Origin: Luteimonas sp.
GTDB taxonomy: Bacteria; Pseudomonadota; Gammaproteobacteria; Xanthomonadales; Xanthomonadaceae
Direction of reading: 5' to 3'
Length of the DNA: 64,000 nucleotides
Assembly: GCA_024707405.1 (NCBI GenBank)
Contig: JANPZU010000008.1
Location: 310,001 to 374,000 of the forward strand
Shown here: piece after piece, positions 1-64,000 of the stretch
How positions within the stretch are numbered: the first letter of the stretch is position 1
Layout: each line of letters opens with the position of its first letter
Translations under genes and position numbers: made by a program
The notes under the pieces: model-generated
The model's input: only the letters and a program-made list of their open reading frames with translations
The model's database searches: none
What the model was told of the DNA's origin: nothing

Positions 1-1335
1 ACCTTGGCGATCAGGATGGCGATGGCCGTGACCACGGCGCACCAGACGATGGTGAACAGCACGCTGAAGGTCTGCGCCCAGACCTGCGCGCCGATGGCCA
101 GGTCGACCTCGGTGCCACCCAGCGATTCGGCACTGAACACGCCGGTCAGCACGGCACCGACGATGCCGCCGATGGCATGCACGCCGAACACGTCGGCCGT
201 GTCGTCCACGCGCAGCAGGCGCTTGAGGCCGTTCACGCCCCAGACGCAGATCGCGCCGGCGGCGAAGCCGATGACGATTGCGCCCATCGAGACCCACCGT
301 GCCGGCGGCCGGCGTGATGCCGACCAGGCCCGCGATGGCACCCGATGCCGCGCCCAGCGCAGAGGGGCGGCCCTTGGCGATCGCTTCCACCAGGCTCCAC
401 GCCACTACGCCGGCGGCCGTGGCCACCATCGTGTTGATCATCGCCAACGACGCGATCTCGTCCGCGGCCACCGCCGAGCCGGCATTGAAGCCGAACCAGC
501 CGACCCACAGCAGCGAGGCGCCGATGAAGGTGAAGGGCACGTTGTGCGGCTTGAGCGCTTCCTTGCCGAAGCCCAGTCGCTTGCCGAGGAAGTACGCGCC
601 CACCAAGCCGGCGATGCCCGCGTTGATGTGCACCACTGTGCCGCCCGCGAAGTCGAGCACGCCCTTGTGCGCCAGGAAGCCGCCGCTCCACACCATGTGC
701 ACCATGGGCAGGTAGGCGAACGTCACCCAGATCACCGAGAACAGCAGCACCGCGGTGAACTTGATGCGTTCGGCGAACGAACCGACGATCAGTGCGGTGG
801 TGATGCCCGCGAACGTGGACTGGAACACGATGAACAGGAACTCGGGCAGGCCGTCTGCATCGGTACTGGCGGTGATGCCCTTCAGGAATGCCTTCTCGGT
901 GAACGATCCGAAGAACGCATTGCCTTCGGTGAAGGCCGCGCTGTACCCGTAGGAAACCCAGACCAGGATCACCACCGAGAACACCACCAGCACCTGCATC
1001 AAGACCGACAGCACGTTCTTGGAGCGCACCATGCCGCCGTAGAACAACGCCAGGCCGGGCACCACCATCAGCAGCACCAGGAAGGTCGCGGTGAGCATCC
1101 AGGCGACGTTGCCGCTGTCGAACGCCGCGGCTGTTTCCTCTTCGGCGACGACAACGGTTTCCTCGACCACTGCTTCGGTCGCTTCGACGGTCGCTTCCAC
1201 CGCTTCTGCAACCGGCGTTTCGGCATCCTGCGCCAGCACGCCCTGCGGCGCGACCAGCACGGCTATGCCGCACATCACCGCGAACACCGCGGCCTGCAAT
1301 CGGGTTTTCCACCCGGGGAGATGACGAATCTTCAT
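1..1335 (-). pseudogene. amtB: Ammonium transporter AmtB, frameshifted and cut by the window edge
   Basis: Inner-membrane ammonium channel of the Amt/Mep/Rh family. Translation from ATG 1335 gives a signal peptide (cleavage near residue 35, VLA|QD), an acidic Glu/Val linker (about residues 37-68) and then Amt transmembrane segments beginning WMLTATFLVLLMVVPGLALF and a FYGGM motif. The frame is open to about 292, where one extra base (T on the coding strand, A at 292) breaks it; removing it gives GTVGSMGAIVIGFAAG and the reading continues to base 1 without a stop. The C-terminus lies outside the window. It directly follows glnK, the usual AmtB partner that blocks the pore when nitrogen is abundant. 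The single-base lesion in an otherwise perfect gene looks more like a sequence error than real inactivation. Confidence 0.9.
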
Positions 1336-1354
1336 GTGTGCCTCCGTGGGGTGG

Positions 1355-2435
<1,081 letters not shown>

Positions 2436-2606
2436 GACTCAGGCTCCTCATCGAAATGAAAAAAAGCCCTCCCCGGTCACTGCTGGATCTGCACCGCACT
2501 TCGTTTCGATGGCCCCTCGCCATCGCGCGCGGACGGCGATCTGTGTCGCTTCGCCCGCGGCTTTCGTTCCCTGGTCGTGTTTCGTTTCCCGGTATTGCAT
2601 CCCCTG

Positions 2607-2654
2607 GATCCGGACGCCGGCGCCGACGTGGGGGAGGGTGTCGGCGTCCGGATC
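2607..2654 (-). terminator. Long inverted repeat downstream of glnA
   Basis: Two perfect 13-base arms (GATCCGGACGCCG at 2607-2619 and its complement at 2642-2654) are separated by 22 bases. On the minus strand this folds about 52 bases after the glnA stop. There is no T-run directly after it, but seven T residues follow further down near 2460, just ahead of the porin. It may attenuate or end glnA transcription, or stabilise the 3' end. Confidence 0.4.
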
Positions 2655-2705
2655 GTGTTGCAGGCCTGCTTTCGCACGCAGCCGCAATGCGGCCGCGCGC
2701 TGCCA

Positions 2706-4116
2706 TCAGATGGCGTAGTACAGCTGGTACTCGAGCGGATGCGTCGCCGCGCGGAACTTGGTGACTTCCTGCATCTTCAGCGCGATGTAGCCGTCGATGA
2801 AGTCATCGGTGAACACGCCACCGGCCTTGAGGAAATCGCGATCGGCATCCAGCGCCTCGAGTGCCTGGTCGAGCGAATGGCACACGGTCTTGTAGTTCTT
2901 CTCTTCTTCCGGCGGCAGGTCGTAGAGATCCTTGTCGCTCGGGCCACCCGGGTCGATCTGGTTCTTGATGCCGTCCAGGCCGGCCATCATCAGCGCGGCA
3001 AAGGTCAGGTAGCCGGTGTTCACCGGATCAGGGAAACGCATCTCGATACGGCGTGCCTTCGGGTTGGCCACGTACGGGATGCGGCAGCTCGCCGAACGGT
3101 TGGATGACGAATACGCCAGCATCACCGGTGCTTCGTAACCGGGCACCAGACGCTTGTACGAATTGGTGGAGGCGTTGGAGAACGCGTTGATCGCACGCGC
3201 ATGCTTGAAGATGCCGCCGATGTACCACAGCGCCATCTGCGACAGGCCGCCGTAGCCGTCGCCGGAGAACAGGTTCTTGCCGTCCTTCGCCAGCGACTGG
3301 TGCACGTGCATGCCGCTGCCGTTGTCGCCGACCAGCGGCTTGGGCATGAAGGTCGCGGTCTTGCCGTTGCGGAACGCGACGTTCTTGATGATGTACTTCA
3401 TCGTCAGCAGCTCGTCGGCCTTCTTGACCAGCGAGTTGAACTTGGTGCCGATCTCGCACTGGCCGGCGTTCGCCACTTCGTGGTGGTGCACCTCGGTTTC
3501 GATGCCCACCTGCTCAAGCTGTCTTGCACATCTCGGCGCGGATGTCGTGCAGCGAATCGAGCGGCGCGACCGGGAAGTAGCCGCCCTTCACGCCCGGGCG
3601 ATAGCCGCTGTTGCCGCCTTCGTATTCCTTGGCGGAGTTCCAGTGCGCTTCTTCCGAATCGACGTGGAAGAAGGTGTGCCCCATTTCATTGGCGTAGCGC
3701 ACCGAGTCGAAGATGAAGAACTCGGGCTCGGGGCCGAAGAACGCCTGGTCGGCGATGCCGCTGGACTTGAGGAAGGCTTCGGCGCGCTTGGCCACGCCGC
3801 GCGGGTCGCGCGAGTAGGCCTGCATGGTGGTCGGGTCGAGGATGTCGCAGGTCAGCACCAGGGTCGGATCGGCGGTGAACGGATCCAGGAACGCGGTGGA
3901 CGGATCGGGCAACAGCACCATGTCGGAGTTCTGGATGCCGCGCCAGCCGCTGATCGAGCTGCCATCGAACATCTTGCCGTCCTCGAACAGGCCCGGCTCG
4001 ACGATCGACTTGGGGAACGTGACGTGGTGCTGCACGCCGCGCATGTCGGCGAAGCGCAGGTCGACGAATTCGACCTTGTGGTCGGCGATGAGTTTTTCGA
4101 CGTGATCGGCGGACAT
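2706..4116 (-). pseudogene. glnA: Glutamine synthetase type I, single-base frameshift
   Basis: Catalyses ATP-dependent synthesis of glutamine from glutamate and ammonium as a cytosolic dodecamer. The N-terminal part (MSADHVEKLIADHKVEFVDL..., from ATG 4116, with AGGTG upstream) and the C-terminal part ([16 protein letters not shown]... to YQLYYAI) together match GSI over the expected 469 residues, including the [13 protein letters not shown]/glutamate region and the DLYDLPPEE adenylylation loop. They are in different frames: an extra A on the coding strand at 3520 turns AAG ACG CTT GAG into AAG ACA GCT TGA, giving a stop at 3514. Removing it restores [12 protein letters not shown]. Since glnA is close to indispensable, a sequencing or assembly error is the likeliest cause; true mutation would make the strain need glutamine unless another synthetase exists. 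Confidence 0.93.
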
Positions 4117-4156
4117 CTGGAAACACCTGGTTGGGAAAGTGATGTTCCTCACTCTC

Positions 4157-4171
4157 GCAAGCCGCGTGCCA
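4157..4171 (-). promoter_or_regulatory. Sigma-54 promoter of glnA (-24/-12)
   Basis: The coding-strand sequence TGGCACGCGGCTTGC matches the RpoN consensus TGGCAC-N5-TTGC at every fixed position, with the GG and GC dinucleotides ten bases apart. It lies 40 bp upstream of the glnA ATG at 4116, a suitable distance for transcription start near 4145. Confidence 0.85.
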
Positions 4172-4232
4172 AGGCCAAATCCCGCCTAACTTGTTGATTT
4201 TGATCGTTGAATCAACCCGGCTTGCACGAAAA

Positions 4233-4249
4233 CGCACCATTGTGGTTCG
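4233..4249. promoter_or_regulatory. NtrC (GlnG) binding site, promoter-proximal
   Basis: CGCACC-ATTGT-GGTTCG fits the dyad TGCACC-N5-GGTGCA at most positions. Its centre (4241) is 31 bp from the second site, three helical turns, and about 77 bp upstream of the sigma-54 element, as in classic glnA enhancers. Confidence 0.65.
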
Positions 4250-4263
4250 CCGTCATCGGCAAA

Positions 4264-4280
4264 AGCGCCAATATGGTGCA
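4264..4280. promoter_or_regulatory. NtrC (GlnG) binding site, distal
   Basis: AGCGCC-AATAT-GGTGCA has a perfect right half-site of the NtrC dyad and 4 of 6 bases in the left half. Centre 4272. Together with the site at 4233-4249 it makes a phased enhancer pair for the sigma-54 promoter of glnA; it also lies just upstream of uppP on the other strand. Confidence 0.7.
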
Positions 4281-4328
4281 TTCATGGAATTGCCCTATCC
4301 TTTCGCCTCCGCTCCCGCCGGATGGCCC

Positions 4329-5123
4329 ATGTCCGATTCCCTGTCCGCCCTGTTGCTCGGCATCATCGAGGGCCTGACCGAATTCCTGCCCGTCTCCAGC
4401 ACCGGGCACCTGCTGGTCGCGCAGTACTGGCTGGGCCAGCGCTCGGACTTCTTCAACATCGTGATCCAGGCGGGCGCGATCCTCGCGATCACGCTGGTGT
4501 TCCGCCTGCGCCTGTGGTCACTGGCGACGGGCCTGCGCGAAGCGGAGCACCGCGACTACGCGATGAAGGTGGCCGTGGCCTTCCTGGTGACGGCACTGGT
4601 CGGCCTGCCAGTGCGGCTGGCGGGCTGGGAATTGCCGGACACGGTCACGCCGATCGCGTGGGCGCTGGTCATCGGCGGCATCTGGATGCTGGTGGCCGAA
4701 CACTTCGCCGAGAAGCGTGGCGACGGCACCGACGTGACCTGGACGGTGGCGGTCGCCGTGGGCCTGGCCCAGGTGGTGGCCGGCGTGTTCCCCGGCACAT
4801 CGCGCTCGGCCGCGACGATCTTCATCGCCATGCTGCTGGGCCTGAGCCGGCGCTCGGCCGCGGCCGAGTTCGCCTTCATCGTCGGCATCCCGACGATGTT
4901 CGCCGCCAGCGGCTACGCCTTCCTCGAACTGGTACTGAAGGACGGCGTCGGCGGCGAGAACTGGCTGGATGTCGGCATCGCGTTCACCGCCGCCGCCGTC
5001 ACCGGCTTCCTGGTGGTGAAGTGGCTGCTGGGTTACATCAAGGCGCACCGCTTCACCGGGTTCGCGATCTACCGCATCGCGTTCGGCATCGCGCTGCTGC
5101 TCTGGCTGCCTGCCGGAGACTGA
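4329..5123 (+). CDS. uppP: Undecaprenyl-diphosphate phosphatase UppP (BacA)
   Basis: An integral inner-membrane phosphatase that recycles undecaprenyl diphosphate to the monophosphate carrier used for peptidoglycan and O-antigen synthesis; extra copies give bacitracin resistance. The 264-residue product is the family length. It shows the first signature GIIEGLTEFLPVSSTGH (residues about 11-27) with the catalytic Glu, and the second signature PGTSRSAATIF, in which the usual SRSG is SRSA. Several hydrophobic segments follow. The start at 4329 (MSDSLSALLLGIIEG) aligns with family N-termini and has GGATGG upstream; an in-frame ATG at 4284 would add 15 non-family residues. It is transcribed divergently from glnA. 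Confidence 0.93.
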   Translation: MSDSLSALLLGIIEGLTEFLPVSSTGHLLVAQYWLGQRSDFFNIVIQAGAILAITLVFRLRLWSLATGLREAEHRDYAMKVAVAFLVTALVGLPVRLAGWELPDTVTPIAWALVIGGIWMLVAEHFAEKRGDGTDVTWTVAVAVGLAQVVAGVFPGTSRSAATIFIAMLLGLSRRSAAAEFAFIVGIPTMFAASGYAFLELVLKDGVGGENWLDVGIAFTAAAVTGFLVVKWLLGYIKAHRFTGFAIYRIAFGIALLLWLPAGD

Positions 5124-5237
5124 CCCGGCCTCCGGGCGCGGCCACGTGCTGCGCCGCAGATCGCACGCGTCGATTCCCGGTGCCACCATCCGCCATCGAT
5201 GCAAGGCGGCGCCTCCATGCCCGCCATGGAGAACGCC

Positions 5238-5597
5238 ATGACCCGCTATGTCGAAGGCTTCCTGCTCGCCGTGCCGGCGAAGAACCTCGCCGCCTACCGC
5301 AGGATCTCGCGCAAGGCCGGCAAGGTGTGGATGGAATACGGCGCGCTGCAGTACGTGGAATGCGTCGCCGACGACCTGCAGCCGGGAGAGGTCGTGTCCT
5401 TCGCCAAGGCAGTGCAACTCAAGCGCGGCGAGGTCGCGCTGTTCTCGTTCATCGCCTATCGCTCGCGCGCGCACCGCGACCGCGTCAACAAGAAGGTCAT
5501 GGCCGATCCACGCATCGCGGGCATGGGGCCTGACGCATGTCCGTTCGATCCCAAGCGGATGATGTGGGGCGGGTTCAAGGCCATCGTTTCACTCTGA
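5238..5597 (+). CDS. DUF1428 family protein (YbaA-like)
   Basis: A 119-residue cytosolic protein resembling E. coli YbaA throughout: MTRYVEGFLLAVPAKN at the start, WMEYGALQYVECVADD, a basic DP-rich middle (VMADPRIAGMGP) and the closing FDPKRMMWGGFKAIVSL. DUF1428 proteins have a ferredoxin-like (ABM/YCII-like) fold and no known reaction. GGAGAAC lies before the ATG at 5238, which is preferred to the in-frame ATGs at 5199, 5217 and 5226. It runs in tandem with a VOC protein and both point toward an ECF sigma gene; YCII-like and VOC proteins often accompany ECF sigma factors of this type, so a shared role is plausible but unproven. Confidence 0.85.
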   Translation: MTRYVEGFLLAVPAKNLAAYRRISRKAGKVWMEYGALQYVECVADDLQPGEVVSFAKAVQLKRGEVALFSFIAYRSRAHRDRVNKKVMADPRIAGMGPDACPFDPKRMMWGGFKAIVSL

Positions 5598-5628
5598 ACA
5601 CTTGCTCCCACGCCGGAAGGACTTCGCC

Positions 5629-6018
5629 ATGCGCGACAGCAACAGCGTCAACTGGTTCGAGATCTACGTGCAGGACATGCCACGTGCGCGCGGCTTCTAC
5701 GAAAGCGTGTTCGGGGTGACGCTCGAGATCCTGCTCGCCCCAAGCGCCGATGCGCCGGGGCTGGAGATGCTGTCGTTCCCGGGCAAGATCGAACGCTACG
5801 GCGCCAACGGCGCACTGGTGCGGATGCCCGGCGTGCCGTCCGGCCCGGGCGGCACCCTGGTCTACTTCGCCTGCGAGGAATGCGGCGCCGCGGGTGCGCG
5901 CGTCGTTGCCGCCGGCGGCAAGGTGCATCGCGAAAAGATGTCGATCGGCGAGTACGGCTTCATCGTGCTGGCGCTCGACACCGAGGGCAACATGATCGGG
6001 CTGCACTCGATGCAATAG
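5629..6018 (+). CDS. VOC family protein (glyoxalase/bleomycin resistance-like)
   Basis: A 129-residue protein with the VOC fold: opening NSVNWFEIYVQDMPRARGFYESVFG, a metal-ligand-type region around FPGKIERYG, and a second half with GGKVHREKMSIGEYGFIVLALDTEGNMIGLHS ending the way VOC proteins do. The family covers metal-dependent dioxygenases, isomerases and antibiotic-binding proteins; nothing here fixes the substrate. GGAAGGAC precedes the ATG at 5629, 31 bp after the DUF1428 gene, so the two are probably co-transcribed. It converges with the ECF sigma gene at 6049-7326. Confidence 0.85.
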   Translation: MRDSNSVNWFEIYVQDMPRARGFYESVFGVTLEILLAPSADAPGLEMLSFPGKIERYGANGALVRMPGVPSGPGGTLVYFACEECGAAGARVVAAGGKVHREKMSIGEYGFIVLALDTEGNMIGLHSMQ

Positions 6019-6048
6019 CACGCTGCACGGCAACACCGTCGCCGCACG

Positions 6049-7326
6049 TCATCCGAGACTTGCCTGATCCCTCGCAACATCGGCACGCGCCATCAGCAGG
6101 TCGCGCTCGCGTTCGTTGCGGGTCATGCCAGCGGCACGGATGAATTCTTCACGCGCTTCGTCGTGCCGCCCCAGCTTCTGCAGCAAGTCACCGCGCACCA
6201 CCGGCAGCAGGTGATACTGCTTCATCGCCTGCACTTCGCGCAAGGCATCCACCAACGGCAACGCGACGCCCGGGCCGGCCAGCATCGACACCGCCACCGC
6301 GTGGTTGAGCGCGACCACCGGCGACGGCATCGCGCCCAGCAACGCATCGTACAGAGCAACGATACGCGCCCAGTCGGTGCCCGCGGCAGTCGCGGCACGC
6401 GCATGGCATGCGGCGATACCAGCCTGCAGCGTGTATGGGCCGCGCACGGACGACAGGCGTTCGGCACGTTCGAGCGCTGACAATCCACGGTCGATCGCGG
6501 CCCGATCCCAGCGCGCGCGATCCTGGTCTGCGAGCAGGATCGGTTGGCCCGCCGCGTCCACGCGCGCCTGCATGCGCGAAGCCTGTATCTCCATCAGCGC
6601 CAGCAGTCCATGCGCCTCGGCGTGTTGCGGTGCCAATCCTGCGAGCACGCGCCCGAGGCGCAATGCCTCGCCACACAATGCAGGTCGCAAGAGGTCTTCG
6701 CCGGCGGTAGCCGAATACCCCTCGTTGAACACCAGGTAGATGACGCCCAGCACCGCCGGCATGCGTTCGTCGAGTTCGTGCCGGCGCGGCACTTCGTAGG
6801 CCGCCTTGCCTTCGGCCAGCGTGCGCTTGGCGCGCACGATGCGCTGCGCGACGGTCGCTTCGGGTACCAGGAATGCGCGCGCAATTTCGTCCGTGGTCAA
6901 GCCACCGAGCAAGCGCAGCGTCAGCGCCACGCGCGCATCCATCGACAACGTCGGGTGGCAGGCGACGAACATCAGCCGCAACAGGTCATCGCCGATCTCG
7001 TCGTCCAGCGCATCCTGCTCGCGCGCGTGCGCCTGCTCGTTCGCGTCATCGAGCTCGCGCGCCAGCGATTCGAGCTTCTCCGCCGACATCCGCTCGCGGC
7101 GGAACCTGTCGAGTGCGCGATGCCTGGCCGTCGTCATCAGCCACGCCCCGGGGTTATCGGGCACACCATCGCGCGGCCAGCGCTCGAGCGCGGCGACCAG
7201 CGCGTCCTGCGCGAATTCCTCGGCCAGGTCGACGTCGCGCACCAGGCGCACCAGGCCCGCGATCAATCGCGGCGATTCGATGCGCCAGACGGTTTCGACC
7301 GCGCGCTGGGCGTCCTGTCCATGCAT
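6049..7326 (-). CDS. ECF sigma factor with C-terminal DUF6596/TPR extension (ECF42-type)
   Basis: A 425-residue RNA polymerase sigma factor. Region 2 (RLIAGLVRLVRDVDLAEEFAQDALVAALERWP, about residues 20-55) and region 4 (ARVALTLRLLGGLTTDEIARAFLVPEATVAQRIVRAKRTL, about 135-175) fill the first 190 residues; the remainder is a helical extension including GVIYLVFNEGYSA, typical of the large ECF group with DUF6596 and no anti-sigma factor. The ATG at 7326 gives MHGQDAQRAVETVWRIE, matching family N-termini; the open frame continues upstream without homology. Members usually neighbour YCII- or VOC-type genes, and here a decayed VOC gene lies just upstream and intact DUF1428 and VOC genes converge from the other side. 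Confidence 0.88.
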   Translation of the reverse strand: MHGQDAQRAVETVWRIESPRLIAGLVRLVRDVDLAEEFAQDALVAALERWPRDGVPDNPGAWLMTTARHRALDRFRRERMSAEKLESLARELDDANEQAHAREQDALDDEIGDDLLRLMFVACHPTLSMDARVALTLRLLGGLTTDEIARAFLVPEATVAQRIVRAKRTLAEGKAAYEVPRRHELDERMPAVLGVIYLVFNEGYSATAGEDLLRPALCGEALRLGRVLAGLAPQHAEAHGLLALMEIQASRMQARVDAAGQPILLADQDRARWDRAAIDRGLSALERAERLSSVRGPYTLQAGIAACHARAATAAGTDWARIVALYDALLGAMPSPVVALNHAVAVSMLAGPGVALPLVDALREVQAMKQYHLLPVVRGDLLQKLGRHDEAREEFIRAAGMTRNERERDLLMARADVARDQASLG

Positions 7327-7393
7327 GCGCACGATCACAGCATCGCGCCCGGCAGGGCGCAAGTGCGACGGTGCACGGGCGCGAGGCGTCCAT

Positions 7394-7653
7394 TCACGCC
7401 TCGCCTTCCGCGTCCACGCCATCATCGGTCGCATCGATGGCGACCGGCGCATCATCGCGAGTGGCATCCGGCTCCATGGCGCGCGGTTGCGGCGTCATCA
7501 GGGCGCGCACGGCCAGCCAGTGCAGCACGCTCACGTGCAGGTCGCATCGTGATGGGTGAACCGGGGATCGAAAGCGAACCCCGGCACGGTGAAGAGAGCT
7601 ACCGAACGGTCGAGATCCTTCGCCGGCAGGTTGACGAAGCGTTGCCTGGGCAT
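7394..7653 (-). pseudogene. Decayed VOC-family gene upstream of the ECF sigma gene
   Basis: From ATG 7653 the frame reads MPRQRFVNLPAKDLDRSVAL FTVPGFAFDPRFTHHDATCT, a normal start of a PhnB-like VOC protein, then hits a stop at 7531. In another frame the sequence goes on with SVLHWLAVRALMTPQPRAME and DATRDDAPVAIDATDDGVDA, which resembles the middle of such proteins (the part with DATR...VAIDA), ending at 7394. The whole second half of the gene (normally about 130-140 residues) is missing. The two-frame layout and the missing C-terminal half indicate genuine decay, unlike the single-base lesions elsewhere in the window. It would have been the first gene of the ECF sigma operon. Confidence 0.65.
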
Positions 7654-7842
7654 GTCGTGGTTGCCTCGCGGTCGGGCATGCGGTGGTATTGCGACGACGA
7701 CGAACCGGGACGCCCGGGATCGACATGCCCCGCGCTTTTCCAGCGCACGTTCGAGCGTATGCTTGCCGGCATCGACCCCGTTGCCGCCGAACGGACGTTC
7801 CATGGAGCGTTCGTTCCCAATTCAACACGCCTGGAGGCGTCC

Positions 7843-8637
7843 ATGACCCGACTTCCCGCCCTTTGCTGCCTGCTGGTGCTGGCGACGGCCTGCACCCCGG
7901 CCGACCGCACCCCGCCTGCGCCGGCCGACGCCGCCACGGATGATGCGGCCGCGTTCGATGCCACCCGCCTGCCTGCCTACCACTGGTCGCTGGCGGACGC
8001 GGTCGATGCCGGCGGTGCCCGCATCGACGCGCTGTTCCCGCGCGCAGACAAGCCGCTGCAACTGGATTTCGCCGATGGCCACCTCGGTGTCTCGAATGCC
8101 TGCAACCGCATCGGCGGCGGTTACACCATCGAAGGCGACGCGCTGACGGTCGGCAACCTCGTTTCGACCCAGATGGCCTGCACCGATGCCGCGCTGATGC
8201 AATCCGACGGCGCGATCGGCCAGCGGCTCGAAGCCGGCGGCCAACTGCGCTACGACGGCGACGCCCTCGTGCTGACCACCACGGGTGGCGACATCCTCCG
8301 GTTCGAAGGCGCGCCCACGGCACAGACGAAATACGGCGGCCCCGGCGAGCGCGTGTTCCTCGAAGTCGCCGCGCAACGCGTGCCCTGCCACCACGCGATG
8401 ATCCCGGACTACCAGTGCCTGCATGTGCGCGAGATCGGCTACGACGATGCCGGCCTCAAGACCGGTGAAGGCGAATGGCAGTTCCTCTACCAGGACATCG
8501 AGGGCTACACCCACGAGTCCGGCGTGCGCAACGTGCTGCGGCTCGACCGCTACACCATCGCCAACCCGCCCGCAGATGGCTCGTCGATCGCCTACGTGCT
8601 CGACATGGTGGTCGAGTCGGAAGTCGCCGACCGCTGA
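7843..8637 (+). CDS. Lipoprotein with META (HslJ-like) and DUF4377 domains
   Basis: A 264-residue predicted lipoprotein: signal peptide MTRLPALCCLLVLATAC with the lipidated Cys at 17, a proline/alanine linker, then a META domain (about residues 45-150; LQLDFADGHLGVSNACNRIGGGY and STQMACTD, the usual conserved blocks of HslJ) and a DUF4377 domain (about 165-262; FLEVAAQRVPCHHAMIPDYQ CLHVREIGY ... DIEGYTHESGVRNVLRL). META proteins of this kind are linked to heat or novobiocin tolerance in E. coli; the function here is unknown. The ATG at 7843 follows CTGGAGGCGTCC, a good ribosome site. It stands alone, convergent with the PEBP gene, with a hairpin between them. Confidence 0.85.
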   Translation: MTRLPALCCLLVLATACTPADRTPPAPADAATDDAAAFDATRLPAYHWSLADAVDAGGARIDALFPRADKPLQLDFADGHLGVSNACNRIGGGYTIEGDALTVGNLVSTQMACTDAALMQSDGAIGQRLEAGGQLRYDGDALVLTTTGGDILRFEGAPTAQTKYGGPGERVFLEVAAQRVPCHHAMIPDYQCLHVREIGYDDAGLKTGEGEWQFLYQDIEGYTHESGVRNVLRLDRYTIANPPADGSSIAYVLDMVVESEVADR

Positions 8638-8657
8638 GCAGGCGGCATTGCCGGAGA

Positions 8658-8685
8658 CGCAGGGCGGAACGCAAGCCGCCCTGCG
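8658..8685. terminator. Bidirectional hairpin between convergent genes
   Basis: A perfect 10-bp stem (CGCAGGGCGG / CCGCCCTGCG) with an 8-base loop lies 20 bp after the META lipoprotein and 10 bp after the PEBP gene. No T-run is seen on either strand, so termination would be weak or Rho-assisted. Confidence 0.55.
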
Positions 8686-8695
8686 GGGCACGGAT

Positions 8696-9307
8696 CTACG
8701 CGCCGTGCGAGGGATGCAATGCGTAGGTGCCGAAGATCGCCGCCTCACCCAGCACGTGGCCGTGCATGGCGCGGAACACATCCACTGCAGTGAATTTCGC
8801 CGGCAAGTCGATTGCCTCGACATCAAGCGCGAACAAGCGGAAGAAATAACGATGCACGCGCAGGTCGTTCGGCGGCGGGTACGGGCCGTCGTAACCGAAA
8901 TAATCGCCGCCCATGTCGGCATCGCCCGCGAACCAGCCGGTGTAGTCGTTCAGGCCTTGCCGCGCGCCTTCGCCCCGGCACGGGCCCTTGCCGCGTACGG
9001 TGACGCCATCGCTGCAACTGCCGGCCGCGATCTCGCGCGCATCGACGGGCAGGTTGGCCACCACCCAGTGCACGAAGTCACCGCGCGGATGGTCGACCGG
9101 GATCTCGACGCCCTCCTTGCCGGCAAGCGAGGCATCGGTCGGCGCATCGGTGTCGATGCACAGCAGTGCAAAAGACTTCGTCCCATCCGGCACGTCGTCC
9201 CACGCCAGGTGCGGGTTGCGGTTGCCGCCGAAGCCATCCGGCGCACCCATCGCGAATTCGGAGGGGATCGCGCCGCGGTGCTCGAAACTGTCGCTGTGGA
9301 TGCGCAT
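8696..9307 (-). CDS. YbhB/YbcL family Raf kinase inhibitor-like (PEBP) protein
   Basis: A 203-residue phosphatidylethanolamine-binding-like protein. It shows the bacterial PEBP signatures: NRNPHLAWDDVPDGTKSFALLCIDTDAP (about residues 29-56, the DPD-type pocket), HPRGDFVHWVVANLPVD (about 72-88), a YDGPYPPPNDLRVHRYFFRLFALD block (about 141-164) and a conserved C-terminal helix. No signal peptide is evident, so it is probably cytosolic. The biological role of bacterial members is not settled. It is the last gene of a short minus-strand run, 17 bp after the TPR-sulfotransferase-like gene. Confidence 0.9.
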   Translation of the reverse strand: MRIHSDSFEHRGAIPSEFAMGAPDGFGGNRNPHLAWDDVPDGTKSFALLCIDTDAPTDASLAGKEGVEIPVDHPRGDFVHWVVANLPVDAREIAAGSCSDGVTVRGKGPCRGEGARQGLNDYTGWFAGDADMGGDYFGYDGPYPPPNDLRVHRYFFRLFALDVEAIDLPAKFTAVDVFRAMHGHVLGEAAIFGTYALHPSHGA

Positions 9308-9324
9308 CGCGAACTCCTCGTCGA

Positions 9325-11418
9325 TCAGGTTTCAGGATAGCCAAGCCATTTCGCCACCGGTGTGAGGATGGCGAACGGCTCGGCCAGTACGTCGGCATAA
9401 TTGCGCCAGTGGCCGGACGGGAAATGGCGTCCCGCGGGAACGTCCCGTGGCCGCACGTCTGAGCCGAAGGCGTCGGAAAGCGCACGTGCCAACGCCTGGC
9501 CATCGCTCTCGATGCCGTCGATGCGCAGCAGGACGTTCCGGTACAACGGGCCTTCGGCCAGGGCGACGACGCGATCGAGCGCCGTCGCAAGCCAAGCGGC
9601 CGCCTGCGGCAACGACGGAATCGCGATCTGGCCCGGCGAGCCGAAGGCGAGCCAATGCAGGAACATGTCGCGCGGGTCGCGCAGCACGACAACGATGCCC
9701 GCCTTGTCCAACTCCGGTCGCAGCACGCGCAGGAAGGCGTTGTCCCACCACACCAGCCACTCGATCACCCGGTCGTCGTGGATGCCGCGTTCGACCAGAC
9801 CCTCCCGCCACTCGCGCACGAACGCGGCGGTGTCAACGCTACCTGTCGACAACGCTTCGGCACTCCCGAATCGCTGGAAACCATCCAGCTTCGCCTGTGG
9901 CGAAAACCGGTCGGCACGGAATCCGTCGATCGACGACAGCACGGTCGCCACCTGTTCCACGCAAGAGCCGGGCGGCCCCCAGAGGAAAACGGTATCGATC
10001 CGTCCATCCGCGGCAGCGGCCGCGCTGTCCCACGGCGGCAGTGCGCCAGCCTGTACCTGTTCGGGCACCAGCGTGATCGGCGGCAGCGGCAGACGACCGT
10101 CCAATTGGCCAACGGCCAGTTGCGTCCAGTGCGCGACGGCATCGGCATACCTGCCCGCGCCGTCCTCCAGCGCAGCCAGCCACCCCGTCAGCACGTCCTT
10201 CGATTGCGCGGTGCGGGCCTGCGGCAAGAGATCGGCGACGTAGACCACCGCCGCATCCGGGTCACGCGACTTCAGGTCTTCGACGATCAACGCCTGCGCC
10301 GACGCATTGCCCGGCGAGAGCGACACGATGCGGTGCGCGGTATCGAGCGCCGAGGCCATATCGCCGGCCTGCTGTTGCAGGCGCATTTGCAGTTCCAGTG
10401 CGCCGGCATCATCCGGCATCGCCTTGATCCAGCGTGAGGCAACACCTTCGACATCGCCACCGGCGACATCCGCTTCGATCGACAGCCGCGCGCGCCACAG
10501 CATGGGCGCATCGGTCGTGGTCGCCAGCGCCGATTCCAGCGTGGCGCGCGCGTCCTCGGCATCGCCCGCCAAGCGCCACGCCGACAACGCCGCCTGCAGC
10601 GCGCGCGCGTTGGCCGGCTCGGACGCCAGCGCGCGGCGCAACCATTGCAGCGCCTCCCGTGGCTTGCGCGCCGCCAGTTCGATTTCGCCACCGGCCACCA
10701 GCCAGGCAACCTGCACGTCGTCGCGCCGTTCAAGCAAGGGCGCGAGGGCTTCGGTCGCGTCATCGGCTCGATCCTGCTTGCGCAGCAGTTGGGCGAGGCG
10801 CACGCGCAGCGCGTCGTGCAGCGGGTTCTGTTCAAGCAGTTTGCGCAACGCCTGTTCCGCGAACGCGAAATGTCCCTTCACTTCGGAGACTTGCGCCAGT
10901 CCGAGCAGCACCTGCGGATCGTCCGGCGCTTTGCCCGCCGCGTCCGACAACAACGCGAATGCACCATCGTGGTCGCCGCGGCCCAGCGCGACCATGCCAT
11001 CGACCATGGCGCACCATGGGTGCCCGGGCGCGACCAGGGACGCAAGCCGGCCGAGGCGCTCCGCTTCGTGCAGGTCGCCGCGACCCAACGCCATCTGCGC
11101 TTGCAGGATGTAGGCGCCGAACTGGTTGGGATCGAGCTGGACGCTTTGCTGCAGCGCCGCCTGCGCCGCGTCCGCGTTGCCCGCGCTGAGCAACATCCCT
11201 GCCCGTTGGAAATGGAAACCGGCTTCCTCTGGCGCCAGCTCGAGCGCGCGATCGATGGCGCGCAACGCCCCGGCGTGCTCGCCGCTCGCCGAAAGCGCCA
11301 TCGCCAGCATCTGCTGCGACAGCGCCGAGTCGGGATCGCCCTCGACCGCCGCGCGCGCCATGGCCAGCGCTTCTTCGTTGGCGCCGCGGCGCAGGGCATC
11401 GAAAACTTGTTCTTGCAT
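9325..11418 (-). CDS. TPR protein with C-terminal sulfotransferase-like domain
   Basis: A 697-residue protein. Residues 1 to about 420 are tandem tetratricopeptide repeats (for example ALRAIDRALELAPEEAGFHF, AQAALQQSVQLDPNQFGAYI, ALQWLRRALASEPANARALQ). Residues about 470-695 resemble a sulfotransferase fold: a P-loop-like FLWGPPGSCVEQVATVLSSI in place of the usual PRSGTT loop, VVVLRDPRDMFLHWLAFGSP matching the second PAPS-binding block, and a closing SGHWRNYADVLAEPFAIL like family C-termini. The PSB loop lacks the usual Lys/Arg-Ser-Gly pattern, so PAPS use is uncertain. No signal peptide. The ATG at 11418 is the first Met after the open frame leaves the intergenic region. Function unknown; protein or glycan sulfation is a guess. 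Confidence 0.75.
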   Translation of the reverse strand: MQEQVFDALRRGANEEALAMARAAVEGDPDSALSQQMLAMALSASGEHAGALRAIDRALELAPEEAGFHFQRAGMLLSAGNADAAQAALQQSVQLDPNQFGAYILQAQMALGRGDLHEAERLGRLASLVAPGHPWCAMVDGMVALGRGDHDGAFALLSDAAGKAPDDPQVLLGLAQVSEVKGHFAFAEQALRKLLEQNPLHDALRVRLAQLLRKQDRADDATEALAPLLERRDDVQVAWLVAGGEIELAARKPREALQWLRRALASEPANARALQAALSAWRLAGDAEDARATLESALATTTDAPMLWRARLSIEADVAGGDVEGVASRWIKAMPDDAGALELQMRLQQQAGDMASALDTAHRIVSLSPGNASAQALIVEDLKSRDPDAAVVYVADLLPQARTAQSKDVLTGWLAALEDGAGRYADAVAHWTQLAVGQLDGRLPLPPITLVPEQVQAGALPPWDSAAAAADGRIDTVFLWGPPGSCVEQVATVLSSIDGFRADRFSPQAKLDGFQRFGSAEALSTGSVDTAAFVREWREGLVERGIHDDRVIEWLVWWDNAFLRVLRPELDKAGIVVVLRDPRDMFLHWLAFGSPGQIAIPSLPQAAAWLATALDRVVALAEGPLYRNVLLRIDGIESDGQALARALSDAFGSDVRPRDVPAGRHFPSGHWRNYADVLAEPFAILTPVAKWLGYPET

Positions 11419-11479
11419 GGAAAACGGGCCGCCGGGCCAAGGTGATGGGCGAACTGGCGATTGTACCGGCTCGCCTCGT

Positions 11480-12499
11480 TCAGCCCGCCGCCAGACGTTC
11501 CGCCACCCAGCGTTCGCCGAAGCCAGTGAGCCCGGCGTTCTCGAGGAAGCCGCAATGCCCGCCCCAGCGTTCCAGTTGCAGGCGCACATGCGCGGGCAGC
11601 GCCAGCGCGCGGAAATCGTCCACCGGGATCACCGGGTCGTCCTCGGCCATCAGGATGTCCGTCGGCACCTGCAGCGCGGACAGCCGTGAACCGGCGACGG
11701 AGTAGCCGTCGAAGTAGTTCTCGATGCTGCCCAGGTCGGTATGCCGCTGCACCAGCCATTCGGTCAGTTCGCGCATGCCCAGCCTGAGCGTGGTTTCGTC
11801 GAAGGCGTGCGCCTGCGGGAACAGTTCGCGCTTGCGCATCAGCGAGCCACGCCACTTGCGTTCGAAATAGCGCATGTAGAACGGCAGCCCGTTCTCCATC
11901 TGCAGCATCGTGCGCGCCGGGTCGAGCACCGGGCACACGGCGGCCACGCGCGCCAGCGGCAAGCCTGCCTCCCGGGCGCGCAATGCCAGCCGCAACGCGA
12001 AGTTGCCGCCGAGCGAATAGCCGGCGAGCGACATCGGCCCGCGCGCGAAGCGCGTGGAGACGTCGAGCGCGGCGTTCAGCACTTCCTCGATGCGGCAGGA
12101 ATGGAAGATGTCCTGGTTGAGATGGTGGGTGTCGCCGTGGTCGCGGAAGTTGAGCCGGAACACCTCGAATCCGCGCGCCAGCAGTTGCGCGGCGGTCAGC
12201 CGCATGTAGCTTGATTCGGCACTGCCTTCCCAGCCGTGCAGCAACAGCGCCAGTCCGCGCGGTTCGCCCCCGGGCACCACGCTGTGCAGGCCGTGGAGGC
12301 GGATGCCGTCGCCGCCATCGACGATGTGTTCGGTGGTCATCGCGCCGGTGGCGGCCAGCGCCTTCGCACCACTGCGACGACGCCACGGGCTGGTGCCGAG
12401 CACCGACTGCACGTGCGCGTTGCGCAACCAGCGCGGGGGCGCGTAGCCGTCGCGGGGCACGTCGACCCCGTGGCCGATGCCGGCGACGCCACCGCTCAT
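11480..12499 (-). CDS. YheT-type alpha/beta hydrolase
   Basis: A 339-residue alpha/beta-fold hydrolase of the YheT/UPF0017 group (abhydrolase domain 1/3). Characteristic features are the N-terminal PPRWLRNAHVQSVLGT, the oxyanion HGWEGSAESSYMR, the nucleophile elbow SLAGYSLGGNFALRLAL (Ser about 150), the acid in TDILMAEDDPVIPVDD and the catalytic His in RWGGHCGFLE. Members act on short or long acyl esters, but the natural substrate is unknown. The start ATG 12499 overlaps the stop of the PlsC-like gene by four bases (ATGA), so the two are translationally coupled; this pairing hints at a lipid-related substrate. Confidence 0.9.
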   Translation of the reverse strand: MSGGVAGIGHGVDVPRDGYAPPRWLRNAHVQSVLGTSPWRRRSGAKALAATGAMTTEHIVDGGDGIRLHGLHSVVPGGEPRGLALLLHGWEGSAESSYMRLTAAQLLARGFEVFRLNFRDHGDTHHLNQDIFHSCRIEEVLNAALDVSTRFARGPMSLAGYSLGGNFALRLALRAREAGLPLARVAAVCPVLDPARTMLQMENGLPFYMRYFERKWRGSLMRKRELFPQAHAFDETTLRLGMRELTEWLVQRHTDLGSIENYFDGYSVAGSRLSALQVPTDILMAEDDPVIPVDDFRALALPAHVRLQLERWGGHCGFLENAGLTGFGERWVAERLAAG

Positions 12500-13338
12500 G
12501 GCTGCATGGCCGCGACGATCCGCTCGCGCGCGGTTTCGGCGATGCGGCGGCGGCCTTCGGCATCGCCCGGTGCGATCGGTTCCAGGAACACCACCTCCAC
12601 CACGCGCGTCGGTTCGCCCAGCAGGCGCAGGAAGTTGGAGAAGAAGCTTTCCTTCGGCCCGAACGCGACCGCGGTCTGCGCACTGGCGCGCTCGCCATAG
12701 CGCAGCGCCACCGGCTGCACCGGCACACCGGCTTCCACCGCCGCCAGGAAGATGCGGGCGTGGAACGGGCCGACCTCGCGACCGTCGCGCGTGCGTCCCT
12801 CCGGGAACACGCCGACCGCGCGCCCGGAACGCAACCGCGCCAGCATCTCGTGCAGCACGCCACCCAGCGATTCCTGGTTGCCACGCTGGTGGTAGATCGT
12901 CTCGCCTTGCGTCGCCAGCCAGCCCACCACCGGCCAGCCGGCGATCTCGCGCTTGGCCACGAAGCCCATCATCCGCTGGCTGTGCAACGCGATGATGTCG
13001 ACCCAGCTGACATGGTTGGCAACGAACAGCACCGCACCCTCCATCGGCGTGCCGATGCGACGCATGCGCATGCCGAACACGCGCATCAACCCACCTTGCC
13101 AGGCACGGATCGCACGATGGTCGAGGCGTTCGCCGCTGCGCAGGTGTCGCCGCCCGAACGGCAGCGTGATCGCCAGCAGCGTCAACGGCAGGTGCACCAG
13201 CAGGTGCCAGAACAGGAACGGCACGCGCAAGGCATAGCGCAGCGCGCGCGCGGCAGGGGCGTCGAAACGGGGACCGGGGAGGTCGGCATGCGCGCACGAT
13301 ACAGAATGCCACCCATCCGCGGCCAGTAACGGATGCAT
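12496..13338 (-). CDS. 1-acyl-sn-glycerol-3-phosphate acyltransferase-like protein (PlsC family)
   Basis: A 280-residue membrane-associated acyltransferase. A hydrophobic anchor (about residues 38-60, FLFWHLLVHLPLTLLAITLP) precedes the PlsC domain with the HX4D motif NHVSWVDI (about 110-117), the FPEGRTRDG motif (about 178-186) and a PVQPVALRY block. Such enzymes transfer an acyl chain to the 2-position of lysophosphatidate in phospholipid synthesis; several paralogues usually exist, and some act on ornithine lipids or lysophospholipids, so the exact acceptor is uncertain. The start at 13338 is the first ATG of the frame; a start nearer residue 40 cannot be excluded. It is coupled to the YheT-type hydrolase and divergent from the TPR protein gene. 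Confidence 0.85.
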   Translation of the reverse strand: MHPLLAADGWHSVSCAHADLPGPRFDAPAARALRYALRVPFLFWHLLVHLPLTLLAITLPFGRRHLRSGERLDHRAIRAWQGGLMRVFGMRMRRIGTPMEGAVLFVANHVSWVDIIALHSQRMMGFVAKREIAGWPVVGWLATQGETIYHQRGNQESLGGVLHEMLARLRSGRAVGVFPEGRTRDGREVGPFHARIFLAAVEAGVPVQPVALRYGERASAQTAVAFGPKESFFSNFLRLLGEPTRVVEVVFLEPIAPGDAEGRRRIAETARERIVAAMQP

Positions 13339-13400
13339 GAGCGCAGGAACGATGCTTCAATGCCGGTCGGGGATCGACGGGCCACATCGGGGAGAACCGC

Positions 13401-15236
13401 TTGAAGGCATTTTTGCGCGAACTCAAGCGTCGCCATGTCTATCGCGTGGCGGTCGTCTACATCGTCATTTCCTGGCTGGTGCTGCAAGTGGGCGACATCG
13501 TGCTCGGCATCTTCGACACCCCTGCATGGGTGATGAAGGCACTGCTGGCGCTGCTGGTGCTTGGTTTCCCGCTGGCGGTGGTGCTGGCCTGGGCGTTCGA
13601 ACTGACCTCGACCGGGGTGCGTCGCACCGAACCCCTGGATTCGCCGGAAGCGCGCGCGCCCGAGGATCGCCGACGCGTCGGCCACGGCCTGAACATCGCA
13701 CTTGGGACTGCGCTGGTGGTGGCGCTGGCAGTCATCGGCTGGCAGCTCCTGTCGCGACCTGCCGCACACGACACGGCGCGCGACACACAAACCATGGCGG
13801 ACGCCGGGATGCCCAAGGCCCACGACGAACGCAAATCGATCGCCGTGCTGCCCCTGGCAAACGGCAGCGGCGATCCGGCGCAGGAGTACTTTTCCGACGG
13901 CCTGTCCGAAGAACTGATCGCAGGTCTGTCGCGAATCGAAGGCCTCACGGTCATCGGTCGCACTTCTTCCTTCCAGTTCAAGGGCACCACCGACAGCGCG
14001 TCGATCATCGGGGAGAAGCTCGGCGTCGGACACCTGCTGGAAGGCTCGGTCCGGCAACAAGTCGAACGTGTGCGGATCACCGTGGCGCTGGTGCGCGCCA
14101 ATGACGGCAGCACGCTGTGGACGCAAACGTTCGATCGCAAGCTCGACGACATCTTCGCCGTGCAAAGCGAGATCGCGCAGGCCGTCGCGGCCGCGCTGCA
14201 AGTGGCATTGACACCCTCTGCCTCCGATCCGCGAACGTCCGACCAGCCGCCGAGCGGCAACGTGGCCGCCTACCAGGCCTACCTGCAGGGGCGCATGTAT
14301 GGCCGGCGCCAGGACGAAGCCGGGTTCCGCACCTCGATCCGCTTCCATCGCGAGGCCTTGCAGCTTGACCCCGACTATCCGTCGGCCCGCCTCGGGTTGG
14401 TGATCTCGCTGGTCAACCTGGCTTACGGCCAGCCGCTGGAAGAATCACTCGGGCTGGACAAGGAGGCGCGCGACATCGTTGCCGAGGCCAAGAAGAAATC
14501 CCCCGACCACCTCTACACCCACCTGGCCGAAAGTTATGTCCTGAACGCCCTCGACAACGACGTCGAAGGCGCCATGGCCGCCGCACGCAAGGCATTGGCG
14601 CTCGCCCCGAACCACACCGATACATTGGCGATGATGGGTGCGATCCTCGGCACGCAGAATCGTTGGGAAGAATCCGTCGATTACCTGCGCCGCGCACTGG
14701 CGACCGATCCGATGCGCCTGCGTTGGCACGCCAACATCGCACACCCACTGATAGTGCTGGGACGGCTCGACGAAGCGGAGGCTTCGATCCGGCGGGTGCT
14801 GGAGACCGACCCCCGGTTCCCGCTCATGCACTCGCTGCTGGCCGACATCGCAGCGACACGCGGCGATGCCGTTGCCGTGCGCGAAGCCGCCGCCGATGCG
14901 CCCGACCCGGACAGTCGGCGCTATGCCCTAGCGCTTGCCCATGCCGTCGAGCAGGACCAGGCCGGACTCGATGCCGCGCTGCGCGACATCATCGGCGATT
15001 GCACACAACAATTGATGGATTGCCTGTATGCGGCCGCATCGGTGTCCGGCTTCGCCCGGCAACCGGATCGCGCGTTCGAATTCCTCGATCGCGCCGCCGA
15101 GGATCCACGTTTCCGCCCCGATACCAGCGACCCCTTCCTTGCGCCGTACCACCACGATCCGCGCTTCATCGCGTTGCTGGATCGGTACGGGATGAGCTTG
15201 CCGTCGCCGATTTCGGAACCCGCGAAAGCCCACTGA
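13401..15236 (+). CDS. Membrane-anchored TolB-like/TPR protein
   Basis: A 611-residue protein. The N-terminus MKAFLRELKRRHVYRVAVVY has two membrane segments (about residues 15-35 and 45-70) and a third at about 100-118. Residues about 140-280 form the FlgO/TolB N-terminal-like domain (SIAVLPLANGSGDPAQEYFS, LEGSVRQQVERVRITVALV, WTQTFDRKLDDIFAVQSEIA), and residues about 290-600 carry TPR motifs. This architecture is common in Xanthomonadaceae, usually behind a regulator or cyclase domain that is absent here. The start codon is TTG at 13401, supported by GGGGAG six bases upstream. Its role is unknown, perhaps assembly of a periplasmic complex. A stand-alone gene. Confidence 0.8.
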   Translation: MKAFLRELKRRHVYRVAVVYIVISWLVLQVGDIVLGIFDTPAWVMKALLALLVLGFPLAVVLAWAFELTSTGVRRTEPLDSPEARAPEDRRRVGHGLNIALGTALVVALAVIGWQLLSRPAAHDTARDTQTMADAGMPKAHDERKSIAVLPLANGSGDPAQEYFSDGLSEELIAGLSRIEGLTVIGRTSSFQFKGTTDSASIIGEKLGVGHLLEGSVRQQVERVRITVALVRANDGSTLWTQTFDRKLDDIFAVQSEIAQAVAAALQVALTPSASDPRTSDQPPSGNVAAYQAYLQGRMYGRRQDEAGFRTSIRFHREALQLDPDYPSARLGLVISLVNLAYGQPLEESLGLDKEARDIVAEAKKKSPDHLYTHLAESYVLNALDNDVEGAMAAARKALALAPNHTDTLAMMGAILGTQNRWEESVDYLRRALATDPMRLRWHANIAHPLIVLGRLDEAEASIRRVLETDPRFPLMHSLLADIAATRGDAVAVREAAADAPDPDSRRYALALAHAVEQDQAGLDAALRDIIGDCTQQLMDCLYAAASVSGFARQPDRAFEFLDRAAEDPRFRPDTSDPFLAPYHHDPRFIALLDRYGMSLPSPISEPAKAH

Positions 15237-15245
15237 ACCCGTGGT

Positions 15246-15662
15246 TCAGCCGCGCGGCACCACCGCCAGCGTCAATCGCGAGATGCAAACCAGCTTGCCG
15301 GCCTCGTCCTCGATGCGGATGTCCCACACCTGCGTGCTGCGGCCCACGTGCAGCGGGCGCGCGGTACCAGTGACCGTGCCGCTGCGCACGCCGCGCAGGT
15401 GGTTGGCGTTGATCTCGATGCCGACCACGCCGTGCCCGTCCGGTGCACACAGGCCGCCGGCGCTGCTGCCCAGCGTTTCCGCCAGCAGCACCGAAGCGCC
15501 ACCATGCAGCAGGCCGTATGGCTGGTGGGTGCGCGCGTCGACCGGCATCGTGCCGCGGAGGTAATCCGTGCCGATCTCGGTGAACACGATGCCGAGCGGC
15601 TCCATCGCGGTGTTCCGCGACAGGGCATTGAGGTCATCGACGGTGACGCCGGCGCGGAACAT
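15246..15662 (-). CDS. Hotdog-fold thioesterase (PaaI/YdiI/EntH-like)
   Basis: A 138-residue hotdog thioesterase that hydrolyses acyl- or aryl-CoA thioesters in the cytosol. The family core is clear: HQPYGLLHGGASVLLAETLGSSAG (about residues 46-69) with the catalytic Glu of the YdiI group in LLAETLGS, then VGIEINANHLRGVRSGTVTGTARPLHVGRSTQVWDIRIEDEAGKLVCISRLTLAV. It is closest in pattern to the YdiI/MenI type (DHNA-CoA thioesterase), but that reaction is not assured here. It lies 14 bp downstream of the DUF1232 gene on the same strand and converges with the TPR protein. Confidence 0.85.
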   Translation of the reverse strand: MFRAGVTVDDLNALSRNTAMEPLGIVFTEIGTDYLRGTMPVDARTHQPYGLLHGGASVLLAETLGSSAGGLCAPDGHGVVGIEINANHLRGVRSGTVTGTARPLHVGRSTQVWDIRIEDEAGKLVCISRLTLAVVPRG

Positions 15663-15676
15663 CCGCGAAACGTGGT

Positions 15677-16297
15677 TCAGCGGACGCGGAACATGCCCGG
15701 GCGCCAGGCGCGGCGCGAATAGCCGGACTTGCCGTAACCGCTGCTGCCGCCGTAACCGAAGCCGAAACCTTCGCCGTCACGCTGGCGACGGGCATGCATG
15801 CGGTCGACCAGTTCGTCGCGGCGGCTGTCCAGCCAGTCGGTGCGGCCGACGGTGGACGGCTCGATGCCGCGCTTCTTGGCTTCACGTTCGCGGAATTCGC
15901 AGAAGTCGTCGTAGGCGTCGAGCTCGTGCTTCAGCTCGCGCACGCACAGCTCGATCATGATCGCGTCGTCGAGGTAGCCCAGCACTTCGACATGGTCGGG
16001 GATGATGTCCTTCGGGTCGGCGAAGTACACCAGCGCCGACAGCACGTGCTGCTTGTCTTCGTCGTCGAGGTGCCAGCCCTCGTCGCGCACCATCGCGATC
16101 ATGTCGTCCAGGCGCTCCAGACGTTCACGGATGAAATCCGGCGCGGCAACGCCCTGCGCATCCTCCAGCAGCTTTGCCGCCGCGGTGATGATGCTGTCGG
16201 CGGACTTGCCTTCCGCCGCCTTCTGCGCCGCCTTCAGTGCGTTGGTGAAGTGCTCGGTGTCCTTCTTTGAAAGGTCGATGGTCAACGAAAGCGGCAT
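15677..16297 (-). CDS. DUF1232 (YkvA-like) protein with Gly/Tyr-rich tail
   Basis: A 206-residue cytosolic or peripheral protein. The DUF1232 core is ALVYFADPKDIIPDHVEVLG YLDDAIMIELCVRELKHELD (about residues 90-130), with the DxIPD...GYLDD pattern of YkvA proteins. Upstream is a helical region (residues 10-80). The last 35 residues change character: GFGFGYGGSSGYGKSGYSRR and then WRPGMFRVR. A closely similar tail is found in the small gene just upstream (16394-16594). Function unknown. The start ATG 16297 is supported by the family-like MPLSLTIDLSKKD; the frame remains open upstream without homology. Confidence 0.82.
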   Translation of the reverse strand: MPLSLTIDLSKKDTEHFTNALKAAQKAAEGKSADSIITAAAKLLEDAQGVAAPDFIRERLERLDDMIAMVRDEGWHLDDEDKQHVLSALVYFADPKDIIPDHVEVLGYLDDAIMIELCVRELKHELDAYDDFCEFREREAKKRGIEPSTVGRTDWLDSRRDELVDRMHARRQRDGEGFGFGYGGSSGYGKSGYSRRAWRPGMFRVR

Positions 16298-16393
16298 GTC
16301 TGTGTCCGGGGGCGGGAAAAGTCCGCAGACTAGGCCGACGCGCGCATCGACGTCAATCGCGCACCGGGGCCAAGGCGGCACCGGTGCGGGGGA

Positions 16394-16594
16394 TCATGCA
16401 AAGCGGAAGCGGGCGTTGCCCCAGTCGCGCACGTAGCGCTTGTCGCTGGCGTAGCCGCTGCTGCTGCCGTAGCCGGTGCCGAAGCTGCGCAGGCCACGTT
16501 CGGAACGGGTCGGGAGCGCTTCGCGACGGGTCGCGGCGGCGAGGGTCTGGCGGCGGGCGGCGAGGGTCTTGGCAATGGCGATCTGGAAGTTCAT
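16394..16594 (-). CDS. Small basic protein with Gly/Tyr-rich tail, paralogous to the DUF1232 tail
   Basis: A 66-residue hypothetical protein, MNFQIAIAKTLAARRQTLAA and onward, with about 11 Arg and a C-terminal half FGTGYGSSSGYASDKRYVRD followed by WGNARFRFA. The order F-G-x-G-Y-G-x-S-S-G-Y ... Y-x-R-x-W ... F-R is shared with the C-terminus of the DUF1232 protein encoded 97 bp downstream on the same strand, suggesting a local duplication. AGGA lies eight bases before the ATG and a 20-bp inverted repeat 31 bp upstream, so it is probably a real regulated gene. No known family; function unknown. Confidence 0.5.
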   Translation of the reverse strand: MNFQIAIAKTLAARRQTLAAATRREALPTRSERGLRSFGTGYGSSSGYASDKRYVRDWGNARFRFA

Positions 16595-16625
16595 GGTCTT
16601 CGTCCTGTGGGGTTTGTGCTTTGGT

Positions 16626-16645
16626 GTGTTGGTATACTACAACAC
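16626..16645. promoter_or_regulatory. Inverted-repeat operator candidate upstream of the small Gly/Tyr gene
   Basis: GTGTTG-GTATACTA-CAACAC: perfect 6-base arms around an AT-rich 8-base centre with GTATAC, in a locally AT-rich patch 31 bp before the start at 16594. Size and symmetry suit a dimeric repressor of the GntR/YtrA or TetR type, but the regulator is not in the window. Confidence 0.45.
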
Positions 16646-16828
16646 CTATTCTGCTCCGCCATGGGCCGGAAGTCATGCTTCACCGGCCACGTGGAACTTG
16701 TTGATATGGATGAAGTTTCCGGGTGCGTGGTTGCAGGCCCGGGGCATGACTGAAGACAGGGGTGGCGATGCGGCAGGCATCGCGGTATCGGTCTCGCGAG
16801 CCGATGCAGGTGGCGCGAGCCAGTTGAT

Positions 16829-16846
16829 GGCGGGCCGGGGCCCGCC
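16829..16846 (-). terminator. GC-rich hairpin after the phospholipase D-like gene
   Basis: Palindrome GGCGGGCC-GG-GGCCCGCC lies immediately after the stop of the phospholipase D-family gene. It would fold with a 7-bp stem and a 4-base loop. There is no T-run, so an intrinsic terminator is uncertain. Confidence 0.4.
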
Positions 16847-18766
16847 CTACAGGATCGGGCTGAGCCCGGAGCCGAAGGCGGTGAAGATCCGCGTCAGCAG
16901 GCTGCGGAAGCCGAGGTTGACCTCGGGGAAATCACCGACCGGCTCGTAGCAATCACGGAAGCCCGGGTCGCGCGGCGACATCGGTTCCGGGCAGTAGGGG
17001 CCGGGCCGGAACTCGAAACTGGTGGCATAACGCGTCGGCCACAGGTCGAACACCGGCAGCCGCTCGGACACCTTGGCCAACGAGTAGTCCAGCCCGGAGA
17101 ACACCGGCGGTCGGTCGCGCCGCGCGATCACCCAGGAATTCTCTGGTTCCATGTCGAGGCGGATGCCGTCGGCCAGCGCGCGCGCGAAGCGCGCGTCCGC
17201 GATCACCACTGCGCTCTCGGTGTTGTAGTCGTCGCCACGCGGATCGAAGTTGTGGGTGCCGACCACGCCAATGCGCTCGTCCACCACCAGCGACTTCGAG
17301 TGCAGGCCGATGCGCACGCCGGTGCGCTTGAGCGGCACGCGGCGGTTGACGCCGATGCCAGCGTAACGCAGCGCCGAGTATTCGCGCGACAGCGGCGGCG
17401 GCCGGTTGTCTTCGGCCGCCTGCCTGGGCTGCTGCGCGCCGATGCTCACGCTGCCGTCGGGCAACCAGGCGATATCGACCGCGCCGGTGGCGTCAAGGTC
17501 GATCGGCGCGGCTTCGGGGAACGGCTTGTATTCGTAGATCTCGAAACCGAATTCGCGCAGGTGCCGGCGCTTGTACTTGTACGACAGCGCATAGGTGATG
17601 AACGAGTCGGTCGCCGCGAGGCTGTTGGTGGACACGATGACCTGCGGCGGCCGCTCGCGTTCGCGCAGGCGCCTGAAGACGTCCTGCGCCATCGGCGACA
17701 AGACCAAGTAAGGCGTCTGCAGCAGCACCTCGCGTTCCGCCGACTCGATCAGCGCCAGCAGTTCCGGGGTGGTGTGGATCGCCTCGGCCGCCTGTTCGCG
17801 GTCGCGGCGGTGCTTGGCCGGCAGGTCGGCGACGAAGCCCACCTCGCCCACCGCGATGGCGGCGTCGGCCAGTCGCGTACGCACCAGTTCGGTATCGCTG
17901 GCGCTGTGCAAAGCGGCGGCGACGCGCTGCGGATTCTGGTACGGCTCGTCCTGTCGCATCGGCACGCCATGGCGCAGGAGGTGGCGGCCGACATCGGACA
18001 GTTGCTCGACCGGCACGCTCAACGGCGAATCCCAGAATGCCTGGAAGTTGCCTGCCATCGACGAGGTCACCGGCCCGGCGACCAGCACGTCTCGGTCGCG
18101 GAAATTGAACTCCGCACTCCAGTCGAAATAGTCGTCCTGGTAGTTGCGCCCCCCGGTGATCCCGACCAGCCCGTCGACCAGCAGCAGCTTGCTGTGCATG
18201 CGCTGGTTGAGCCGCCGCCAGCAGCAGGCCGCCGCCCAGGCGTACATCGGGTAGCTGATCCGCGCGCGCCCCAGCACCGGGTTGTAGATGCGCATCTGGA
18301 AGTTGGCATGCGCCCCGGCCAGTGCCGACAGCGTTTCCACCTTGCGCAACGCCGACAACTGGTCGATCAGCACGCGCACGCGCACGCCGCGCCGCGCCGC
18401 GGCCAGCAGTTCGTCGAGGAACAGGTGCCCGGCATCGTCCTCGTCGAAGATGTAGGTCTGCAGGTCGATGGCGGTGGTGGCGCCGCGGATCAGGTCGAGC
18501 CGCGACAACATCGCGTCCTGCCCGTATTCGAGCAACAGCACGTGGTGGCGCGGCGCATCGGGCGTGCTTGCCGCCATGGCATCGACACCCAGCTCGCGCA
18601 GCGGCGAAGCCTGCGCGCAGGCACCCGGGCGGTCGCAGTCGATCGCCGCCGGGCGCGCCTGCGCCGCGAGGGTGGCGGCCTGCTCGCGTTGCAGGGTGCC
18701 AAGGCCCGTGCAGGCGCTGCAGCACAACGCCAGCACCGCGGCCAGGAGCCGCAGGCCTGGGGTCAT
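16847..18766 (-). CDS. Phospholipase D family lipoprotein (ClsC-like cardiolipin synthase)
   Basis: A 639-residue predicted lipoprotein (MTPGLRLLAAVLALCCSACTG, lipidated Cys 19) with two phospholipase D active sites: HSKLLLVDGLVGITGGRNYQ (about residues 190-209) and HSKSLVVDERIGVVGTHNFD (about 485-504). Two HxK(x)4D motifs and the length are as in ClsC/YmdC-type cardiolipin synthases, which join phosphatidylglycerol with another phospholipid, in ClsC phosphatidylethanolamine. A Cys-Trp-Arg-Arg stretch before the first motif is unusual. It is the last gene of an operon with ParA, SixA and YceI genes, and its ATG overlaps the yceI-like stop (ATGA). The lipid substrate is not proven. Confidence 0.85.
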   Translation of the reverse strand: MTPGLRLLAAVLALCCSACTGLGTLQREQAATLAAQARPAAIDCDRPGACAQASPLRELGVDAMAASTPDAPRHHVLLLEYGQDAMLSRLDLIRGATTAIDLQTYIFDEDDAGHLFLDELLAAARRGVRVRVLIDQLSALRKVETLSALAGAHANFQMRIYNPVLGRARISYPMYAWAAACCWRRLNQRMHSKLLLVDGLVGITGGRNYQDDYFDWSAEFNFRDRDVLVAGPVTSSMAGNFQAFWDSPLSVPVEQLSDVGRHLLRHGVPMRQDEPYQNPQRVAAALHSASDTELVRTRLADAAIAVGEVGFVADLPAKHRRDREQAAEAIHTTPELLALIESAEREVLLQTPYLVLSPMAQDVFRRLRERERPPQVIVSTNSLAATDSFITYALSYKYKRRHLREFGFEIYEYKPFPEAAPIDLDATGAVDIAWLPDGSVSIGAQQPRQAAEDNRPPPLSREYSALRYAGIGVNRRVPLKRTGVRIGLHSKSLVVDERIGVVGTHNFDPRGDDYNTESAVVIADARFARALADGIRLDMEPENSWVIARRDRPPVFSGLDYSLAKVSERLPVFDLWPTRYATSFEFRPGPYCPEPMSPRDPGFRDCYEPVGDFPEVNLGFRSLLTRIFTAFGSGLSPIL

Positions 18767-19341
18767 CCGCCGCTGCCGCGCGTGCGCAGCCTGAGCGAGA
18801 GCCTGACCCGGTCGGACAGCGCGAACGACCAGCGATCCATGTCGAAATCGCCGCGATAGACCACGCCGGTCGCGACCACGTCGCAGTCCACGCCGGGCCG
18901 GTCGCAGGCCGCGGGCTGCAAGGTGAACACCTCGCGCCGGGTCTTGCCGCGGATGGTCAGTTCACCGGCCAGCTTGCCGCCATCGCGCAGCAGCGATTCG
19001 GGATAGGCGTCGGACACGAACACCACCTCGGGATGGTGCTGGGAATCGAAGAAACCCTCGCCGCGGGTCAACCGCGTGAATCGTTCGTTGCCGACAATCT
19101 CGACCGCTTGCGTCGGCATCCGCACGCTGACCCGCTTGCGCTGTTCGCCGGCACGCTCGATCTCGCCCGACACCGACGGGAACCGGCCTTCCAGCGTCTG
19201 TCCCCAGCGCGTCCTCAGCGAGAACTCCGCCTTCGATCCATCGCCATCGATGACCGCCATCAACGGCTGCGACGTCGCCTGCCCAGCGCCGGCAAGCATC
19301 GCCGCGCCCAGCACCACCACGATCCCCCGCCAGCACGACAT
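18763..19341 (-). CDS. YceI family periplasmic protein
   Basis: A 192-residue secreted lipocalin-like protein of the YceI family, which binds polyisoprenoid lipids in the periplasm. A signal peptide (MSCWRGIVVVLGAAMLAGAG, cut near residue 24) precedes the fold: AEFSLRTRWGQTLEGRFPSV at the start, FFDSQHHPEVVFVSDAY in the middle (the family FDVEKYP-type block) and GELTIRGKTRREVFTL and RWSFALSDRVRLSLRL near the end. The ATG at 19341 is 17 bp after sixA; the gene overlaps the phospholipase D-like gene by four bases. Lipid binding next to a phospholipid-active enzyme makes a shared envelope role plausible. Confidence 0.85.
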   Translation of the reverse strand: MSCWRGIVVVLGAAMLAGAGQATSQPLMAVIDGDGSKAEFSLRTRWGQTLEGRFPSVSGEIERAGEQRKRVSVRMPTQAVEIVGNERFTRLTRGEGFFDSQHHPEVVFVSDAYPESLLRDGGKLAGELTIRGKTRREVFTLQPAACDRPGVDCDVVATGVVYRGDFDMDRWSFALSDRVRLSLRLRTRGSGG

Positions 19342-19358
19342 GCCCGTCCTTCCCTGCG

Positions 19359-19835
19359 TCACGGCCACCAGAACGCCGCCAGCCGCGCGATGCCGGGTTC
19401 GACCTGCGCATCGGCGGGGAACGACAGCACCGCGATCGCCGCCGGCGGCATGCCGCGGTAGTCGCCGGACTGCCCGCTGTGCATCAGCGCGACCAGCTGT
19501 TCCAGACCGGGGTTGTGCCCCACCACCAGCAGGCGCTCGACGTCGGCATGGGCATCGATCAGGCCCGCCAGGGTGCCCGGCGTGGCCTCGTAGATCGTGG
19601 CTTCCAGCCGCCGGTCGATGCCGTTCTCGTTGGCCAGCAGGGCGTCGAGGGTCTCGCGCGTACGCCGCGCGGGCGAGCACAGCACGCGATCGGGGATCAG
19701 CCCCTGCTCGCAGAGCCAGCGCCGGGCAGCCTCGGCTTCGGCCAGGCCGACCGACGACAGCGGGCGGTCGAAATCGGCCTGCCCTGGCATCGGGGCTTCG
19801 GCATGGGCGTGCCGCAACAGGATCAGTTCTCGCAT
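19359..19835 (-). CDS. sixA: Phosphohistidine phosphatase SixA
   Basis: A 158-residue member of the histidine phosphatase superfamily, cytosolic, removing phosphate from phosphohistidine on HPt domains or PTS proteins (NPr). The RHG-type motif is MRELILLRHAHAEAP with the nucleophile His near residue 9; SPARRTRETLDAL provides the second phosphate pocket and LLVVGHNPGLEQLVALM the second catalytic His. Length matches SixA (about 160). It sits 16 bp downstream of the parA-like gene and 17 bp upstream of the yceI-like gene, so it is the second gene of a four-gene operon. Confidence 0.88.
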   Translation of the reverse strand: MRELILLRHAHAEAPMPGQADFDRPLSSVGLAEAEAARRWLCEQGLIPDRVLCSPARRTRETLDALLANENGIDRRLEATIYEATPGTLAGLIDAHADVERLLVVGHNPGLEQLVALMHSGQSGDYRGMPPAAIAVLSFPADAQVEPGIARLAAFWWP

Positions 19836-19851
19836 CGCGCGCTCCGTGCGC

Positions 19852-20487
19852 TCAGGACTTCTTGAGCCATTTCAACAGCGGTTGCCAGTCGGCCTGGTGG
19901 TCGCGCACCTGCTGCGAGTTGTAGTCGAACAGGCTGCGGCCCAGCCCGACCAGCATCACGTAGGCCTGGCTGTCGCGCAGCTGCGCCACCACCGGGTAAG
20001 GCCACTGCGACAGCAGGTCGAGCGCCTGCTGCGAAGCATTGGTCCACGGACGCAGGCGGTTGCCGACCAGCCCGACCCGCAACTGGCCGCGACGCACGCG
20101 CGGGTGCTTGGCCAGTGCGTTCAGGAACGGCACCGTCGCGTCGATGTCCAGCGCCGAGGGCAATACCGGCACCACCACGGCCTCGGCATGTTCGAGATAG
20201 GTGTCCAGAGCCTCCGGATGCGCGCCGGCGGGCGCGTCCACGACGACACGGTCGGTACCGTCGGGGATCGATTTCCACGCGGTCTTGTGCCGGCTGCTGC
20301 CGTCGATCGGCAACACCGCACTCTCCAGCACGGCACGGCGTTCGGCCCAGCGGGTCGAGGATCCCTGCGGATCGGCATCGACCAGCACGGTCTTCTGCCC
20401 CGACAGTGCGGCCTGGGCCGCCAGGTGCGTCGCGATCGTGGTCTTGCCGACGCCACCCTTCGAACTGGCCACCAACACCGTCTTCAT
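19852..20487 (-). CDS. ParA family ATPase without a ParB partner
   Basis: A 211-residue deviant-Walker ATPase. The P-loop is SSKGGVGKTTIATHLA (about residues 8-23) with the signature Lys, Walker A' is TVLVDADPQGSS (about 33-44) and Walker B RVVVDAPAGAH (about 83-93). It lacks an N-terminal HTH, like the small ParA/MinD-type proteins that position chromosomes, plasmids, chemoreceptors or other cargo. No parB gene is adjacent; instead it leads an operon with sixA, yceI-like and phospholipase D-like genes and is divergent from an AAA ATPase. Cargo unknown. The ATG 20487 gives MKTVLVASSKGG, the normal family start. Confidence 0.87.
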   Translation of the reverse strand: MKTVLVASSKGGVGKTTIATHLAAQAALSGQKTVLVDADPQGSSTRWAERRAVLESAVLPIDGSSRHKTAWKSIPDGTDRVVVDAPAGAHPEALDTYLEHAEAVVVPVLPSALDIDATVPFLNALAKHPRVRRGQLRVGLVGNRLRPWTNASQQALDLLSQWPYPVVAQLRDSQAYVMLVGLGRSLFDYNSQQVRDHQADWQPLLKWLKKS

Positions 20488-20604
20488 CCGCAACGCCTCT
20501 GGCTCGGGAACGAGTCGCGAGCGTACACCGGCCAAGCAGCGTCCGCGACTCTGCACTGCACCACTCTGCTATCGTCGCCGCGCTTCTTGACGCAATCTTT
20601 ACGA

Positions 20605-22092
20605 ATGAGCGACCTGCAGGACCTGGTGGCGCTGATCCGCGCCGACACATCGCTGATCGTGGTCGAGACCCCGGACGAACCCCGGGTGGTCGAGTTGTTC
20701 CGGCAATCGCTCACCCATGTCTGGCGCGCGCTGCATCGCTGGTCGATCACCGAGGGCCTGCGCCGGATCGACCTCGACCGCGAGGATCCGTCCGAGACCC
20801 CGCCCGATGCCAGCACCACGCTGGCGGCGATCCGCAATGCCGACCAGCGCGGCATCTACTTGCTGCTCGATTTCCACCCTTACCTCGGTTACGCCAGCAC
20901 GCAGCGGCAGTTGCGCGAGATTTTGCAGCGCCGCGACTGCCTGCCGCACACCGTCGTGCTGGTCGGCCACAAGGTCGAGCTGCCCGCGGAACTCGAAGCC
21001 AAGGCCACGCGCTTCCGCCCGCGCCTGCCCGACGCCAATGCCTTGCTGAAGATCGTCCGCGAAGAGGCGGCCGCCTACCAGCGTGAGCACGGCGGCAAGC
21101 GCGTGGAGGCCGACGAAGACACCGTGCGTCGCATCGTGCGCAACCTGCACGGCCTCGACGCCACCGACGCGCGCCGCATCGCGCGCCACCTGATCTTCGA
21201 CGACGGCGTGCTCGGCCCCGGCGACCTGCCGGCGCTGGCGAAGCTGAAGTTCGAGCTGCTCAACAAGAGCGGCCACCTGCATTTCGAATACGACACGGCG
21301 CAATTCGCCGACGTGGCCGGCGCGCACCGGCTCAAGCGCTGGGTCGAGCAACGGCGGCGCGTGTTCGTCGATGGCGACGCGCCGCCCGGCCTCGACCCGC
21401 CCAAGGGCGTGCTGCTGCTGGGCGTGCAAGGCTGCGGCAAGTCGCTGCTGGCCAAGGCCGTCGCAGGCGGCTTCGGGGTGCCGCTGGTGCGGCTGGATTT
21501 CGGCACGCTGTACGCCAAGTACCACGGCGAGACCGAAGCCAACCTGCGTGCGGCGCTGGCATCGACCGAACAACTCGCGCCCTGCGTGCTGTGGATCGAC
21601 GAGATCGAGAAGGGACTCGCATCCAGTGGCGCCGATGGCGACGGCGGCGTGTCGAGGCGCGTGCTCGGCTACCTGCTCACGTGGATGGCCGAGCGCAAGT
21701 CGAAGGTGTTCCTGGTCGCCACCGCCAATCAGGTGCACGAGTTGCCGGCCGAACTGCTGCGCAAGGGCCGCTTCGACGAAATCTTCTTCGTCGACCTGCC
21801 AGATGCCGAGGCCCGCACGCATGTGTTCGACCTGCACCTGCGGCGGCGCGTGCTCGACCCGGCCGGCTTCGACCTGCCCGCCCTCGCGCACGCGGCCGAA
21901 GGCTTCTCCGGCGCCGAGATCGAACAGGCCATCGTGTCCGCGCTGTATGCCGCTCATGCGCAAGACGCTCCGGTCGACGATGCCCTGCTGCACGACGAAC
22001 TCCGCGGCACCCGGCCACTGTCGGTGGTGATGCGCGAACAAGTGGCAGCCTTGCGTGCATGGGCACGCGAGCGCACGGTGCCGGCGAACTGA
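20605..22092 (+). CDS. AAA family ATPase (Ycf46/FtsH-like, non-proteolytic)
   Basis: A 495-residue AAA+ ATPase resembling Ycf46. Residues 1 to about 230 are an N-terminal domain that itself looks like a degenerate ATPase half (DLVALIRADTSLIVVETPDE, RGIYLLLDFHPYLGY, HTVVLVGHKVELP). The active AAA module has Walker A GVQGCGKS (about 273-280), Walker B CVLWIDEIEKG (about 327-337), sensor 1 VFLVATANQ and an arginine finger region LLRKGRFDEIFFVDLPDAEAR, then a C-terminal lid (EGFSGAEIEQAIVSALYAA). No protease domain. Ycf46 proteins are linked to carbon-dioxide response in cyanobacteria; here the role is unknown. It is divergent from the parA-like gene, 117 bp away. Confidence 0.85.
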   Translation: MSDLQDLVALIRADTSLIVVETPDEPRVVELFRQSLTHVWRALHRWSITEGLRRIDLDREDPSETPPDASTTLAAIRNADQRGIYLLLDFHPYLGYASTQRQLREILQRRDCLPHTVVLVGHKVELPAELEAKATRFRPRLPDANALLKIVREEAAAYQREHGGKRVEADEDTVRRIVRNLHGLDATDARRIARHLIFDDGVLGPGDLPALAKLKFELLNKSGHLHFEYDTAQFADVAGAHRLKRWVEQRRRVFVDGDAPPGLDPPKGVLLLGVQGCGKSLLAKAVAGGFGVPLVRLDFGTLYAKYHGETEANLRAALASTEQLAPCVLWIDEIEKGLASSGADGDGGVSRRVLGYLLTWMAERKSKVFLVATANQVHELPAELLRKGRFDEIFFVDLPDAEARTHVFDLHLRRRVLDPAGFDLPALAHAAEGFSGAEIEQAIVSALYAAHAQDAPVDDALLHDELRGTRPLSVVMREQVAALRAWARERTVPAN

Positions 22093-22128
22093 CGCCCCGG
22101 CGCAACCCTTTCCGACGCTGCGGCATCC

Positions 22129-22263
22129 ATGCAGGGCATGAGGAAGACCATCGGCACATGCCGCGGGAACCATCCGCCGGCGACACTGTCCATCTTGACC
22201 GGGCGCGGCGCGCAGGCGCACGCGAGGGAACGCATGGGGCATCGGGGGAATCACCGGACATGA
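22129..22263 (+). CDS. Possible small ORF coupled to the ABC ATPase gene
   Basis: A 44-codon ORF, MQGMRKTIGTCRGNHPPATL and onward, ends at 22263 with its TGA overlapping the ATG of the ABC ATPase (ATGA). A second in-frame ATG lies at 22138. The peptide is basic and has one Cys. There is no strong ribosome site and no family resemblance, so this may be chance; it is recorded because the overlap pattern matches that of every junction in the downstream operon. Confidence 0.2.
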   Translation: MQGMRKTIGTCRGNHPPATLSILTGRGAQAHARERMGHRGNHRT

Positions 22264-22938
22264 TCGAACTGCAGGATGTGCACCGGCACTACGCCATGGC
22301 CGGGCAGACCGTGCGCGCACTCGCGGGCGTGAGCCTGAAAGTGGACGCCGGCGACTTCGTCGCCATCACCGGACAGTCCGGCTCGGGCAAGTCCAGCCTG
22401 CTCAACATCCTGGGCTGCCTCGACCATCCCACCAGCGGGCACTACCTGATCGAAGGCCGCGACGTGGCGACGCTCGACGACGAGGATGGCAGCGACATCC
22501 GCAACCGACGCATCGGCTTCGTGTTCCAGAGCTTCCACCTGCTGCCACGGTTGACCGTGCTGGAGAACGTGCTGCTGCCGCTGCGCTTCCATCGCGATCC
22601 GCCGGCGGACGCGCATGCCCATGCGAACGCGCTGCTGGAACGCGTGGGCCTGGGCGAGCGCCGCGACCATCGCCCCAACGAACTCTCCGGCGGCCAGATG
22701 CAGCGCGCCGCCATCGCCCGCGCACTGCTGCTGCGCCCGGCGCTGCTGCTGGCCGACGAACCCACGGGCAACCTCGACTCCAAGAGCGCCGCCGACGTGC
22801 TGGCACTGATCGACGAAGTGCACAAGGGCGGCCAGACGGTGGTGATGGTGACCCACGACAACGACATCGCCGCGCGCGCGCCCGCGCCAGGTGAAACTGC
22901 GCGACGGCAGGATCGAACATGACTCGGCACTGCACTGA
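22260..22938 (+). pseudogene. ABC transporter ATP-binding protein (MacB/LolD type), 3' frameshift
   Basis: Cytosolic ATPase of a MacB/LolD-type transporter. All motifs are intact: Walker A ITGQSGSGKSSLLNILGCLD (about residues 38-57), Q-loop FVFQSFHLLPRLTVLENVLL, signature NELSGGQMQRAAIARALL, Walker B ALLLADEPTGNLDSKSA and switch His VVMVTHDND. After the run GCGCGCGCGCCC at 22871-22883 the original frame gives a non-family tail ending at 22922; shifting by one base gives RQVKLRDGRIEHDSALH with a stop at 22936-22938, the normal MacB-type ending. The corrected protein is about 225 residues. The lesion is in a GC-repeat, so a sequencing error is likely; the core is complete, so activity might survive anyway. 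The first adaptor gene starts inside its end. Confidence 0.88.
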
Positions 22939-23899
22939 CCTGCTGCTCGCCGCCCTGCTGCTGGGCACGGCCATGCCCGCGGCGCAGGCCGTGGTGCTGA
23001 CCGGCGAAGTCCGCGCCACCGATGCGCAGGCGATCATCACCCCGCAGTCGAATTCGTCGCCGGTGGTGATCCGCTTCTTCATCCCCGAAGGCGATTCGGT
23101 GAAGAAGGGCGACGTGGTGCTGCGCATCGACCCGGGCCAGTCGGCGTCGATGATCCCCGACCTCGACGCACGCATCGAACAGACCCGCGCGAGGGGCGAC
23201 AAGGACATCGCCGACCTTGAGGTCAAGGCGCTCGATGCCGAGTTGTCGCTGGTCGATGCCGAGGCCGAACTCGCGGCCGCGCGCATCGACGCCAGGATCC
23301 CGAAGGGACTGGTCGCCGACCTCGATTACGACCGTTACCAGGGCGAACTCGACCGCGCCACGCGCGAATCCGAACTCAAGCGCCAGCAACTGGCCGAAGC
23401 GCGCGAAGCGGTGCGGCGGCGCCGCGAGGACGCCAAGCTCGAAGTCGACAAACTCATCGTGCAACGCGAGTACCACGCCTTGATGGTGCGCACGTCGGAA
23501 GTGCGCGCCGACCGCGATGGCTACGTGGTGCACGGCTTCAACAACAACTGGATCGGCGGACGCATCGACGAAGGTTCGTCGACGATGCCCGGCAGTCGCG
23601 CCGGCGAAGTGGTCAGCGGCAACGGCACCAGCGTGCGCGCCTGGGCGCTGGAACCCGACCGCCGCGGCCTGCAGGTCGGCCAACCGGTGGAGCTGAGTTT
23701 CGACGCGATTCCCGGCAGCCGGATCGAGGGCCGCATCAGCGCGATCTCCGGTGCGCCCGACCGACGGCAGGAATGGGGCAGTGGCCGCTACTTCACCGTC
23801 GACATCGACTTCGATGCCGGCAGCCACAAGTTGTTGCCGGGCATGAGCGCGCGCGTGGTCGCACGCCCTGCCGCCCAAGCAGCCGGAGCAGGCCGATGA
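22919..23899 (+). CDS. HlyD-like periplasmic adaptor protein 1 of the ABC operon
   Basis: A 326-residue periplasmic adaptor with a signal peptide (MTRHCTDLLLAALLLGTAMP, cut near AQA, residue 24). The order is: lipoyl-type half-motif VIRFFIPEGDSVKKGDVVLRID (about 51-72), a long coiled coil of about 110 residues with an acidic/basic pattern (residues about 80-185), the second lipoyl half VRADRDGYVVHGFNNNWIGG, and a beta-barrel segment LQVGQPVELSFDAIPGSRIE. This is the membrane-fusion protein layout that links an inner-membrane pump to the outer membrane. It overlaps the ATPase gene by about 20 bp and the next adaptor by four bases. Confidence 0.85.
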   Translation: MTRHCTDLLLAALLLGTAMPAAQAVVLTGEVRATDAQAIITPQSNSSPVVIRFFIPEGDSVKKGDVVLRIDPGQSASMIPDLDARIEQTRARGDKDIADLEVKALDAELSLVDAEAELAAARIDARIPKGLVADLDYDRYQGELDRATRESELKRQQLAEAREAVRRRREDAKLEVDKLIVQREYHALMVRTSEVRADRDGYVVHGFNNNWIGGRIDEGSSTMPGSRAGEVVSGNGTSVRAWALEPDRRGLQVGQPVELSFDAIPGSRIEGRISAISGAPDRRQEWGSGRYFTVDIDFDAGSHKLLPGMSARVVARPAAQAAGAGR

Positions 23900-24873
23900 C
23901 CGTGCGCCGCCTCTGCCTCCCGATTGCATTGGCCGCATTGTTGCCGCTGGCCGCGCAGGCCGCGACGCTGCGCGTCGACGGCGAGGTCTACGCGCTGGAC
24001 AAGTCGCAGCTGATGCCGCCGATGATCGACCGCGTCTGGAACTTCAACATCACCCGACTCGCGCCCGATGGCGAACCGGTGAAGCAGGGCGACGTGGTGC
24101 TGGCCTTCGACGGCAACCAGATCATGCAGCAGCTCACCGAGAAGCGCAGCCAACTCGCCGAGAAGCAGCGCGAGCTGGAGAAACTCGAACTCGACCTCGC
24201 CGAACGCGAGCGCACCGAACGCCTGTTCACCGCCGAGGCGCAGGCGACACTGGACAAGGCCGAGCGCAAGACCGAGCAGCCGCGCGAACTGATCGCCGCG
24301 CTGCAGTACGACAAGCTGGTCGAGGAACGCAGGCGTGCCGAGCGACGGATGCAGCTCGTGGCGCAGCGCGAGCGCCTGGCCGCGGAGCAGCGGCGCCAGG
24401 AGCGCCGGCTGGTGCAATCGGAACTCGGGCAGTTGCAGGCCGACGTCGATCGCCTGCAGGCCTCACTGGTGCAACTCAACATCGTCGCGCCGCGCTCGGG
24501 CGTGATGATGCACAAGAGCAGTTGGAGCGGCGACAAGTTCGACGTCGGCTCGCAGGTGTGGCGCGGCCAGACCATCGCCGAGATCCCCGACAGCGACACC
24601 CTGGCCGTGCGTGCGGAGCTGCCCGAGCGCGACCTGTTGCGCGTGTCGGTCGGCGCACCCGCGCGGATCGTGGTCGAAGGCGGTGGTGGCAGCGCGCATC
24701 GCGGCACCGTCGCCGCCATCAGCCGCACCGTGCGCAGCAAGTCGCAGGTGCAGCCGATCCCGATCGTCGACGTCGAGATCCGCCTCGACGACCAGGCCGT
24801 CCGCCTGCGTCCCGGACAGGCGGTGCGCGTCGAACTCACCGTGCCCGACCAGACCGCGGGAGCCGGACGATGA
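23896..24873 (+). CDS. HlyD-like periplasmic adaptor protein 2 of the ABC operon
   Basis: A 325-residue adaptor with a signal peptide (MTVRRLCLPIALAALLPLAA, cut after AQA, residue 23). It has a split lipoyl motif (FNITRLAPDGEPVKQGDVVLAFDG, about residues 48-71; VQLNIVAPRSGVMMHKSSWS, about 191-210), a very charged coiled coil between (EKRSQLAEKQRELEKLELDL and on), and a beta-barrel part (VGAPARIVVEGGGGSAHRGT). It is clearly homologous in layout to adaptors 1 and 3 but diverged, so the three are not simple recent copies. ATGA overlaps join it to both neighbours. Confidence 0.85.
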   Translation: MTVRRLCLPIALAALLPLAAQAATLRVDGEVYALDKSQLMPPMIDRVWNFNITRLAPDGEPVKQGDVVLAFDGNQIMQQLTEKRSQLAEKQRELEKLELDLAERERTERLFTAEAQATLDKAERKTEQPRELIAALQYDKLVEERRRAERRMQLVAQRERLAAEQRRQERRLVQSELGQLQADVDRLQASLVQLNIVAPRSGVMMHKSSWSGDKFDVGSQVWRGQTIAEIPDSDTLAVRAELPERDLLRVSVGAPARIVVEGGGGSAHRGTVAAISRTVRSKSQVQPIPIVDVEIRLDDQAVRLRPGQAVRVELTVPDQTAGAGR

Positions 24874-26258
24874 TGAGACGTCCCGTGACTCGCCGCCCCG
24901 TAGAGCGGAGCTTGCTCCGCTGCGCTGGCATCCATCTCTTTCATGTGCGGCAACGATGCCGCGGCAAAACAGCGGAGCAAGCTCCGCTCTACGCCAAGAT
25001 TGTGTTGGCGACATTGCTTGCGGCCGCGCTGCTCACGGCCTGCGGCAGCAACGAAACACCGCCCGCCAGCGAGATCGCCGCCACCGGTGAGCTGGTGCTC
25101 AGCATGCACGGCGAGGGCGAGCTGCGTTCGGCCAAGCCGACGCCGCTGTCGGTACCCGGCCGCAACTGGGCGCCGCGCCAGGTGGAATGGATGTTGCCCG
25201 AAGGCAGCCTGGTGAAGCAGGGCGACCTGCTGGCCAGGTTCCGGGCCGACGAAGGCAAGCAGCAACTCGACCTCGCCTTGCTCGACCTGCAGCGCAACGT
25301 GCTGTCGCGACTGGCGAAGGAAAGCGAATTGCTGGCGTCGCAGGGACGCGTCGATGTCGACCTGGCCCAGGTCGCGGTGCAGCTCGGCATCGCCCAGCGC
25401 TACGCCGATGCCGACCTCAGCACGCTGGCGCGCAACGAAGTGCTCGACGCCATCGAGGACAGCAAGTACCTCGAAGAGCGCCAGGACACGCTGGAGTGGC
25501 AGCGCGGGCAATCGGCCACGCGCGGCGGTGCCGAACTCGCCGTGCTCGACGCGCAGCGCGCGACCTTCGACCTCAATGCCAGGACACGACGCGACGACCT
25601 CGACGCACTGGAACTGCGCGCGCCCAACGACGGCGTGCTGCTGTTGACCGCCAACTGGTCGGGCGACAAGCCGATGGTCGGTGCCACCCTGCGCGCCGGA
25701 CAGGAGTTCGGCAACCTGCCCGACACCGCGGCGATGGAAGTGCAGATCGACCTGCCGCAGATCGAGGCGCAGGGCATCAAGGCCGGCAACACCGTCGAAC
25801 TGCATCCGCTCGGCCGCCCCGACCAGGCTTTCACCAGCGAGCTGGGCTGGGTCGCGAGCGCAGCCACCGTGCTCGATCGCGAAAGCCCGGTGAAGTACCT
25901 GTCGATGCGCGCGACGGTGCCGGCGGATGCCATCCAGAAATACGGCTTCGTGCCCGGCCAGCGTTTCGCCGCGAAGGTGATCCTGCTGCGCGAACCCGAT
26001 GCCTTGAGCGTGGCCAACGTCGCCATCGAACAACAGGACGGCAAGCACTGGGTACAGGTGCGCAACGGTCGCGGCTTCGAGCGCCGTGAAGTCGAGCTGG
26101 GCGTGCGCGGCACCGCACGCTCGCAGGTGGTCGCGGGCCTGAAGGCCGGCGACGAAGTGCTGCTGTCGCCGGGCGGCGTGGAACTGCCGCTCAAGACCGG
26201 CGACGACGATGCAACGACGACCGAAGACGCGGCCGCCGCCGAGGAATCCACGCCATGA
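24870..26258 (+). CDS. HlyD-like lipoprotein adaptor 3 of the ABC operon, REP pair inside its signal peptide
   Basis: A 462-residue adaptor lipoprotein: lipobox LLTAC with Cys 58, split lipoyl motif (WMLPEGSLVKQGDLLARFRA; LELRAPNDGVLLLTANWSGD), coiled coil between, then beta-barrel and membrane-proximal domains (IKAGNTVELHPLGRPDQAFT; VRGTARSQVVAGLKAGDEVL) and an acidic tail. The N-terminus is odd: residues 11-41 are encoded exactly by a 93-bp REP pair (24900-24992). Without it the product would begin MMRRPVTRRP-AKIVLATLLAAALLTAC, a textbook lipoprotein signal. With it the n-region is about 43 residues long and basic. The start ATG 24870 overlaps the stop of adaptor 2; an in-frame GTG (25001) inside the hydrophobic core is too short to serve. 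Confidence 0.85.
   Translation: MMRRPVTRRPVERSLLRCAGIHLFHVRQRCRGKTAEQAPLYAKIVLATLLAAALLTACGSNETPPASEIAATGELVLSMHGEGELRSAKPTPLSVPGRNWAPRQVEWMLPEGSLVKQGDLLARFRADEGKQQLDLALLDLQRNVLSRLAKESELLASQGRVDVDLAQVAVQLGIAQRYADADLSTLARNEVLDAIEDSKYLEERQDTLEWQRGQSATRGGAELAVLDAQRATFDLNARTRRDDLDALELRAPNDGVLLLTANWSGDKPMVGATLRAGQEFGNLPDTAAMEVQIDLPQIEAQGIKAGNTVELHPLGRPDQAFTSELGWVASAATVLDRESPVKYLSMRATVPADAIQKYGFVPGQRFAAKVILLREPDALSVANVAIEQQDGKHWVQVRNGRGFERREVELGVRGTARSQVVAGLKAGDEVLLSPGGVELPLKTGDDDATTTEDAAAAEESTP
24900..24992. repeat. GTAG-type REP pair inside a coding sequence
   Basis: Begins GTAGAGCGGAGCTTGCTCCG and ends with its inverse (CGGAGCAAGCTCCGCTCTAC). Each end is itself a hairpin (GCGGAGC-TT-GCTCCGC), and the two are in inverted order with about 45 bases between. 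Length is 93 bp, exactly 31 codons, with no stop in the host frame. The form matches the GTAG (SMAG) REPs of Stenotrophomonas, though with a GCGGAGC stem instead of the GCCGAGC seen at 29.2 and 52.4 kb. Confidence 0.85.
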
Positions 26259-27502
26259 AATGGATCTCGAAACTGCCGCCTGTGTGGCGTGAAGCGGTCG
26301 AGGAACTCTGGCGCCGCCGCCTGCGCACCCTGCTCACCCTGCTCGGCCTGATCTTCGGAGTCGGCGCGATCGTGGCGATGCAGGCCGTCGGCGAAGGCAG
26401 CAAGCGCGAAGCGCTGCGCCTGGTCGAAAGCCTCGGCCTGCACAACCTGATCGCCGAGGTGAAGCCGCAGGACGAAGCCACGCTCAAGGAATCGCGTGCG
26501 CGTAGCCTCGGGCTGAGCGTGGCCGATGCGCATGCCGCACTGGCGGTGGTGCCGGGGGCGGAGAAGTTCGCCGCGGAAAAACGCATCCGCACGCATACCG
26601 TGTTCAGCGATACCGGGCGCAGCGATGCACAGGCCAGCGGCATCAGCGCCGACTGGTTCGAACTGTCGTCGTTGCAGGTCGCCAAGGGCCGCGCACTCAA
26701 CGCCGAGGACGAGAACGCGCTGGCACCGGTGGCGGTGGTCGGGCACCAGGCCGCATCCAACCTGTTCCAGGGGGTCGATCCCGTCGGCCAGCTGATCAAG
26801 GTCAACCACGTCTGGCTGGAGGTCGTCGGCGTGCTTGCCGATCGCGACCTGGGCAAGGACGATTTCGAAGGCGTGCAGCTGGGCTCGGAAAGCAATCGCG
26901 TCTACGTGCCGCTCGCCAGCGCGCGTGCGCGCTTTCGCTTCCAGCCGCAGGAGGACGAGATCGACCGCTTCCTGCTGCGCCTCGACTCGCCGACCAAGCT
27001 CGCCGCGGGTGCGGGCGTGCTGTCGGCGGTGCTCGACCAGCGCCATGCCGGCATCGCCGACTACCAGCTCGTGGTGCCGCAGCAACTGTTCCAGCAGCAC
27101 CAGCAGACGCAACGCATCTTCCAGGTGGTGATGGGTGCGATCGCGGTCATCAGCCTGGTGGTGGGCGGCATCGGCATCATGAACATCATGCTGGCCAACG
27201 TGCTCGAACGCCGCCGCGAGATCGGCCTGCTGCGCGCGCTGGGCGCGCGCAAGCGGGACGTGATCGCACAGTTCCTGCGCGAGGCCAGCGTGATCTGCAT
27301 CGCCGGCGCCGCGCTCGGGTTGGCGTTCGGCGCGATCCTCGCCTACCTGATCGCGACCTTCGCCGGCTGGCAGGTGGCGTGGGCGCCGGTGCCGATCCTG
27401 CTCTCGGCCTCGTTCTGCGCGCTGGTCGGCCTGGCGTTCGGCGTGTATCCGGCGCGGCAGGCCGCGCAACTCGACCCCATCGCCGCGCTGCGCCACGAGT
27501 AA
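26255..27502 (+). CDS. ABC transporter permease (MacB/FtsX family)
   Basis: A 415-residue inner-membrane permease with the MacB layout: first transmembrane helix after a basic start (RRRLRTLLTLLGLIFGVGAI, about residues 22-42), a periplasmic core domain of about 220 residues (MacB_PCD: VPGAEKFAAEKRIRTHTVFS, VVGHQAASNLFQGVDPVGQL), then three helices of the FtsX domain (VVMGAIAVISLVVGGIGIMN, the RRREIGLLRALGARKRDVIA coupling loop, and the end YPARQAAQLDPIAALRHE). MacB-type systems use mechanical force to drive export from the periplasm. Here ATPase and permease are separate genes and three adaptors lie between them. The ATG overlaps the adaptor 3 stop (ATGA). Substrate unknown. Confidence 0.9.
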   Translation: MKWISKLPPVWREAVEELWRRRLRTLLTLLGLIFGVGAIVAMQAVGEGSKREALRLVESLGLHNLIAEVKPQDEATLKESRARSLGLSVADAHAALAVVPGAEKFAAEKRIRTHTVFSDTGRSDAQASGISADWFELSSLQVAKGRALNAEDENALAPVAVVGHQAASNLFQGVDPVGQLIKVNHVWLEVVGVLADRDLGKDDFEGVQLGSESNRVYVPLASARARFRFQPQEDEIDRFLLRLDSPTKLAAGAGVLSAVLDQRHAGIADYQLVVPQQLFQQHQQTQRIFQVVMGAIAVISLVVGGIGIMNIMLANVLERRREIGLLRALGARKRDVIAQFLREASVICIAGAALGLAFGAILAYLIATFAGWQVAWAPVPILLSASFCALVGLAFGVYPARQAAQLDPIAALRHE

Positions 27503-27607
27503 CCGCACAAGGCGCGATTTGCGCCCATGTCCCCGCCGGATTAAGGTGCGGCGGGGAGCAAGAACCGGATGGATCCGTTGCCTCGACGCATTTGGGAGGG
27601 TGCGGAG

Positions 27608-28045
27608 ATGCTGCGAACCTGTGTTGCCGCCTGCTTCGCGTGGGTGGCGCTGACATGGCAGCTACCAGCGCACGCCGCCGACGGCTGCCCGCGATTGCCG
27701 CAAGGCAGCGAGCTGCGCTGGGAGCAGCGCGACGTGCCCGGCATGGTGTTCTGCAAGGCGCTGTCGACGATCGACGGTGCCGAGATGTTCTCGGTCACGC
27801 TCGGCGCCTCGCTGCCGTTCCGTCCGGTCGGCAGCCAGCAATCCGGCCGTGGCACGGTCGCCGGCCAGCGCGTGCGCTGGTACCGCGGCAACGATGGTTT
27901 CGATCCCGACGCGGTGTTGCGCGAAACCCTGCTCAAGCTCGGGCGCGGGCGCGAAGCGCACATCGTGGTGCGCGCACATTCGGAAGACGCGCTCGAACAG
28001 CGGATGCAACTGGTCGAAACCATCGGCTTCGACGCCGGCGGCTGA
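27608..28045 (+). CDS. Secreted protein of unknown function
   Basis: A 145-residue protein with a clear signal peptide (MLRTCVAACFAWVALTWQLP, cut after AHA, residue 23). The mature part of about 122 residues has two Cys (CPRLPQG; MVFCKALSTIDG) that could form a disulfide, and no membrane segment. I do not recognise a family. A purine-rich GGAGGGTGCGGAG stands directly before the ATG at 27608, which is preferred over an ATG at 27569. It lies 105 bp downstream of the ABC permease on the same strand, so it could be the last gene of that operon or an exported partner; no evidence beyond position. Confidence 0.65.
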   Translation: MLRTCVAACFAWVALTWQLPAHAADGCPRLPQGSELRWEQRDVPGMVFCKALSTIDGAEMFSVTLGASLPFRPVGSQQSGRGTVAGQRVRWYRGNDGFDPDAVLRETLLKLGRGREAHIVVRAHSEDALEQRMQLVETIGFDAGG

Positions 28046-28051
28046 CCCGGC

Positions 28052-29092
28052 TCAGTAACGCGGCGGCGACCAGCCCGCGGGCGGGGTGAGCGGCACGCCG
28101 GCTTCCTGCAACACGCGCTCGGCCAGTTGCCGTTCGCCCTGGATGCTTTCGTCGCGCAGCAGGCGGACAAATTGTTCCGCGCCATCGCGTGGCTGCTGCT
28201 GGGCGATGCGGCCCCACTGCAGCATCTGCCAGTCCATCGTCCGTCGTTGCGCGTCGATCGCGGCGCGCTCGGCATTGTCGCCGGCCAGTTCGCGCAGCAT
28301 CGACAGGCCGACCATCCGGTCGAGGACGCTGTCGGATTCTTCCACCAGCAGCGTGGCAAGGTGGCGACAGTCGGCTGCACGCGTGGGCGTCGCGCGCAGG
28401 CTGTTGCCACGGCAGGCGTCGACCAGCCGGTGGTGGGCGGGCGTGGCACCGCCAGCCCAGAGTGCCATCGCCGCCATCGTGGCGGCCTCTTCGGCATCGT
28501 AGGCCTCGCCGCCCGACAGCGCCGCCAGTTCGGTCGAGGAAAGCGGGTGGCGCAGGTACGCCGACGACATCCAGCGCACGACCTCGTACATGTGCGTGCG
28601 TGCGAACGTGGTGCGTCGCGCCTCGACCAGCAAGGCATCGGGCGAAAGGGCGGCATGGAACAACGGGGTCGCGTTGCCCGCCTCGGCCGCCTGCCAGCGC
28701 CGCGCCGCTTCGATCCGCACCCGAGAGGCAGGATCGGCAATGGCGGCGATCAGCAACTGGTTCGCCAGCCGGTCGTCTCCGGCACGGGTGGCGAGCGCAC
28801 GCAGGCGCGCTTCGGCCGCGGCATCACGCGGCACCGGGCGCGACGGCGCATCGCTACCCGGAACCGGGTTACCCGGCATGGCGGCCGGCCGACGCAGCAC
28901 CTCGGCGAACGCCTGCTCACGGACATCCTTCGATGTCGCCATCGCCGCGGCGATGCGTGCGTGGTAGGCCTCGGTCGCAGCGGCCTGCTGCTCCAGCCAC
29001 GCTGACTGTTCGTCATCGTCAGCCACATCGCTCCATTGCGCGTGCAGGGCAGGCGCGGCGAGCAACAAGACGACGGATAGCACGTACTTCAT
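28052..29092 (-). CDS. Secreted hypothetical protein, alpha-helical
   Basis: A 346-residue protein with a signal peptide (MKYVLSVVLLLAAPALHAQW, cut after LHA, residue 18). The mature protein is Ala/Arg/Glu-rich and predicted helical throughout, with short repeat-like units (ALATRAGDDRLANQLLIAAI, DPASRVRIEAARRWQAAEAG, AATMAAMALWAGGATPAHHR) that recall HEAT or Sel1-like helical arrays without matching a motif clearly. It has two Cys (VDACRGNSLR, AADCRHLATL). Function unknown. It converges with the 27608 gene, leaving 6 bp between the stops. A REP pair lies about 90 bp upstream of its start. Confidence 0.7.
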   Translation of the reverse strand: MKYVLSVVLLLAAPALHAQWSDVADDDEQSAWLEQQAAATEAYHARIAAAMATSKDVREQAFAEVLRRPAAMPGNPVPGSDAPSRPVPRDAAAEARLRALATRAGDDRLANQLLIAAIADPASRVRIEAARRWQAAEAGNATPLFHAALSPDALLVEARRTTFARTHMYEVVRWMSSAYLRHPLSSTELAALSGGEAYDAEEAATMAAMALWAGGATPAHHRLVDACRGNSLRATPTRAADCRHLATLLVEESDSVLDRMVGLSMLRELAGDNAERAAIDAQRRTMDWQMLQWGRIAQQQPRDGAEQFVRLLRDESIQGERQLAERVLQEAGVPLTPPAGWSPPRY

Positions 29093-29180
29093 GGTGGGCG
29101 CCCATGCGATGGGAGGCACAGCATAGCGAGATGCCCCATGAGTGGCGCCTGACCGGGGTGGTCAAGCGGACACGAACCTC

Positions 29181-29248
29181 CGTAGAGCCGAGCTTGCTCG
29201 GCTTGGGCGACGATGTTGTAGCGACAGCCGAGCAAGCTCGGCTCTACC
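29181..29248. repeat. GTAG-type REP pair
   Basis: CGTAGAGCCGAGCTTGCTCG at one end and CGAGCAAGCTCGGCTCTACC at the other, with about 22 bases between. It is intergenic, between a helical secreted-protein gene and ggt. Same core (GCCGAGC-TT-GCTCGGC) as the pair at 52449-52542. Confidence 0.85.
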
Positions 29249-29293
29249 GTCATTGCCTGCGATATCGTCGTCCGCTCCGGCGCACGATGCGGA

Positions 29294-31000
29294 TCAGTAA
29301 CCCGCCGCCTGACCGTCCTTGCGCGATTCACTGGCGCCGACGTAGCCACCGTTCGGGTTGACCATGATCGCCTGGTAACCGCCGTAGGGGCCGTCGGCGA
29401 AGCGCACGCTGTGGCCCTTGCGCATCAATGCGCGCACGGTCTCGTACGGGAACCCGGTTTCGAGGTCGACTTCGCCGCCGTCGCGCATCGCGATGGCCTG
29501 TCCGGTCGGCTCGGTGGAGCCGTCGTGCTGGATGCGCGGCGCGTCACCGGCTTCCTGCAGGTTCATGCCGAAGTCGATCATGTTGACCAGGATCTGCACG
29601 TGGCCCTGCGGCTGCATCGCGCCACCCATCACGCCGAACGACAGCCACGGCTTGCCGCCTTTGGTGACGAATGCGGGGATGATGGTGTGGAACGGGCGCT
29701 TGCCCGGCGCGTATCCATTGGGATGGTTGTCGCGAAGCACGAACTGCTCGCCACGATCCTGCAGGATGAAGCCCAATCCCGGCGGCGCCATGCCACTACC
29801 CATGCCGCGGTAGTTGGACTGGATCAGCGAGACCATCATGCCGTCGGCATCGGCGGTGGCGAGGTAGATGGTGTCGCCTTCGTCGAGTTGCTTCGGCGTG
29901 CCCGGCTGCACTTCGCGCAGCGCGCGCTCCATCGAGATCAGCTTGCCGCGTTCGCGTGCGTAGTCCTTGGAAATCAGCTTCGCTACAGGCGCCGGATGGA
30001 AAGCAGGATCGGCATACCAGCGCGCGCGATCGGCGAAGGCGAGTTTCTTGGCTTCGACGAACAGGTGGATGTGTTCGGGACTGCCGAATCCGTACGACTT
30101 CAAATCGTAGGGTTCCAGCAGGTTGAGGATCTGCAGCGCGGCGATGCCCTGTCCGCTGGGCGGCAGTTCCCAGACATCGTAACCACGGTAGTGGGTCGAC
30201 ACTGGGTCAACCCACTCCCCGGCGTGCGCAGCCATGTCGTCGTATGACAGGAAGCCGTCGTTGGCGGCGAAGTAGTCGCCGATGGTGCGTGCGATGTCGC
30301 CCTTGTAGAACGCATCGCGTCCGCCCTCGGCGATCTTCTGCAGGGTGTCGGCGAGGTTCGGGTTCTTCCAGGTCTCGCCGGTGCGCGGCGCGCGGCCATC
30401 GATTGTGAACTGCTCGCTGAAGCCCGGCCACTTCGACAAGCGCGGCACCGAACGATCCCAGTAGTAGGCGATCACCTCGTGCACCGGATGGCCTTCGCGC
30501 GCATAGCGGATGGTGGGCGCGAGGTTGTCGGCCATCGGCAGCTTGCCGAAGCGCTGGTGCAATGCGAACCAGCCATCGACCGCGCCGGGCACCGTCACCG
30601 GCAGCGGGCCGTGTGCGGGGATGTCGGTCAATCCGCGCCGCTCGAATTCGGCCAGTGTCAGCGATTGCGGCGAACGGCCCGAGCCGTTGTAGCCGTGCAG
30701 CCGTTGCGTCTTCGGATCCCAGACGATGGCGAACAGGTCGCCGCCGATGCCGTTGCCGGTCGGCTCCATCAACCCGAGCGCGGCGTTGGCGGCGATGGCG
30801 GCATCGACTGCGCTGCCACCGGCTTTCATCACGTCGAGCGCGATCTGCGTGGCCAGCGGATGCGAGGTGGCGGCCATGGCGTGCGGCGCATACACCTCGC
30901 TGCGCGTGGCGAAGGGCTTGCCGGTGATGCGGTCGGCCGCACCCGCGACGCCCGCGATGAGGGCCACGGCCGTGGCCACTGCGAAAGTGCAGGTCTTCAT
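29294..31000 (-). CDS. ggt: Gamma-glutamyltransferase (glutathione hydrolase)
   Basis: A 568-residue periplasmic enzyme with a signal peptide (MKTCTFAVATAVALIAGVAG, cut after AGA near residue 21). The precursor cleaves itself in front of a Thr that becomes the N-terminal nucleophile of the small subunit, in DEGDTIYLATADADGMMVSL (Thr about 376). The large subunit has HPLATQIALDVMKAGGSAVD AAIAANAALGLMEP and the glutamyl-binding GIGGDLFAIVWD; the small subunit has NYRGMGSGMAPPGLGFILQD and LSFGVMGGAMQPQGHVQ. It hydrolyses glutathione and gamma-glutamyl amides, feeding glutamate and cysteinylglycine into the cell. The start ATG 31000 is the only sensible one. Upstream lies a TPR-like secreted protein gene on the same strand. 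Confidence 0.92.
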   Translation of the reverse strand: MKTCTFAVATAVALIAGVAGAADRITGKPFATRSEVYAPHAMAATSHPLATQIALDVMKAGGSAVDAAIAANAALGLMEPTGNGIGGDLFAIVWDPKTQRLHGYNGSGRSPQSLTLAEFERRGLTDIPAHGPLPVTVPGAVDGWFALHQRFGKLPMADNLAPTIRYAREGHPVHEVIAYYWDRSVPRLSKWPGFSEQFTIDGRAPRTGETWKNPNLADTLQKIAEGGRDAFYKGDIARTIGDYFAANDGFLSYDDMAAHAGEWVDPVSTHYRGYDVWELPPSGQGIAALQILNLLEPYDLKSYGFGSPEHIHLFVEAKKLAFADRARWYADPAFHPAPVAKLISKDYARERGKLISMERALREVQPGTPKQLDEGDTIYLATADADGMMVSLIQSNYRGMGSGMAPPGLGFILQDRGEQFVLRDNHPNGYAPGKRPFHTIIPAFVTKGGKPWLSFGVMGGAMQPQGHVQILVNMIDFGMNLQEAGDAPRIQHDGSTEPTGQAIAMRDGGEVDLETGFPYETVRALMRKGHSVRFADGPYGGYQAIMVNPNGGYVGASESRKDGQAAGY

Positions 31001-31058
31001 CGCTCATCCCGTCGTTTGGCAGGCCGGCACCATAGCGCAGATGCCACTGCCGCGAACG

Positions 31059-31700
31059 TCAGGGCCAGGTCGGCGGATCCTCGCGCCAGGCGGCCAGCAC
31101 TTCGGACAAGGTTGCGCGGTCTTCCTCGCTCCAGTCCGGCAGCAATCCGGGCAGCGACGCTTCGTAGGCCCAGCGGTCGGGATACGTCCGCACCGCAGCC
31201 GCGTACCACGCGATGGCTTCCGGCTTGCGGTCGAGCTTCCACAACGCCAGCGCCAGCGTCGGCGGCACCCACGCCGGACGCACCGCGCCGCGGTTGTTGA
31301 AGGCCAGCATCCATTGCACCAGCGCACCGTCGATGTCGCCGAGGCGGTAGAGATCCCAGCCATGGTTCCACGCAAGCGAATGCCGCATCTGCGCGCTTGA
31401 TGCCATCCCGGTCGCGCGTGCATACAGGGCCTTGCCGGTGTCGACGCGCCCACTGGCCATCGAGATGTGCGCCAACTGCGCCGCGGCGCGATCGTTGTTG
31501 CGCCGGCCACGATCCATCTGCTGGATGAGCTGTTCGATGACGGCCTCGCCGCTGCCTTCGATGGCGACGATCGGCTGCGCGACCGCCGTGTCCTCGTCGA
31601 AATAGAACTCGGCCGGCCTCGGCAGCGATTGCGCGGACGCAAGCAGCGGCAGGCAGGAAAGAAGGACGAGCGCGAAAACGCGCTGGATCGTGCGGTGCAT
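31059..31700 (-). CDS. Secreted TPR-like hypothetical protein
   Basis: A 213-residue protein with a signal peptide (MHRTIQRVFALVLLSCLPLL ASAQ, cut after ASA). The mature part contains helical pairs with TPR character (SLAWNHGWDLYRLGDIDGAL, PTLALALWKLDRKPEAIAWY, AAAVRTYPDRWAYEASLPGL) and no catalytic motif. Such small periplasmic TPR proteins usually bind partner proteins; the partner is unknown. ATG 31700 is chosen because it gives a clean signal peptide; the frame stays open far upstream as an antisense frame of the EAL gene. It ends 58 bp before ggt, so the two could share a transcript. Confidence 0.72.
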   Translation of the reverse strand: MHRTIQRVFALVLLSCLPLLASAQSLPRPAEFYFDEDTAVAQPIVAIEGSGEAVIEQLIQQMDRGRRNNDRAAAQLAHISMASGRVDTGKALYARATGMASSAQMRHSLAWNHGWDLYRLGDIDGALVQWMLAFNNRGAVRPAWVPPTLALALWKLDRKPEAIAWYAAAVRTYPDRWAYEASLPGLLPDWSEEDRATLSEVLAAWREDPPTWP

Positions 31701-31768
31701 GCGGGATTCCCCTGTTTGCATCTCCCGCGTCGATTGTACCGACCCCGGGCGTGAAGACGCCGCCCGCG

Positions 31769-33613
31769 TCAGCCTTTCGCCTGGAATCCGTGCAGCAGCG
31801 TCTCGCCGTCGCAGGGCCTGGCGAACAGGAATCCTTGCGCCCGCGTGATGCCGCATTCGCGCAATGCGTCGGCCTGCTCCTGCGTTTCCACGCCTTCGGC
31901 GACGATCTCGATGCCGGTCTTGCGCGCTAGGCCGGAGATCGCCTGCACGATGGCAAGGTCGTATGGGTCGTGCGGCAGCCCCGCGATGAAACTGCGGTCG
32001 AGCTTGAGCACGTCGATCGGCAGGCGCTTGAGGTAGGCCAGCGACGAATAGCCGACGCCGAAATCGTCCAGCGCCACGCAGATGCCCAGGTCGCGCAGCC
32101 GCGACAGGGTTTGCGCAGCGACCGCAATGTCCGGCAGCAACGCGGTCTCGGTCAGCTCCAGGCACAGCCGTCCGGGCTGCAGGCCGGTTTCGGCCAGGAT
32201 CGAGGCAATGTCGTCGACCAGTCCGGCCTGCTCGAACTGGCGCGCGGAGATGTTGACCCGCAGCTTGGGCGCGAAGCCGTCGCGCGCCGGCCAGCGCCTC
32301 GCCTCGCGGCAGGCTTCGGCCAGCACGCAGCGACCGAACGGCACGATCAGCCCGGAGGCCTCGGCGATGTCGATGAACTCGCAGGCCGGGCGCCACTGGC
32401 CGTCCTCGTCGACCCAGCGCACCAGCGCTTCCGCGGCGAGCCAGCGGCCATCGGCAAGCCGCACCTCCGGCTGGAAATGCACGCGGATGCGCCCACTGGC
32501 GAATGCTTCGCGCAACGAACGCTCGATCTTCAACCGTGCCAGCAAGCCGCGGTGCTGTTCGGCATCGAACACTTCGCAGCGGTTGTGGCGGCCATTGCGG
32601 GCGCGATGGCTGGCGGTCTCGGCATTGCGCAACAGGTTGTCGGCCGACGGCGCGGCGAGGTCACGCGAGAACGCGATGCCGGCCGACACCACGGTCTGCG
32701 TGCCCTGTTCGGACAGGCCCGCTTCGATCAGTTCGATGCAACGCTCGGCCAGGTTCAGCGCTTCGGTTTCGTGCAGGTGGCGATGCGGTAGCACCGCGAA
32801 CGCGTCGCCACGCACGCGCGCCAGCGTGGCGGTCTCGCCGAGTTCGCCGCGCAGACACTCGGCCACGCGCACCAGCAGGTGGTTGTCGGCATCGCCCTCG
32901 TGCGGCGAGGCGTCGATGTGCAGGTGGATCGCGACCAGCCCGGTGTCGTCGCCATGCATCGGCTTGAGCGCCGAGTGCACCACTTCCAGCAGGTGGTCGC
33001 GGTTGGGCAGGTCGGTGTGCGGGTCGTGCAGTTCGAGGTAGCGCACACGACCTTCGAGCTGGCGGCGACGGTCGATCTCGTAGGCCATCGCCACGTAGTC
33101 GCCGATGCTGCCGGCAAAGGCGTGGTCTTCGGGGCTCCACACCCGCACCGTGCCGACGTGTTCATGGCAGACCACGCCCACCAGGTCGCCGGCCACGCGC
33201 ACCGGCGCGTCCAGCATCGACCCGATGCCATGCGTGCGCAGGTAGGACGACAGCTCGCCATCGACATCGAACCGTGCGGCGCTGGCGTAGTCGACCACAC
33301 GCACCTCGCCGAGCGCGGCCGCATACCCCGGCCCGACCGCCAGTCGCGCGTGCGAATCGGACGCGGCGTGCATCCCGCTGCTGCGCTGGTAGTGGTGGAC
33401 GCATTGCAGGCTGCGGGCGTCCTCGTCCGTCCACCAGACGTTGACCCGCTCGACCTCGAGCGTATGGGCGGCGGTCTCGCAGATCACCGCCAGGGCGTCG
33501 TGCAGGGTGCAGTCGTGCTGCCAGACCCGACGCGCCATCGACACCAGGGCGTGGTTGTGCCGGCGCGCCCATGCGCCCCGATCCTGGCGATCGCCTGCCT
33601 GGCTTGCCGACAT
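31769..33613 (-). CDS. GAF-GGDEF-EAL protein, predicted cyclic-di-GMP phosphodiesterase
   Basis: A 614-residue cytosolic protein. A GAF-type sensor (about residues 30-180; ALAVICETAAHTLEVERVNV WWTD) is followed by a GGDEF domain with a degenerate active site, RVRGDAFAVL in place of GGDEF, so cyclase activity is unlikely. The EAL domain (about 365-614) keeps its catalytic set: the EAL triad in AAEALVRWV, the metal-binding Asn in LRVNISARQF, LCLELTETALL, the DD in CVALDDFGVGYSSL, the Lys in IDVLKLDRSFI, AEGVETQEQ, and a closing AQGFLFARP. It should therefore degrade c-di-GMP, perhaps tuned by ligands of the GAF domain or GTP in the GGDEF pocket. Divergent from the indolepyruvate oxidoreductase gene. 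Confidence 0.9.
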   Translation of the reverse strand: MSASQAGDRQDRGAWARRHNHALVSMARRVWQHDCTLHDALAVICETAAHTLEVERVNVWWTDEDARSLQCVHHYQRSSGMHAASDSHARLAVGPGYAAALGEVRVVDYASAARFDVDGELSSYLRTHGIGSMLDAPVRVAGDLVGVVCHEHVGTVRVWSPEDHAFAGSIGDYVAMAYEIDRRRQLEGRVRYLELHDPHTDLPNRDHLLEVVHSALKPMHGDDTGLVAIHLHIDASPHEGDADNHLLVRVAECLRGELGETATLARVRGDAFAVLPHRHLHETEALNLAERCIELIEAGLSEQGTQTVVSAGIAFSRDLAAPSADNLLRNAETASHRARNGRHNRCEVFDAEQHRGLLARLKIERSLREAFASGRIRVHFQPEVRLADGRWLAAEALVRWVDEDGQWRPACEFIDIAEASGLIVPFGRCVLAEACREARRWPARDGFAPKLRVNISARQFEQAGLVDDIASILAETGLQPGRLCLELTETALLPDIAVAAQTLSRLRDLGICVALDDFGVGYSSLAYLKRLPIDVLKLDRSFIAGLPHDPYDLAIVQAISGLARKTGIEIVAEGVETQEQADALRECGITRAQGFLFARPCDGETLLHGFQAKG

Positions 33614-33799
33614 GCACTGGCTCCCGGGAAGCGCCGGCGTCCCCACGCCGACGGCGGTCTTGCCTTTGTACCCCCAACGACCGGGGGTGCAAACCGGCCC
33701 GGACGGGTCGGCTGATACACTTTCCGACGCAACCATTCCAGTATTTCGGCCGCCGCCACGGGGCCCGCCAGCGACCGCTCGCAAGCCGAAGAACACGCC

Positions 33800-36700
33800 A
33801 TGACCAGCACTGCCGAACTGTCCTCGCCCGCCTCCGCCAACACCGGCCTCACCGACCAGGACTACACCCTCGACCACAAGTACACCCGCACCGAAGGACG
33901 CATCTACCTCAGCGGCGTGCAGGCGCTGGTGCGGCTGCCGCTGATGCAGCGACTGCGCGACCAGGCGGCGGGGCTGAACACGGGCGGCTTCATCTCCGGC
34001 TACCGCGGCTCGCCGTTGGGCGGCTTCGACCTGGAACTGTGGCGCGCGCGCAAGCACCTGGAAGCCTCCGGCGTGAAGTTCCAGCCAGGGCTCAACGAAG
34101 ACCTGGGCGCGACCATGGTCTGGGGCACGCAGCAGACCAACCTGTTCCCCGGCGCCAAGGTCGATGGCGTCTATTCGATGTGGTACGGCAAGGGCCCGGG
34201 CGTAGACCGCTGCGGCGACGTGTTCAAGCACGGCAATGCCGCGGGCACCTCTAAGCACGGTGGCGTGCTGGCGCTGGCCGCCGACGACCACGCCTGCCGC
34301 AGTTCGACGCTGCCGCACGGCAGCGAGGGCGAATTCACCAGCGCGCTGATGCCGATCCTCAATCCGGCCGGCGTGCAGGACATCCTCGACATGGGCCTGG
34401 TCGGCTGGGCGATGTCGCGCTTCACCGGTCGCTGGATCGGCTTCAAGACCATCGCAGAAACCGTGGAATCGTCGGCCTCGGTGGACGTGAACCCGCTGGC
34501 GCTTCGGATCGTCACGCCGGAAGACTTCGAGCTTCCCCTCGGCGGATTGAACATCCGCTGGCCCGATCCGCCGATGGACCAGGAAATGCGCCTGCACCGT
34601 TACGCGGTGAAGGCGGCGCAGGCGTTCGCGCGCGCGAACCGCATCGACCGCATGGTGCTGGACGCGCCGGACGCACGCTTCGGCATCGTCACCACCGGCA
34701 AGAGCTACCTCGACGTGCTGCAGGCACTCGAATACCTGGGCCTGGACGTCGAACGCTGCCGCGAACTGGGCATCCGCGTCTACAAGATCGGCATGACCTG
34801 GCCGCTGGAGCCGCTGGGCATCCGCGCGTTCGCACGAGGCCTGCGCGACATCCTCGTAGTCGAGGAAAAGCACGCCTTCATCGAAAGCCAGATGAAGGAG
34901 CTGTTCTACAACTTCGACGGCGACCGTCCGAGCATCGTCGGCAAGTACGACGAGGAAGGGAACTGGATCCTGCCCAGCACCGGCGAACTCACGCCCGCCA
35001 CCATCGCCGGGGTCATCGCGCGCCGACTGCAGAAGTTCATCCCCGAAGGCAGCCGCGACAGCGAACACATCCGCGACGTGCTGCGCTGGATGGAAGCCAA
35101 GGAAGCGGAGATGGCACTGCCGCGCGCACAGTTCCCGCGCGTGCCGCACTACTGCTCGGGCTGTCCGCACAACACGTCCACGAAGGTGCCGGAAGGCTCG
35201 CGCGCACTGGCCGGCATCGGTTGCCATTACATGGTGACGTGGATGGATCGCGACACCGACACCTTCACCCAGATGGGCGGCGAAGGCGTGACCTGGTGCG
35301 GCCAGTCGGCGTTCACCGACACCCCGCACGTGTTCCAGAACCTCGGCGACGGCACCTACTTCCACAGCGGTTCGCTGGCGATCCGCCAATCGGTCGCGGC
35401 CGGCGTCAACATCACCTACAAGATCCTCTACAACGATGCGGTGGCGATGACCGGCGGCCAGCCGGTGGACGGCACGCTGTCGGTGCCGCAGATCGCGCAC
35501 CAGGTGCGCAGCGAGGGCGTGCAGACCATCGTGCTGCTGTCCGACGACATCGAAAAGTGGAGCGACCGCTCGATCTTCCCGCCGGGCGTCGAGTTCCTCG
35601 ACCGCCGTGAACTCGACGCGGCGCAGAAGCGCCTGCGCGAAGTGAAGGGCACGAGCGTGCTGATCTTCGACCAGACCTGCGCCACCGAGAAGCGCCGCCG
35701 CCGCAAGCGCGGCAAGATGGTCGATCCGCAAAAGCGCGTGTTCGTGAACACGCTGGTCTGCGAAGGCTGCGGCGACTGCGGCAAGAAGTCGTTCTGCGTG
35801 TCGGTGCTGCCCAAGGACACCGAGTTCGGGCGCAAGCGCGAGATCGACCAGAGCAACTGCAACAAGGACTACTCCTGCGTCGAGGGCTTCTGCCCCAGCT
35901 TCGTCACCGTGCATGGCGGCAAGCCGCGCAAGGGCAACAAGGTGTCAACCGCCGAGCGCCTGGCCAGCCTGCCGAAGCCGCGCATCGAGAGCGACCTGTC
36001 GCAGCCGTGGAACATCCTGATCACCGGCGTCGGCGGCACGGGTGTCGTCACCATCGGCGCGCTGCTGGGCATGGCCGGTCATCTCGAGGGCCGCGGCTCG
36101 ACCGTGCTCGACCAGACCGGCCTCGCGCAGAAGGGTGGCGCGGTGACCACGCACATCCGCATCGCAAAGACGCCGGAAGACATCCACGCCGTGCGCATCG
36201 CCGCGGGCGAGGCCGACCTGGTACTCGGTTGCGACATGGTGGTGGTGAACGATTACTGGGCGCTGTCGAAGGTGCGCGCAGGTCGCACGCAGGTGGTCAT
36301 CAACACCTACGAAGCAATGCCCGGCACCTTCACCACGCGGCCGGACATGCAGTTCCCGGCGGCCGACATCGTGCAGGCGATCTCGCAGGCACTCGACGGC
36401 AAGGCACCGCTGCAGATCGATGCCACCGAACTGGCGACCGCGTTGATGGGCGATGCCATCGCGTCCAACCTGTTCATGCTCGGCTATGCGTGGCAGCGCG
36501 GACTGGTACCGCTGTCATACGACTCGCTGATGCGCGCGGTGGAACTCAACGGCGCCGCGATCGAGATGAACAAGACCGCGTTTGCCTGGGGCCGGTTGGC
36601 CGCGATCGATCCGGAGGCGGTGTACGAAGCCGCCGGCATCGTGCGCAACGCACCGACCGCGGCCGAATCCGCGCCACGCGAATTGCCGGTGCTGCCGCCG

Positions 36701-37495
36701 GGCGAGTGGGAAAGCAGCGAATGGGGCGCGACCTCCGCACCCAAGGCTTTGCGCGCCGAGGACGAACTGCGCCACGTGCCCGCGCACGCCGGCACCGATG
36801 GCTTCGCCTTCCTGCCGCTGGACGACCTGCGCCTGTCGCGTTCGCTGGATGAAGTGGTGTCGCGTCGCGTCGACTTCCTGACCGAATACCAGAATGCGTC
36901 GTACGCGAAGCGCTATTCGGATTTCGTGGCGAAGGTGCGCGCCGCCGAACGCGCGAAGGCGCCTGGCGCGACCGACCTGTCCGAGGCGGTGGCCCGCTAC
37001 TTCTTCAAGCTGATGGCATACAAGGACGAGTACGAAGTCGCGCGCCTGTACACCAGCGGCGAATTCCGCCGCCGCATCGAGCAGCAGTTCGACGGCGACT
37101 ACAAGCTGCACTTCCACCTCGCGCCGCCGCTGCTGGCGAAGAAGAACGACAAGGGCGAGTTGGTCAAGCGCGAATACGGGCCGTGGGTGTTCACCGCGTT
37201 CAAGGTGCTGGCCAAACTGCGCGGCCTGCGCGGCAGCGCACTCGACGTGTTCGGCTACACCGCAGAACGCAAGTCCGAGCGCAAGCTGATCGCCGACTAC
37301 GAAAGCACCATCGGCGGCCTGCTCGACAAACTCGATGGCGGCAACGTCGGTCTCGCCGCCGAGATCGCCGGCATCCCGGAACAGATCCGCGGCTACGGCC
37401 ACGTCAAGGAAGCGCACCTGCACAAGGCCAAGGCACGCGAGGCCGAACTGTTGAAGGAGTGGGACAACCCGCTGCGCATCGTGCAGGCAGCCTGA
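33800..37495 (+). CDS. Indolepyruvate ferredoxin oxidoreductase, fused subunits
   Basis: A 1231-residue cytosolic enzyme fusing both subunits of a 2-oxoacid:ferredoxin oxidoreductase that decarboxylates aryl- or branched-chain pyruvates (from amino-acid transamination) to acyl-CoA. Order: N-terminal transketolase-like part (to about 400); TPP-binding part with GDGTYFHSGSLAIRQSVAAG ending in ILYNDAVAMTGGQP (about 510-560); a cluster-binding region with CEGCGDCGKKSFC and NCNKDYSCVEGFC (about 650-700); the gamma-type domain PWNILITGVGGTGVVTIGAL (from about 735) with LDQTGLAQKGGAVTTHIRI; and a DUF6537-type C-terminal domain (about 960-1220). This fused form is common in aerobic proteobacteria. 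ATG 33800 follows a region with a GC hairpin. Confidence 0.93.
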   Translation: MTSTAELSSPASANTGLTDQDYTLDHKYTRTEGRIYLSGVQALVRLPLMQRLRDQAAGLNTGGFISGYRGSPLGGFDLELWRARKHLEASGVKFQPGLNEDLGATMVWGTQQTNLFPGAKVDGVYSMWYGKGPGVDRCGDVFKHGNAAGTSKHGGVLALAADDHACRSSTLPHGSEGEFTSALMPILNPAGVQDILDMGLVGWAMSRFTGRWIGFKTIAETVESSASVDVNPLALRIVTPEDFELPLGGLNIRWPDPPMDQEMRLHRYAVKAAQAFARANRIDRMVLDAPDARFGIVTTGKSYLDVLQALEYLGLDVERCRELGIRVYKIGMTWPLEPLGIRAFARGLRDILVVEEKHAFIESQMKELFYNFDGDRPSIVGKYDEEGNWILPSTGELTPATIAGVIARRLQKFIPEGSRDSEHIRDVLRWMEAKEAEMALPRAQFPRVPHYCSGCPHNTSTKVPEGSRALAGIGCHYMVTWMDRDTDTFTQMGGEGVTWCGQSAFTDTPHVFQNLGDGTYFHSGSLAIRQSVAAGVNITYKILYNDAVAMTGGQPVDGTLSVPQIAHQVRSEGVQTIVLLSDDIEKWSDRSIFPPGVEFLDRRELDAAQKRLREVKGTSVLIFDQTCATEKRRRRKRGKMVDPQKRVFVNTLVCEGCGDCGKKSFCVSVLPKDTEFGRKREIDQSNCNKDYSCVEGFCPSFVTVHGGKPRKGNKVSTAERLASLPKPRIESDLSQPWNILITGVGGTGVVTIGALLGMAGHLEGRGSTVLDQTGLAQKGGAVTTHIRIAKTPEDIHAVRIAAGEADLVLGCDMVVVNDYWALSKVRAGRTQVVINTYEAMPGTFTTRPDMQFPAADIVQAISQALDGKAPLQIDATELATALMGDAIASNLFMLGYAWQRGLVPLSYDSLMRAVELNGAAIEMNKTAFAWGRLAAIDPEAVYEAAGIVRNAPTAAESAPRELPVLPPGEWESSEWGATSAPKALRAEDELRHVPAHAGTDGFAFLPLDDLRLSRSLDEVVSRRVDFLTEYQNASYAKRYSDFVAKVRAAERAKAPGATDLSEAVARYFFKLMAYKDEYEVARLYTSGEFRRRIEQQFDGDYKLHFHLAPPLLAKKNDKGELVKREYGPWVFTAFKVLAKLRGLRGSALDVFGYTAERKSERKLIADYESTIGGLLDKLDGGNVGLAAEIAGIPEQIRGYGHVKEAHLHKAKAREAELLKEWDNPLRIVQAA

Positions 37496-37518
37496 CCCGG
37501 CAACCAACGGAGGCAACG

Positions 37519-37596
37519 ATGGCCGGACAGCAACATCCGCCTTGCGTGCTTGCACCGGCAAGGCCGAAGCCACCGCCATCGTCCATTCACGAATGA
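37519..37596 (+). CDS. Putative 25-residue leader peptide coupled to the endonuclease gene
   Basis: A 25-codon ORF, MAGQQHPPCVLAPARPKPPP and SSIHE, with a strong GGAGG ribosome site five bases before its ATG. Its TGA (37594-37596) overlaps the ATG of the restriction endonuclease (37593) in an ATGA junction, while the endonuclease has no ribosome site of its own. It is Pro-rich (7 of 25), including a PPP run that would slow ribosomes. This suggests translation of the endonuclease depends on the leader. Not a known family; could also be a chance ORF. Confidence 0.4.
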   Translation: MAGQQHPPCVLAPARPKPPPSSIHE

Positions 37597-38357
37597 ACGA
37601 CGACGTCCGCAGGCGGATCGCCGACGAATTCCGCCGTTGCATCGACAACACGCTCGTCCGGATCCGGCGCGAGGACACGCATCGTCCGTTCCATTCCGCG
37701 CTGCTGAGCGACGAGGCCCTGTTCTGGAGTCGTTTCGAACGTTCGTTCTCCACCTCGTTCGGACAGAGCGTGATCGAACGGGTTTCGCGCATCGTCGTGG
37801 AAGCCTCGGGCGCGGAGCAGGCCAGCAACCAGAAACACACCTCGGTGTCGCTGACGATGCTCCAGCACGCGGCGATCGATGCGCACATCGCAAGGCTGCG
37901 CGGCGGACGGGCGGGGCGCGCGCCATCGTGGTTGCACGACCTCGACGACGTGATGGCCGAATCCACGGAAGGCACGGATGCATCCAGCGAAAGCCGCGTG
38001 ATCTCCGACCTGTGGTGGCGCAGGGACGGCGTGAACCATTACCTCAGCATCAAGACGGTCAAGCCGAACATCGACCAGACCGCTGAAGCCAAACGCGACC
38101 TGCTCAAGCTGCAACTGCACGACCCGGCGGCGAAGGTCTATTTCGGCCTGTACTACAACCCGTACGGCGAACACCGCGCCGATTACGCATGGACGCCGCC
38201 GATGGGCGTGTTCGACATGCGCAACGATCCGGTGGTGCTGATCGGCCGCGACTACTGGGACACCCTGGGCGGAAGCGGCACCTACGACACCGTGCTCGCC
38301 ATCGCCACGGAAGTCGGGATCGAAACCCGCGCACGGATCCGTGCGTTGGAACGGTGA
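37593..38357 (+). CDS. Type II restriction endonuclease, TdeIII family
   Basis: A 254-residue protein resembling the TdeIII family of type II endonucleases, strongest in the second half: ISDLWWRRDGVNHYLSIKTVKPN (about residues 137-158), where Asp139 and the S-I-K of 152-154 fit a PD-(D/E)xK nuclease core, then FGLYYNPYGEHRADYAWTPP, LIGRDYWDTLGGSGTYDTVL and VGIETRARIRALE, all in the family order. The first half is a helical DNA-recognition region. It should cut unmodified DNA; TdeIII itself is recalled to recognise GGNCC, so the specificity here is only inference. It converges with a C5-cytosine methyltransferase gene 10 bp away and is probably translated by coupling from a 25-residue leader. 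Confidence 0.82.
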   Translation: MNDDVRRRIADEFRRCIDNTLVRIRREDTHRPFHSALLSDEALFWSRFERSFSTSFGQSVIERVSRIVVEASGAEQASNQKHTSVSLTMLQHAAIDAHIARLRGGRAGRAPSWLHDLDDVMAESTEGTDASSESRVISDLWWRRDGVNHYLSIKTVKPNIDQTAEAKRDLLKLQLHDPAAKVYFGLYYNPYGEHRADYAWTPPMGVFDMRNDPVVLIGRDYWDTLGGSGTYDTVLAIATEVGIETRARIRALER

Positions 38358-38367
38358 CCGGGCTGCC

Positions 38368-39759
38368 TTACCTGCCTGCCCTGATCCTGCGCATGTCCCA
38401 ATCCAGGTGGCTCGTGTCCCGGTAGCGCGAGAACGGGAACCCTTCCGGCGGCTCGACGCGCTTGCCCGCGATGCCGTCCACGACCAGCCGTCCCACCGCC
38501 GCACCCAGCCCCACCGGCACCGCGTTGCCGATCTGGCGATAGCGATCCAGCAATGCGCCGGCAAAACGCCAGTCGCCCGGGAACTCCTGCACCCGCGCAT
38601 ATTCCTGCACGCTCAACGGGCGGTCTGCCTCGGGATGGCAGAGGTCGGTCGCGGGCATCGCCGGGTGCGTCACCAGCGTCGGCGCCGGCTTGTCCCACGC
38701 CAGCCGTCGCAGGAATCCTGTCTTGCCGCCGCCGGCTTCGAATGAATTGCCGAGTGCCTTCTTCTGCAGGTTCGGCGGCAGGTTCCGCCAGTTCTGTCCT
38801 TCGTGCAGCATGCGGTAGTAGACGAGGCGCTTCTCCGGGAAACGCACGTGGTCGTGGTCGGCCGCGGGCAGGCGTGACACCGCCTGCCGGAACGTGCGCC
38901 AGCGCTTGAGGCCGAAGCGCCCGCCCTCGCTGTGCGTCGGCTGCAGGAACGGCATGCGCGTGCCGTCGCGCGAGGCCACCAGGATCACGCGCTCGCGGAT
39001 CTGCGGCGTGCCGAAGTTGGCCGCGTTGTAGAGGTTGAAGCTCACGCCGTAGCCGCCGTCCTCCAGCAGGTCGACGACATGGCGCAACGCGCCGCCCGGC
39101 TGTTCCGCGGCCGACAGCGACGGGAATCCCTTGCCTCGCCGCTCGTGCGGGCGATGTTTCAACGGCGCCGACAACAACCCGCGCACGTTCTCGATCACCA
39201 GGTAACGCGGACGCAGCGCGAGGCCGAGTTCGATGTACTTGAGGAACACGTTGCCGCGCGCATCCTCGAACCCGCGGCGCGCGCCCGCCGAACTGAACGC
39301 CTGGCAGGGCGGGCCACCGGCGACCAGGTGGATCTCTTCCTTCTTCTTCAGGCCCGCGGCTTCGCGCACCTGCGCGGCGTCGTAGTCGTTGACGTCGTTG
39401 AGCAAGGCCATGTCCGGACGGTTGTCGGCAATGGTGGCGCGGCAGGCCTTGTCGAATTCACAGGCCAGCAGCACGTCGATGCCCGCACGTTCCAGCCCGA
39501 GATCGAGGCCCATCGCACCGCTGAAGAAACTCAGGGCCCTGATGCCGTCGCCCGGCCGCCGACGCACGGGATGATCTTCGACCGCTTCCGTCGCCAGCTC
39601 GCGCCCGGTCTCGTAGGCTTCCAGCGCCGACTCGCGCACCATCCAGGTGCCGCCGACCTTCTCGCCCGCCAGCTGGCCCTCGCGAAGCAGCTTGCGCACG
39701 TATTGTTCGGAGCAGGACAGCCGTTCGGCCACGTCCAGCGCGGACAGCAATTCGGACAT
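38368..39759 (-). CDS. C5-cytosine DNA methyltransferase with N-terminal HTH domain
   Basis: A 463-residue modification enzyme. Residues 3-50 (ALDVAERLSCSEQYVRKLLR, EKVGGTWMVRESALEAY) are an excisionase/MerR-type helix-turn-helix not usual in this family. The methyltransferase follows: motif I ALSFFSGAMGLDLGLERAG (about 75-93), motif IV GGPPCQAFSSAG with catalytic Cys 152, motif VI LVIENVRGLLS (about 187-197), motif VIII NFGTPQIRERVILVASR, a target-recognition region (about 270-390) and motifs IX-X (RPLSVQEYARVQEFPGDW, YRQIGNAVPVGLGAAVGRL). It protects the host from the convergent TdeIII-like endonuclease. The HTH may let the enzyme bind its own promoter and balance modification against restriction. 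Confidence 0.9.
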   Translation of the reverse strand: MSELLSALDVAERLSCSEQYVRKLLREGQLAGEKVGGTWMVRESALEAYETGRELATEAVEDHPVRRRPGDGIRALSFFSGAMGLDLGLERAGIDVLLACEFDKACRATIADNRPDMALLNDVNDYDAAQVREAAGLKKKEEIHLVAGGPPCQAFSSAGARRGFEDARGNVFLKYIELGLALRPRYLVIENVRGLLSAPLKHRPHERRGKGFPSLSAAEQPGGALRHVVDLLEDGGYGVSFNLYNAANFGTPQIRERVILVASRDGTRMPFLQPTHSEGGRFGLKRWRTFRQAVSRLPAADHDHVRFPEKRLVYYRMLHEGQNWRNLPPNLQKKALGNSFEAGGGKTGFLRRLAWDKPAPTLVTHPAMPATDLCHPEADRPLSVQEYARVQEFPGDWRFAGALLDRYRQIGNAVPVGLGAAVGRLVVDGIAGKRVEPPEGFPFSRYRDTSHLDWDMRRIRAGR

Positions 39760-39847
39760 CGGGGTTTCGCCTGCGAAACTGGATCAGGTACCCGGATTAT
39801 CGATCCGGGCACCTGCATCCGGCAAGCCGCACTCGTGTGCCACGGCG

Positions 39848-41524
39848 TCAGTCCTTGCGCAGGTACTCAATCACCGCGCCGCCTTGGCGCAGCACCACCT
39901 TGCCAGGCGTGCCGTCGGCCGGCGAGAACTCCAGCGTCGCATCCACCACCTTGAGGAAGAATGTCGACGGCGACTCGGCGAAGATCTCAAATGCCGGCTG
40001 CCCGGTAAGCTGCACTTTCGGCGTGTCGCCTTCCAGGAAGAAGCGCATCACCACGCCCTGGTGCACGTACTCGCCGACGATGCGGTCAAGCGCCTGCCGC
40101 GGCAACTGCACCTCGCTTCGGCCCACAGGCAATGGTTCGTCGCTGCGCGGCGCCACTTCGCCATCGCCTTCATCCTCGAGGAAGAAGCGCATCGCCGCCA
40201 CGGCGCCCTGTGCGTCGCGCTCGAACACGACACGCGAGAAGCTGTTCTCGAACAGGAACGTATCCATCGCGATCGGCACCAGCGGGAATGCGTTGCCGCC
40301 GGTGCGTTGCGAGGTCAGCCTGCCATCCACGACACGCAGCACGCGCGCGCTCCCTTCGTCGATGCGATACACGCCTTCGTACTGCCCCAGCGCAGCGGCA
40401 TCGACATCGATGGGCTTCGACTCCGGATAGGGCTTGCCGATGGCATGCGCCGCCAGCACGTTGGCAATGCGGGCAGTACCGAGCATGCCCGGCAGTCCCG
40501 CGTCGGCGTTGTAGAGCACGGCCACCGTGGTGTCGCTGTCGGGCAGGTACAGCAGGTAGCTGCTGAATCCGAAGATGCCGCCGCCGTGCTGCAACAGCGA
40601 CTCGCCGCGCAATGTGCCGACGACGATGCCATGGCCGTAGTGGTTCGCCACGGCCTTGCCGGTGGGCGTGACCATCGCTCGGTAGCTGTCGTCGCGCAGC
40701 ACCTTGCCCTCATGCAGCGCACGGTTCCACTTCAGCAGATCGTCGACGGTGGACACCAGCGCACCCGCCGCATGCGGCTGGGTCATGCTGATGTACTTCG
40801 CCTGCGCCCATTGCTCGCCGTTGCGGGTATAGCCACCGACATGGCCGGGGATCACCGCATCGGTGTCCTTGCCGTAGCCGGTGTGCGCCATGTCCAGCGG
40901 CTTGAAGAACGCCTCGTCGAGATAGACATGCCAGGGTTGGCCGCTGGCCGCCTCGATCACCGCGCCGAGCAGCACGTAGCCGGAGTTGTTGTAGTGCCAG
41001 CCTTCGCCGGGCCCGAAATCGGGTTTCTCGTCCTTGAAGCTGTCGATCAGCTTCTCGGTGGACAGATCCTGCATGATGCCGGTGCCTGCCATGATCGATG
41101 ACATGTCGGTATAGCTGCGGATGCCGGAAGTGTGGTTGAGCAGCATCTCCACCGTCACCTCGTCGCCACCGGGATAACCGGGCACGAACTTCGTGAGCGG
41201 GTCGGACAGCGCCAGCTTGCCGTCCTCGGCCAGCTTCAACGCCGCGGCGGCGGCGAACTGCTTGGTCACCGAACCGATGCGGAATACCTGGTCGGGCGAC
41301 AGGGGCACGCCGAGTTCGAGGCTGGCCTTGCCGCAGGCGCCGCGATACAGCACCTCGTCACCGCGGGCGACCAGCACCGCCATGCCCGGGGCATCAGGCT
41401 GGCAATTTGCCGACAGAGATTGTTGCGCAAACCGTGCCACGTTCGCCTTCGATGGCAGTGCTGCCTGCAAGCCGCCACACAGGGCGAACAAGGGCACGAA
41501 CAACACGATGGCGGCACGATGCAT
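39848..41524 (-). CDS. Periplasmic serine hydrolase (beta-lactamase/class C PBP family)
   Basis: A 558-residue secreted hydrolase with a signal peptide (MHRAAIVLFVPLFALCGGLQ, cut near QAA, residue 22). The class C beta-lactamase/PBP4*-type active site is complete: SVTK with the nucleophile Ser 85 and Lys 88, the YNN triad (Tyr 178, Asn 180), and HGGG in place of KTG (SLLQHGGGIFGFSSYLLYLP). After residue about 380 come two beta-rich DUF3471-like repeats (YEGVYRIDEGSARVLRV; GEYVHQGVVMRFFLEGDTP). Members are esterases, D-aminopeptidases or D,D-peptidases; a role in beta-lactam resistance is unlikely. ATG 41524 starts the signal peptide; neighbours are unrelated. Confidence 0.88.
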   Translation of the reverse strand: MHRAAIVLFVPLFALCGGLQAALPSKANVARFAQQSLSANCQPDAPGMAVLVARGDEVLYRGACGKASLELGVPLSPDQVFRIGSVTKQFAAAAALKLAEDGKLALSDPLTKFVPGYPGGDEVTVEMLLNHTSGIRSYTDMSSIMAGTGIMQDLSTEKLIDSFKDEKPDFGPGEGWHYNNSGYVLLGAVIEAASGQPWHVYLDEAFFKPLDMAHTGYGKDTDAVIPGHVGGYTRNGEQWAQAKYISMTQPHAAGALVSTVDDLLKWNRALHEGKVLRDDSYRAMVTPTGKAVANHYGHGIVVGTLRGESLLQHGGGIFGFSSYLLYLPDSDTTVAVLYNADAGLPGMLGTARIANVLAAHAIGKPYPESKPIDVDAAALGQYEGVYRIDEGSARVLRVVDGRLTSQRTGGNAFPLVPIAMDTFLFENSFSRVVFERDAQGAVAAMRFFLEDEGDGEVAPRSDEPLPVGRSEVQLPRQALDRIVGEYVHQGVVMRFFLEGDTPKVQLTGQPAFEIFAESPSTFFLKVVDATLEFSPADGTPGKVVLRQGGAVIEYLRKD

Positions 41525-41680
41525 GGCATTCCCCGGGCGCTTGGACGATGGCGCATTCTGCCCCATCCCCCTGCACGGGCCATGGGGCGTCGGTCATGGT
41601 GATCAGGTGGAGCCGACATGTGGATGCCGTCTCGACGCTGTCGGCGTTACAGTGCCGCCACACCCCAGCCGGAGAGATCC

Positions 41681-42055
41681 ATGTCGATGCCACGCAACGC
41701 CCTTGCCGCCACGCTTGCCACCCTGCTGACACTGGGTGTCGCCGCCTGCTCGCGCGACGACGCCGACACCGCGGCGGCCCCTGCGCTCCCGGATGCCACG
41801 GAGGCACCGGCCACGGAACCCGTAACGACCGATGCTCCACCGGAGATGGCAGGCGAATGCAATGCCGACGCGGTGCAGTCCTTCGTCGGCCAGGAAGCCA
41901 CCCAAGACGCCATCGAGCGCGCCCGCGTCGAGAGCGGTGCGGCCACCGTGCGCGCACTCAAGCCGGGCGATGCCGGCACGATGGACTTCCGTCCCGACCG
42001 GCTCGACATCGCGCTGGATGAAAACAGCATCATCCAGACGCTGCACTGCGGTTGA
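41681..42055 (+). CDS. I78-type peptidase inhibitor family lipoprotein
   Basis: A 124-residue predicted lipoprotein: signal peptide MSMPRNALAATLATLLTLGVAAC (Cys 23), an Ala/Pro/Thr linker to residue 57, then a short inhibitor-like domain CNADAVQSFVGQEATQDAIE ... ALKPGDAGTMDFRPDRLDIA and ENSIIQTLHCG. The last 67 residues, with a Cys at each end likely in a disulfide and the GxxxTxxFRxDRLxIxxDExxxI pattern, are those of the I78 family, members of which inhibit serine proteases such as subtilisin. It could protect the periplasm from the cell's own proteases. GAGAGATCC precedes the ATG at 41681. Confidence 0.87.
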   Translation: MSMPRNALAATLATLLTLGVAACSRDDADTAAAPALPDATEAPATEPVTTDAPPEMAGECNADAVQSFVGQEATQDAIERARVESGAATVRALKPGDAGTMDFRPDRLDIALDENSIIQTLHCG

Positions 42056-42073
42056 TCGCAGCTCGTCGCCGGA

Positions 42074-43321
42074 TCACGACGATCCGGCGGCGCCTTCGCT
42101 TGGCGGTCGTGCATGGCGCCATGCGATCGCCACCGCCACCAGCAGGAATGCCGCTGCCAGCATCCAGGGCGCGCCCGGGAATTCCACTGGCGCACGGTCG
42201 CTGATGAACAGGCCAAACACGCTGGCGAAACTGATCGGTGCCACGATACCGGCCACCGACACCAGGCTCATCAAGGCACCCTGGATGCGGCCCTGCATGT
42301 CCGCGCCGACCTGCTGCGTGACCAGCGCCTGCGTTGCCGGCGCCGCCAATGCCCACAGCGCGCTGATCGGCAGGCCCAGCAGGAAGATCCAGCCCTGCCC
42401 GGCAAAGGCATAGACCACGAAGCCGACCACGCCGCACGACAACCCGAAGATCAACGCGCGACGTTCGCCGAACGCCTTCACCACGCGCCCGATCACCAGC
42501 ACGTTGACGATCACGCTGCACACGCCCACCAGCGCCAGCACCCAGCTCGCCTCGCGTGGCCCCCAGCCGTAGCGCACGTCCGCGAACAGCACGAATACGC
42601 TGGGATACACGTAGTGCGCGAGGTTGGCGATGAACACCACCGCCGCCAAGCCCCAGATTGCCGGATAGCGACGCAGGAACAGCAACGATGCGTGCGGTCG
42701 CGCCGAAGACCAGTCGAAGCGCGCCGAGCGCTTCTCCAACGGTAACGATTCCGGCAGCACGAACAGGCCGTAGCAGAAGTTCAGCAGTGCCAGCGCCGCC
42801 GCAAACCAGAACGGCAGTCGCAGGTCGATCTCGCCCAGCCAACCGCCGATCACCGGCCCGATGATGAAGCCGACGCCGAACGCCGCGCCGATCAGGCCGA
42901 AGCTTTTCGCGCGCTGTTCCGGCGCGGTGATGTCGGCGATGTACGCATTGGCGGTCGAGAAGCTGGCCGAGAACACGCCGGAGAACACACGCGCCAGTAG
43001 CAACCACCACAGCGTCGGCGCCAGCGCCATGATGATGAAATCGATGCCCAGCCCGAGGCAGGACAGCAGGATCACCGGACGACGTCCGTAACGATCGGAC
43101 AACGCGCCCTGGATCGGCGCAGACACGAACTGGATCGCCGCGAACACCGTGCCGAAGATGCCGATCCACAACGCCGCGCCCGACGCACTGCCGGTGAATT
43201 CCTCCACCAGGTGCGGCAGCACCGGGATGATCAACCCGAACGCCAGCACGTCGATCAGCACGACGAGGAAGATGAAGGCCAGCGCGGCCTTGCGTGGCGT
43301 GGTGTCGGTGGAACCGGTCAT
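42074..43321 (-). CDS. MFS transporter, TetA/TCR type
   Basis: A 415-residue inner-membrane drug/proton antiporter-type protein with 12 predicted helices. Motif A of the major facilitator superfamily is GALSDRYGRRPVILLS (about residues 72-87) in the loop between helices 2 and 3, and motif C-like glycines occur in FGLIGAAFGVGFIIGPVIGG (about 141-160), which marks 12-TMS drug exporters. It resembles TetA/TetG and related TCR-type proteins common on Xanthomonadaceae chromosomes. Tetracycline export cannot be claimed; no tetR-like gene is adjacent. ATG 43321 gives MTGSTDTTPRKAALAFIFLV; the frame continues upstream without homology. Confidence 0.88.
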   Translation of the reverse strand: MTGSTDTTPRKAALAFIFLVVLIDVLAFGLIIPVLPHLVEEFTGSASGAALWIGIFGTVFAAIQFVSAPIQGALSDRYGRRPVILLSCLGLGIDFIIMALAPTLWWLLLARVFSGVFSASFSTANAYIADITAPEQRAKSFGLIGAAFGVGFIIGPVIGGWLGEIDLRLPFWFAAALALLNFCYGLFVLPESLPLEKRSARFDWSSARPHASLLFLRRYPAIWGLAAVVFIANLAHYVYPSVFVLFADVRYGWGPREASWVLALVGVCSVIVNVLVIGRVVKAFGERRALIFGLSCGVVGFVVYAFAGQGWIFLLGLPISALWALAAPATQALVTQQVGADMQGRIQGALMSLVSVAGIVAPISFASVFGLFISDRAPVEFPGAPWMLAAAFLLVAVAIAWRHARPPSEGAAGSS

Positions 43322-43431
43322 GGCGCATCCGTGGCGTCGGCACGAAGGCGCGGATTATGCGCGAATCCGGAAGCATTCAACCCGCGCACACGCAACCAGG
43401 CAGCACCCCGGGCGCAACCCGTTGTTTGGCA

Positions 43432-43451
43432 CCGCCCCGTCCATGGGGCGG
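43432..43451. terminator. Short GC hairpin between adhesin and MFS genes
   Basis: CCGCCCC and GGGGCGG flank a 6-base loop, 14 bp after the adhesin stop. No T-run. May limit read-through from the adhesin into the MFS gene. Confidence 0.35.
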
Positions 43452-43464
43452 CACCCTTGCCCGC

Positions 43465-46200
43465 TTACAGATCCACGCCGAAACCGATGCCGGCCGATTT
43501 CTCGCTGCCACTGAAAGCACCGCCGATGCTGAAGGATCCCGTCTTGCCGATCCTGCGTCCGTAGCCGACGGACAATGCGCTTTCGCCGCCCTGGAAGCCG
43601 ATGCCAGCCGCGATGCGTCCGCGCGTGCTTTGCGTGCCCGAGGCATTGATGGCCATGTTGAGCATCGCGCTGCCCATCGCGCCCTGGCGGTCGATGCGAC
43701 GATCCTGGCGCTGCATGCGCCGGTCGATGTCGTCGAAGCGATCCTCGAAGGCATCCAGCCGGCTGTTGATCGCCGACGGGTCGAAGCCAGCCAACGCCGC
43801 GATCTGGGTGTCGGTATAGGCATTGGCCGCCGACAGGGTGTTCGCATCGCCGGTATCGGCATAGTCCTGCGCGTCGGCCAGCGTCTCGGCATCGCCTGCA
43901 GCCATGTCGCTGCGGATCTCGGTCTCGCGCGCATCGGTGTATTCGTTGGCCGTGGCGAGGGTCGCGGCATCACCGGTATCGGCAATCGTGCGTACTTCGG
44001 CTTCCGTCAAGCCACCAACGCCGTCCACCCCTGCCGGGCCACGCGGGCCTTCAGGGCCTTGCGGCCCGACCGGCCCCTCCGGCCCCACCAGCGATGACAA
44101 CCAATCCGTTTCGCTGCCGGAGAATCCATTCGCCACCGCTACCTCGTAGGCACTGGCGCCGGGCGCACCCGATCCCGGCGGCAAGGCTTCCAGCGCACTC
44201 ACGCGTCCGCCCAGCCCGGTCAGGGCCGCATCGACCGCACCGAATGCACTGCCGACATCGCCGTGGTTGCTTCCCTGGATCACGTAGACCGGCGCGGTGA
44301 ACACGCCACCGGCATAACTGGCGCCGCCGCCGAACCATGACACCAGTTCGTCGGATACGCCCATCGCCGCCGCATTGAGCTGGCGCAGGTTCACCGCATC
44401 GGTGTCCTGCGTGCCGTCGGCGACGTTGACCAGCTGTCGCTCGTTGCCCGAACTGCCGAAGGACACGGTGTACTCGCGCGTGGCCACGGCCTGGTAGCCG
44501 ATGGCCGTCGAACCGGTGGCCGCTGCCAGCGACCGGTAGCCGAAGGCGCTGCTTTCCACGCCGGTGGCAGCACTCATGAAGCCGACGCTGCTGCTGGATT
44601 CCCCGCTGGCCGTGGTCATGTAACCGAACGCGGAAGCGTAGTCACCACTGGCGCTGTTGGACTGGCCCACCGCGCTGCTGGAGGCACCCGAAGCAATGCG
44701 GTTGCCGTCGCCATCCACGCTGTTGTTGTTGCCAACGCCCACGGCGAGGCTCGACTGGCCATCGGCGTGATTGCGTGCGCCGAGCGCGATGCTGTCCACG
44801 CCAGTGGCCATCGCCTGCGCCCCGATGGCCAGCGATCGATGGCCCTCGGCACTGGCCGCGCCGCCTATCGCGATCGCGATCCGGCCCTGCGCGCTGGCTC
44901 TGTAACCAATCGCCACGGTGGAATCATTGCTGGAAGTGACAAGACTGCCGATGGCGATGGCATCAATGCCCGATGCCGTGTTTTGACTGCCCAATGCAAT
45001 CGCAAATATCTCGGAGCTGACATTGAAACTGCCGATCGCAATGGCTTCAGCGGCAGTGGCTTGATTCACACTGCCGATACTCAGCGCTTGGGTTGCTGTG
45101 GCCACCGATTGCACGCCGTAAGCCGCACTGTAATCGCCGGAGGCCACCGACTGCGCGCCGGACGCAGTGGCATAGGCACCGCTGGCGACGGCATCATCGG
45201 AACCATCCCCCGCACCGCTGGCATCGAAGTAGGGGTTGGACGCACTGGCGACCGCCGCATTGAGCTGCGCCAGGTTCACTGCATCGGTGGCTTCGGTACC
45301 GGCGGCGACATGGGTGATCTGGCGTTCCGCGCCACTCGCGCCGATAGACAGGGTGTTGTCACGGTCTGCGACCGAAGCCGCACCGATGGCAATGCTGTTG
45401 GCCGCGGATACGGTAGCAGCACGACCCAAGGCGAGCGCATCCACGGTGTTGGCGCGTGCGCCATAGCCAATGGCGACGGCATTTCTGGCGTTGTTACTCA
45501 CAGCAGCGTCATGGCCGATGGCGACCGCACTCAAGGCACTTTCACCGATCCGCGCACTCGTCTCCGGATTGATTCCTGCGCCGAAAGCCACCGAAAATCC
45601 CGCGCTATCGGCCACACGACTGTAGGCACCGAAGGCGCTGCTGTAGGCGCCGCCCGCAACGTTTAGGACGCCGAAGGCACTGCTATGGTCACCGCTGGCG
45701 GTATTAAAACTACCAAACGCAGTGCTGAACTCATTGCTCGCAGTGTTTCTGTACCCGAAAGCACTGCTGAACGAGGCATTGGCGACATTATTGGAGCCGA
45801 ACGCGCTGCTGACCGTGCCAATCGCGTTATTCATGGAGCCAAAGGCACTGCTGCTCGCGCCGCTGGCGGTATTGCTGTCGCCAAACGCACTGCTGAACTC
45901 GCCGCTTGCATTATTGGAGAAGCCAAACGCACTGCTGATCGCACCACTGGCATTGTTCCTGTAGCCGAATGCGCTTGCCCCCGCGGAACAAGTGGTGTTG
46001 TCACCGGTGCCGCTTTCATGGCCCTGGCTCGTGCCGGGTGCCGGCGTGACGTCAGTGCCGTCCGGGTTCACGCAAGGCGCTTCCTGAGCCCAGGCCGGCA
46101 ACACGCCGATCATCAGCACACCGGCCAGCGCCAGTGACAGACGCCGCGGCTGCAGCCGTGCAACGCAACGAGTGTTGTTTCGATGGGGATGGGTGTTCAT
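43465..46200 (-). CDS. Trimeric autotransporter adhesin (YadA-like) with collagen-like segment
   Basis: A 911-residue surface adhesin (type Vc secretion). Signal peptide to about residue 38 (GVLPAWAQ); head of two blocks of 14-residue YadA-type repeats (SSAFGFSNNASGEF, SSAFGDSNTASGAS, later IAIGSFNVSS-type), each closed by a neck motif (ERQITHVAAGTEATDAVNLA, ERQLVNVADGTQDTDAVNLR); a spacer; an uninterrupted G-x-y collagen-like run GPEGPVGPQGPEGPRGPAG (about 705-725); Ala/Asp-rich stalk repeats (DTGDAATLATANEYTDARET); a coiled coil (RFDDIDRRMQRQDRRID); and a C-terminal YadA anchor (GRIAAGIGFQGGESALSVGYGRR ... FGVDL). The head repeats are visibly less GC-rich than the surroundings. It mediates adhesion, biofilm or serum-type interactions in relatives. 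It follows the ECF/kinase pair on the same strand after 333 bp. Confidence 0.92.
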   Translation of the reverse strand: MNTHPHRNNTRCVARLQPRRLSLALAGVLMIGVLPAWAQEAPCVNPDGTDVTPAPGTSQGHESGTGDNTTCSAGASAFGYRNNASGAISSAFGFSNNASGEFSSAFGDSNTASGASSSAFGSMNNAIGTVSSAFGSNNVANASFSSAFGYRNTASNEFSTAFGSFNTASGDHSSAFGVLNVAGGAYSSAFGAYSRVADSAGFSVAFGAGINPETSARIGESALSAVAIGHDAAVSNNARNAVAIGYGARANTVDALALGRAATVSAANSIAIGAASVADRDNTLSIGASGAERQITHVAAGTEATDAVNLAQLNAAVASASNPYFDASGAGDGSDDAVASGAYATASGAQSVASGDYSAAYGVQSVATATQALSIGSVNQATAAEAIAIGSFNVSSEIFAIALGSQNTASGIDAIAIGSLVTSSNDSTVAIGYRASAQGRIAIAIGGAASAEGHRSLAIGAQAMATGVDSIALGARNHADGQSSLAVGVGNNNSVDGDGNRIASGASSSAVGQSNSASGDYASAFGYMTTASGESSSSVGFMSAATGVESSAFGYRSLAAATGSTAIGYQAVATREYTVSFGSSGNERQLVNVADGTQDTDAVNLRQLNAAAMGVSDELVSWFGGGASYAGGVFTAPVYVIQGSNHGDVGSAFGAVDAALTGLGGRVSALEALPPGSGAPGASAYEVAVANGFSGSETDWLSSLVGPEGPVGPQGPEGPRGPAGVDGVGGLTEAEVRTIADTGDAATLATANEYTDARETEIRSDMAAGDAETLADAQDYADTGDANTLSAANAYTDTQIAALAGFDPSAINSRLDAFEDRFDDIDRRMQRQDRRIDRQGAMGSAMLNMAINASGTQSTRGRIAAGIGFQGGESALSVGYGRRIGKTGSFSIGGAFSGSEKSAGIGFGVDL

Positions 46201-46533
46201 GGCCTGCCACTCCGGTGGGAAAGGGCCACGGAAACGACCGGCCCGATGTCGCGGGTATGGCCCGCCACGGGCCTCCCTGCATCCCCATTCGCAGACGCGT
46301 ATCGAAAAGTGACACGACCCGGCCCGATCCCTGCCGATCACCATCAGCCATCCACGCCGGGGCCGCCAGGGATCTCCCCTGGACAAGTCGATCCTTGTTC
46401 GTCATTGCCGCGAAGGCGGCAATCCATGGACTTTGATTGCAACGGTTTGACGGCCATGGATGACCGGACATGCGTCCGTTGCAAAACGCTTCCCGCCCTC
46501 GCGGGGATGACGGGCCTTAAGTTCTGAGGGCCG
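46201..46533. other. Gene-free stretch between kinase and adhesin genes
   Basis: Holds the adhesin promoter region (46201-46390), without an obvious -35/-10 or ribosome site stronger than CCGGAGTGGCAGGCC near 46201-46215, and the inverted repeat element at 46401-46512. I see no coding sequence with protein-like character. Confidence 0.5.
46401..46512. repeat. Imperfect inverted repeat element with GTCAT...ATGAC ends
   Basis: GTCATTGCCGCGAAGGCGGC at the left end and CTCGCGGGGATGACG at the right. Each end contains a small hairpin (TTGCCGCGAAGGCGGCAA at the left) and the ends are roughly inverse. This form, CGTCATTCCCGCGAAGGCGG-like, is a common dispersed intergenic repeat in proteobacterial genomes. 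Confidence 0.65.
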
Positions 46534-49344
46534 CTAGGGCGACAAGCCGACCGCCTTGCGGGCACGCAGCACCTGCGGCTGGGTGCGCAGGGGCGGCCCC
46601 ACGCCGTCGAAATCCGGGCCGGTGATGCCGGTGCGGGCCTCGGTGCGACGACCCAGGCGGGCCAGCGCTTCGGCGCGATGGTGATGCGCCAGGTACAGCG
46701 TGCCGCCCACGTCTTCCTGTCCCTGTTCCAGCAAGGGCGCCAGCAGGGCGATGGCACGATCGGCCGCCGCCAGTGCGGCCGGCCACTGGCCGAGCAGGCA
46801 GTGGGCATCGGCGATGTATTGCTGGCCTTCGCCATGCAACGCGACATTGTCGGGCGAATAACGCAGGTCGAGTTCGGCGCCTCGCTCGCAATGCGCGGCG
46901 GCATCCACATCGCCGACATGCGCGGCGGCGATGCACCAGTTGAATTGCGCCAGCGCGATCTGATCCAGCCGTGCCGGTGATTCCCGCTCCAGGAACTCTA
47001 CCGATTGCCGTGCCATGTCGGCCGCCTCGGCATGTGCGCCACGCGCGGACATCGCGACGGCCAGGTTGCTGAACAGCGCACCGTAATCGCTGTGGTGCGC
47101 CATGTCGGCATCGCGATAGGCCTGCATGGCCTGTCGCCAGGCGGCTTCGGCAGCATCGCCATCCCCCAGCTTGTAACGGGCGATGCCCAGGTTGTTGAAC
47201 AGGCTGGCGCGCTGCAGCGCGTATTGCACCTCGCCATGCGATTCGACCAGCGACAATGCACGTTCGAATGCAGCCGCGGCGTCGGCCGGTCGTTCGCGCA
47301 CGTTGAGCAGCACGCCATGCAGGTTGAGCAAAGACACCAGCAATGGACTGTCGCGACCCAGCCGGGCTTCGGCCGTGGCCAGGGTGTCGCGCACCACGGC
47401 CTCCGCGCTGTCGTATTCGCGCTGGCGGCGAAGGATGTAGGCATGCTCGGCCATCAGGCGCGTGCCATCGATGAACAAGGCCTGCGGCAACTGTGCATGC
47501 GGCGGCAGGCTCGGCAGCGCCTGCTCGACCAGCGCCTGCGCACCCTCCCAGTCGCCATTGACCCGTCGCAGCATCGCCAGGGTGGCCACTGCGCCCACGC
47601 GCTCGGGCGTGGTGGCCGGCAAGGCGAGGCAGGCCTCGCGTGCGGCTTCCATGATCGCCAGGCCGGCAGGCAAGGTATCGGCGGCATTGGCCAGCAAGGA
47701 ATGGCCCTTGCAGTGGCGTGCGCTGGCGCCGTGCGCGGCGTCTTCGTCCAGCCAGTGTTGCAGCAAGGTCGCACTGGCCTCGCGTTCGCCCAATGCGGCA
47801 TGGGCACTGGCCAACGCGATCACGTCGCTGCGACGGGCATCATCCCAACCGGCACCCGGCACCTGCTGCAACGCATGCACGGTCTGCAAGGATTCCAGCG
47901 CGCCGCGATTGTCGCCATTGAGTGCCTGCAGCTCCCCAACCAGCCGCAAAGTGTCCACCTGCATGTCGGGCCGCGCCGCGAAGCGTTCGCGTGCCTGCTG
48001 CGCGGCATCGCGCAGCACGCCTTCAATGCTGGATTGGCGGCCACCACGATGCAGCGGATTGGCTTCGCTGAAGACATCACGCAGGAACTGTCGGGTCAGC
48101 TCGGCGCGCTCGGCCTGCCGGCGTGCCTGCTCGCCTTGCCAGGCAATGCCTGCCATGCCACCGGCCAATGCCAACACCAGCGCAGACGCCGCCGCCACGC
48201 CCCAGCGATTGCGGGCGATGAAGCGCCCCGCGCGATAGCGCAGGGTGGGGGCACGCGCACGGATCGGGCGCGTGTCACGCCAGCGCCGCAGGTCTTCGGC
48301 CAGGGCATCGACACTTGCGTAACGCTGCTCCGGTTCGGCCGACAGCGCTTTCATCACGATGGTATCTAGGTCGCCGCGCAACCGGCGCACCAACTGTTCG
48401 CGCTGGCGCGCATCCCTGGCGGCATCGGCACGCACCGCGCGCGAAGGCGGCAAGGTCGGCGGATCCGCCGCTTCCGGTGCCCCCTTGCGCGGCGGCAACC
48501 CCGACAACAACCGGTACAGCAGCGCGCCCAGGCCATACACGTCCATCGCGGTACTGGCCGGTGCGCCGCTGAACTGTTCGGGTGCGGCGTATTCGGGCGT
48601 GAGCATGCGCAGCGCGGTGACGGTGCGCTCGGGACTGGCGTCGTCGCTCAATCGTGCGATGCCGAAATCCATCAGCCGTACGTGGCCCTCTTCGTCTACC
48701 AGCACGTTCGACGGCTTGATGTCGCGATGGATCACCAGGTTGCGATGTGCGTAGGACACGGCATCGCAGACCTGCAGCAGCAGTCCCACGCGCGCATCCA
48801 GGTCGCTGTCGCGTCGTTCGCACCAGGCGTCGATGCGCACGCCATCCACCAGCGCCATCGCGAACCATGGCGTGCCGTCGGCGGCGATACCGGCATCGAA
48901 CAACGCGGCGATGTTGGGGTGCCGCATCCGCGACAGCAGCCGCTGTTCCTGCACGAAGCGCTCTGCGCCATCGTGCCGGATCAGCGCACCCAGCGAGAGG
49001 ATCTTGACCGCGGCCGGCTGCCCCACCGGTGCCGCCGTCGATTCCGCACGCCAGACCACGGCCATGCCGCCACGGCCGATTTCCTCGTCCAGCCGCCAAC
49101 GCCCCAGTTGCCGTCCCTGCAGCGTGGACTTGCCTTGGCGCGGGATCAGTTCTGCATCCAGCACGCCACCGCCATCGGCGTCGCATTGCAACCATGCCTG
49201 CAGCAGTGATCGCTGCGCCGGATCGGCAATGTCGGCAAGCGCGGCGTCGCGATCGCCTTCGGGCAAGGCCAGCAACCGGTCGAGCAACACCAAGGCATCG
49301 CGCCAGCGTTGCTCATCTTCCGGGGTGCGTGGCTTGTCGACCAT
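46534..49344 (-). CDS. Ser/Thr protein kinase (PknB-like) with periplasmic TPR region
   Basis: A 936-residue Hanks-type kinase. After about 80 residues of helical N-terminus comes the kinase domain (about 82-350): G-loop EEIGRGGMAVVW, catalytic Lys 114 in AAVKIL, HRDIKPSN (206-213), DFG (226-228), and APEQFSG in the P+1 region. One membrane helix follows (about 381-402, WGVAAASALVLALAGGMAGI), and residues about 410-930 are a periplasmic TPR array (ALESLQTVHALQQVPG, AAFERALSLVESHGEVQYAL, AADMARQSVEFLERESPARL). Its start is 4 bp after an ECF sigma gene. In this arrangement the kinase is thought to activate the partner sigma factor by phosphorylation. Confidence 0.92.
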   Translation of the reverse strand: MVDKPRTPEDEQRWRDALVLLDRLLALPEGDRDAALADIADPAQRSLLQAWLQCDADGGGVLDAELIPRQGKSTLQGRQLGRWRLDEEIGRGGMAVVWRAESTAAPVGQPAAVKILSLGALIRHDGAERFVQEQRLLSRMRHPNIAALFDAGIAADGTPWFAMALVDGVRIDAWCERRDSDLDARVGLLLQVCDAVSYAHRNLVIHRDIKPSNVLVDEEGHVRLMDFGIARLSDDASPERTVTALRMLTPEYAAPEQFSGAPASTAMDVYGLGALLYRLLSGLPPRKGAPEAADPPTLPPSRAVRADAARDARQREQLVRRLRGDLDTIVMKALSAEPEQRYASVDALAEDLRRWRDTRPIRARAPTLRYRAGRFIARNRWGVAAASALVLALAGGMAGIAWQGEQARRQAERAELTRQFLRDVFSEANPLHRGGRQSSIEGVLRDAAQQARERFAARPDMQVDTLRLVGELQALNGDNRGALESLQTVHALQQVPGAGWDDARRSDVIALASAHAALGEREASATLLQHWLDEDAAHGASARHCKGHSLLANAADTLPAGLAIMEAAREACLALPATTPERVGAVATLAMLRRVNGDWEGAQALVEQALPSLPPHAQLPQALFIDGTRLMAEHAYILRRQREYDSAEAVVRDTLATAEARLGRDSPLLVSLLNLHGVLLNVRERPADAAAAFERALSLVESHGEVQYALQRASLFNNLGIARYKLGDGDAAEAAWRQAMQAYRDADMAHHSDYGALFSNLAVAMSARGAHAEAADMARQSVEFLERESPARLDQIALAQFNWCIAAAHVGDVDAAAHCERGAELDLRYSPDNVALHGEGQQYIADAHCLLGQWPAALAAADRAIALLAPLLEQGQEDVGGTLYLAHHHRAEALARLGRRTEARTGITGPDFDGVGPPLRTQPQVLRARKAVGLSP

Positions 49345-49348
49345 GCGC

Positions 49349-49897
49349 CTACGCCATCAATGCATACAGCACCGCGCGGGCCGCGGCCCAGTCGCGCTTG
49401 AGCGTCCGTGACGACCGCCCCAACAGCACGGCAAGTTCGTCGAACTCCAGCCCGGCGAAGTAACGCAGCTCCACCAGCTCGCGGCGGGCGGGGTCGAGCC
49501 TGCCCAATGCATCCAGCGCACCATCGAGCGCGAGCAGTTCTTCAGGGCGCATTTCCGTGAGGCCCGCGTCGTCATCCAGCGCCACCATGACCACGGCGCC
49601 GCCACGGCGTTCGGCCTGCCGCCTACGCGCATGGTCGACCACGATCCAGCGCATCGCCTGTGCCGCGGACGCGAAGAAATGCTTGCGGTTTTCCAGCGAC
49701 CACGCGCCTTCGTGGCCACACAGCCGCAGCCAGGCTTCGTTGACCAGCGCCGTCGGGGTCAACGTGCTGTCCTGCCCGCGCAGGCGCGCGTTGGCCAGTT
49801 GCTTGAGCTCGTCGTAGAGCACGGTGAACACGCGTGACAACGCCTCCGGGTTGTCGCCGCTGTCCCCTCGCAACCACTGCGTGATGTCCTGATCCAC
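49349..49897 (-). CDS. ECF sigma factor of the TIGR02999 (kinase-associated) group
   Basis: A 182-residue sigma-70 family regulator. From GTG 49897 it begins MDQDITQWLRGDSGDNPEAL SRVFTVLYDELKQLA, as TIGR02999 members do, with the family-specific LTPTALVNEAWLRL (about residues 50-63) and HFFASAAQAMRWIVVDHARRR (about 74-95), and region 4 LDPARRELVELRYFAGLEFDELAVLLGRSSRTLKRDWAAARAVL. The GTG is chosen over a TTG at 49933 because GGGGGA stands before it and the extra 12 residues are not family-like. No anti-sigma gene; the co-transcribed kinase is the likely control. Targets unknown; the nearby adhesin is a candidate. Confidence 0.88.
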   Translation of the reverse strand: MDQDITQWLRGDSGDNPEALSRVFTVLYDELKQLANARLRGQDSTLTPTALVNEAWLRLCGHEGAWSLENRKHFFASAAQAMRWIVVDHARRRQAERRGGAVVMVALDDDAGLTEMRPEELLALDGALDALGRLDPARRELVELRYFAGLEFDELAVLLGRSSRTLKRDWAAARAVLYALMA

Positions 49898-49981
49898 GCC
49901 ATCCCCCGCATCCTTTCCCGGATTCTGGCGCAAGGTTCAGCCCGAAGCCAGCGTGTCAGCCTGCGCCGGCGTGGTGCGGCA

Positions 49982-51220
49982 TCACGGCAGGATCAGCGGT
50001 GGCGAGGACAACGAGGACAACGCCCGCAGGATTTTCTGGCCGGCACGACCATCGGCAGGCGTGAGGCCCAACTGTTCCTGCTCGCTGCGGATCGCGCGTC
50101 GCGTGGCATTGCCGATCATGCCGTCGACTGCACCGATGTCATGGCCACGCGCCAGCAACAACCTTTGCAGTTCGCGACGCTGCGCGCGTGACAGGCCCGC
50201 ATCGTCGGTGGGCCATGGCGTGGCCAGTCCGCTGCCGCCGCGCAGGCGGTCGGCCAGGGTGGCAATGGCCAGAGCGTAGCTTTCGGCGGCGTTGTAGCTG
50301 TAGATGGCGTCGTAGTTGCGGAACACCACGAACGCGGGGCCGTTGCGGCCGGCGGGCAGGATCACCGCACTGCGCGCATCGGACGACACCAGCGGCACGC
50401 CATCGACGCGCACCACACCACGCGCGATCCAGTCCGACAGCGGCCGACGATTGGTGCGTCCGGCCAGCGCAGTGTCGAAGTTCGCCGGCAATGTCACTTC
50501 ATGTCCCCACGGCCGACCGGTCTGCCAACCGGAACGCTTGAGGTAGTTCGCGGTCGAGGCCAGCGCATCCGGAATGCTGGTCACGAGGTCACGGCGACCA
50601 TCGCCATCGAAATCCACCGCAATGCGCGCATACGTCGTCGGCATGAACTGGGTGTGCCCGAAGGCACCTGCCCACGAGCCGGTGATCGAGGGATCGGCGA
50701 GGTCGCCGTCCTGCAACAGCTTCAGCGTGGCGAGGAATTCGCCGCGGAAGAATTCCTGTCGGCGCCCGAAGCACGACAGTGTCGACAACGACTGCAGCAG
50801 CAGCCGCTTGCCGGACACGCGGCCGAAGTCACTCTCCACGCCCCACACGGCCACCACGGTCGCCGGATCGACGCCATGCTCGCGCTCGACGCGCGCCAGC
50901 AAGTCGCGATGCGTCTCCAGCATCCGCTTGCCATCTGCCACGCGCTCGTCGTCGACCAACCCGGCCAGGTAATCCCAGATCGGCGTGGTGAACTCGGGCT
51001 GTGCATTGAGCAGGTCGAGCACGCTGCGATCGGCGGTCACGCCGGACAGGAAACGGTCGAAGCTCGCAGTGGGCACGCCACGGGTTGCAGCCTGCGCCTT
51101 CATGCGCACCATGCAGGTGTCGTACTCGGGATCGGGCACGGGTGCAGGCGGCACCTGCGCATGTGCAAGGGACGATGCCAGCAATGCGGCAAGGGCGAGC
51201 GATACGGGGCTGCGATTCAT
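49982..51220 (-). CDS. Lytic murein transglycosylase (MltB family) with peptidoglycan-binding domain
   Basis: A 412-residue periplasmic enzyme that cleaves the MurNAc-GlcNAc bond of peptidoglycan to form 1,6-anhydro ends. Signal peptide to residue 21 (LASSLAHAQ, no lipobox, unlike E. coli MltB), then the Slt/MltB catalytic domain with VVAVWGVESDFGR carrying the acid Glu 129, GRRQEFFRGEFLATLKLLQD, SWAGAFGHTQFMPTTY and DGRRDL. The C-terminal about 65 residues are a PG_binding_1 domain (SRAQRRELQRLLLARGHDIG AVDGMIGNATRRAIR). The ATG at 51220 starts the signal peptide. A solitary gene, with a repeat element upstream. Confidence 0.92.
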   Translation of the reverse strand: MNRSPVSLALAALLASSLAHAQVPPAPVPDPEYDTCMVRMKAQAATRGVPTASFDRFLSGVTADRSVLDLLNAQPEFTTPIWDYLAGLVDDERVADGKRMLETHRDLLARVEREHGVDPATVVAVWGVESDFGRVSGKRLLLQSLSTLSCFGRRQEFFRGEFLATLKLLQDGDLADPSITGSWAGAFGHTQFMPTTYARIAVDFDGDGRRDLVTSIPDALASTANYLKRSGWQTGRPWGHEVTLPANFDTALAGRTNRRPLSDWIARGVVRVDGVPLVSSDARSAVILPAGRNGPAFVVFRNYDAIYSYNAAESYALAIATLADRLRGGSGLATPWPTDDAGLSRAQRRELQRLLLARGHDIGAVDGMIGNATRRAIRSEQEQLGLTPADGRAGQKILRALSSLSSPPLILP

Positions 51221-51319
51221 GGGCGGCAGGATACCGGCATGCCACGCCGGCATGGATGCCGAAGGCTGGCAGCCCATCTGGCCGTTCATGCTTCCAGCCA
51301 CTCAGGAACCCTGAACAAT

Positions 51320-51395
51320 GTCATCCCGAGCGCCGCGAGGGATCTGTTAACCGGAGACCTGCTGGCGAGGATCCCTCGCCGCGCTCGGGGTGACA
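51320..51395. repeat. Inverted repeat element (GTCATCCCGAGCG type)
   Basis: GTCATCCCGAGCGCCGCGAG at one end and CTCGCCGCGCTCGGGGTGAC at the other, with GGGATCT/AGGATCCC-like inner continuation and about 30 bases between. A dispersed intergenic element seen in many bacterial genomes; here between the transglycosylase and YchJ genes. Confidence 0.75.
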
Positions 51396-51412
51396 GCCAC
51401 CAGACACGAAAC

Positions 51413-51796
51413 TCAGCTGGTGACCGCGTCGAGGTAGTACCAGTGGCCATCCTCAAGCACGAAGCGACTGTGCTCGCGCATGCGCACCACGCTGCCACCA
51501 CCGATGCGGTAGCGCGCCACGAACTCGACCTCGGCAGTGTCGTCGCCGGTGGCGGCATGTCGAAGCACATCGAGCTTCAGCCATGTCGGCCTCTGCGCCG
51601 CAGGCTCGTCGAACGCCAGCGTCGCCGGACGCGTCGATGCATGCCAGCTGCGCAACAGGTAATCGGCATCCTCGCGCACGTAGGCGCAGTAGCGCGATCG
51701 CATCAGCGCTTCGGCATCATGCGCCGGCTCGCCTGCGTGCAACGGCCCGCAGCAATCACCGTAATCACGACCGGTGCCGCAGTAGCAGGCCGACAT
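51413..51796 (-). CDS. YchJ family SEC-C motif protein
   Basis: A 127-residue cytosolic protein of the UPF0225/YchJ family. It opens with the zinc-binding SEC-C motif [19 protein letters not shown] (Cys 4, 6, 15, 16 region), then [28 protein letters not shown] and an NTF2-like beta part ([34 protein letters not shown]). Function unknown; SEC-C modules bind zinc and sometimes SecB or nucleotides. Its ATG 51796 overlaps the folE stop (TGATG), so the two are translated together. Confidence 0.9.
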
Positions 51797-52401
51797 CAGC
51801 GGTGACGATGCCCGGTTTCGATGAACCTCAGGAACTCGGCGCGGGTGCGCGCGTCCTCGCGGAAGCTGCCCAGCATGGTCGAGGTGATCATGCTCACGCC
51901 TCGCTTGTGCACGCCACGCGTGGTCATGCATTCGTGGCTGCCATCGACCACCACGCCGACGCCGTGCGGCGCCAGCGCACGCTGGATGCAGTTGGCGATC
52001 TGCGCGGTCATCTTTTCCTGCACCTGGAAGCGCTTGGAATACGCTTCCACCACGCGCGCGAGCTTGCTGATGCCCACGACCTTGCCGTTGGGCAGGTAGC
52101 CCACGTGCACGCGGCCGATGATCGGCGCCATGTGATGCTCGCAGTGGCTCTCGAATTCGATGTCGCGCAGCACGATCATCTCGTCGTAGCCGGCGACTTC
52201 CTTGAACGTGCGCTCGAGGTACTCGTCGGCGTCGAGCGCGTAGCCGCTGAACCATTCGCCATAGGCATTGACCACGCGCTTGGGCGTGTCCAGCAGGCCT
52301 TCACGCGCCGGATCCTCGCCGGCCCAGCGCAGCAGCGTGCGCACGGCGTCTTCGGCCTCTGCTCGGGGCACGCCATTGCGGGTGTCGTCGGAATGGCTCA
52401 C
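51796..52401 (-). CDS. folE: GTP cyclohydrolase I
   Basis: A 201-residue cytosolic enzyme that converts GTP to dihydroneopterin triphosphate, the first step to folate and tetrahydrobiopterin-type cofactors. Clear motifs: [19 protein letters not shown], the zinc/active-site block [20 protein letters not shown] (Cys 87, His 89-90), [47 protein letters not shown] (second Cys ligand) and [15 protein letters not shown]. The start is GTG at 52401, preceded by GAGG; no ATG is available at the family N-terminus. It leads a pair with the ychJ-like gene and has a REP pair upstream. Confidence 0.95.
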
Positions 52402-52448
52402 GGCGGGCCTCGTGGTTGTTGCGGATGCGTATGGTACCGCGCCGCTTC

Positions 52449-52542
52449 CGTAGAGCCGAGCTTGCTCGGCTGATGCAATTACGACGCCATCACCGGCCTT
52501 CCAAGGCCAAAGGCAAGGCAGCCGAGCAAGCTCGGCTCTACG
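52449..52542. repeat. GTAG-type REP pair
   Basis: CGTAGAGCCGAGCTTGCTCG at the left and CGAGCAAGCTCGGCTCTACG at the right in inverted order, with about 50 bases between. It lies between folE and the efflux outer-membrane gene and has the same core as the pair at 29181-29248. Confidence 0.85.
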
Positions 52543-52594
52543 GGGGCAGGCACTGGTATTGCACGAGCCCTGCCGGATCGAGGCGATCCTGCCG

Positions 52595-54034
52595 CTAATG
52601 CCCGGCCAGTCGTTCGCGATCGGGTGCCAGCTCCGGCCAACCGCCCGCCAACGCCTTGTACAACGCCACGGCACTGGCGACGCTGCGGGCGCGCGCTTCG
52701 GCGAAGGCATCCTGCGCCTGCAGTTGCGTGCGCTCGGCATCCAGCACCTCCAGCAAGCCGGAGGCACCGGCTTCGTAACGCACGCGTGCCAGCCGCGCCG
52801 CTCGCTCGCCATTGTTCGCGGCACGCTCGAGGTGTGCGTCCTCGACCCGCGTGCGTTCATGCCTCACCAGCGCGTTCTCGGTGTCTTCCAGCGCCAGCAG
52901 CACCGTTTGCCGATAGCGGGCAAGCTCGCCTTCGGCATCGGCATCGGCCGCCGCGATACGTGCGCGCACGCGGCCGATGTCGAGGAACGACCAGTCGATT
53001 CCGAGCGCGACGATGCGCGTCTCGCTGTCGCGTTCGAACAGCAGGCTGCTGTCGATGGCCTGGCTGCCGATCAATCCGCCCAGCGTGAAGCGCGGGAACA
53101 GGTCGGCCGTCGCCACGCCGATGCGTGCGGTCGCGGCATGCAGACGCGCTTCGGCGGCGGCGATATCGGGGCGTGCGCGCAACAGGTCGCCCGGTGTGCC
53201 GGCATCGATCCGGGCCGGCAACGCAGGCAGCGGCTTCACCGTGGACAACTCGTCTACCAGCGCGCCCGGGAGGCGTCCGCCCAGCACGGCCAACCGGTGC
53301 ATCGCCATCGTTTCCTGCGCTTCCAGTGCGGGGATGCGCGATGCAGTGGCTTCGAACTGCGCCCGTGCCCGTGCGATGTCGAATTCGGTGCCGGCGCCGG
53401 CATCGAGCCGCGCCTGCACCAGGTCGAGCGTTCGCTGCTGGTTGTCGCGGTTGGCACGCGCCACGCGCAGGCGTTCCTGGGTGCCGCGCAGGTCGACGTA
53501 GGTACTCGCCACTTCACCGGCGATCACTACCTGCATCGCACGCAGGTCGGCGGCGCTCGCTCCGGCATCGGCACGGCCGGCTTCGATGCCGCGGCGCACG
53601 CGACCGAACAGATCCAGTTCCCAGCCGGCGGAAATGCCGGCGCTCCAGTTCTCGCCATCGCGCCCCTCGCGCGATGCGCCCGGTGCCTGCGATTCGCTGC
53701 TGCGCACGTCCGCCGCCTCGCCCTGCGCGGTGATCGTCGGCAGTGCGTCGAAACGCGCACCGCGCAGCAAGGCATTGGCACGGTCGTAACGCGACAAGGC
53801 GATGCGCAGGTCGTGGTTGGCGCGCAAGGCGTCATGGATGAGGTGCGCAAGCTGCGGGTCACCGAAGCCGTCGAGGAAGGCCGCGTCGAACGGCTGCACC
53901 GTATCGGCCGCGGCATCCGGTGCCGGCATCGTAGAGAACGTCGCCGGCACCGCCATCGAAGGACGCACATGGTCGGGGCCGACTGCGCAGGCCGCGAGCA
54001 ACGCGCTGGCCAGCACCGTGGTCGCGAGACGCAT
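52595..54034 (-). CDS. smeX: Outer-membrane efflux channel lipoprotein (SmeX/OprN-like, NodT family)
   Basis: A 479-residue TolC-type channel subunit. Lipobox ALLAAC (Cys 16), then [18 protein letters not shown], typical of the NodT/OprM group, and two tandem outer-membrane-factor repeats ([40 protein letters not shown]) with long helices and [16 protein letters not shown] and [20 protein letters not shown] strand motifs. It completes the tripartite pump with the SmeV- and SmeW-like proteins. Its ATG 54034 overlaps the smeU2-like stop (TGATG); an alternative ATG at 54040 adds two residues. Last gene of the operon. Confidence 0.85.
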
Positions 54035-54783
54035 CACCATGGCAGCACCTGGTCGAAGTAGAAGTAACCGCCGGTCGGGCCATCGTTGTCGATCAGCGCG
54101 AGTCGGACACTGGTGCGCGCCCCGTCGGCGACTTCGAGTTCGCCACCCTGCTCGTCGCCGGCCTTGTTCATCTCGGTCTTCACGTAGCCCGGATGGATCG
54201 TGTTGACCTTGATTCCGCTGTCCTTCAATTCGTGCGCAAGGTGGATGGCCCACGCATTCACCGCGCTCTTGGACACGTTGTAGCTCGGCACGCCCTTGAA
54301 CTCGTAGATGAAGGATGCGGGGTTCTGGTGCTCGGACAACGAACCCAGCAGACTGGAGACGTTGACGATGCGGCCCGCCTGCGACTTGCGCAGCAGCGGC
54401 AGCAAGGCCTGCGTGGTGTCGATCAGGCCGAACAGGTTGGTGTCGAAGGTCGTCCGCCAGGTATCGAGCGACTGGCCGGACACGCCCTTGGTGGCGTCGT
54501 CGGCGAATATGCCGGCGTTGTTGACCAGGATGTCGAGCCGCCCATGGCGCTGTTCGATCTCCTTCGCGGCGGCGGCGATGGTGGCGGTGTCGGTCACGTC
54601 GAGCACGATGGCCTCCACCGGCAAGCCCTGCGACTGCAGTTTCAGCGCGGCTTCGACCGCGCGTTCGCGGCTGCGGCCGGCCAGCAGCACGTGTACGCCG
54701 GTTTCGGCCAGTTGCTTCACGGTCTCGAAACCGATGCCGCGGGTGGCGCCGGTGACCAGTGCGATCTTCGATGCGGTGTTCAT
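54034..54783 (-). CDS. smeU2: Short-chain dehydrogenase/reductase in the efflux operon (SmeU2-like)
   Basis: A 249-residue classical SDR: nucleotide motif TGATRGIG (11-18), NNAG (about 91-94) and the catalytic YNVSK (Tyr about 166), with IVNVSSLLGSLSEHQNPASF before it. The end, GARTSVRLALIDNDGPTGGY FYFDQVLPW, is like those of SDRs found in Sme/Mex-type operons. It lies between the RND pump and outer-membrane genes, exactly as smeU2 does in S. maltophilia smeU1VWU2X. It probably reduces a quinone- or carbonyl-type substrate or inducer related to what the pump exports; the substrate is unknown. AAGGAC precedes the ATG at 54783. Confidence 0.78.
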   Translation of the reverse strand: MNTASKIALVTGATRGIGFETVKQLAETGVHVLLAGRSRERAVEAALKLQSQGLPVEAIVLDVTDTATIAAAAKEIEQRHGRLDILVNNAGIFADDATKGVSGQSLDTWRTTFDTNLFGLIDTTQALLPLLRKSQAGRIVNVSSLLGSLSEHQNPASFIYEFKGVPSYNVSKSAVNAWAIHLAHELKDSGIKVNTIHPGYVKTEMNKAGDEQGGELEVADGARTSVRLALIDNDGPTGGYFYFDQVLPW

Positions 54784-54844
54784 GTCGTTGTCCTTGGGGA
54801 GAGATGGAATGTCAGGATGAAGACGGCGGCGACGCCGGTCTGGC

Positions 54845-57800
54845 TCAGGCGTGCGCGATGTCATGCGCGGCGTGCGGCGGCGCGTGTGACACCAGCGGCC
54901 TGTTGGCCAGCTTGCGCAGCACGACGTAGAACACCGGCGTGAGGAACAGGCCGAACAGGGTGACGCCGATCATGCCGGCGAACACGGTGATGCCGGTGAC
55001 CGAGCGCACCTCGGCGCCGGCGCCGGTGGACAGCACCAGCGGCACCACGCCGGCGATGAACGCCACCGAGGTCATGATGATCGGGCGCAGGCGCAGGCGG
55101 CACGCTTCCAGCGCAGCCTCCACGATGGCCTTGCCCTGCAGTTCCAGTTCGCGCGCGAATTCGACGATCAGGATCGCGTTCTTGCACGCCAGCCCCATCA
55201 GCACCACCAGGCCCACCTGCACGAACACGTTGTTGTCGCCGCCGGTCAGCCATACGCCGAACAGCGCGGCCAGCAACGTCATCGGCACGATCAGGATCAC
55301 CGCCAGCGGCAGCGTCCAGCTTTCGTACAACGCGGCCAGCACCAGGAACGCGAGCAGCACGGCGAGCGGGAACACGATCATCGCCGCACCGCTCTGGTTG
55401 GCCTGCTGGTAGCTCAGGTCGCTCCAGCCGATGCCCATGCCCGCCGGCAGCACTTGCGACGCCAAGGCTTCGACCTGCGCCATCGCTTCGCCCGACGACA
55501 GCACGCGCGGGTCGGCCTCGCCCAGCAGGTCTGCGGCGGGATAGCCGTTGAAGCGGATCACCGGGTCGGGGCCGTAGGTCTGGCGGATGTTCACCATCGA
55601 ACCGATCGGCACCATCTCGCCGCGGTCGTTGCGCGTGCGCAGGTTGGCGATGTCGCCGACCTCGTCGCGGAAGGGGCCGTCGGCCTGTGCGATCACCTGC
55701 CAGGTGCGGCCGAACATGTTGAAGTCGTTGACGTAGGCCGAGCCGAGGTAGGTCTGCAGCGTGTCGAACAGTTCGGTCAGCGGCACGCCCTGCGCCTTGG
55801 CCTTGACGCGATCCACCTCGGCATCGAGTTGCGGCACGTTGGCCTGGTAGCTGCTGATCGGATAACCGAGTCCCGGCGTCTGCGCCGCCGCGCCCTGGAA
55901 TGCCTGCACCGCGTTCTGCAATTCGCCGTAGCCCAGCCGGGTGCGATCCTCGATGAACAACGACCAGCCCGAACCGTTGCCAAGGCCTTGGATGGGCGGC
56001 GGCATGAAGGCGAAGGTGAAGCCTTCCTGGATGGTGGAGAACTTCTGGTTGAGTTCGGCGGTGATCTCCTCGGCGCTGCGCGAACGTTCCGCGAACGGCG
56101 CCAGGGTGAAGAACACCACGCCGTTGTTGGGCGTGTTGGTGAACTGCAGCGGATTGAGGCCCGGGAACGCGACTTCGTTGACCACGCCGTCCACGCCCAT
56201 GGCGATCTCGGCCATCTTCTTCAGCGTCGCGTCGGTGCGCTCGATGGAAGCGCCTTCGGGCATCTTCACGCCGGCGATGACGTACTGCTTGTCCTGCACC
56301 GGGATGAAGCCCGCGGGCACGAGGTTGAACATGGTGCCGGTGGCGACCAGCAGGCCGGCATAGACCACGAACACCGCGCCGCGGCGGCCGAGGATGCGGC
56401 CGATGCCGTGCTGGTAGCGGTCGGAACCGCGCTTGAAGAAGCGGTTGAACGGACGGAAGATCCAGCCGAAGGCACGGTCGATGCCGCGCGTCAGCGCATC
56501 CTTGGGCGCATCGTGCGCACGCAGCAGGCGCCCGGCCAGCGCCGGCGACAGCGTCAGCGAGTTCAAGCCCGAGATCGCGACCGAGATCGCGATGGCGACC
56601 GCGAACTGCTTGTAGAACTCGCCGATCACGCCGTCGAGGAAGGCCATCGGCACGAACACCGCGCACAGCACCAGGGTGATCGCGATGATCGGCCCGGAGA
56701 CTTCCTTCATCGCCAGGTGCGCGGCCTCCAGCGGCGGCGCGCCTTCCTCGATGTGGCGCTCCACGTTTTCCACCACCACGATGGCGTCGTCCACCACGAT
56801 GCCGATGGCCAGCACCAGCCCGAACAGGGTCAACGTGTTGATCGAGAAGCCCAGCAGGTGCAGCACCGCGAAGGTACCGACGATGGACACCGGCACGGCC
56901 AGCAACGGGATGATCGACGCGCGCCAGGTCTGCAGGAACAGGATCACCACCAGCACCACCAGCAGCACCGCTTCGAGCAGGGTGACGATCACCGAGTTGA
57001 TCGAGTCGCGCACGAAGATGGTGGTGTCGTAGATCGACTGGATCTCCACGCCCGGCGGCAGCGTCGGCCGCAGCTCGTCCATCTTGGCGACCACCGCGTC
57101 GCGGATCTCCAGCGCATTGGCGCCGGGCGCCTGGAAGATGCCGATCGCCGAGGCGTTCTTGCCATCCAGCCGCGCGCGCAGCGTGTAGTCGCCGGCCGCC
57201 AGTTCGATGCGGGCCACGTCGGCCAGACGCACGATCTCGCCATCGCTGCCGGCCTTGAGCACGATGTCGCCGAATTCCTCGGTCGTCTCCAGTCGACCGC
57301 GCGCATTGATCGGCAGCAGGAAGTCGCTGCCGTTGGGCATCGGCTCGGCACCCAGCTGGCCGGCCGAGACCTGCACGTTCTGTTCGCGCACCGCGCGCAG
57401 CACGTCGCCGGCGGTCATGCCGCGCGCGGCCACCTTGTCCGGATCCAGCCACAGGCGCATGGCGTAGTCACCGCCGCCGAACTGCTGCGCATCGCCCACG
57501 CCGGGGATCTTCGCCAGTTCGTCCTTGACGTGCAGGCGCATGTAGTTGCGCAGGTACAGCGAATCATAATTGCCGTCGCTGGATGTCAGGTGCACCACCA
57601 TCAGGAACACCGGCGACTGCTTCTGCACGGTCACGCCCTGTCGGCGCACGTCCTCGGGCAGGCGCGCCTGCGCCTGCGACACGCGGTTCTGCACCTTCAC
57701 CGCGGCCTCGTCCGGATCGGTGCCCGGTCGGAAGGTCACGGTGAGTTGCAGCACGCCGTCGGAACCGGCGACGGACTTGACGTACATCATGTCCTCGACG

Positions 57801-58018
57801 CCGTTGATCGCTTCCTCCAGCGGCGTGGCCACGGTTTCGGCGATCACCTTCGGATTGGCGCCCGGGTACACCGTGCGCACGACGACGGCCGGCGGCACGA
57901 CTTCAGGGTATTCGCTCACCGGCAGGATCGGGATCGCGATCAGGCCGGCGGCGAAGATCACGATCGACAGCACGGCGGCGAAGATCGGTCGGTCGATGAA
58001 GAATCTGGAGAAACCCAT
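54845..58018 (-). CDS. smeW: RND multidrug efflux pump, HAE-1 family (SmeW/MexF-like)
   Basis: A 1057-residue inner-membrane proton antiporter. It starts MGFSRFFIDRPIFAAVLSIV, has the HAE-1 block EYPEVVPPAVVVRTVYPGANPKVIAETVATPLEEAINGVE, the second periplasmic porter region, helix 4 with the proton-relay pair in GIVVDDAIVVVENVERHIEE (Asp 407/408 equivalents), the family motif LVLCAVFVPMAFLDGVIGEF YKQFAVA, helix 10-type LVVLMGLACKNAILIVEFAR and LFLTPVFYVVLRKL near the end. Length and motifs fit the MexF/SmeW group. It exports quinolones, chloramphenicol and related compounds in relatives. It is flanked by the adaptor gene 187 bp upstream and an SDR gene downstream. Confidence 0.9.
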   Translation of the reverse strand: MGFSRFFIDRPIFAAVLSIVIFAAGLIAIPILPVSEYPEVVPPAVVVRTVYPGANPKVIAETVATPLEEAINGVEDMMYVKSVAGSDGVLQLTVTFRPGTDPDEAAVKVQNRVSQAQARLPEDVRRQGVTVQKQSPVFLMVVHLTSSDGNYDSLYLRNYMRLHVKDELAKIPGVGDAQQFGGGDYAMRLWLDPDKVAARGMTAGDVLRAVREQNVQVSAGQLGAEPMPNGSDFLLPINARGRLETTEEFGDIVLKAGSDGEIVRLADVARIELAAGDYTLRARLDGKNASAIGIFQAPGANALEIRDAVVAKMDELRPTLPPGVEIQSIYDTTIFVRDSINSVIVTLLEAVLLVVLVVILFLQTWRASIIPLLAVPVSIVGTFAVLHLLGFSINTLTLFGLVLAIGIVVDDAIVVVENVERHIEEGAPPLEAAHLAMKEVSGPIIAITLVLCAVFVPMAFLDGVIGEFYKQFAVAIAISVAISGLNSLTLSPALAGRLLRAHDAPKDALTRGIDRAFGWIFRPFNRFFKRGSDRYQHGIGRILGRRGAVFVVYAGLLVATGTMFNLVPAGFIPVQDKQYVIAGVKMPEGASIERTDATLKKMAEIAMGVDGVVNEVAFPGLNPLQFTNTPNNGVVFFTLAPFAERSRSAEEITAELNQKFSTIQEGFTFAFMPPPIQGLGNGSGWSLFIEDRTRLGYGELQNAVQAFQGAAAQTPGLGYPISSYQANVPQLDAEVDRVKAKAQGVPLTELFDTLQTYLGSAYVNDFNMFGRTWQVIAQADGPFRDEVGDIANLRTRNDRGEMVPIGSMVNIRQTYGPDPVIRFNGYPAADLLGEADPRVLSSGEAMAQVEALASQVLPAGMGIGWSDLSYQQANQSGAAMIVFPLAVLLAFLVLAALYESWTLPLAVILIVPMTLLAALFGVWLTGGDNNVFVQVGLVVLMGLACKNAILIVEFARELELQGKAIVEAALEACRLRLRPIIMTSVAFIAGVVPLVLSTGAGAEVRSVTGITVFAGMIGVTLFGLFLTPVFYVVLRKLANRPLVSHAPPHAAHDIAHA

Positions 58019-58205
58019 GGCGATGTCCTGTGCGCGGCACGGCCGCGTCGTTGGCCCGCACGCATCGCGCGCGGAGTGAACGGGAAAAAGGTTCCGGTCG
58101 ACGGCCTGCCCGCGGTTCGGGGAGAGGGGCGCAGCCAGGCCGCCGGCCGGAGGGGGCCGGAGGGAGCGGCCCCGTGGAACGGGAGGAATCGGGAATTGCT
58201 TCGCG

Positions 58206-59429
58206 TTACTTCACGCCGGCACCCGCGCTGGCAACACTCGGCGCCGTGGATTGCGCACGCATCGCCACCGTTTCCGGCGCCACCGGCATGCCCGGGAAGA
58301 ACACCTTCTGCACGCCGTTGACGATCACCTTGTCGCCGGGGATGAGCCCTTGTTCGACCACGCGCAGGCCATCGACCAGCGGGCCGAGCACCACGTCGCG
58401 ACGCTCGGCGGTGTCGCCTTCGCCCAGCACGTAGACGTACTTGCGATCCTGGTCGGTCAGTACCGCCTTGTCATCGACCAGCAACGCGTTGAATTCGCCG
58501 CTGCCTTCGAGCTGCACGCGTGCGAACAGGCCCGGCGTGAACACTCCGTCCGGATTGCGCAGCACGGCGCGCGCACGGATGGTGCCGGTGGCCGGATCGA
58601 CGCGGTTGTCGACGAAATCCACGGTGCCGGCGTGTGGGTGTCCGTCATCGCTGGCAAGGCCGACGCGCACCGGATTGCCGGTGCCGTCACGCTCGCCTTC
58701 ACGCGCCAGTCGCGCATAGCGCAGCCAGCTGCGTTCATCGGCTTCGAAGTACACGTGCACCGGATCCTGCGACACCACCGTGGTCAGCAGCGTGGCATCG
58801 GCCTGCGCCAGGTTGCCGGTGGTCACCAGCGCGCGGCCGGCACGGCCATCGATCGGCGAGCGCACTTCGGTGAACTGCAAGTCGAGGCGCGCGGCGGTGA
58901 CCGCGGCTTCTGCGGCGCGCACCGCGGCGTTGCCCTGTGCAGTGGCGGCATTGCGGGTCTCGAATTCCTCGCGCGAGATCGCCTGTGCATCGACCAGCGC
59001 CTTGGCACGCACGTTCTGTGCGTTGGCTAGCTGCGATTCGCTGCGGGCGCGTGCGAGGTCGGCCTGTGCGCGTTCGAGCGCGGCGCGATACGGCCGCTGG
59101 TCGATCACGAACAGCAGGTCGCCCTTGCGCACGGCCTGGCCTTCCGTGAACGCGACGCGCTCGACGTAGCCGCTCACGCGCGGACGCAGGTCGACGGTCT
59201 CGACCGCGACCACGCGGCCGGTGAAGTCGTCCCACTGCCGCACCTGTTCGGACAGCACGGTCGCGACGCTGACTTCGGGTGCGGGCGGCGCGCCCTCGCC
59301 CGGCGCGGCCTGGCTGCTGCAACCGATCAGGATCGCCAGCGCCAGTGCAGCGACCACGGGGCGGAAGACAGCGGTATCGAACAATTCCTTGCGCGGCTGG
59401 CGTGCCGCGACGGCATCAGAAGGCTTCAT
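58206..59429 (-). CDS. smeV: RND efflux periplasmic adaptor lipoprotein (SmeV/MexE-like)
   Basis: A 407-residue membrane-fusion lipoprotein. N-terminal basic stretch, hydrophobic segment and lipobox LIGC (Cys 37); barrel-sandwich lipoyl halves (VERVAFTEGQAVRKGDLLFVIDQRP; DLQFTEVRSPIDGRAGRALV) around a short alpha-helical hairpin (AALERAQADLARARSESQLA); beta-barrel (DPVHVYFEADERSWLRYARL) and membrane-proximal domain (VYVLGEGDTAERRDVVLGPL VDGLRVVEQGLIPGDKVIVN). It links the SmeW-like pump to the SmeX-like channel. The ATG 59429 lies 14 bp inside the 3' end of the smeU1-like gene. The 187-bp gap before smeW holds a GC-rich hairpin-prone segment. Confidence 0.88.
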   Translation of the reverse strand: MKPSDAVAARQPRKELFDTAVFRPVVAALALAILIGCSSQAAPGEGAPPAPEVSVATVLSEQVRQWDDFTGRVVAVETVDLRPRVSGYVERVAFTEGQAVRKGDLLFVIDQRPYRAALERAQADLARARSESQLANAQNVRAKALVDAQAISREEFETRNAATAQGNAAVRAAEAAVTAARLDLQFTEVRSPIDGRAGRALVTTGNLAQADATLLTTVVSQDPVHVYFEADERSWLRYARLAREGERDGTGNPVRVGLASDDGHPHAGTVDFVDNRVDPATGTIRARAVLRNPDGVFTPGLFARVQLEGSGEFNALLVDDKAVLTDQDRKYVYVLGEGDTAERRDVVLGPLVDGLRVVEQGLIPGDKVIVNGVQKVFFPGMPVAPETVAMRAQSTAPSVASAGAGVK

Positions 59430-60246
59430 CGTGGAGGATTCCGGGAGAGGTGGGGGGAAGGACGGAGAGCGAGGCCAGCAGTGCGCGCGCATCGCGTAGT
59501 TCGCGTGCCGGGAGGTGGTCGGTCGGGTGCCGTGCGGGGACGCGTTGCTCGCGGATGCGCCTGTCGGCCATCGCCTCGCGGCCGATGTCGAGCATCGCCA
59601 GCGCACGGCGACCGAAGGCCGTCGCCTTGGCGTGCACGGCGGCATCCTGTGCGGGAGGCTTGCCGCCGAGCGGGGCATCGAGCGTCAGCAACTGCACGCG
59701 TAGGCCATGGCGCTCGGCCTCGTCGTGCAGCACGCGCACCATCATCCGCAACGCGGCGGCGGCGATCGAGCAATGGCCATAGCCGGCCCACGGGTAATTG
59801 CCGCCGGGGCCGCCAATCAGCACGTAACCATGCGCGCCGTCCTGCGGCAGCAGCGGGAACAGATGGCGCGCCGCGAACAGGTGCGGCATCAGGTCTTCGT
59901 CCAGGGTGCGGCGCAGGACGTTCGCGGGCTGGTCGATCAACCGCCCGCAGGCATGCTGGCCGACGAGACTGGCGACCACGCCGTCGAACCCGATGTGCAG
60001 CGCGCGCAGGCGCGCGGCCAGTTCCGCGGCATCGCCATCGCTGGCGACCGAGGCTTCGACCGTGCGCAACGATGCGCCGGGATGCGCGACGCGCAAGGCC
60101 TGCAGTGCATCGGCATCATGCGAGACCGCGACCACGGCACGGCCATCGTCCAGCGCTGCCTGCACCACGCCGCGGCCGATCTCGCCGCCGGCACCCAGCA
60201 CCAACAGTGCGGGCCGAATTGTCCCGTTTTCGATTATCCCGGTCAT
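59416..60246 (-). CDS. smeU1: SDR-like protein at the head of the efflux operon (SmeU1-like)
   Basis: A 276-residue Rossmann-fold protein: nucleotide motif VLGAGGEIGRG (about 17-27), VVASLVGQHACGRLIDQPANVLRR (cofactor-side helix), YVLIGGPGGNYPWAGYGH (about 141-158). The classical YxxxK is YGHCS here (Tyr 156, Ser 160), so the catalytic Lys is missing and reductase activity is doubtful; it may bind cofactor or act non-catalytically. Position matches smeU1 in smeU1VWU2X. The ATG 60246 overlaps the stop of an 81-residue membrane protein gene (ATGA), which supports this start over an ATG at 60267. Confidence 0.72.
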   Translation of the reverse strand: MTGIIENGTIRPALLVLGAGGEIGRGVVQAALDDGRAVVAVSHDADALQALRVAHPGASLRTVEASVASDGDAAELAARLRALHIGFDGVVASLVGQHACGRLIDQPANVLRRTLDEDLMPHLFAARHLFPLLPQDGAHGYVLIGGPGGNYPWAGYGHCSIAAAALRMMVRVLHDEAERHGLRVQLLTLDAPLGGKPPAQDAAVHAKATAFGRRALAMLDIGREAMADRRIREQRVPARHPTDHLPARELRDARALLASLSVLPPTSPGILHDEAF

Positions 60247-60488
60247 GGGAATGATTCTCCCGTCCATGGGATATTCCGGCTGCTGCGAGCCATGGCGAAG
60301 ACCTTGTCCGACAGCTTCAGCAGGGCCGGCATCACTGCGGCGGTCACCATTGCGGACAGCACCCAGAGCCAAGGCTGGGCGACATCAAGCCATTGATTCA
60401 GAAGCAATACCGACAGCACGAGCACGTCCGCCGCCAGCAACAGCATGAAGCTGGCATAGGACAGGTGGCGACGCGGGGAGGGGCGCAT
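60243..60488 (-). CDS. Small membrane protein at the head of the efflux operon
   Basis: An 81-residue protein with a basic N-terminus (MRPSPRRHLSYASF) and two predicted membrane helices (about residues 14-33, MLLLAADVLVLSVLLLNQ; about 40-60, WLWVLSAMVTAAVMPALLKL), ending in a short cytosolic tail. No family recognised. The TGA overlaps the ATG of the SDR-like gene (ATGA), so it is probably the first gene of the operon; I do not know of a counterpart in described sme/mex operons. Confidence 0.6.
   Translation of the reverse strand: MRPSPRRHLSYASFMLLLAADVLVLSVLLLNQWLDVAQPWLWVLSAMVTAAVMPALLKLSDKVFAMARSSRNIPWTGESFP
60247..60261. promoter_or_regulatory. Copy 2 of a 15-bp palindromic motif, at the SDR gene start
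   Basis: GGGAATGATTCTCCC, 13 of 15 bases shared with copy 1 at 60559-60573 (common pattern GGGAAT-n-ATT-n-TCCC). It lies just upstream of the smeU1-like ATG. A related half-site, AATTGTCCC, is at 60217-60225. Confidence 0.4.
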
Positions 60489-60558
60489 GGCGGCAGGTCT
60501 CGTGGGGAATGGAGCGCACGATACGCATCAAAACAGAACTTGATTAGTCCGGAATTAA

Positions 60559-60573
60559 GGGAATAATTGTCCC
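60559..60573. promoter_or_regulatory. Copy 1 of a 15-bp palindromic motif in the divergent promoter region
   Basis: GGGAATAATTGTCCC, a near palindrome (GGGA...TCCC) in an AT-rich patch between the small membrane gene (start 60488) and the LysR gene (start 60613). It includes an ATAATTG core suited to LysR-type or other dimeric regulators. Confidence 0.5.
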
Positions 60574-60612
60574 GCAGGTGGGCCAAACCCCTTTTCCCTC
60601 CCGGAGCCCCTC

Positions 60613-61626
60613 ATGTCCCACGATCTCAACGACACCCTGATCTTCGTCAAGGTGGTCGAGCACGGCAGTTTCGTCGGCGCCGCCAAGTCGCTGCGCCTGC
60701 CCAAGACCACGGTCAGTCGCAAGGTGCAGGAACTCGAATCGCGCCTCGGCGCACAGTTGCTCAATCGCACCACGCGCAAGCTCGGGCTGACCGAAGCAGG
60801 CAACGTCTACTTCGAGCATTCGCAGCGCATCGCACGCGATCTCAACGAAGCCGAAAGCGCGGTCAGCCAGTTGCAGGCCGGCCCGCGTGGCTGGTTGCGC
60901 TTCACCGCGCCGTACTCGATCGGCATCGACAAGATCGCGCCGCTGCTCGGCGAGTTCCACGCACGCCATCCCGAAGTCCGCGTGGAGATGCTGCTGTCGA
61001 ACGAACCGCTCGACCTGATCGGTGGCGAAATCGACGTCGCGCTGCGTTTCGGCGCACTGCCCGATTCCACCTTCGTGGCCCGCAAGCTCGGCACGCTCAA
61101 TATCCAGGTCTATGCCGGCAATGCCTACATCGCACGCCATGGCGAGCCCTTGCATCCGGATGAACTGCAGTACCACCGCACGCTGGCGATGCCGAAGAAC
61201 CGCCACGGCAACGGCTATGCGTTCTTCCTCGACGATGGCAATGGCAAGCAGGCGTTTCCGATCCACCCGATCCTGGTCGCCAATGACCCGGCCGCGCTGA
61301 AGGGCGCCCTGGTGTGTGGCGAAGGCCTGATCGTTGCTGCCGACGTGATGGTCAAGCCACTGGTCGAGCATGGACTCGTCAAACGCGTCCTCGCCGGGTG
61401 GACCGGCGGCGAGTACGAACTCAACGCGGTGTTTCCGCGCGGACACAGCCAGTCGCCGAAGGTGCGTGCCTTCGTCGACTTCCTGCTCGAACGCCTCAAC
61501 CTGGAGATCGACTACATGTCCGCGCACTGCCCGCTGCAGCACGCGAACCGGCAGGCCGAGGACGCCGAACGCCAAGACGACATCGAGACCGGCAAGCGCA
61601 TCCTGGAGACGGTCGCGGCGGGATGA
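60613..61626 (+). CDS. smeRv: LysR family regulator, divergent from the efflux operon (SmeRv-like)
   Basis: A 337-residue LysR-type transcription factor. The winged HTH is MSHDLNDTLIFVKVVEHGSF VGAAKSLRLPKTTVSRKVQE LESRLGAQLLNRTTRKLGLTEAG (residues 1-63), followed by the linker helix and a two-lobed effector domain (from about 90: GWLRFTAPYSIGIDKIAPLL; GEIDVALRFGALPDSTFVAR; PRGHSQSPKVRAFVDFLLERL). The last 45 residues are a charged extension beyond the family end. LysR proteins next to smeVWX (SmeRv) and mexEF-oprN (MexT) control those pumps. GGAGCCC precedes the ATG. The 124-bp gap to the operon holds the palindromic motif. Confidence 0.82.
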   Translation: MSHDLNDTLIFVKVVEHGSFVGAAKSLRLPKTTVSRKVQELESRLGAQLLNRTTRKLGLTEAGNVYFEHSQRIARDLNEAESAVSQLQAGPRGWLRFTAPYSIGIDKIAPLLGEFHARHPEVRVEMLLSNEPLDLIGGEIDVALRFGALPDSTFVARKLGTLNIQVYAGNAYIARHGEPLHPDELQYHRTLAMPKNRHGNGYAFFLDDGNGKQAFPIHPILVANDPAALKGALVCGEGLIVAADVMVKPLVEHGLVKRVLAGWTGGEYELNAVFPRGHSQSPKVRAFVDFLLERLNLEIDYMSAHCPLQHANRQAEDAERQDDIETGKRILETVAAG

Positions 61627-61637
61627 AGCGGCATGGG

Positions 61638-61683
61638 GTGCGGGTGGCCGTGACCACCCGCACTGTCCACGGTGGCCGTGGAC
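61638..61683 (+). terminator. Tandem hairpins after the LysR gene
   Basis: Two perfect adjacent stems: GTGCGGGTGG / CCACCCGCAC (10 bp, 6-base loop, 61638-61663) and GTCCACGG / CCGTGGAC (8 bp, 3-base loop, 61665-61683... allowing one base either side). They lie directly after the LysR stop and before the DUF885 gene. No T-run. Confidence 0.45.
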
Positions 61684-61724
61684 GACCACAATCGGCGGTT
61701 TCCGCAAACTTCCGGAGTCTTGCC

Positions 61725-63578
61725 GTGCGACCGATCCTCAAGTGCAGCGCCCTGGCGCTGGCCCTCGCCCTTGCCGCCTGTTCGCAGCCCTCGACCGGCC
61801 CCGTCGCCGCCGCCACCGAACAGGTGCAGGAGGAGTCGAAGCGGCTCAATGCCTGGTTCGACGAGCAGTACACCGAGTGGATGCGCTTCAGCCCGGTCAT
61901 GCTGACCTTCTACGGCAGCAAGGAACTCAACGACCAGCTCGACGACGCGTCCGACGAAGCCGCGCGCAAGCGCCTGGCGTGGATGGAGGCCTCGGTCAAG
62001 GCGATGGAGGCCGGCTTCGACTACGACCGCCTCGACGAAGAGACCAAGCTGTCGTGGGATCTGTGGAAGCGCCAGTACGAAGACCTGCGCGACGGCATGG
62101 CGTTCATGCGCAACGGCTACCTGTTCGACCAGATGAACGGCATGCACAGCCTGCTGCCGACCTTCCTGATCAACTTCCACAAGGTCGAGGACGAGCAGGA
62201 CTACGTGGCCTACCTCTCGCGCCTGAACCAGGCACCGCGCCTGTTCGACCAGTTGCTCACCAATGCACGCGCATCGGCAGCGGAAGGCATCCGCCCGCCG
62301 AAGTTCGCGTTCGAAGGCGTCATCGACCAGTCGCGCAAGGTGGTCAGCGGCGCGCCGTTCGATGGCAGTGACGATGACAGCGCATTGTGGGCCGACCTGC
62401 AGGCGAAGGCGGACGCACTGGTCGCCAGCGGCGCCATCACCGCCGAACGCGCGACGGAACTGAAGCAGCAGGCGCGCACCGCGCTGCTCGAGCAGATCAA
62501 GCCGGCCTACGACGCGATCATCGCCTGGAGCGAGCAGGAGATGGAGAACGCGCTGGTCAACCCGAGCGGCGTCGGCGCCACCCATTCCAACGGTGCGGAT
62601 TACTACGCGTTCCAGTTGCGCCAGAACACCACCACCACGATGACCGCCGACGAGATCCATGCGCTCGGCCTGGCCGAAGTGGCACGGTTGCGCGGCGAGA
62701 TGGAAGCGATCAAGGACAAGGTCGGCTTCGAAGGCGACCTGCCCGCATTCTTCGCCTTCATCAACACCGACAAGCAGTTCAAGTATCCCAACACCGATGC
62801 CGGTCGCCAGGCCTACATCGACGATGCCACCGCCGCCATCGACAACATCAAGGCCGTGCTGCCCGAGTATTTCGGCATCCTGCCTAAGGCCGACCTGGTC
62901 GTGCGCCGCGTCGAACCGTTCCGCGAGCAGGACGGTGCCGCGCAGCATTATTTCTCCGGCACTGCCGACGGTTCGCGTCCCGGCATCTACTACGCGCACC
63001 TGTCGGACATGAACGCGATGCCCAAGACCGAGATGGAGGTCATCGCATACCACGAGGGCCTGCCCGGCCACCACATGCAGATCTCGATCGCGCAGGAACT
63101 GCAGGGCATCCCGGTGTTCCGCACCCGCTACGGCTCCACCGCCTACGCAGAAGGCTGGGGCCTGTACTCGGAATGGCTGGCCAAGGAAATGCCGGGCACC
63201 TATGAAGACCCGTACTCCGACTACGGCCGGCTGATGTCGGAAATGTGGCGCGCGGTTCGCCTGGTGGTGGATACCGGCATGCACGCCAAGGGCTGGACCG
63301 AGCAGCAGGCGCTGGACTACTTCAGCGAGAACGGCTCGATCCCGCAAGCCGCGATGGAATCGGAAATCCGCCGTTACCTGATCATGCCCGGCCAGGCCAC
63401 GGCCTACAAAATCGGCATGATCAAGATCCAGGAACTGCGCCGGAAGGCGGAAGCCGAGCTCGGCGACAAGTTCGACATCAAGGGCTTCCACGACACCGTG
63501 CTCGGCGGCGGCGCAATGCCGCTCGACCTGCTGGAGCGTCGCGTCGACCACTGGATCGAGAAGAAGAAGGCCGGCTGA
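61725..63578 (+). CDS. DUF885 family lipoprotein, putative metallopeptidase
   Basis: A 617-residue predicted lipoprotein. The start is GTG at 61725, with GGAG upstream, giving the signal peptide MRPILKCSALALALALAACS (Cys 19). DUF885 spans almost the whole mature protein: NAWFDEQYTEWMRFSPVMLTFYG near the start, and the gluzincin-like site EVIAYHEGLPGHHMQISIAQ (about residues 437-456, HExxPGHH) followed by STAYAEGWGLYSEWLAKEM with a further Glu ligand and YLIMPGQATAYKIGMIKIQELR near the end. The family is related to M32-like carboxypeptidases; peptidase activity is likely but the substrate is unknown. It sits alone, followed by a strong hairpin. Confidence 0.88.
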   Translation: MRPILKCSALALALALAACSQPSTGPVAAATEQVQEESKRLNAWFDEQYTEWMRFSPVMLTFYGSKELNDQLDDASDEAARKRLAWMEASVKAMEAGFDYDRLDEETKLSWDLWKRQYEDLRDGMAFMRNGYLFDQMNGMHSLLPTFLINFHKVEDEQDYVAYLSRLNQAPRLFDQLLTNARASAAEGIRPPKFAFEGVIDQSRKVVSGAPFDGSDDDSALWADLQAKADALVASGAITAERATELKQQARTALLEQIKPAYDAIIAWSEQEMENALVNPSGVGATHSNGADYYAFQLRQNTTTTMTADEIHALGLAEVARLRGEMEAIKDKVGFEGDLPAFFAFINTDKQFKYPNTDAGRQAYIDDATAAIDNIKAVLPEYFGILPKADLVVRRVEPFREQDGAAQHYFSGTADGSRPGIYYAHLSDMNAMPKTEMEVIAYHEGLPGHHMQISIAQELQGIPVFRTRYGSTAYAEGWGLYSEWLAKEMPGTYEDPYSDYGRLMSEMWRAVRLVVDTGMHAKGWTEQQALDYFSENGSIPQAAMESEIRRYLIMPGQATAYKIGMIKIQELRRKAEAELGDKFDIKGFHDTVLGGGAMPLDLLERRVDHWIEKKKAG

Positions 63579-63607
63579 CGGTCGCCGACCTTTCAATGCT
63601 GTCCACC

Positions 63608-63633
63608 ACACCGCCGGCGAAAGCCGGCGGTGT
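63608..63633. terminator. Strong hairpin between DUF885 and dbpA genes
   Basis: A perfect 11-bp stem (ACACCGCCGGC / GCCGGCGGTGT) closed by a GAAA tetraloop, 29 bp after the DUF885 stop. It is followed by CGTCTTGCG, a poor T-tract, but stem and loop are typical of terminators. Confidence 0.7.
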
Positions 63634-63661
63634 CGTCTTGCGAACCTGCGATCATGCACGC

Positions 63662-64000
63662 ATGACCGACACACCCTCCTTCGCCGACCTCCTGCCACCT
63701 GCCTTGCTGCAAGGGGTCGAAGCCGCCGGCTACACGACGATGACGCCGATCCAGGCGCAGGCGCTGCCCGCGATCCTCGATGGCCGCGACGTCATCGCGC
63801 AGGCGCCCACCGGCAGCGGCAAGACCGCCGCGTTCGGACTGGGACTGCTGCACCGGCTCGATCCGACGCGCATCAAGACGCAAGCGCTGGTGCTGTGCCC
63901 CACGCGCGAACTCGCCGACCAGGTCGGCAAGCAACTGCGCAAGCTGGCCGTCGGCATCCCCAACCTCAAGGTGTCGATCCTGTGCGGCGGCATTCCGCTC
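63662..64000 (+). CDS. dbpA: ATP-dependent RNA helicase DbpA, 5' part
   Basis: The first 113 codons of a DEAD-box helicase, cut by the window end. The Q-motif TTMTPIQAQALPAIL (about 25-39), motif I APTGSGKT (48-55) and Ia PTRELADQV (about 80-88) are present, and the run TPSFADLLPPALLQGVEAAGY plus AAFGLGLLHRLDPTRIKTQALVLC closely follows E. coli DbpA rather than RhlE or SrmB. DbpA remodels 23S rRNA near hairpin 92 during large-subunit assembly, through a C-terminal domain not visible here. Confidence 0.88.
   Translation, partial: MTDTPSFADLLPPALLQGVEAAGYTTMTPIQAQALPAILDGRDVIAQAPTGSGKTAAFGLGLLHRLDPTRIKTQALVLCPTRELADQVGKQLRKLAVGIPNLKVSILCGGIPL

Follow-up and report, generated by a model that had tools for sequence, protein, structure and literature searches.

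A conserved five-gene MacB-type ABC exporter operon encoding three distinct adaptors, predicted to form a mixed periplasmic ring

Introduction

MacB-type pumps usually operate with a single adaptor, and combine a MacB dimer with a MacA hexamer and a TolC trimer. Tripartite pumps join parts of unlike symmetry, and the reason for this is hard to test as long as the six adaptors are identical. Departures from the single-adaptor design have been described: the TriABC-OpmH pump of Pseudomonas aeruginosa is encoded with different adaptors, presumably arranged in a mixed ring (PMC4338810), and DSY0927 of Desulfitobacterium hafniense is a fused dimeric adaptor (PMC4446572). TriA/TriB and DSY0927 thus set a precedent for hetero-oligomeric adaptors and fused adaptor dimers. 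Systems with a split ATPase and MacB-type permease accompanied by an adaptor include LitOPAI of Legionella, which encodes its own outer-membrane channel, and YknWXYZ and Spr0693-0695 of Gram-positives (PMC11559062 and PMC5985334). The adaptor EmrA, which works with the MFS transporter EmrB, is described as devoid of a membrane-proximal domain (PMC5985334).

A five-gene operon conserved in one bacterial order

The locus considered here lies on the forward strand of a 64,000-nucleotide stretch of Luteimonas sp. DNA (hereinafter the window), where five open reading frames at 22260-27502 follow one another in the order ATPase, M1, M2, M3, permease. Open frames and family matches both agree with the order proposed in an earlier note on this DNA, namely ATPase, adaptor, adaptor, lipoprotein adaptor and MacB/FtsX permease. 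That note also described short, mostly ATGA, overlaps at the junctions; all four junctions within the operon are indeed ATGA overlaps, but the one between the ATPase and M1 results from a net shift of one base in the reading frame near the 3′ end of the ATPase gene. Compared with the loci L053 and L054, this shift maps to a GC-rich stretch around 22869-22886, and the final 12 residues of the window ATPase are in a different frame from the final 17 of L053/L054 (...PRQVKLRDGRIEHDSALH); the gap or overlap between the ATPase and M1 is itself not the same in L053 as in L054. The frame change is either a mutation or a sequencing error.

The first gene (22260..22922, + strand) codes for an ABC ATPase of the LolD/MacB/FtsE-type nucleotide-binding subunits (PF00005, E-value 2.4e-34), whose best NCBIfam models are LolD, MacB and FtsE, each scoring under its own equivalog cut-off. 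The last gene (26255..27502, + strand) codes for a MacB-type permease without a fused ATPase, which is above the Pfam cut-off for both MacB_PCD (PF12704, E-value 3.1e-32) and FtsX (PF02687, E-value 3e-22) and matches MacB among solved structures (5gko, E-value 1.3e-50). ATPase and permease are encoded by separate genes in the window and in the remaining systems that we read. The scores place the operon outside LolCDE (225.8 bits against a cut-off of 307.75 for TIGR02211, the LolD model; 46.9 against 362.45 bits for lolCE) and outside DevBCA (176.6 against 295.8 for DevA, 47.5 against 129 for DevB, obtained with M2, and 16 against 290.35 for DevC). With the MacAB-TolC type it shares the periplasmic core and FtsX-like domain of the permease and a MacB/LolD-type ATPase, and it is without a fused ATPase-permease, a single MacA-type adaptor or, in 79 of 81 modules, the R-x3-L-x6-S tip motif.

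Of 299 genomes sampled within the order to which the window organism belongs, 81 carry the operon. M1, M3 and the permease are collinear at 75 of the 82 places with M1 in these 81 genomes; six of the remaining seven places appear, by their coordinates, to be cut or split at contig ends, and the seventh is that of G959. Of the 81 genomes, 80 also have a second match, at an E-value of 1e-28 or lower, which is M2 where listed. A contig scan with a single-sequence M2 gave two loci only. The five-gene order thus recurs across the order beyond chance. The earlier note had taken the genes for one co-produced complex and had proposed looking for their order across genomes; co-occurrence and collinearity support one co-produced unit, and the search returned a conserved unit.

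We read 27 systems, with 81 adaptor modules, in detail; gene starts in the relatives' loci were picked by hand, and that of M3 in L061 is not a start codon. M1 and M2 form a single fused protein in seven of the 27, L057 among them, and each of two such fusions that we scanned contains two HlyD_3 stretches. A tree of the concatenated sequences calls for a minimum of two changes in the fusion state, which we read as a probable single fusion followed by a later split in the window's family. This fusion history therefore points to a 1:1 neighbor relation of M1 and M2.

Three adaptor subfamilies

M1 (22919..23899, + strand) is EmrA-like, with PF13437 at 35.4 bits and PF16576 at 32.6 bits, both above cut-off, and EmrA as the best solved match of its profile A2 (8zal, E-value 3.8e-13). 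M2 (23896..24873, + strand) matches PF13437 with an E-value of 6.9e-12. Both are above the Pfam HlyD_3 cut-off. M3 (24870..26258, + strand) is a MacA-like lipoprotein that falls below the Pfam and NCBIfam cut-offs (TIGR01730, E-value 2.4e-15); the best solved match of its profile A1 is MacA (4dk0, E-value 4.5e-25). In a tree with 11 other adaptors of this genome, made with corrected outgroup frames, a quicker method and a simpler model, M1, M2 and M3 are each set apart by a branch of their own, with SH-aLRT support of 99, 96 and 100, respectively. A slower tree, in which most of the 11 outgroup rows were wrong-strand and four were omitted, recovered M1 as one group and M2 and M3 not as single groups. 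M1, M2 and M3 are, as judged from the former tree, three old subfamilies, in keeping with the earlier remark that the adaptors differ in sequence.

The two cleaved signals and one lipid anchor that had been noted are likewise recognizable by eye: M1 and M2 have cleavable signal sequences and M3 a lipobox, the cysteine of which is invariant in all 17 aligned M3 sequences. In L063-L066, M2 too is lipoprotein-like by eye, so the division of roles among the adaptors is not uniform. The M3 reading frame also passes through a palindromic repeat of 95 bases with 24-nt perfect arms (24899..24993, no strand assigned), situated ahead of the signal-peptide core. We take as the membrane-proximal domain a C-terminal part that all 27 M3 and nine of 27 M2 have and that no M1 has clearly; M1 and the other 18 M2, including that of the window, stop shortly past the barrel. 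With this part clear only in M3 and a third of M2, the MacA-like three-point contact per permease subunit is not conserved. AlphaFold predictions from three sequences gave an unusable model for M3 (pLDDT 40.3), and one for M1 (pLDDT 60.6) that is good mainly in the hairpin helices.

Hairpin length and tip motifs

An alignment of the 27 systems showed that 80 of the 81 modules have a coiled-coil hairpin of 134 residues and one has 133, the M2 and M3 columns being free of gaps and those of M1 including a single gapped one; the barrel segment that follows the hairpin in the same modules varies from 107 to 116 residues. Motif spacing alone gives 134 in 71 modules and misses the motif in the other 10, which the alignment settled. 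The M3 hairpin equals that of M2 in 27 of 27 systems and that of M1 in 26 of 27, even as identity within a system is as low as 8-18% between M1 and M3 hairpins (measured in 26 of the 27) and 13-28% between those of M1 and M2. Measured by motif spacing and not by alignment, a hairpin of 134 is found in none of 20 other adaptors: those of this genome have 75, 75, 75, 103, 103, 89, 89, 89, 89 and 139 residues (10 of 11 measurable), and those from elsewhere 138, 138, 138, 137, 141, 145, 152, 205, 205 and 75 (10 of 26 loci measurable). Equal hairpin length supports a mixed ring and speaks against the earlier suggestion of different coiled-coil lengths that dock different partners. The equality could also be a matter of inheritance, preserved through docking of one common partner by each adaptor on its own.

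The TolC-docking tip motif R-x3-L-x6-S is absent from 79 of the 81 modules; in the form R-x3-[LI]-x6-[ST] near mid-hairpin it occurs in one of 27 M1, one of 27 M2 and none of 27 M3, and, by our reading of the positions, in six of 10 other adaptors of the genome that we scanned. The tips of the M1, M2 and M3 hairpins are also unlike one another. We further considered a gate loop, in the form of an aromatic-x-G-x-K/R pattern after the second lipoyl motif; this loose pattern, which also catches off-position matches, is present in 18 of 27 M1, 18 of 27 M2 and 21 of 27 M3, and we dropped the idea as too variable.

Outer-membrane partners and genomic neighbors

The genome encodes three TolC-family proteins above the PF02321 cut-off, none of which adjoins the operon, as the earlier note had observed of outer-membrane channel genes. 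TolC-family proteins are present in 23 of 23 relatives; among the strongest matches, which are those listed for these, none is within 5 kb of the operon, and the nearest lie about 5.4 kb downstream of it in G042 and G052. A small secreted two-Cys protein (27608..28045, + strand), without a match in Pfam or NCBIfam, begins 105 bases past the permease gene, as the earlier note had pointed out when speaking of the cargo. As only L053 and L054 among 16 loci searched have a homologue, we place it outside the conserved unit and reject it as a member; a role as cargo is not supported on the same count. The operon flanks vary between genomes: 10 of 39 listed flanking ORFs were scanned and comprise a PAP2 phosphatase, a GDSL lipase, a pterin synthase-like protein, a methyltransferase, a UvrD helicase, a GGDEF protein, a protein kinase and three without a family, among which 10 no cargo gene could be named. 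A search of open-licence papers found no described function for this layout, as the earlier note had stated.

Predicted assembly

We consider it somewhat probable, on the strength of sequence comparisons, that the operon encodes a MacB-type (Type VII) ABC exporter in which the three adaptors build one ring, most likely with two copies of each. The hetero-oligomeric ring had already been raised in the earlier note, and the natural M1-M2 fusions and the identical hairpin length lend it indirect support. The ATPase and permease would assemble into the customary 2+2 engine; M3, with its lipid anchor and membrane-proximal domain, would seat the ring on the permease, and M1 and M2 would stand side by side and complete it. 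The six hairpins of equal length would then make up one periplasmic tube, about two heptads per helix longer than that of the two adaptors encoded next to MacB-like permeases elsewhere in the genome. We infer the ring, its 2:2:2 stoichiometry and the direction of transport: the sequence M1-M2-M3 would occur twice, each permease subunit would meet one copy of each adaptor, and, with two copies each, the ring would share the two-fold symmetry of the permease dimer, while bellows-like strokes powered by ATP would drive a substrate from the periplasm or the membrane into the tube. Such a two-fold ring would also mismatch a three-fold TolC. A further step, which we put forward tentatively and regard as doubtful, is that two sets of three specialized adaptors remove the 2:6 mismatch, in a two-fold tube longer than that of MacA, and that its three tips, without the TolC motif, would dock a partner in the outer membrane that is not canonical TolC.

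The same fusions could reflect the 1:1 stoichiometry of a 3:3 ring in which M1 and M2 alternate, in the manner of the heterodimer trimer proposed for TriA/TriB, with M3 apart from it as a docking or anchoring factor that sits beneath the ring or surrounds it. That precedent, the closer similarity of M1 hairpins to those of M2 than to those of M3, and the ending of M1 and 18 of 27 M2 shortly past the barrel, where M3 continues, all favor this arrangement; we nonetheless find it rather unlikely, since the hairpin length that M3 shares with M2 throughout and with M1 in all systems but one would be needless in a factor located outside the tube, and since three-fold symmetry would restore the mismatch with the dimeric permease. 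The mutually different hairpin tips would suit three separate, interchangeable homo-hexamers on one permease, each leading to a different outer-membrane partner, which was the second option of the earlier note. The identical hairpin lengths, the existence of M1-M2 fusions and the missing membrane-proximal domain of M1 make this improbable, as does the finding that, apart from apparent contig ends and G959, no place is shown to have M1 without M3 and the permease. Finally, M3 alone might be the working adaptor, being MacA-like by profile match, a lipoprotein in all 17 aligned sequences and the only one of the three to retain the membrane-proximal part in all 27 systems; M1 and M2 would then be cargo-binding or regulatory periplasmic subunits that keep the adaptor fold. 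We give this equally little credence, as M1 and M2 retain full-length, nearly gap-free hairpins and recognizable barrels despite large divergence, which a binding subunit would not need.

Comparison with known systems

If the mixed ring holds, each adaptor position may have its own gene, two of them sometimes fused, and the positions could be mutated one by one; hetero-oligomeric adaptors would also extend from RND to ABC pumps. The exporter is common in the order sampled, and we found no description of it in open-licence papers.

Like MacAB-TolC (Type VII ABC), the system combines a MacB-type permease and a LolD/MacB-type ATPase with an adaptor, M3, that is MacA-like including its C-terminal part. 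Unlike MacAB-TolC, it has its ATPase on a separate chain, adaptors of three subfamilies in place of a single one, and hairpin tips that in 79 of 81 modules are missing the R-x3-L-x6-S motif. Its hairpins are 134 residues long, whereas the two adaptors encoded next to other FtsX-type permeases of the genome (L043, L044) have hairpins of 103. Among solved structures M1 is nearest to EmrA, whose hairpin region is of similar length when the two are aligned. LitOPAI, YknWXYZ and Spr0693-0695 have one adaptor each, against three here. TriABC-OpmH is an RND pump with two adaptors, whereas here three adaptors accompany a MacB-type ABC permease. Like DSY0927, the fused forms carry two adaptor modules per chain; the modules joined here belong to two distinct subfamilies, with the third on its own chain. 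With TriA/TriB and a fused adaptor already known, a mixed tube of three adaptors would be a new variation on MacB-type pumps.

The five-gene operon in the window

The operon, comprising genes for an ABC ATPase, the adaptors M1 and M2, the lipoprotein adaptor M3 and a MacB-type permease, runs head to tail across positions 22260–27502 with an ATGA overlap at every junction. The ATPase/M1 overlap should be treated as secondary: compared with loci L053 and L054, the final 12 ATPase residues are shifted by one net base into another frame. A GC-rich run at 22869–22886 holds one net base more than L053, and this takes those residues out of the frame that the 16 other systems compared keep. The frame change may be either a true mutation or a sequencing error. 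Within the M3 gene, one palindromic repeat copy occupies 95 bases (24899–24993) without interrupting the reading frame; further copies of this repeat family lie at 29186–29243 and 52454–52537, and 42 exact half-copies were found across the genome versus none with a reversed-pattern control. The nearest named relative found in an M2 search was Luteimonas aestuarii B9 (91%), and the host genome is Luteimonas-like.

Directly upstream, on the same strand, is a gene for an AAA+ ATPase (20701–22089; PF00004, E 1.9e-30). Approximately 25–31 kb downstream of the operon, the minus strand codes for a TolC-family outer-membrane protein with two OEP repeats (52649–53851) and for another HlyD-type adaptor with an 89-residue coiled-coil hairpin (58521–59198). 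In two related genomes (G042 and G052; loci L063 and L064), the operon has a TolC-family gene about 5.4 kb downstream, the nearest among the matches listed. Elsewhere in the window's genome (C6, 678–684 kb; L003, L004 and L050), two adjoining FtsX-type permeases occur with an adaptor bearing a 139-residue hairpin.

Three adaptor subfamilies in a conserved unit

A tree was built from 51 modules, i.e., single adaptor units, of 17 systems plus 11 further adaptors from the window's genome. M1, M2, M3 and these further adaptors were each separated from everything else by a single branch (SH-aLRT 99, 96, 100 and 97, respectively); an earlier, slower tree, whose outgroup rows were mostly wrong, recovered M1 as a single group and did not so recover M2 and M3. 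M3 is a predicted lipoprotein, with an invariant lipobox cysteine (17/17), and resembles MacA (E 4.5e-25), including the C-terminal part of the latter. It extends 75–111 residues past the barrel anchor in all 27 systems read, and this extension we take to be a membrane-proximal domain, as the corresponding part of MacA is named. M1 resembles EmrA (E 3.8e-13) and ends 8–31 residues past the anchor in 26 of the 27 systems, the remaining one (L107) being a fused chain that was cut arbitrarily. The M2 end measures 11–24 residues in 18 systems and 64–72 in nine; on visual inspection, the M2 proteins of L063–L066 carry a lipobox as well.

A protein search of the window's genome and 60 relatives recovered strong M3 matches in 16 of the 61, namely 3 of 37 same-genus genomes (window counted) and 13 of 24 from other families, and reading the loci showed an identical five-gene order in all 15 other M3-positive genomes. 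The 27 systems comprise these 15, the window, a metagenome bin (L054), eight further genomes and two Pseudoalteromonas replicons, the latter being the only matches among 72,556 plasmid records. These two (L121 and L122) carry the five-gene system on replicons of 1.2–1.3 Mb filed as non-mobilizable plasmids. Across a sample of the order, M1 was found at E 1e-67 or better in 81 of 299 genomes, and in 80 of these a further match (M2 among the matches listed) reached E 1e-28 or better. M1, M3 and the permease were collinear at 75 of 82 M1 places; by their coordinates, six of the other seven seem cut or split at contig ends, the seventh being in genome G959. E 1e-60 was reached by one of 369 genomes in a class sample, the window's own, and by 10 of 398 in a phylum sample (window counted), none of them outside the class. 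Weaker matches (E between 1e-20 and 3.9e-28), in six genomes of each sample, we take for ordinary adaptors. The five-gene system is thus a conserved unit, rare beyond the order in the class and phylum samples.

M1 and M2 form a single chain of 626–683 residues in seven of the 27 systems (L057–L062 and L107), and the two fused chains scanned each contained two HlyD_3 stretches. In the order sample, 21 of the 82 M1 places lie within frames of 620 residues or more, which are probably also M1-M2 fusions. On a concatenated tree of the 27 systems, the fewest changes of fusion state are two; our reading is that the genes fused once, at the base of the group, and split once, in the window's family.

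Hairpin length and adaptor stoichiometry

The earlier note had offered different coiled-coil lengths, docking different partners, as one explanation for three adaptors. This is contradicted by the spacing of the two lipoyl-half motifs that bracket the hairpin: 80 of 81 modules have a spacing of 134 residues, and the M1 of L107 has one of 133. The 134-column hairpin alignments of M1, M2 and M3 have one, zero and zero gapped columns, with hairpin identities within a system (26 of 27 systems) of 8–18% for M1 versus M3 and 13–28% for M1 versus M2; the barrel segments downstream range from 107 to 116 residues. None of the 20 other adaptors measured (10 of 11 in the window's genome and 10 of 26 at other loci) has a 134-residue hairpin. 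The R-x3-L-x6-S tip motif, used for TolC, is absent from 79 of the 81 modules, which hints at a partner other than TolC; it is a hint and not proof, since some TolC-binding adaptors are described as likewise lacking the motif (PMC4446572).

In MacAB-TolC, a MacA hexamer sits on one MacB dimer, and the three MacA protomers per MacB monomer make unlike contacts (PMC5985334). By analogy, two copies of each of the three adaptors would sit on a MacB-type dimeric base without mismatch. A ring of M1 and M2 in a 3:3 ratio, with M3 standing apart, is the weaker reading because M3 shares its hairpin length with both. Carrying over the MacB model (PMC5985334) to this pump would have the substrate taken up from the periplasm and transported by a bellows mechanism.

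Comparison with known systems

In the accessible open-licence literature, including the available text of a Chem Rev 2021 review, we found no MacB-type pump described as having three adaptors. Precedents are described for mixed adaptors (PMC4338810) and for fused ones (PMC4446572).
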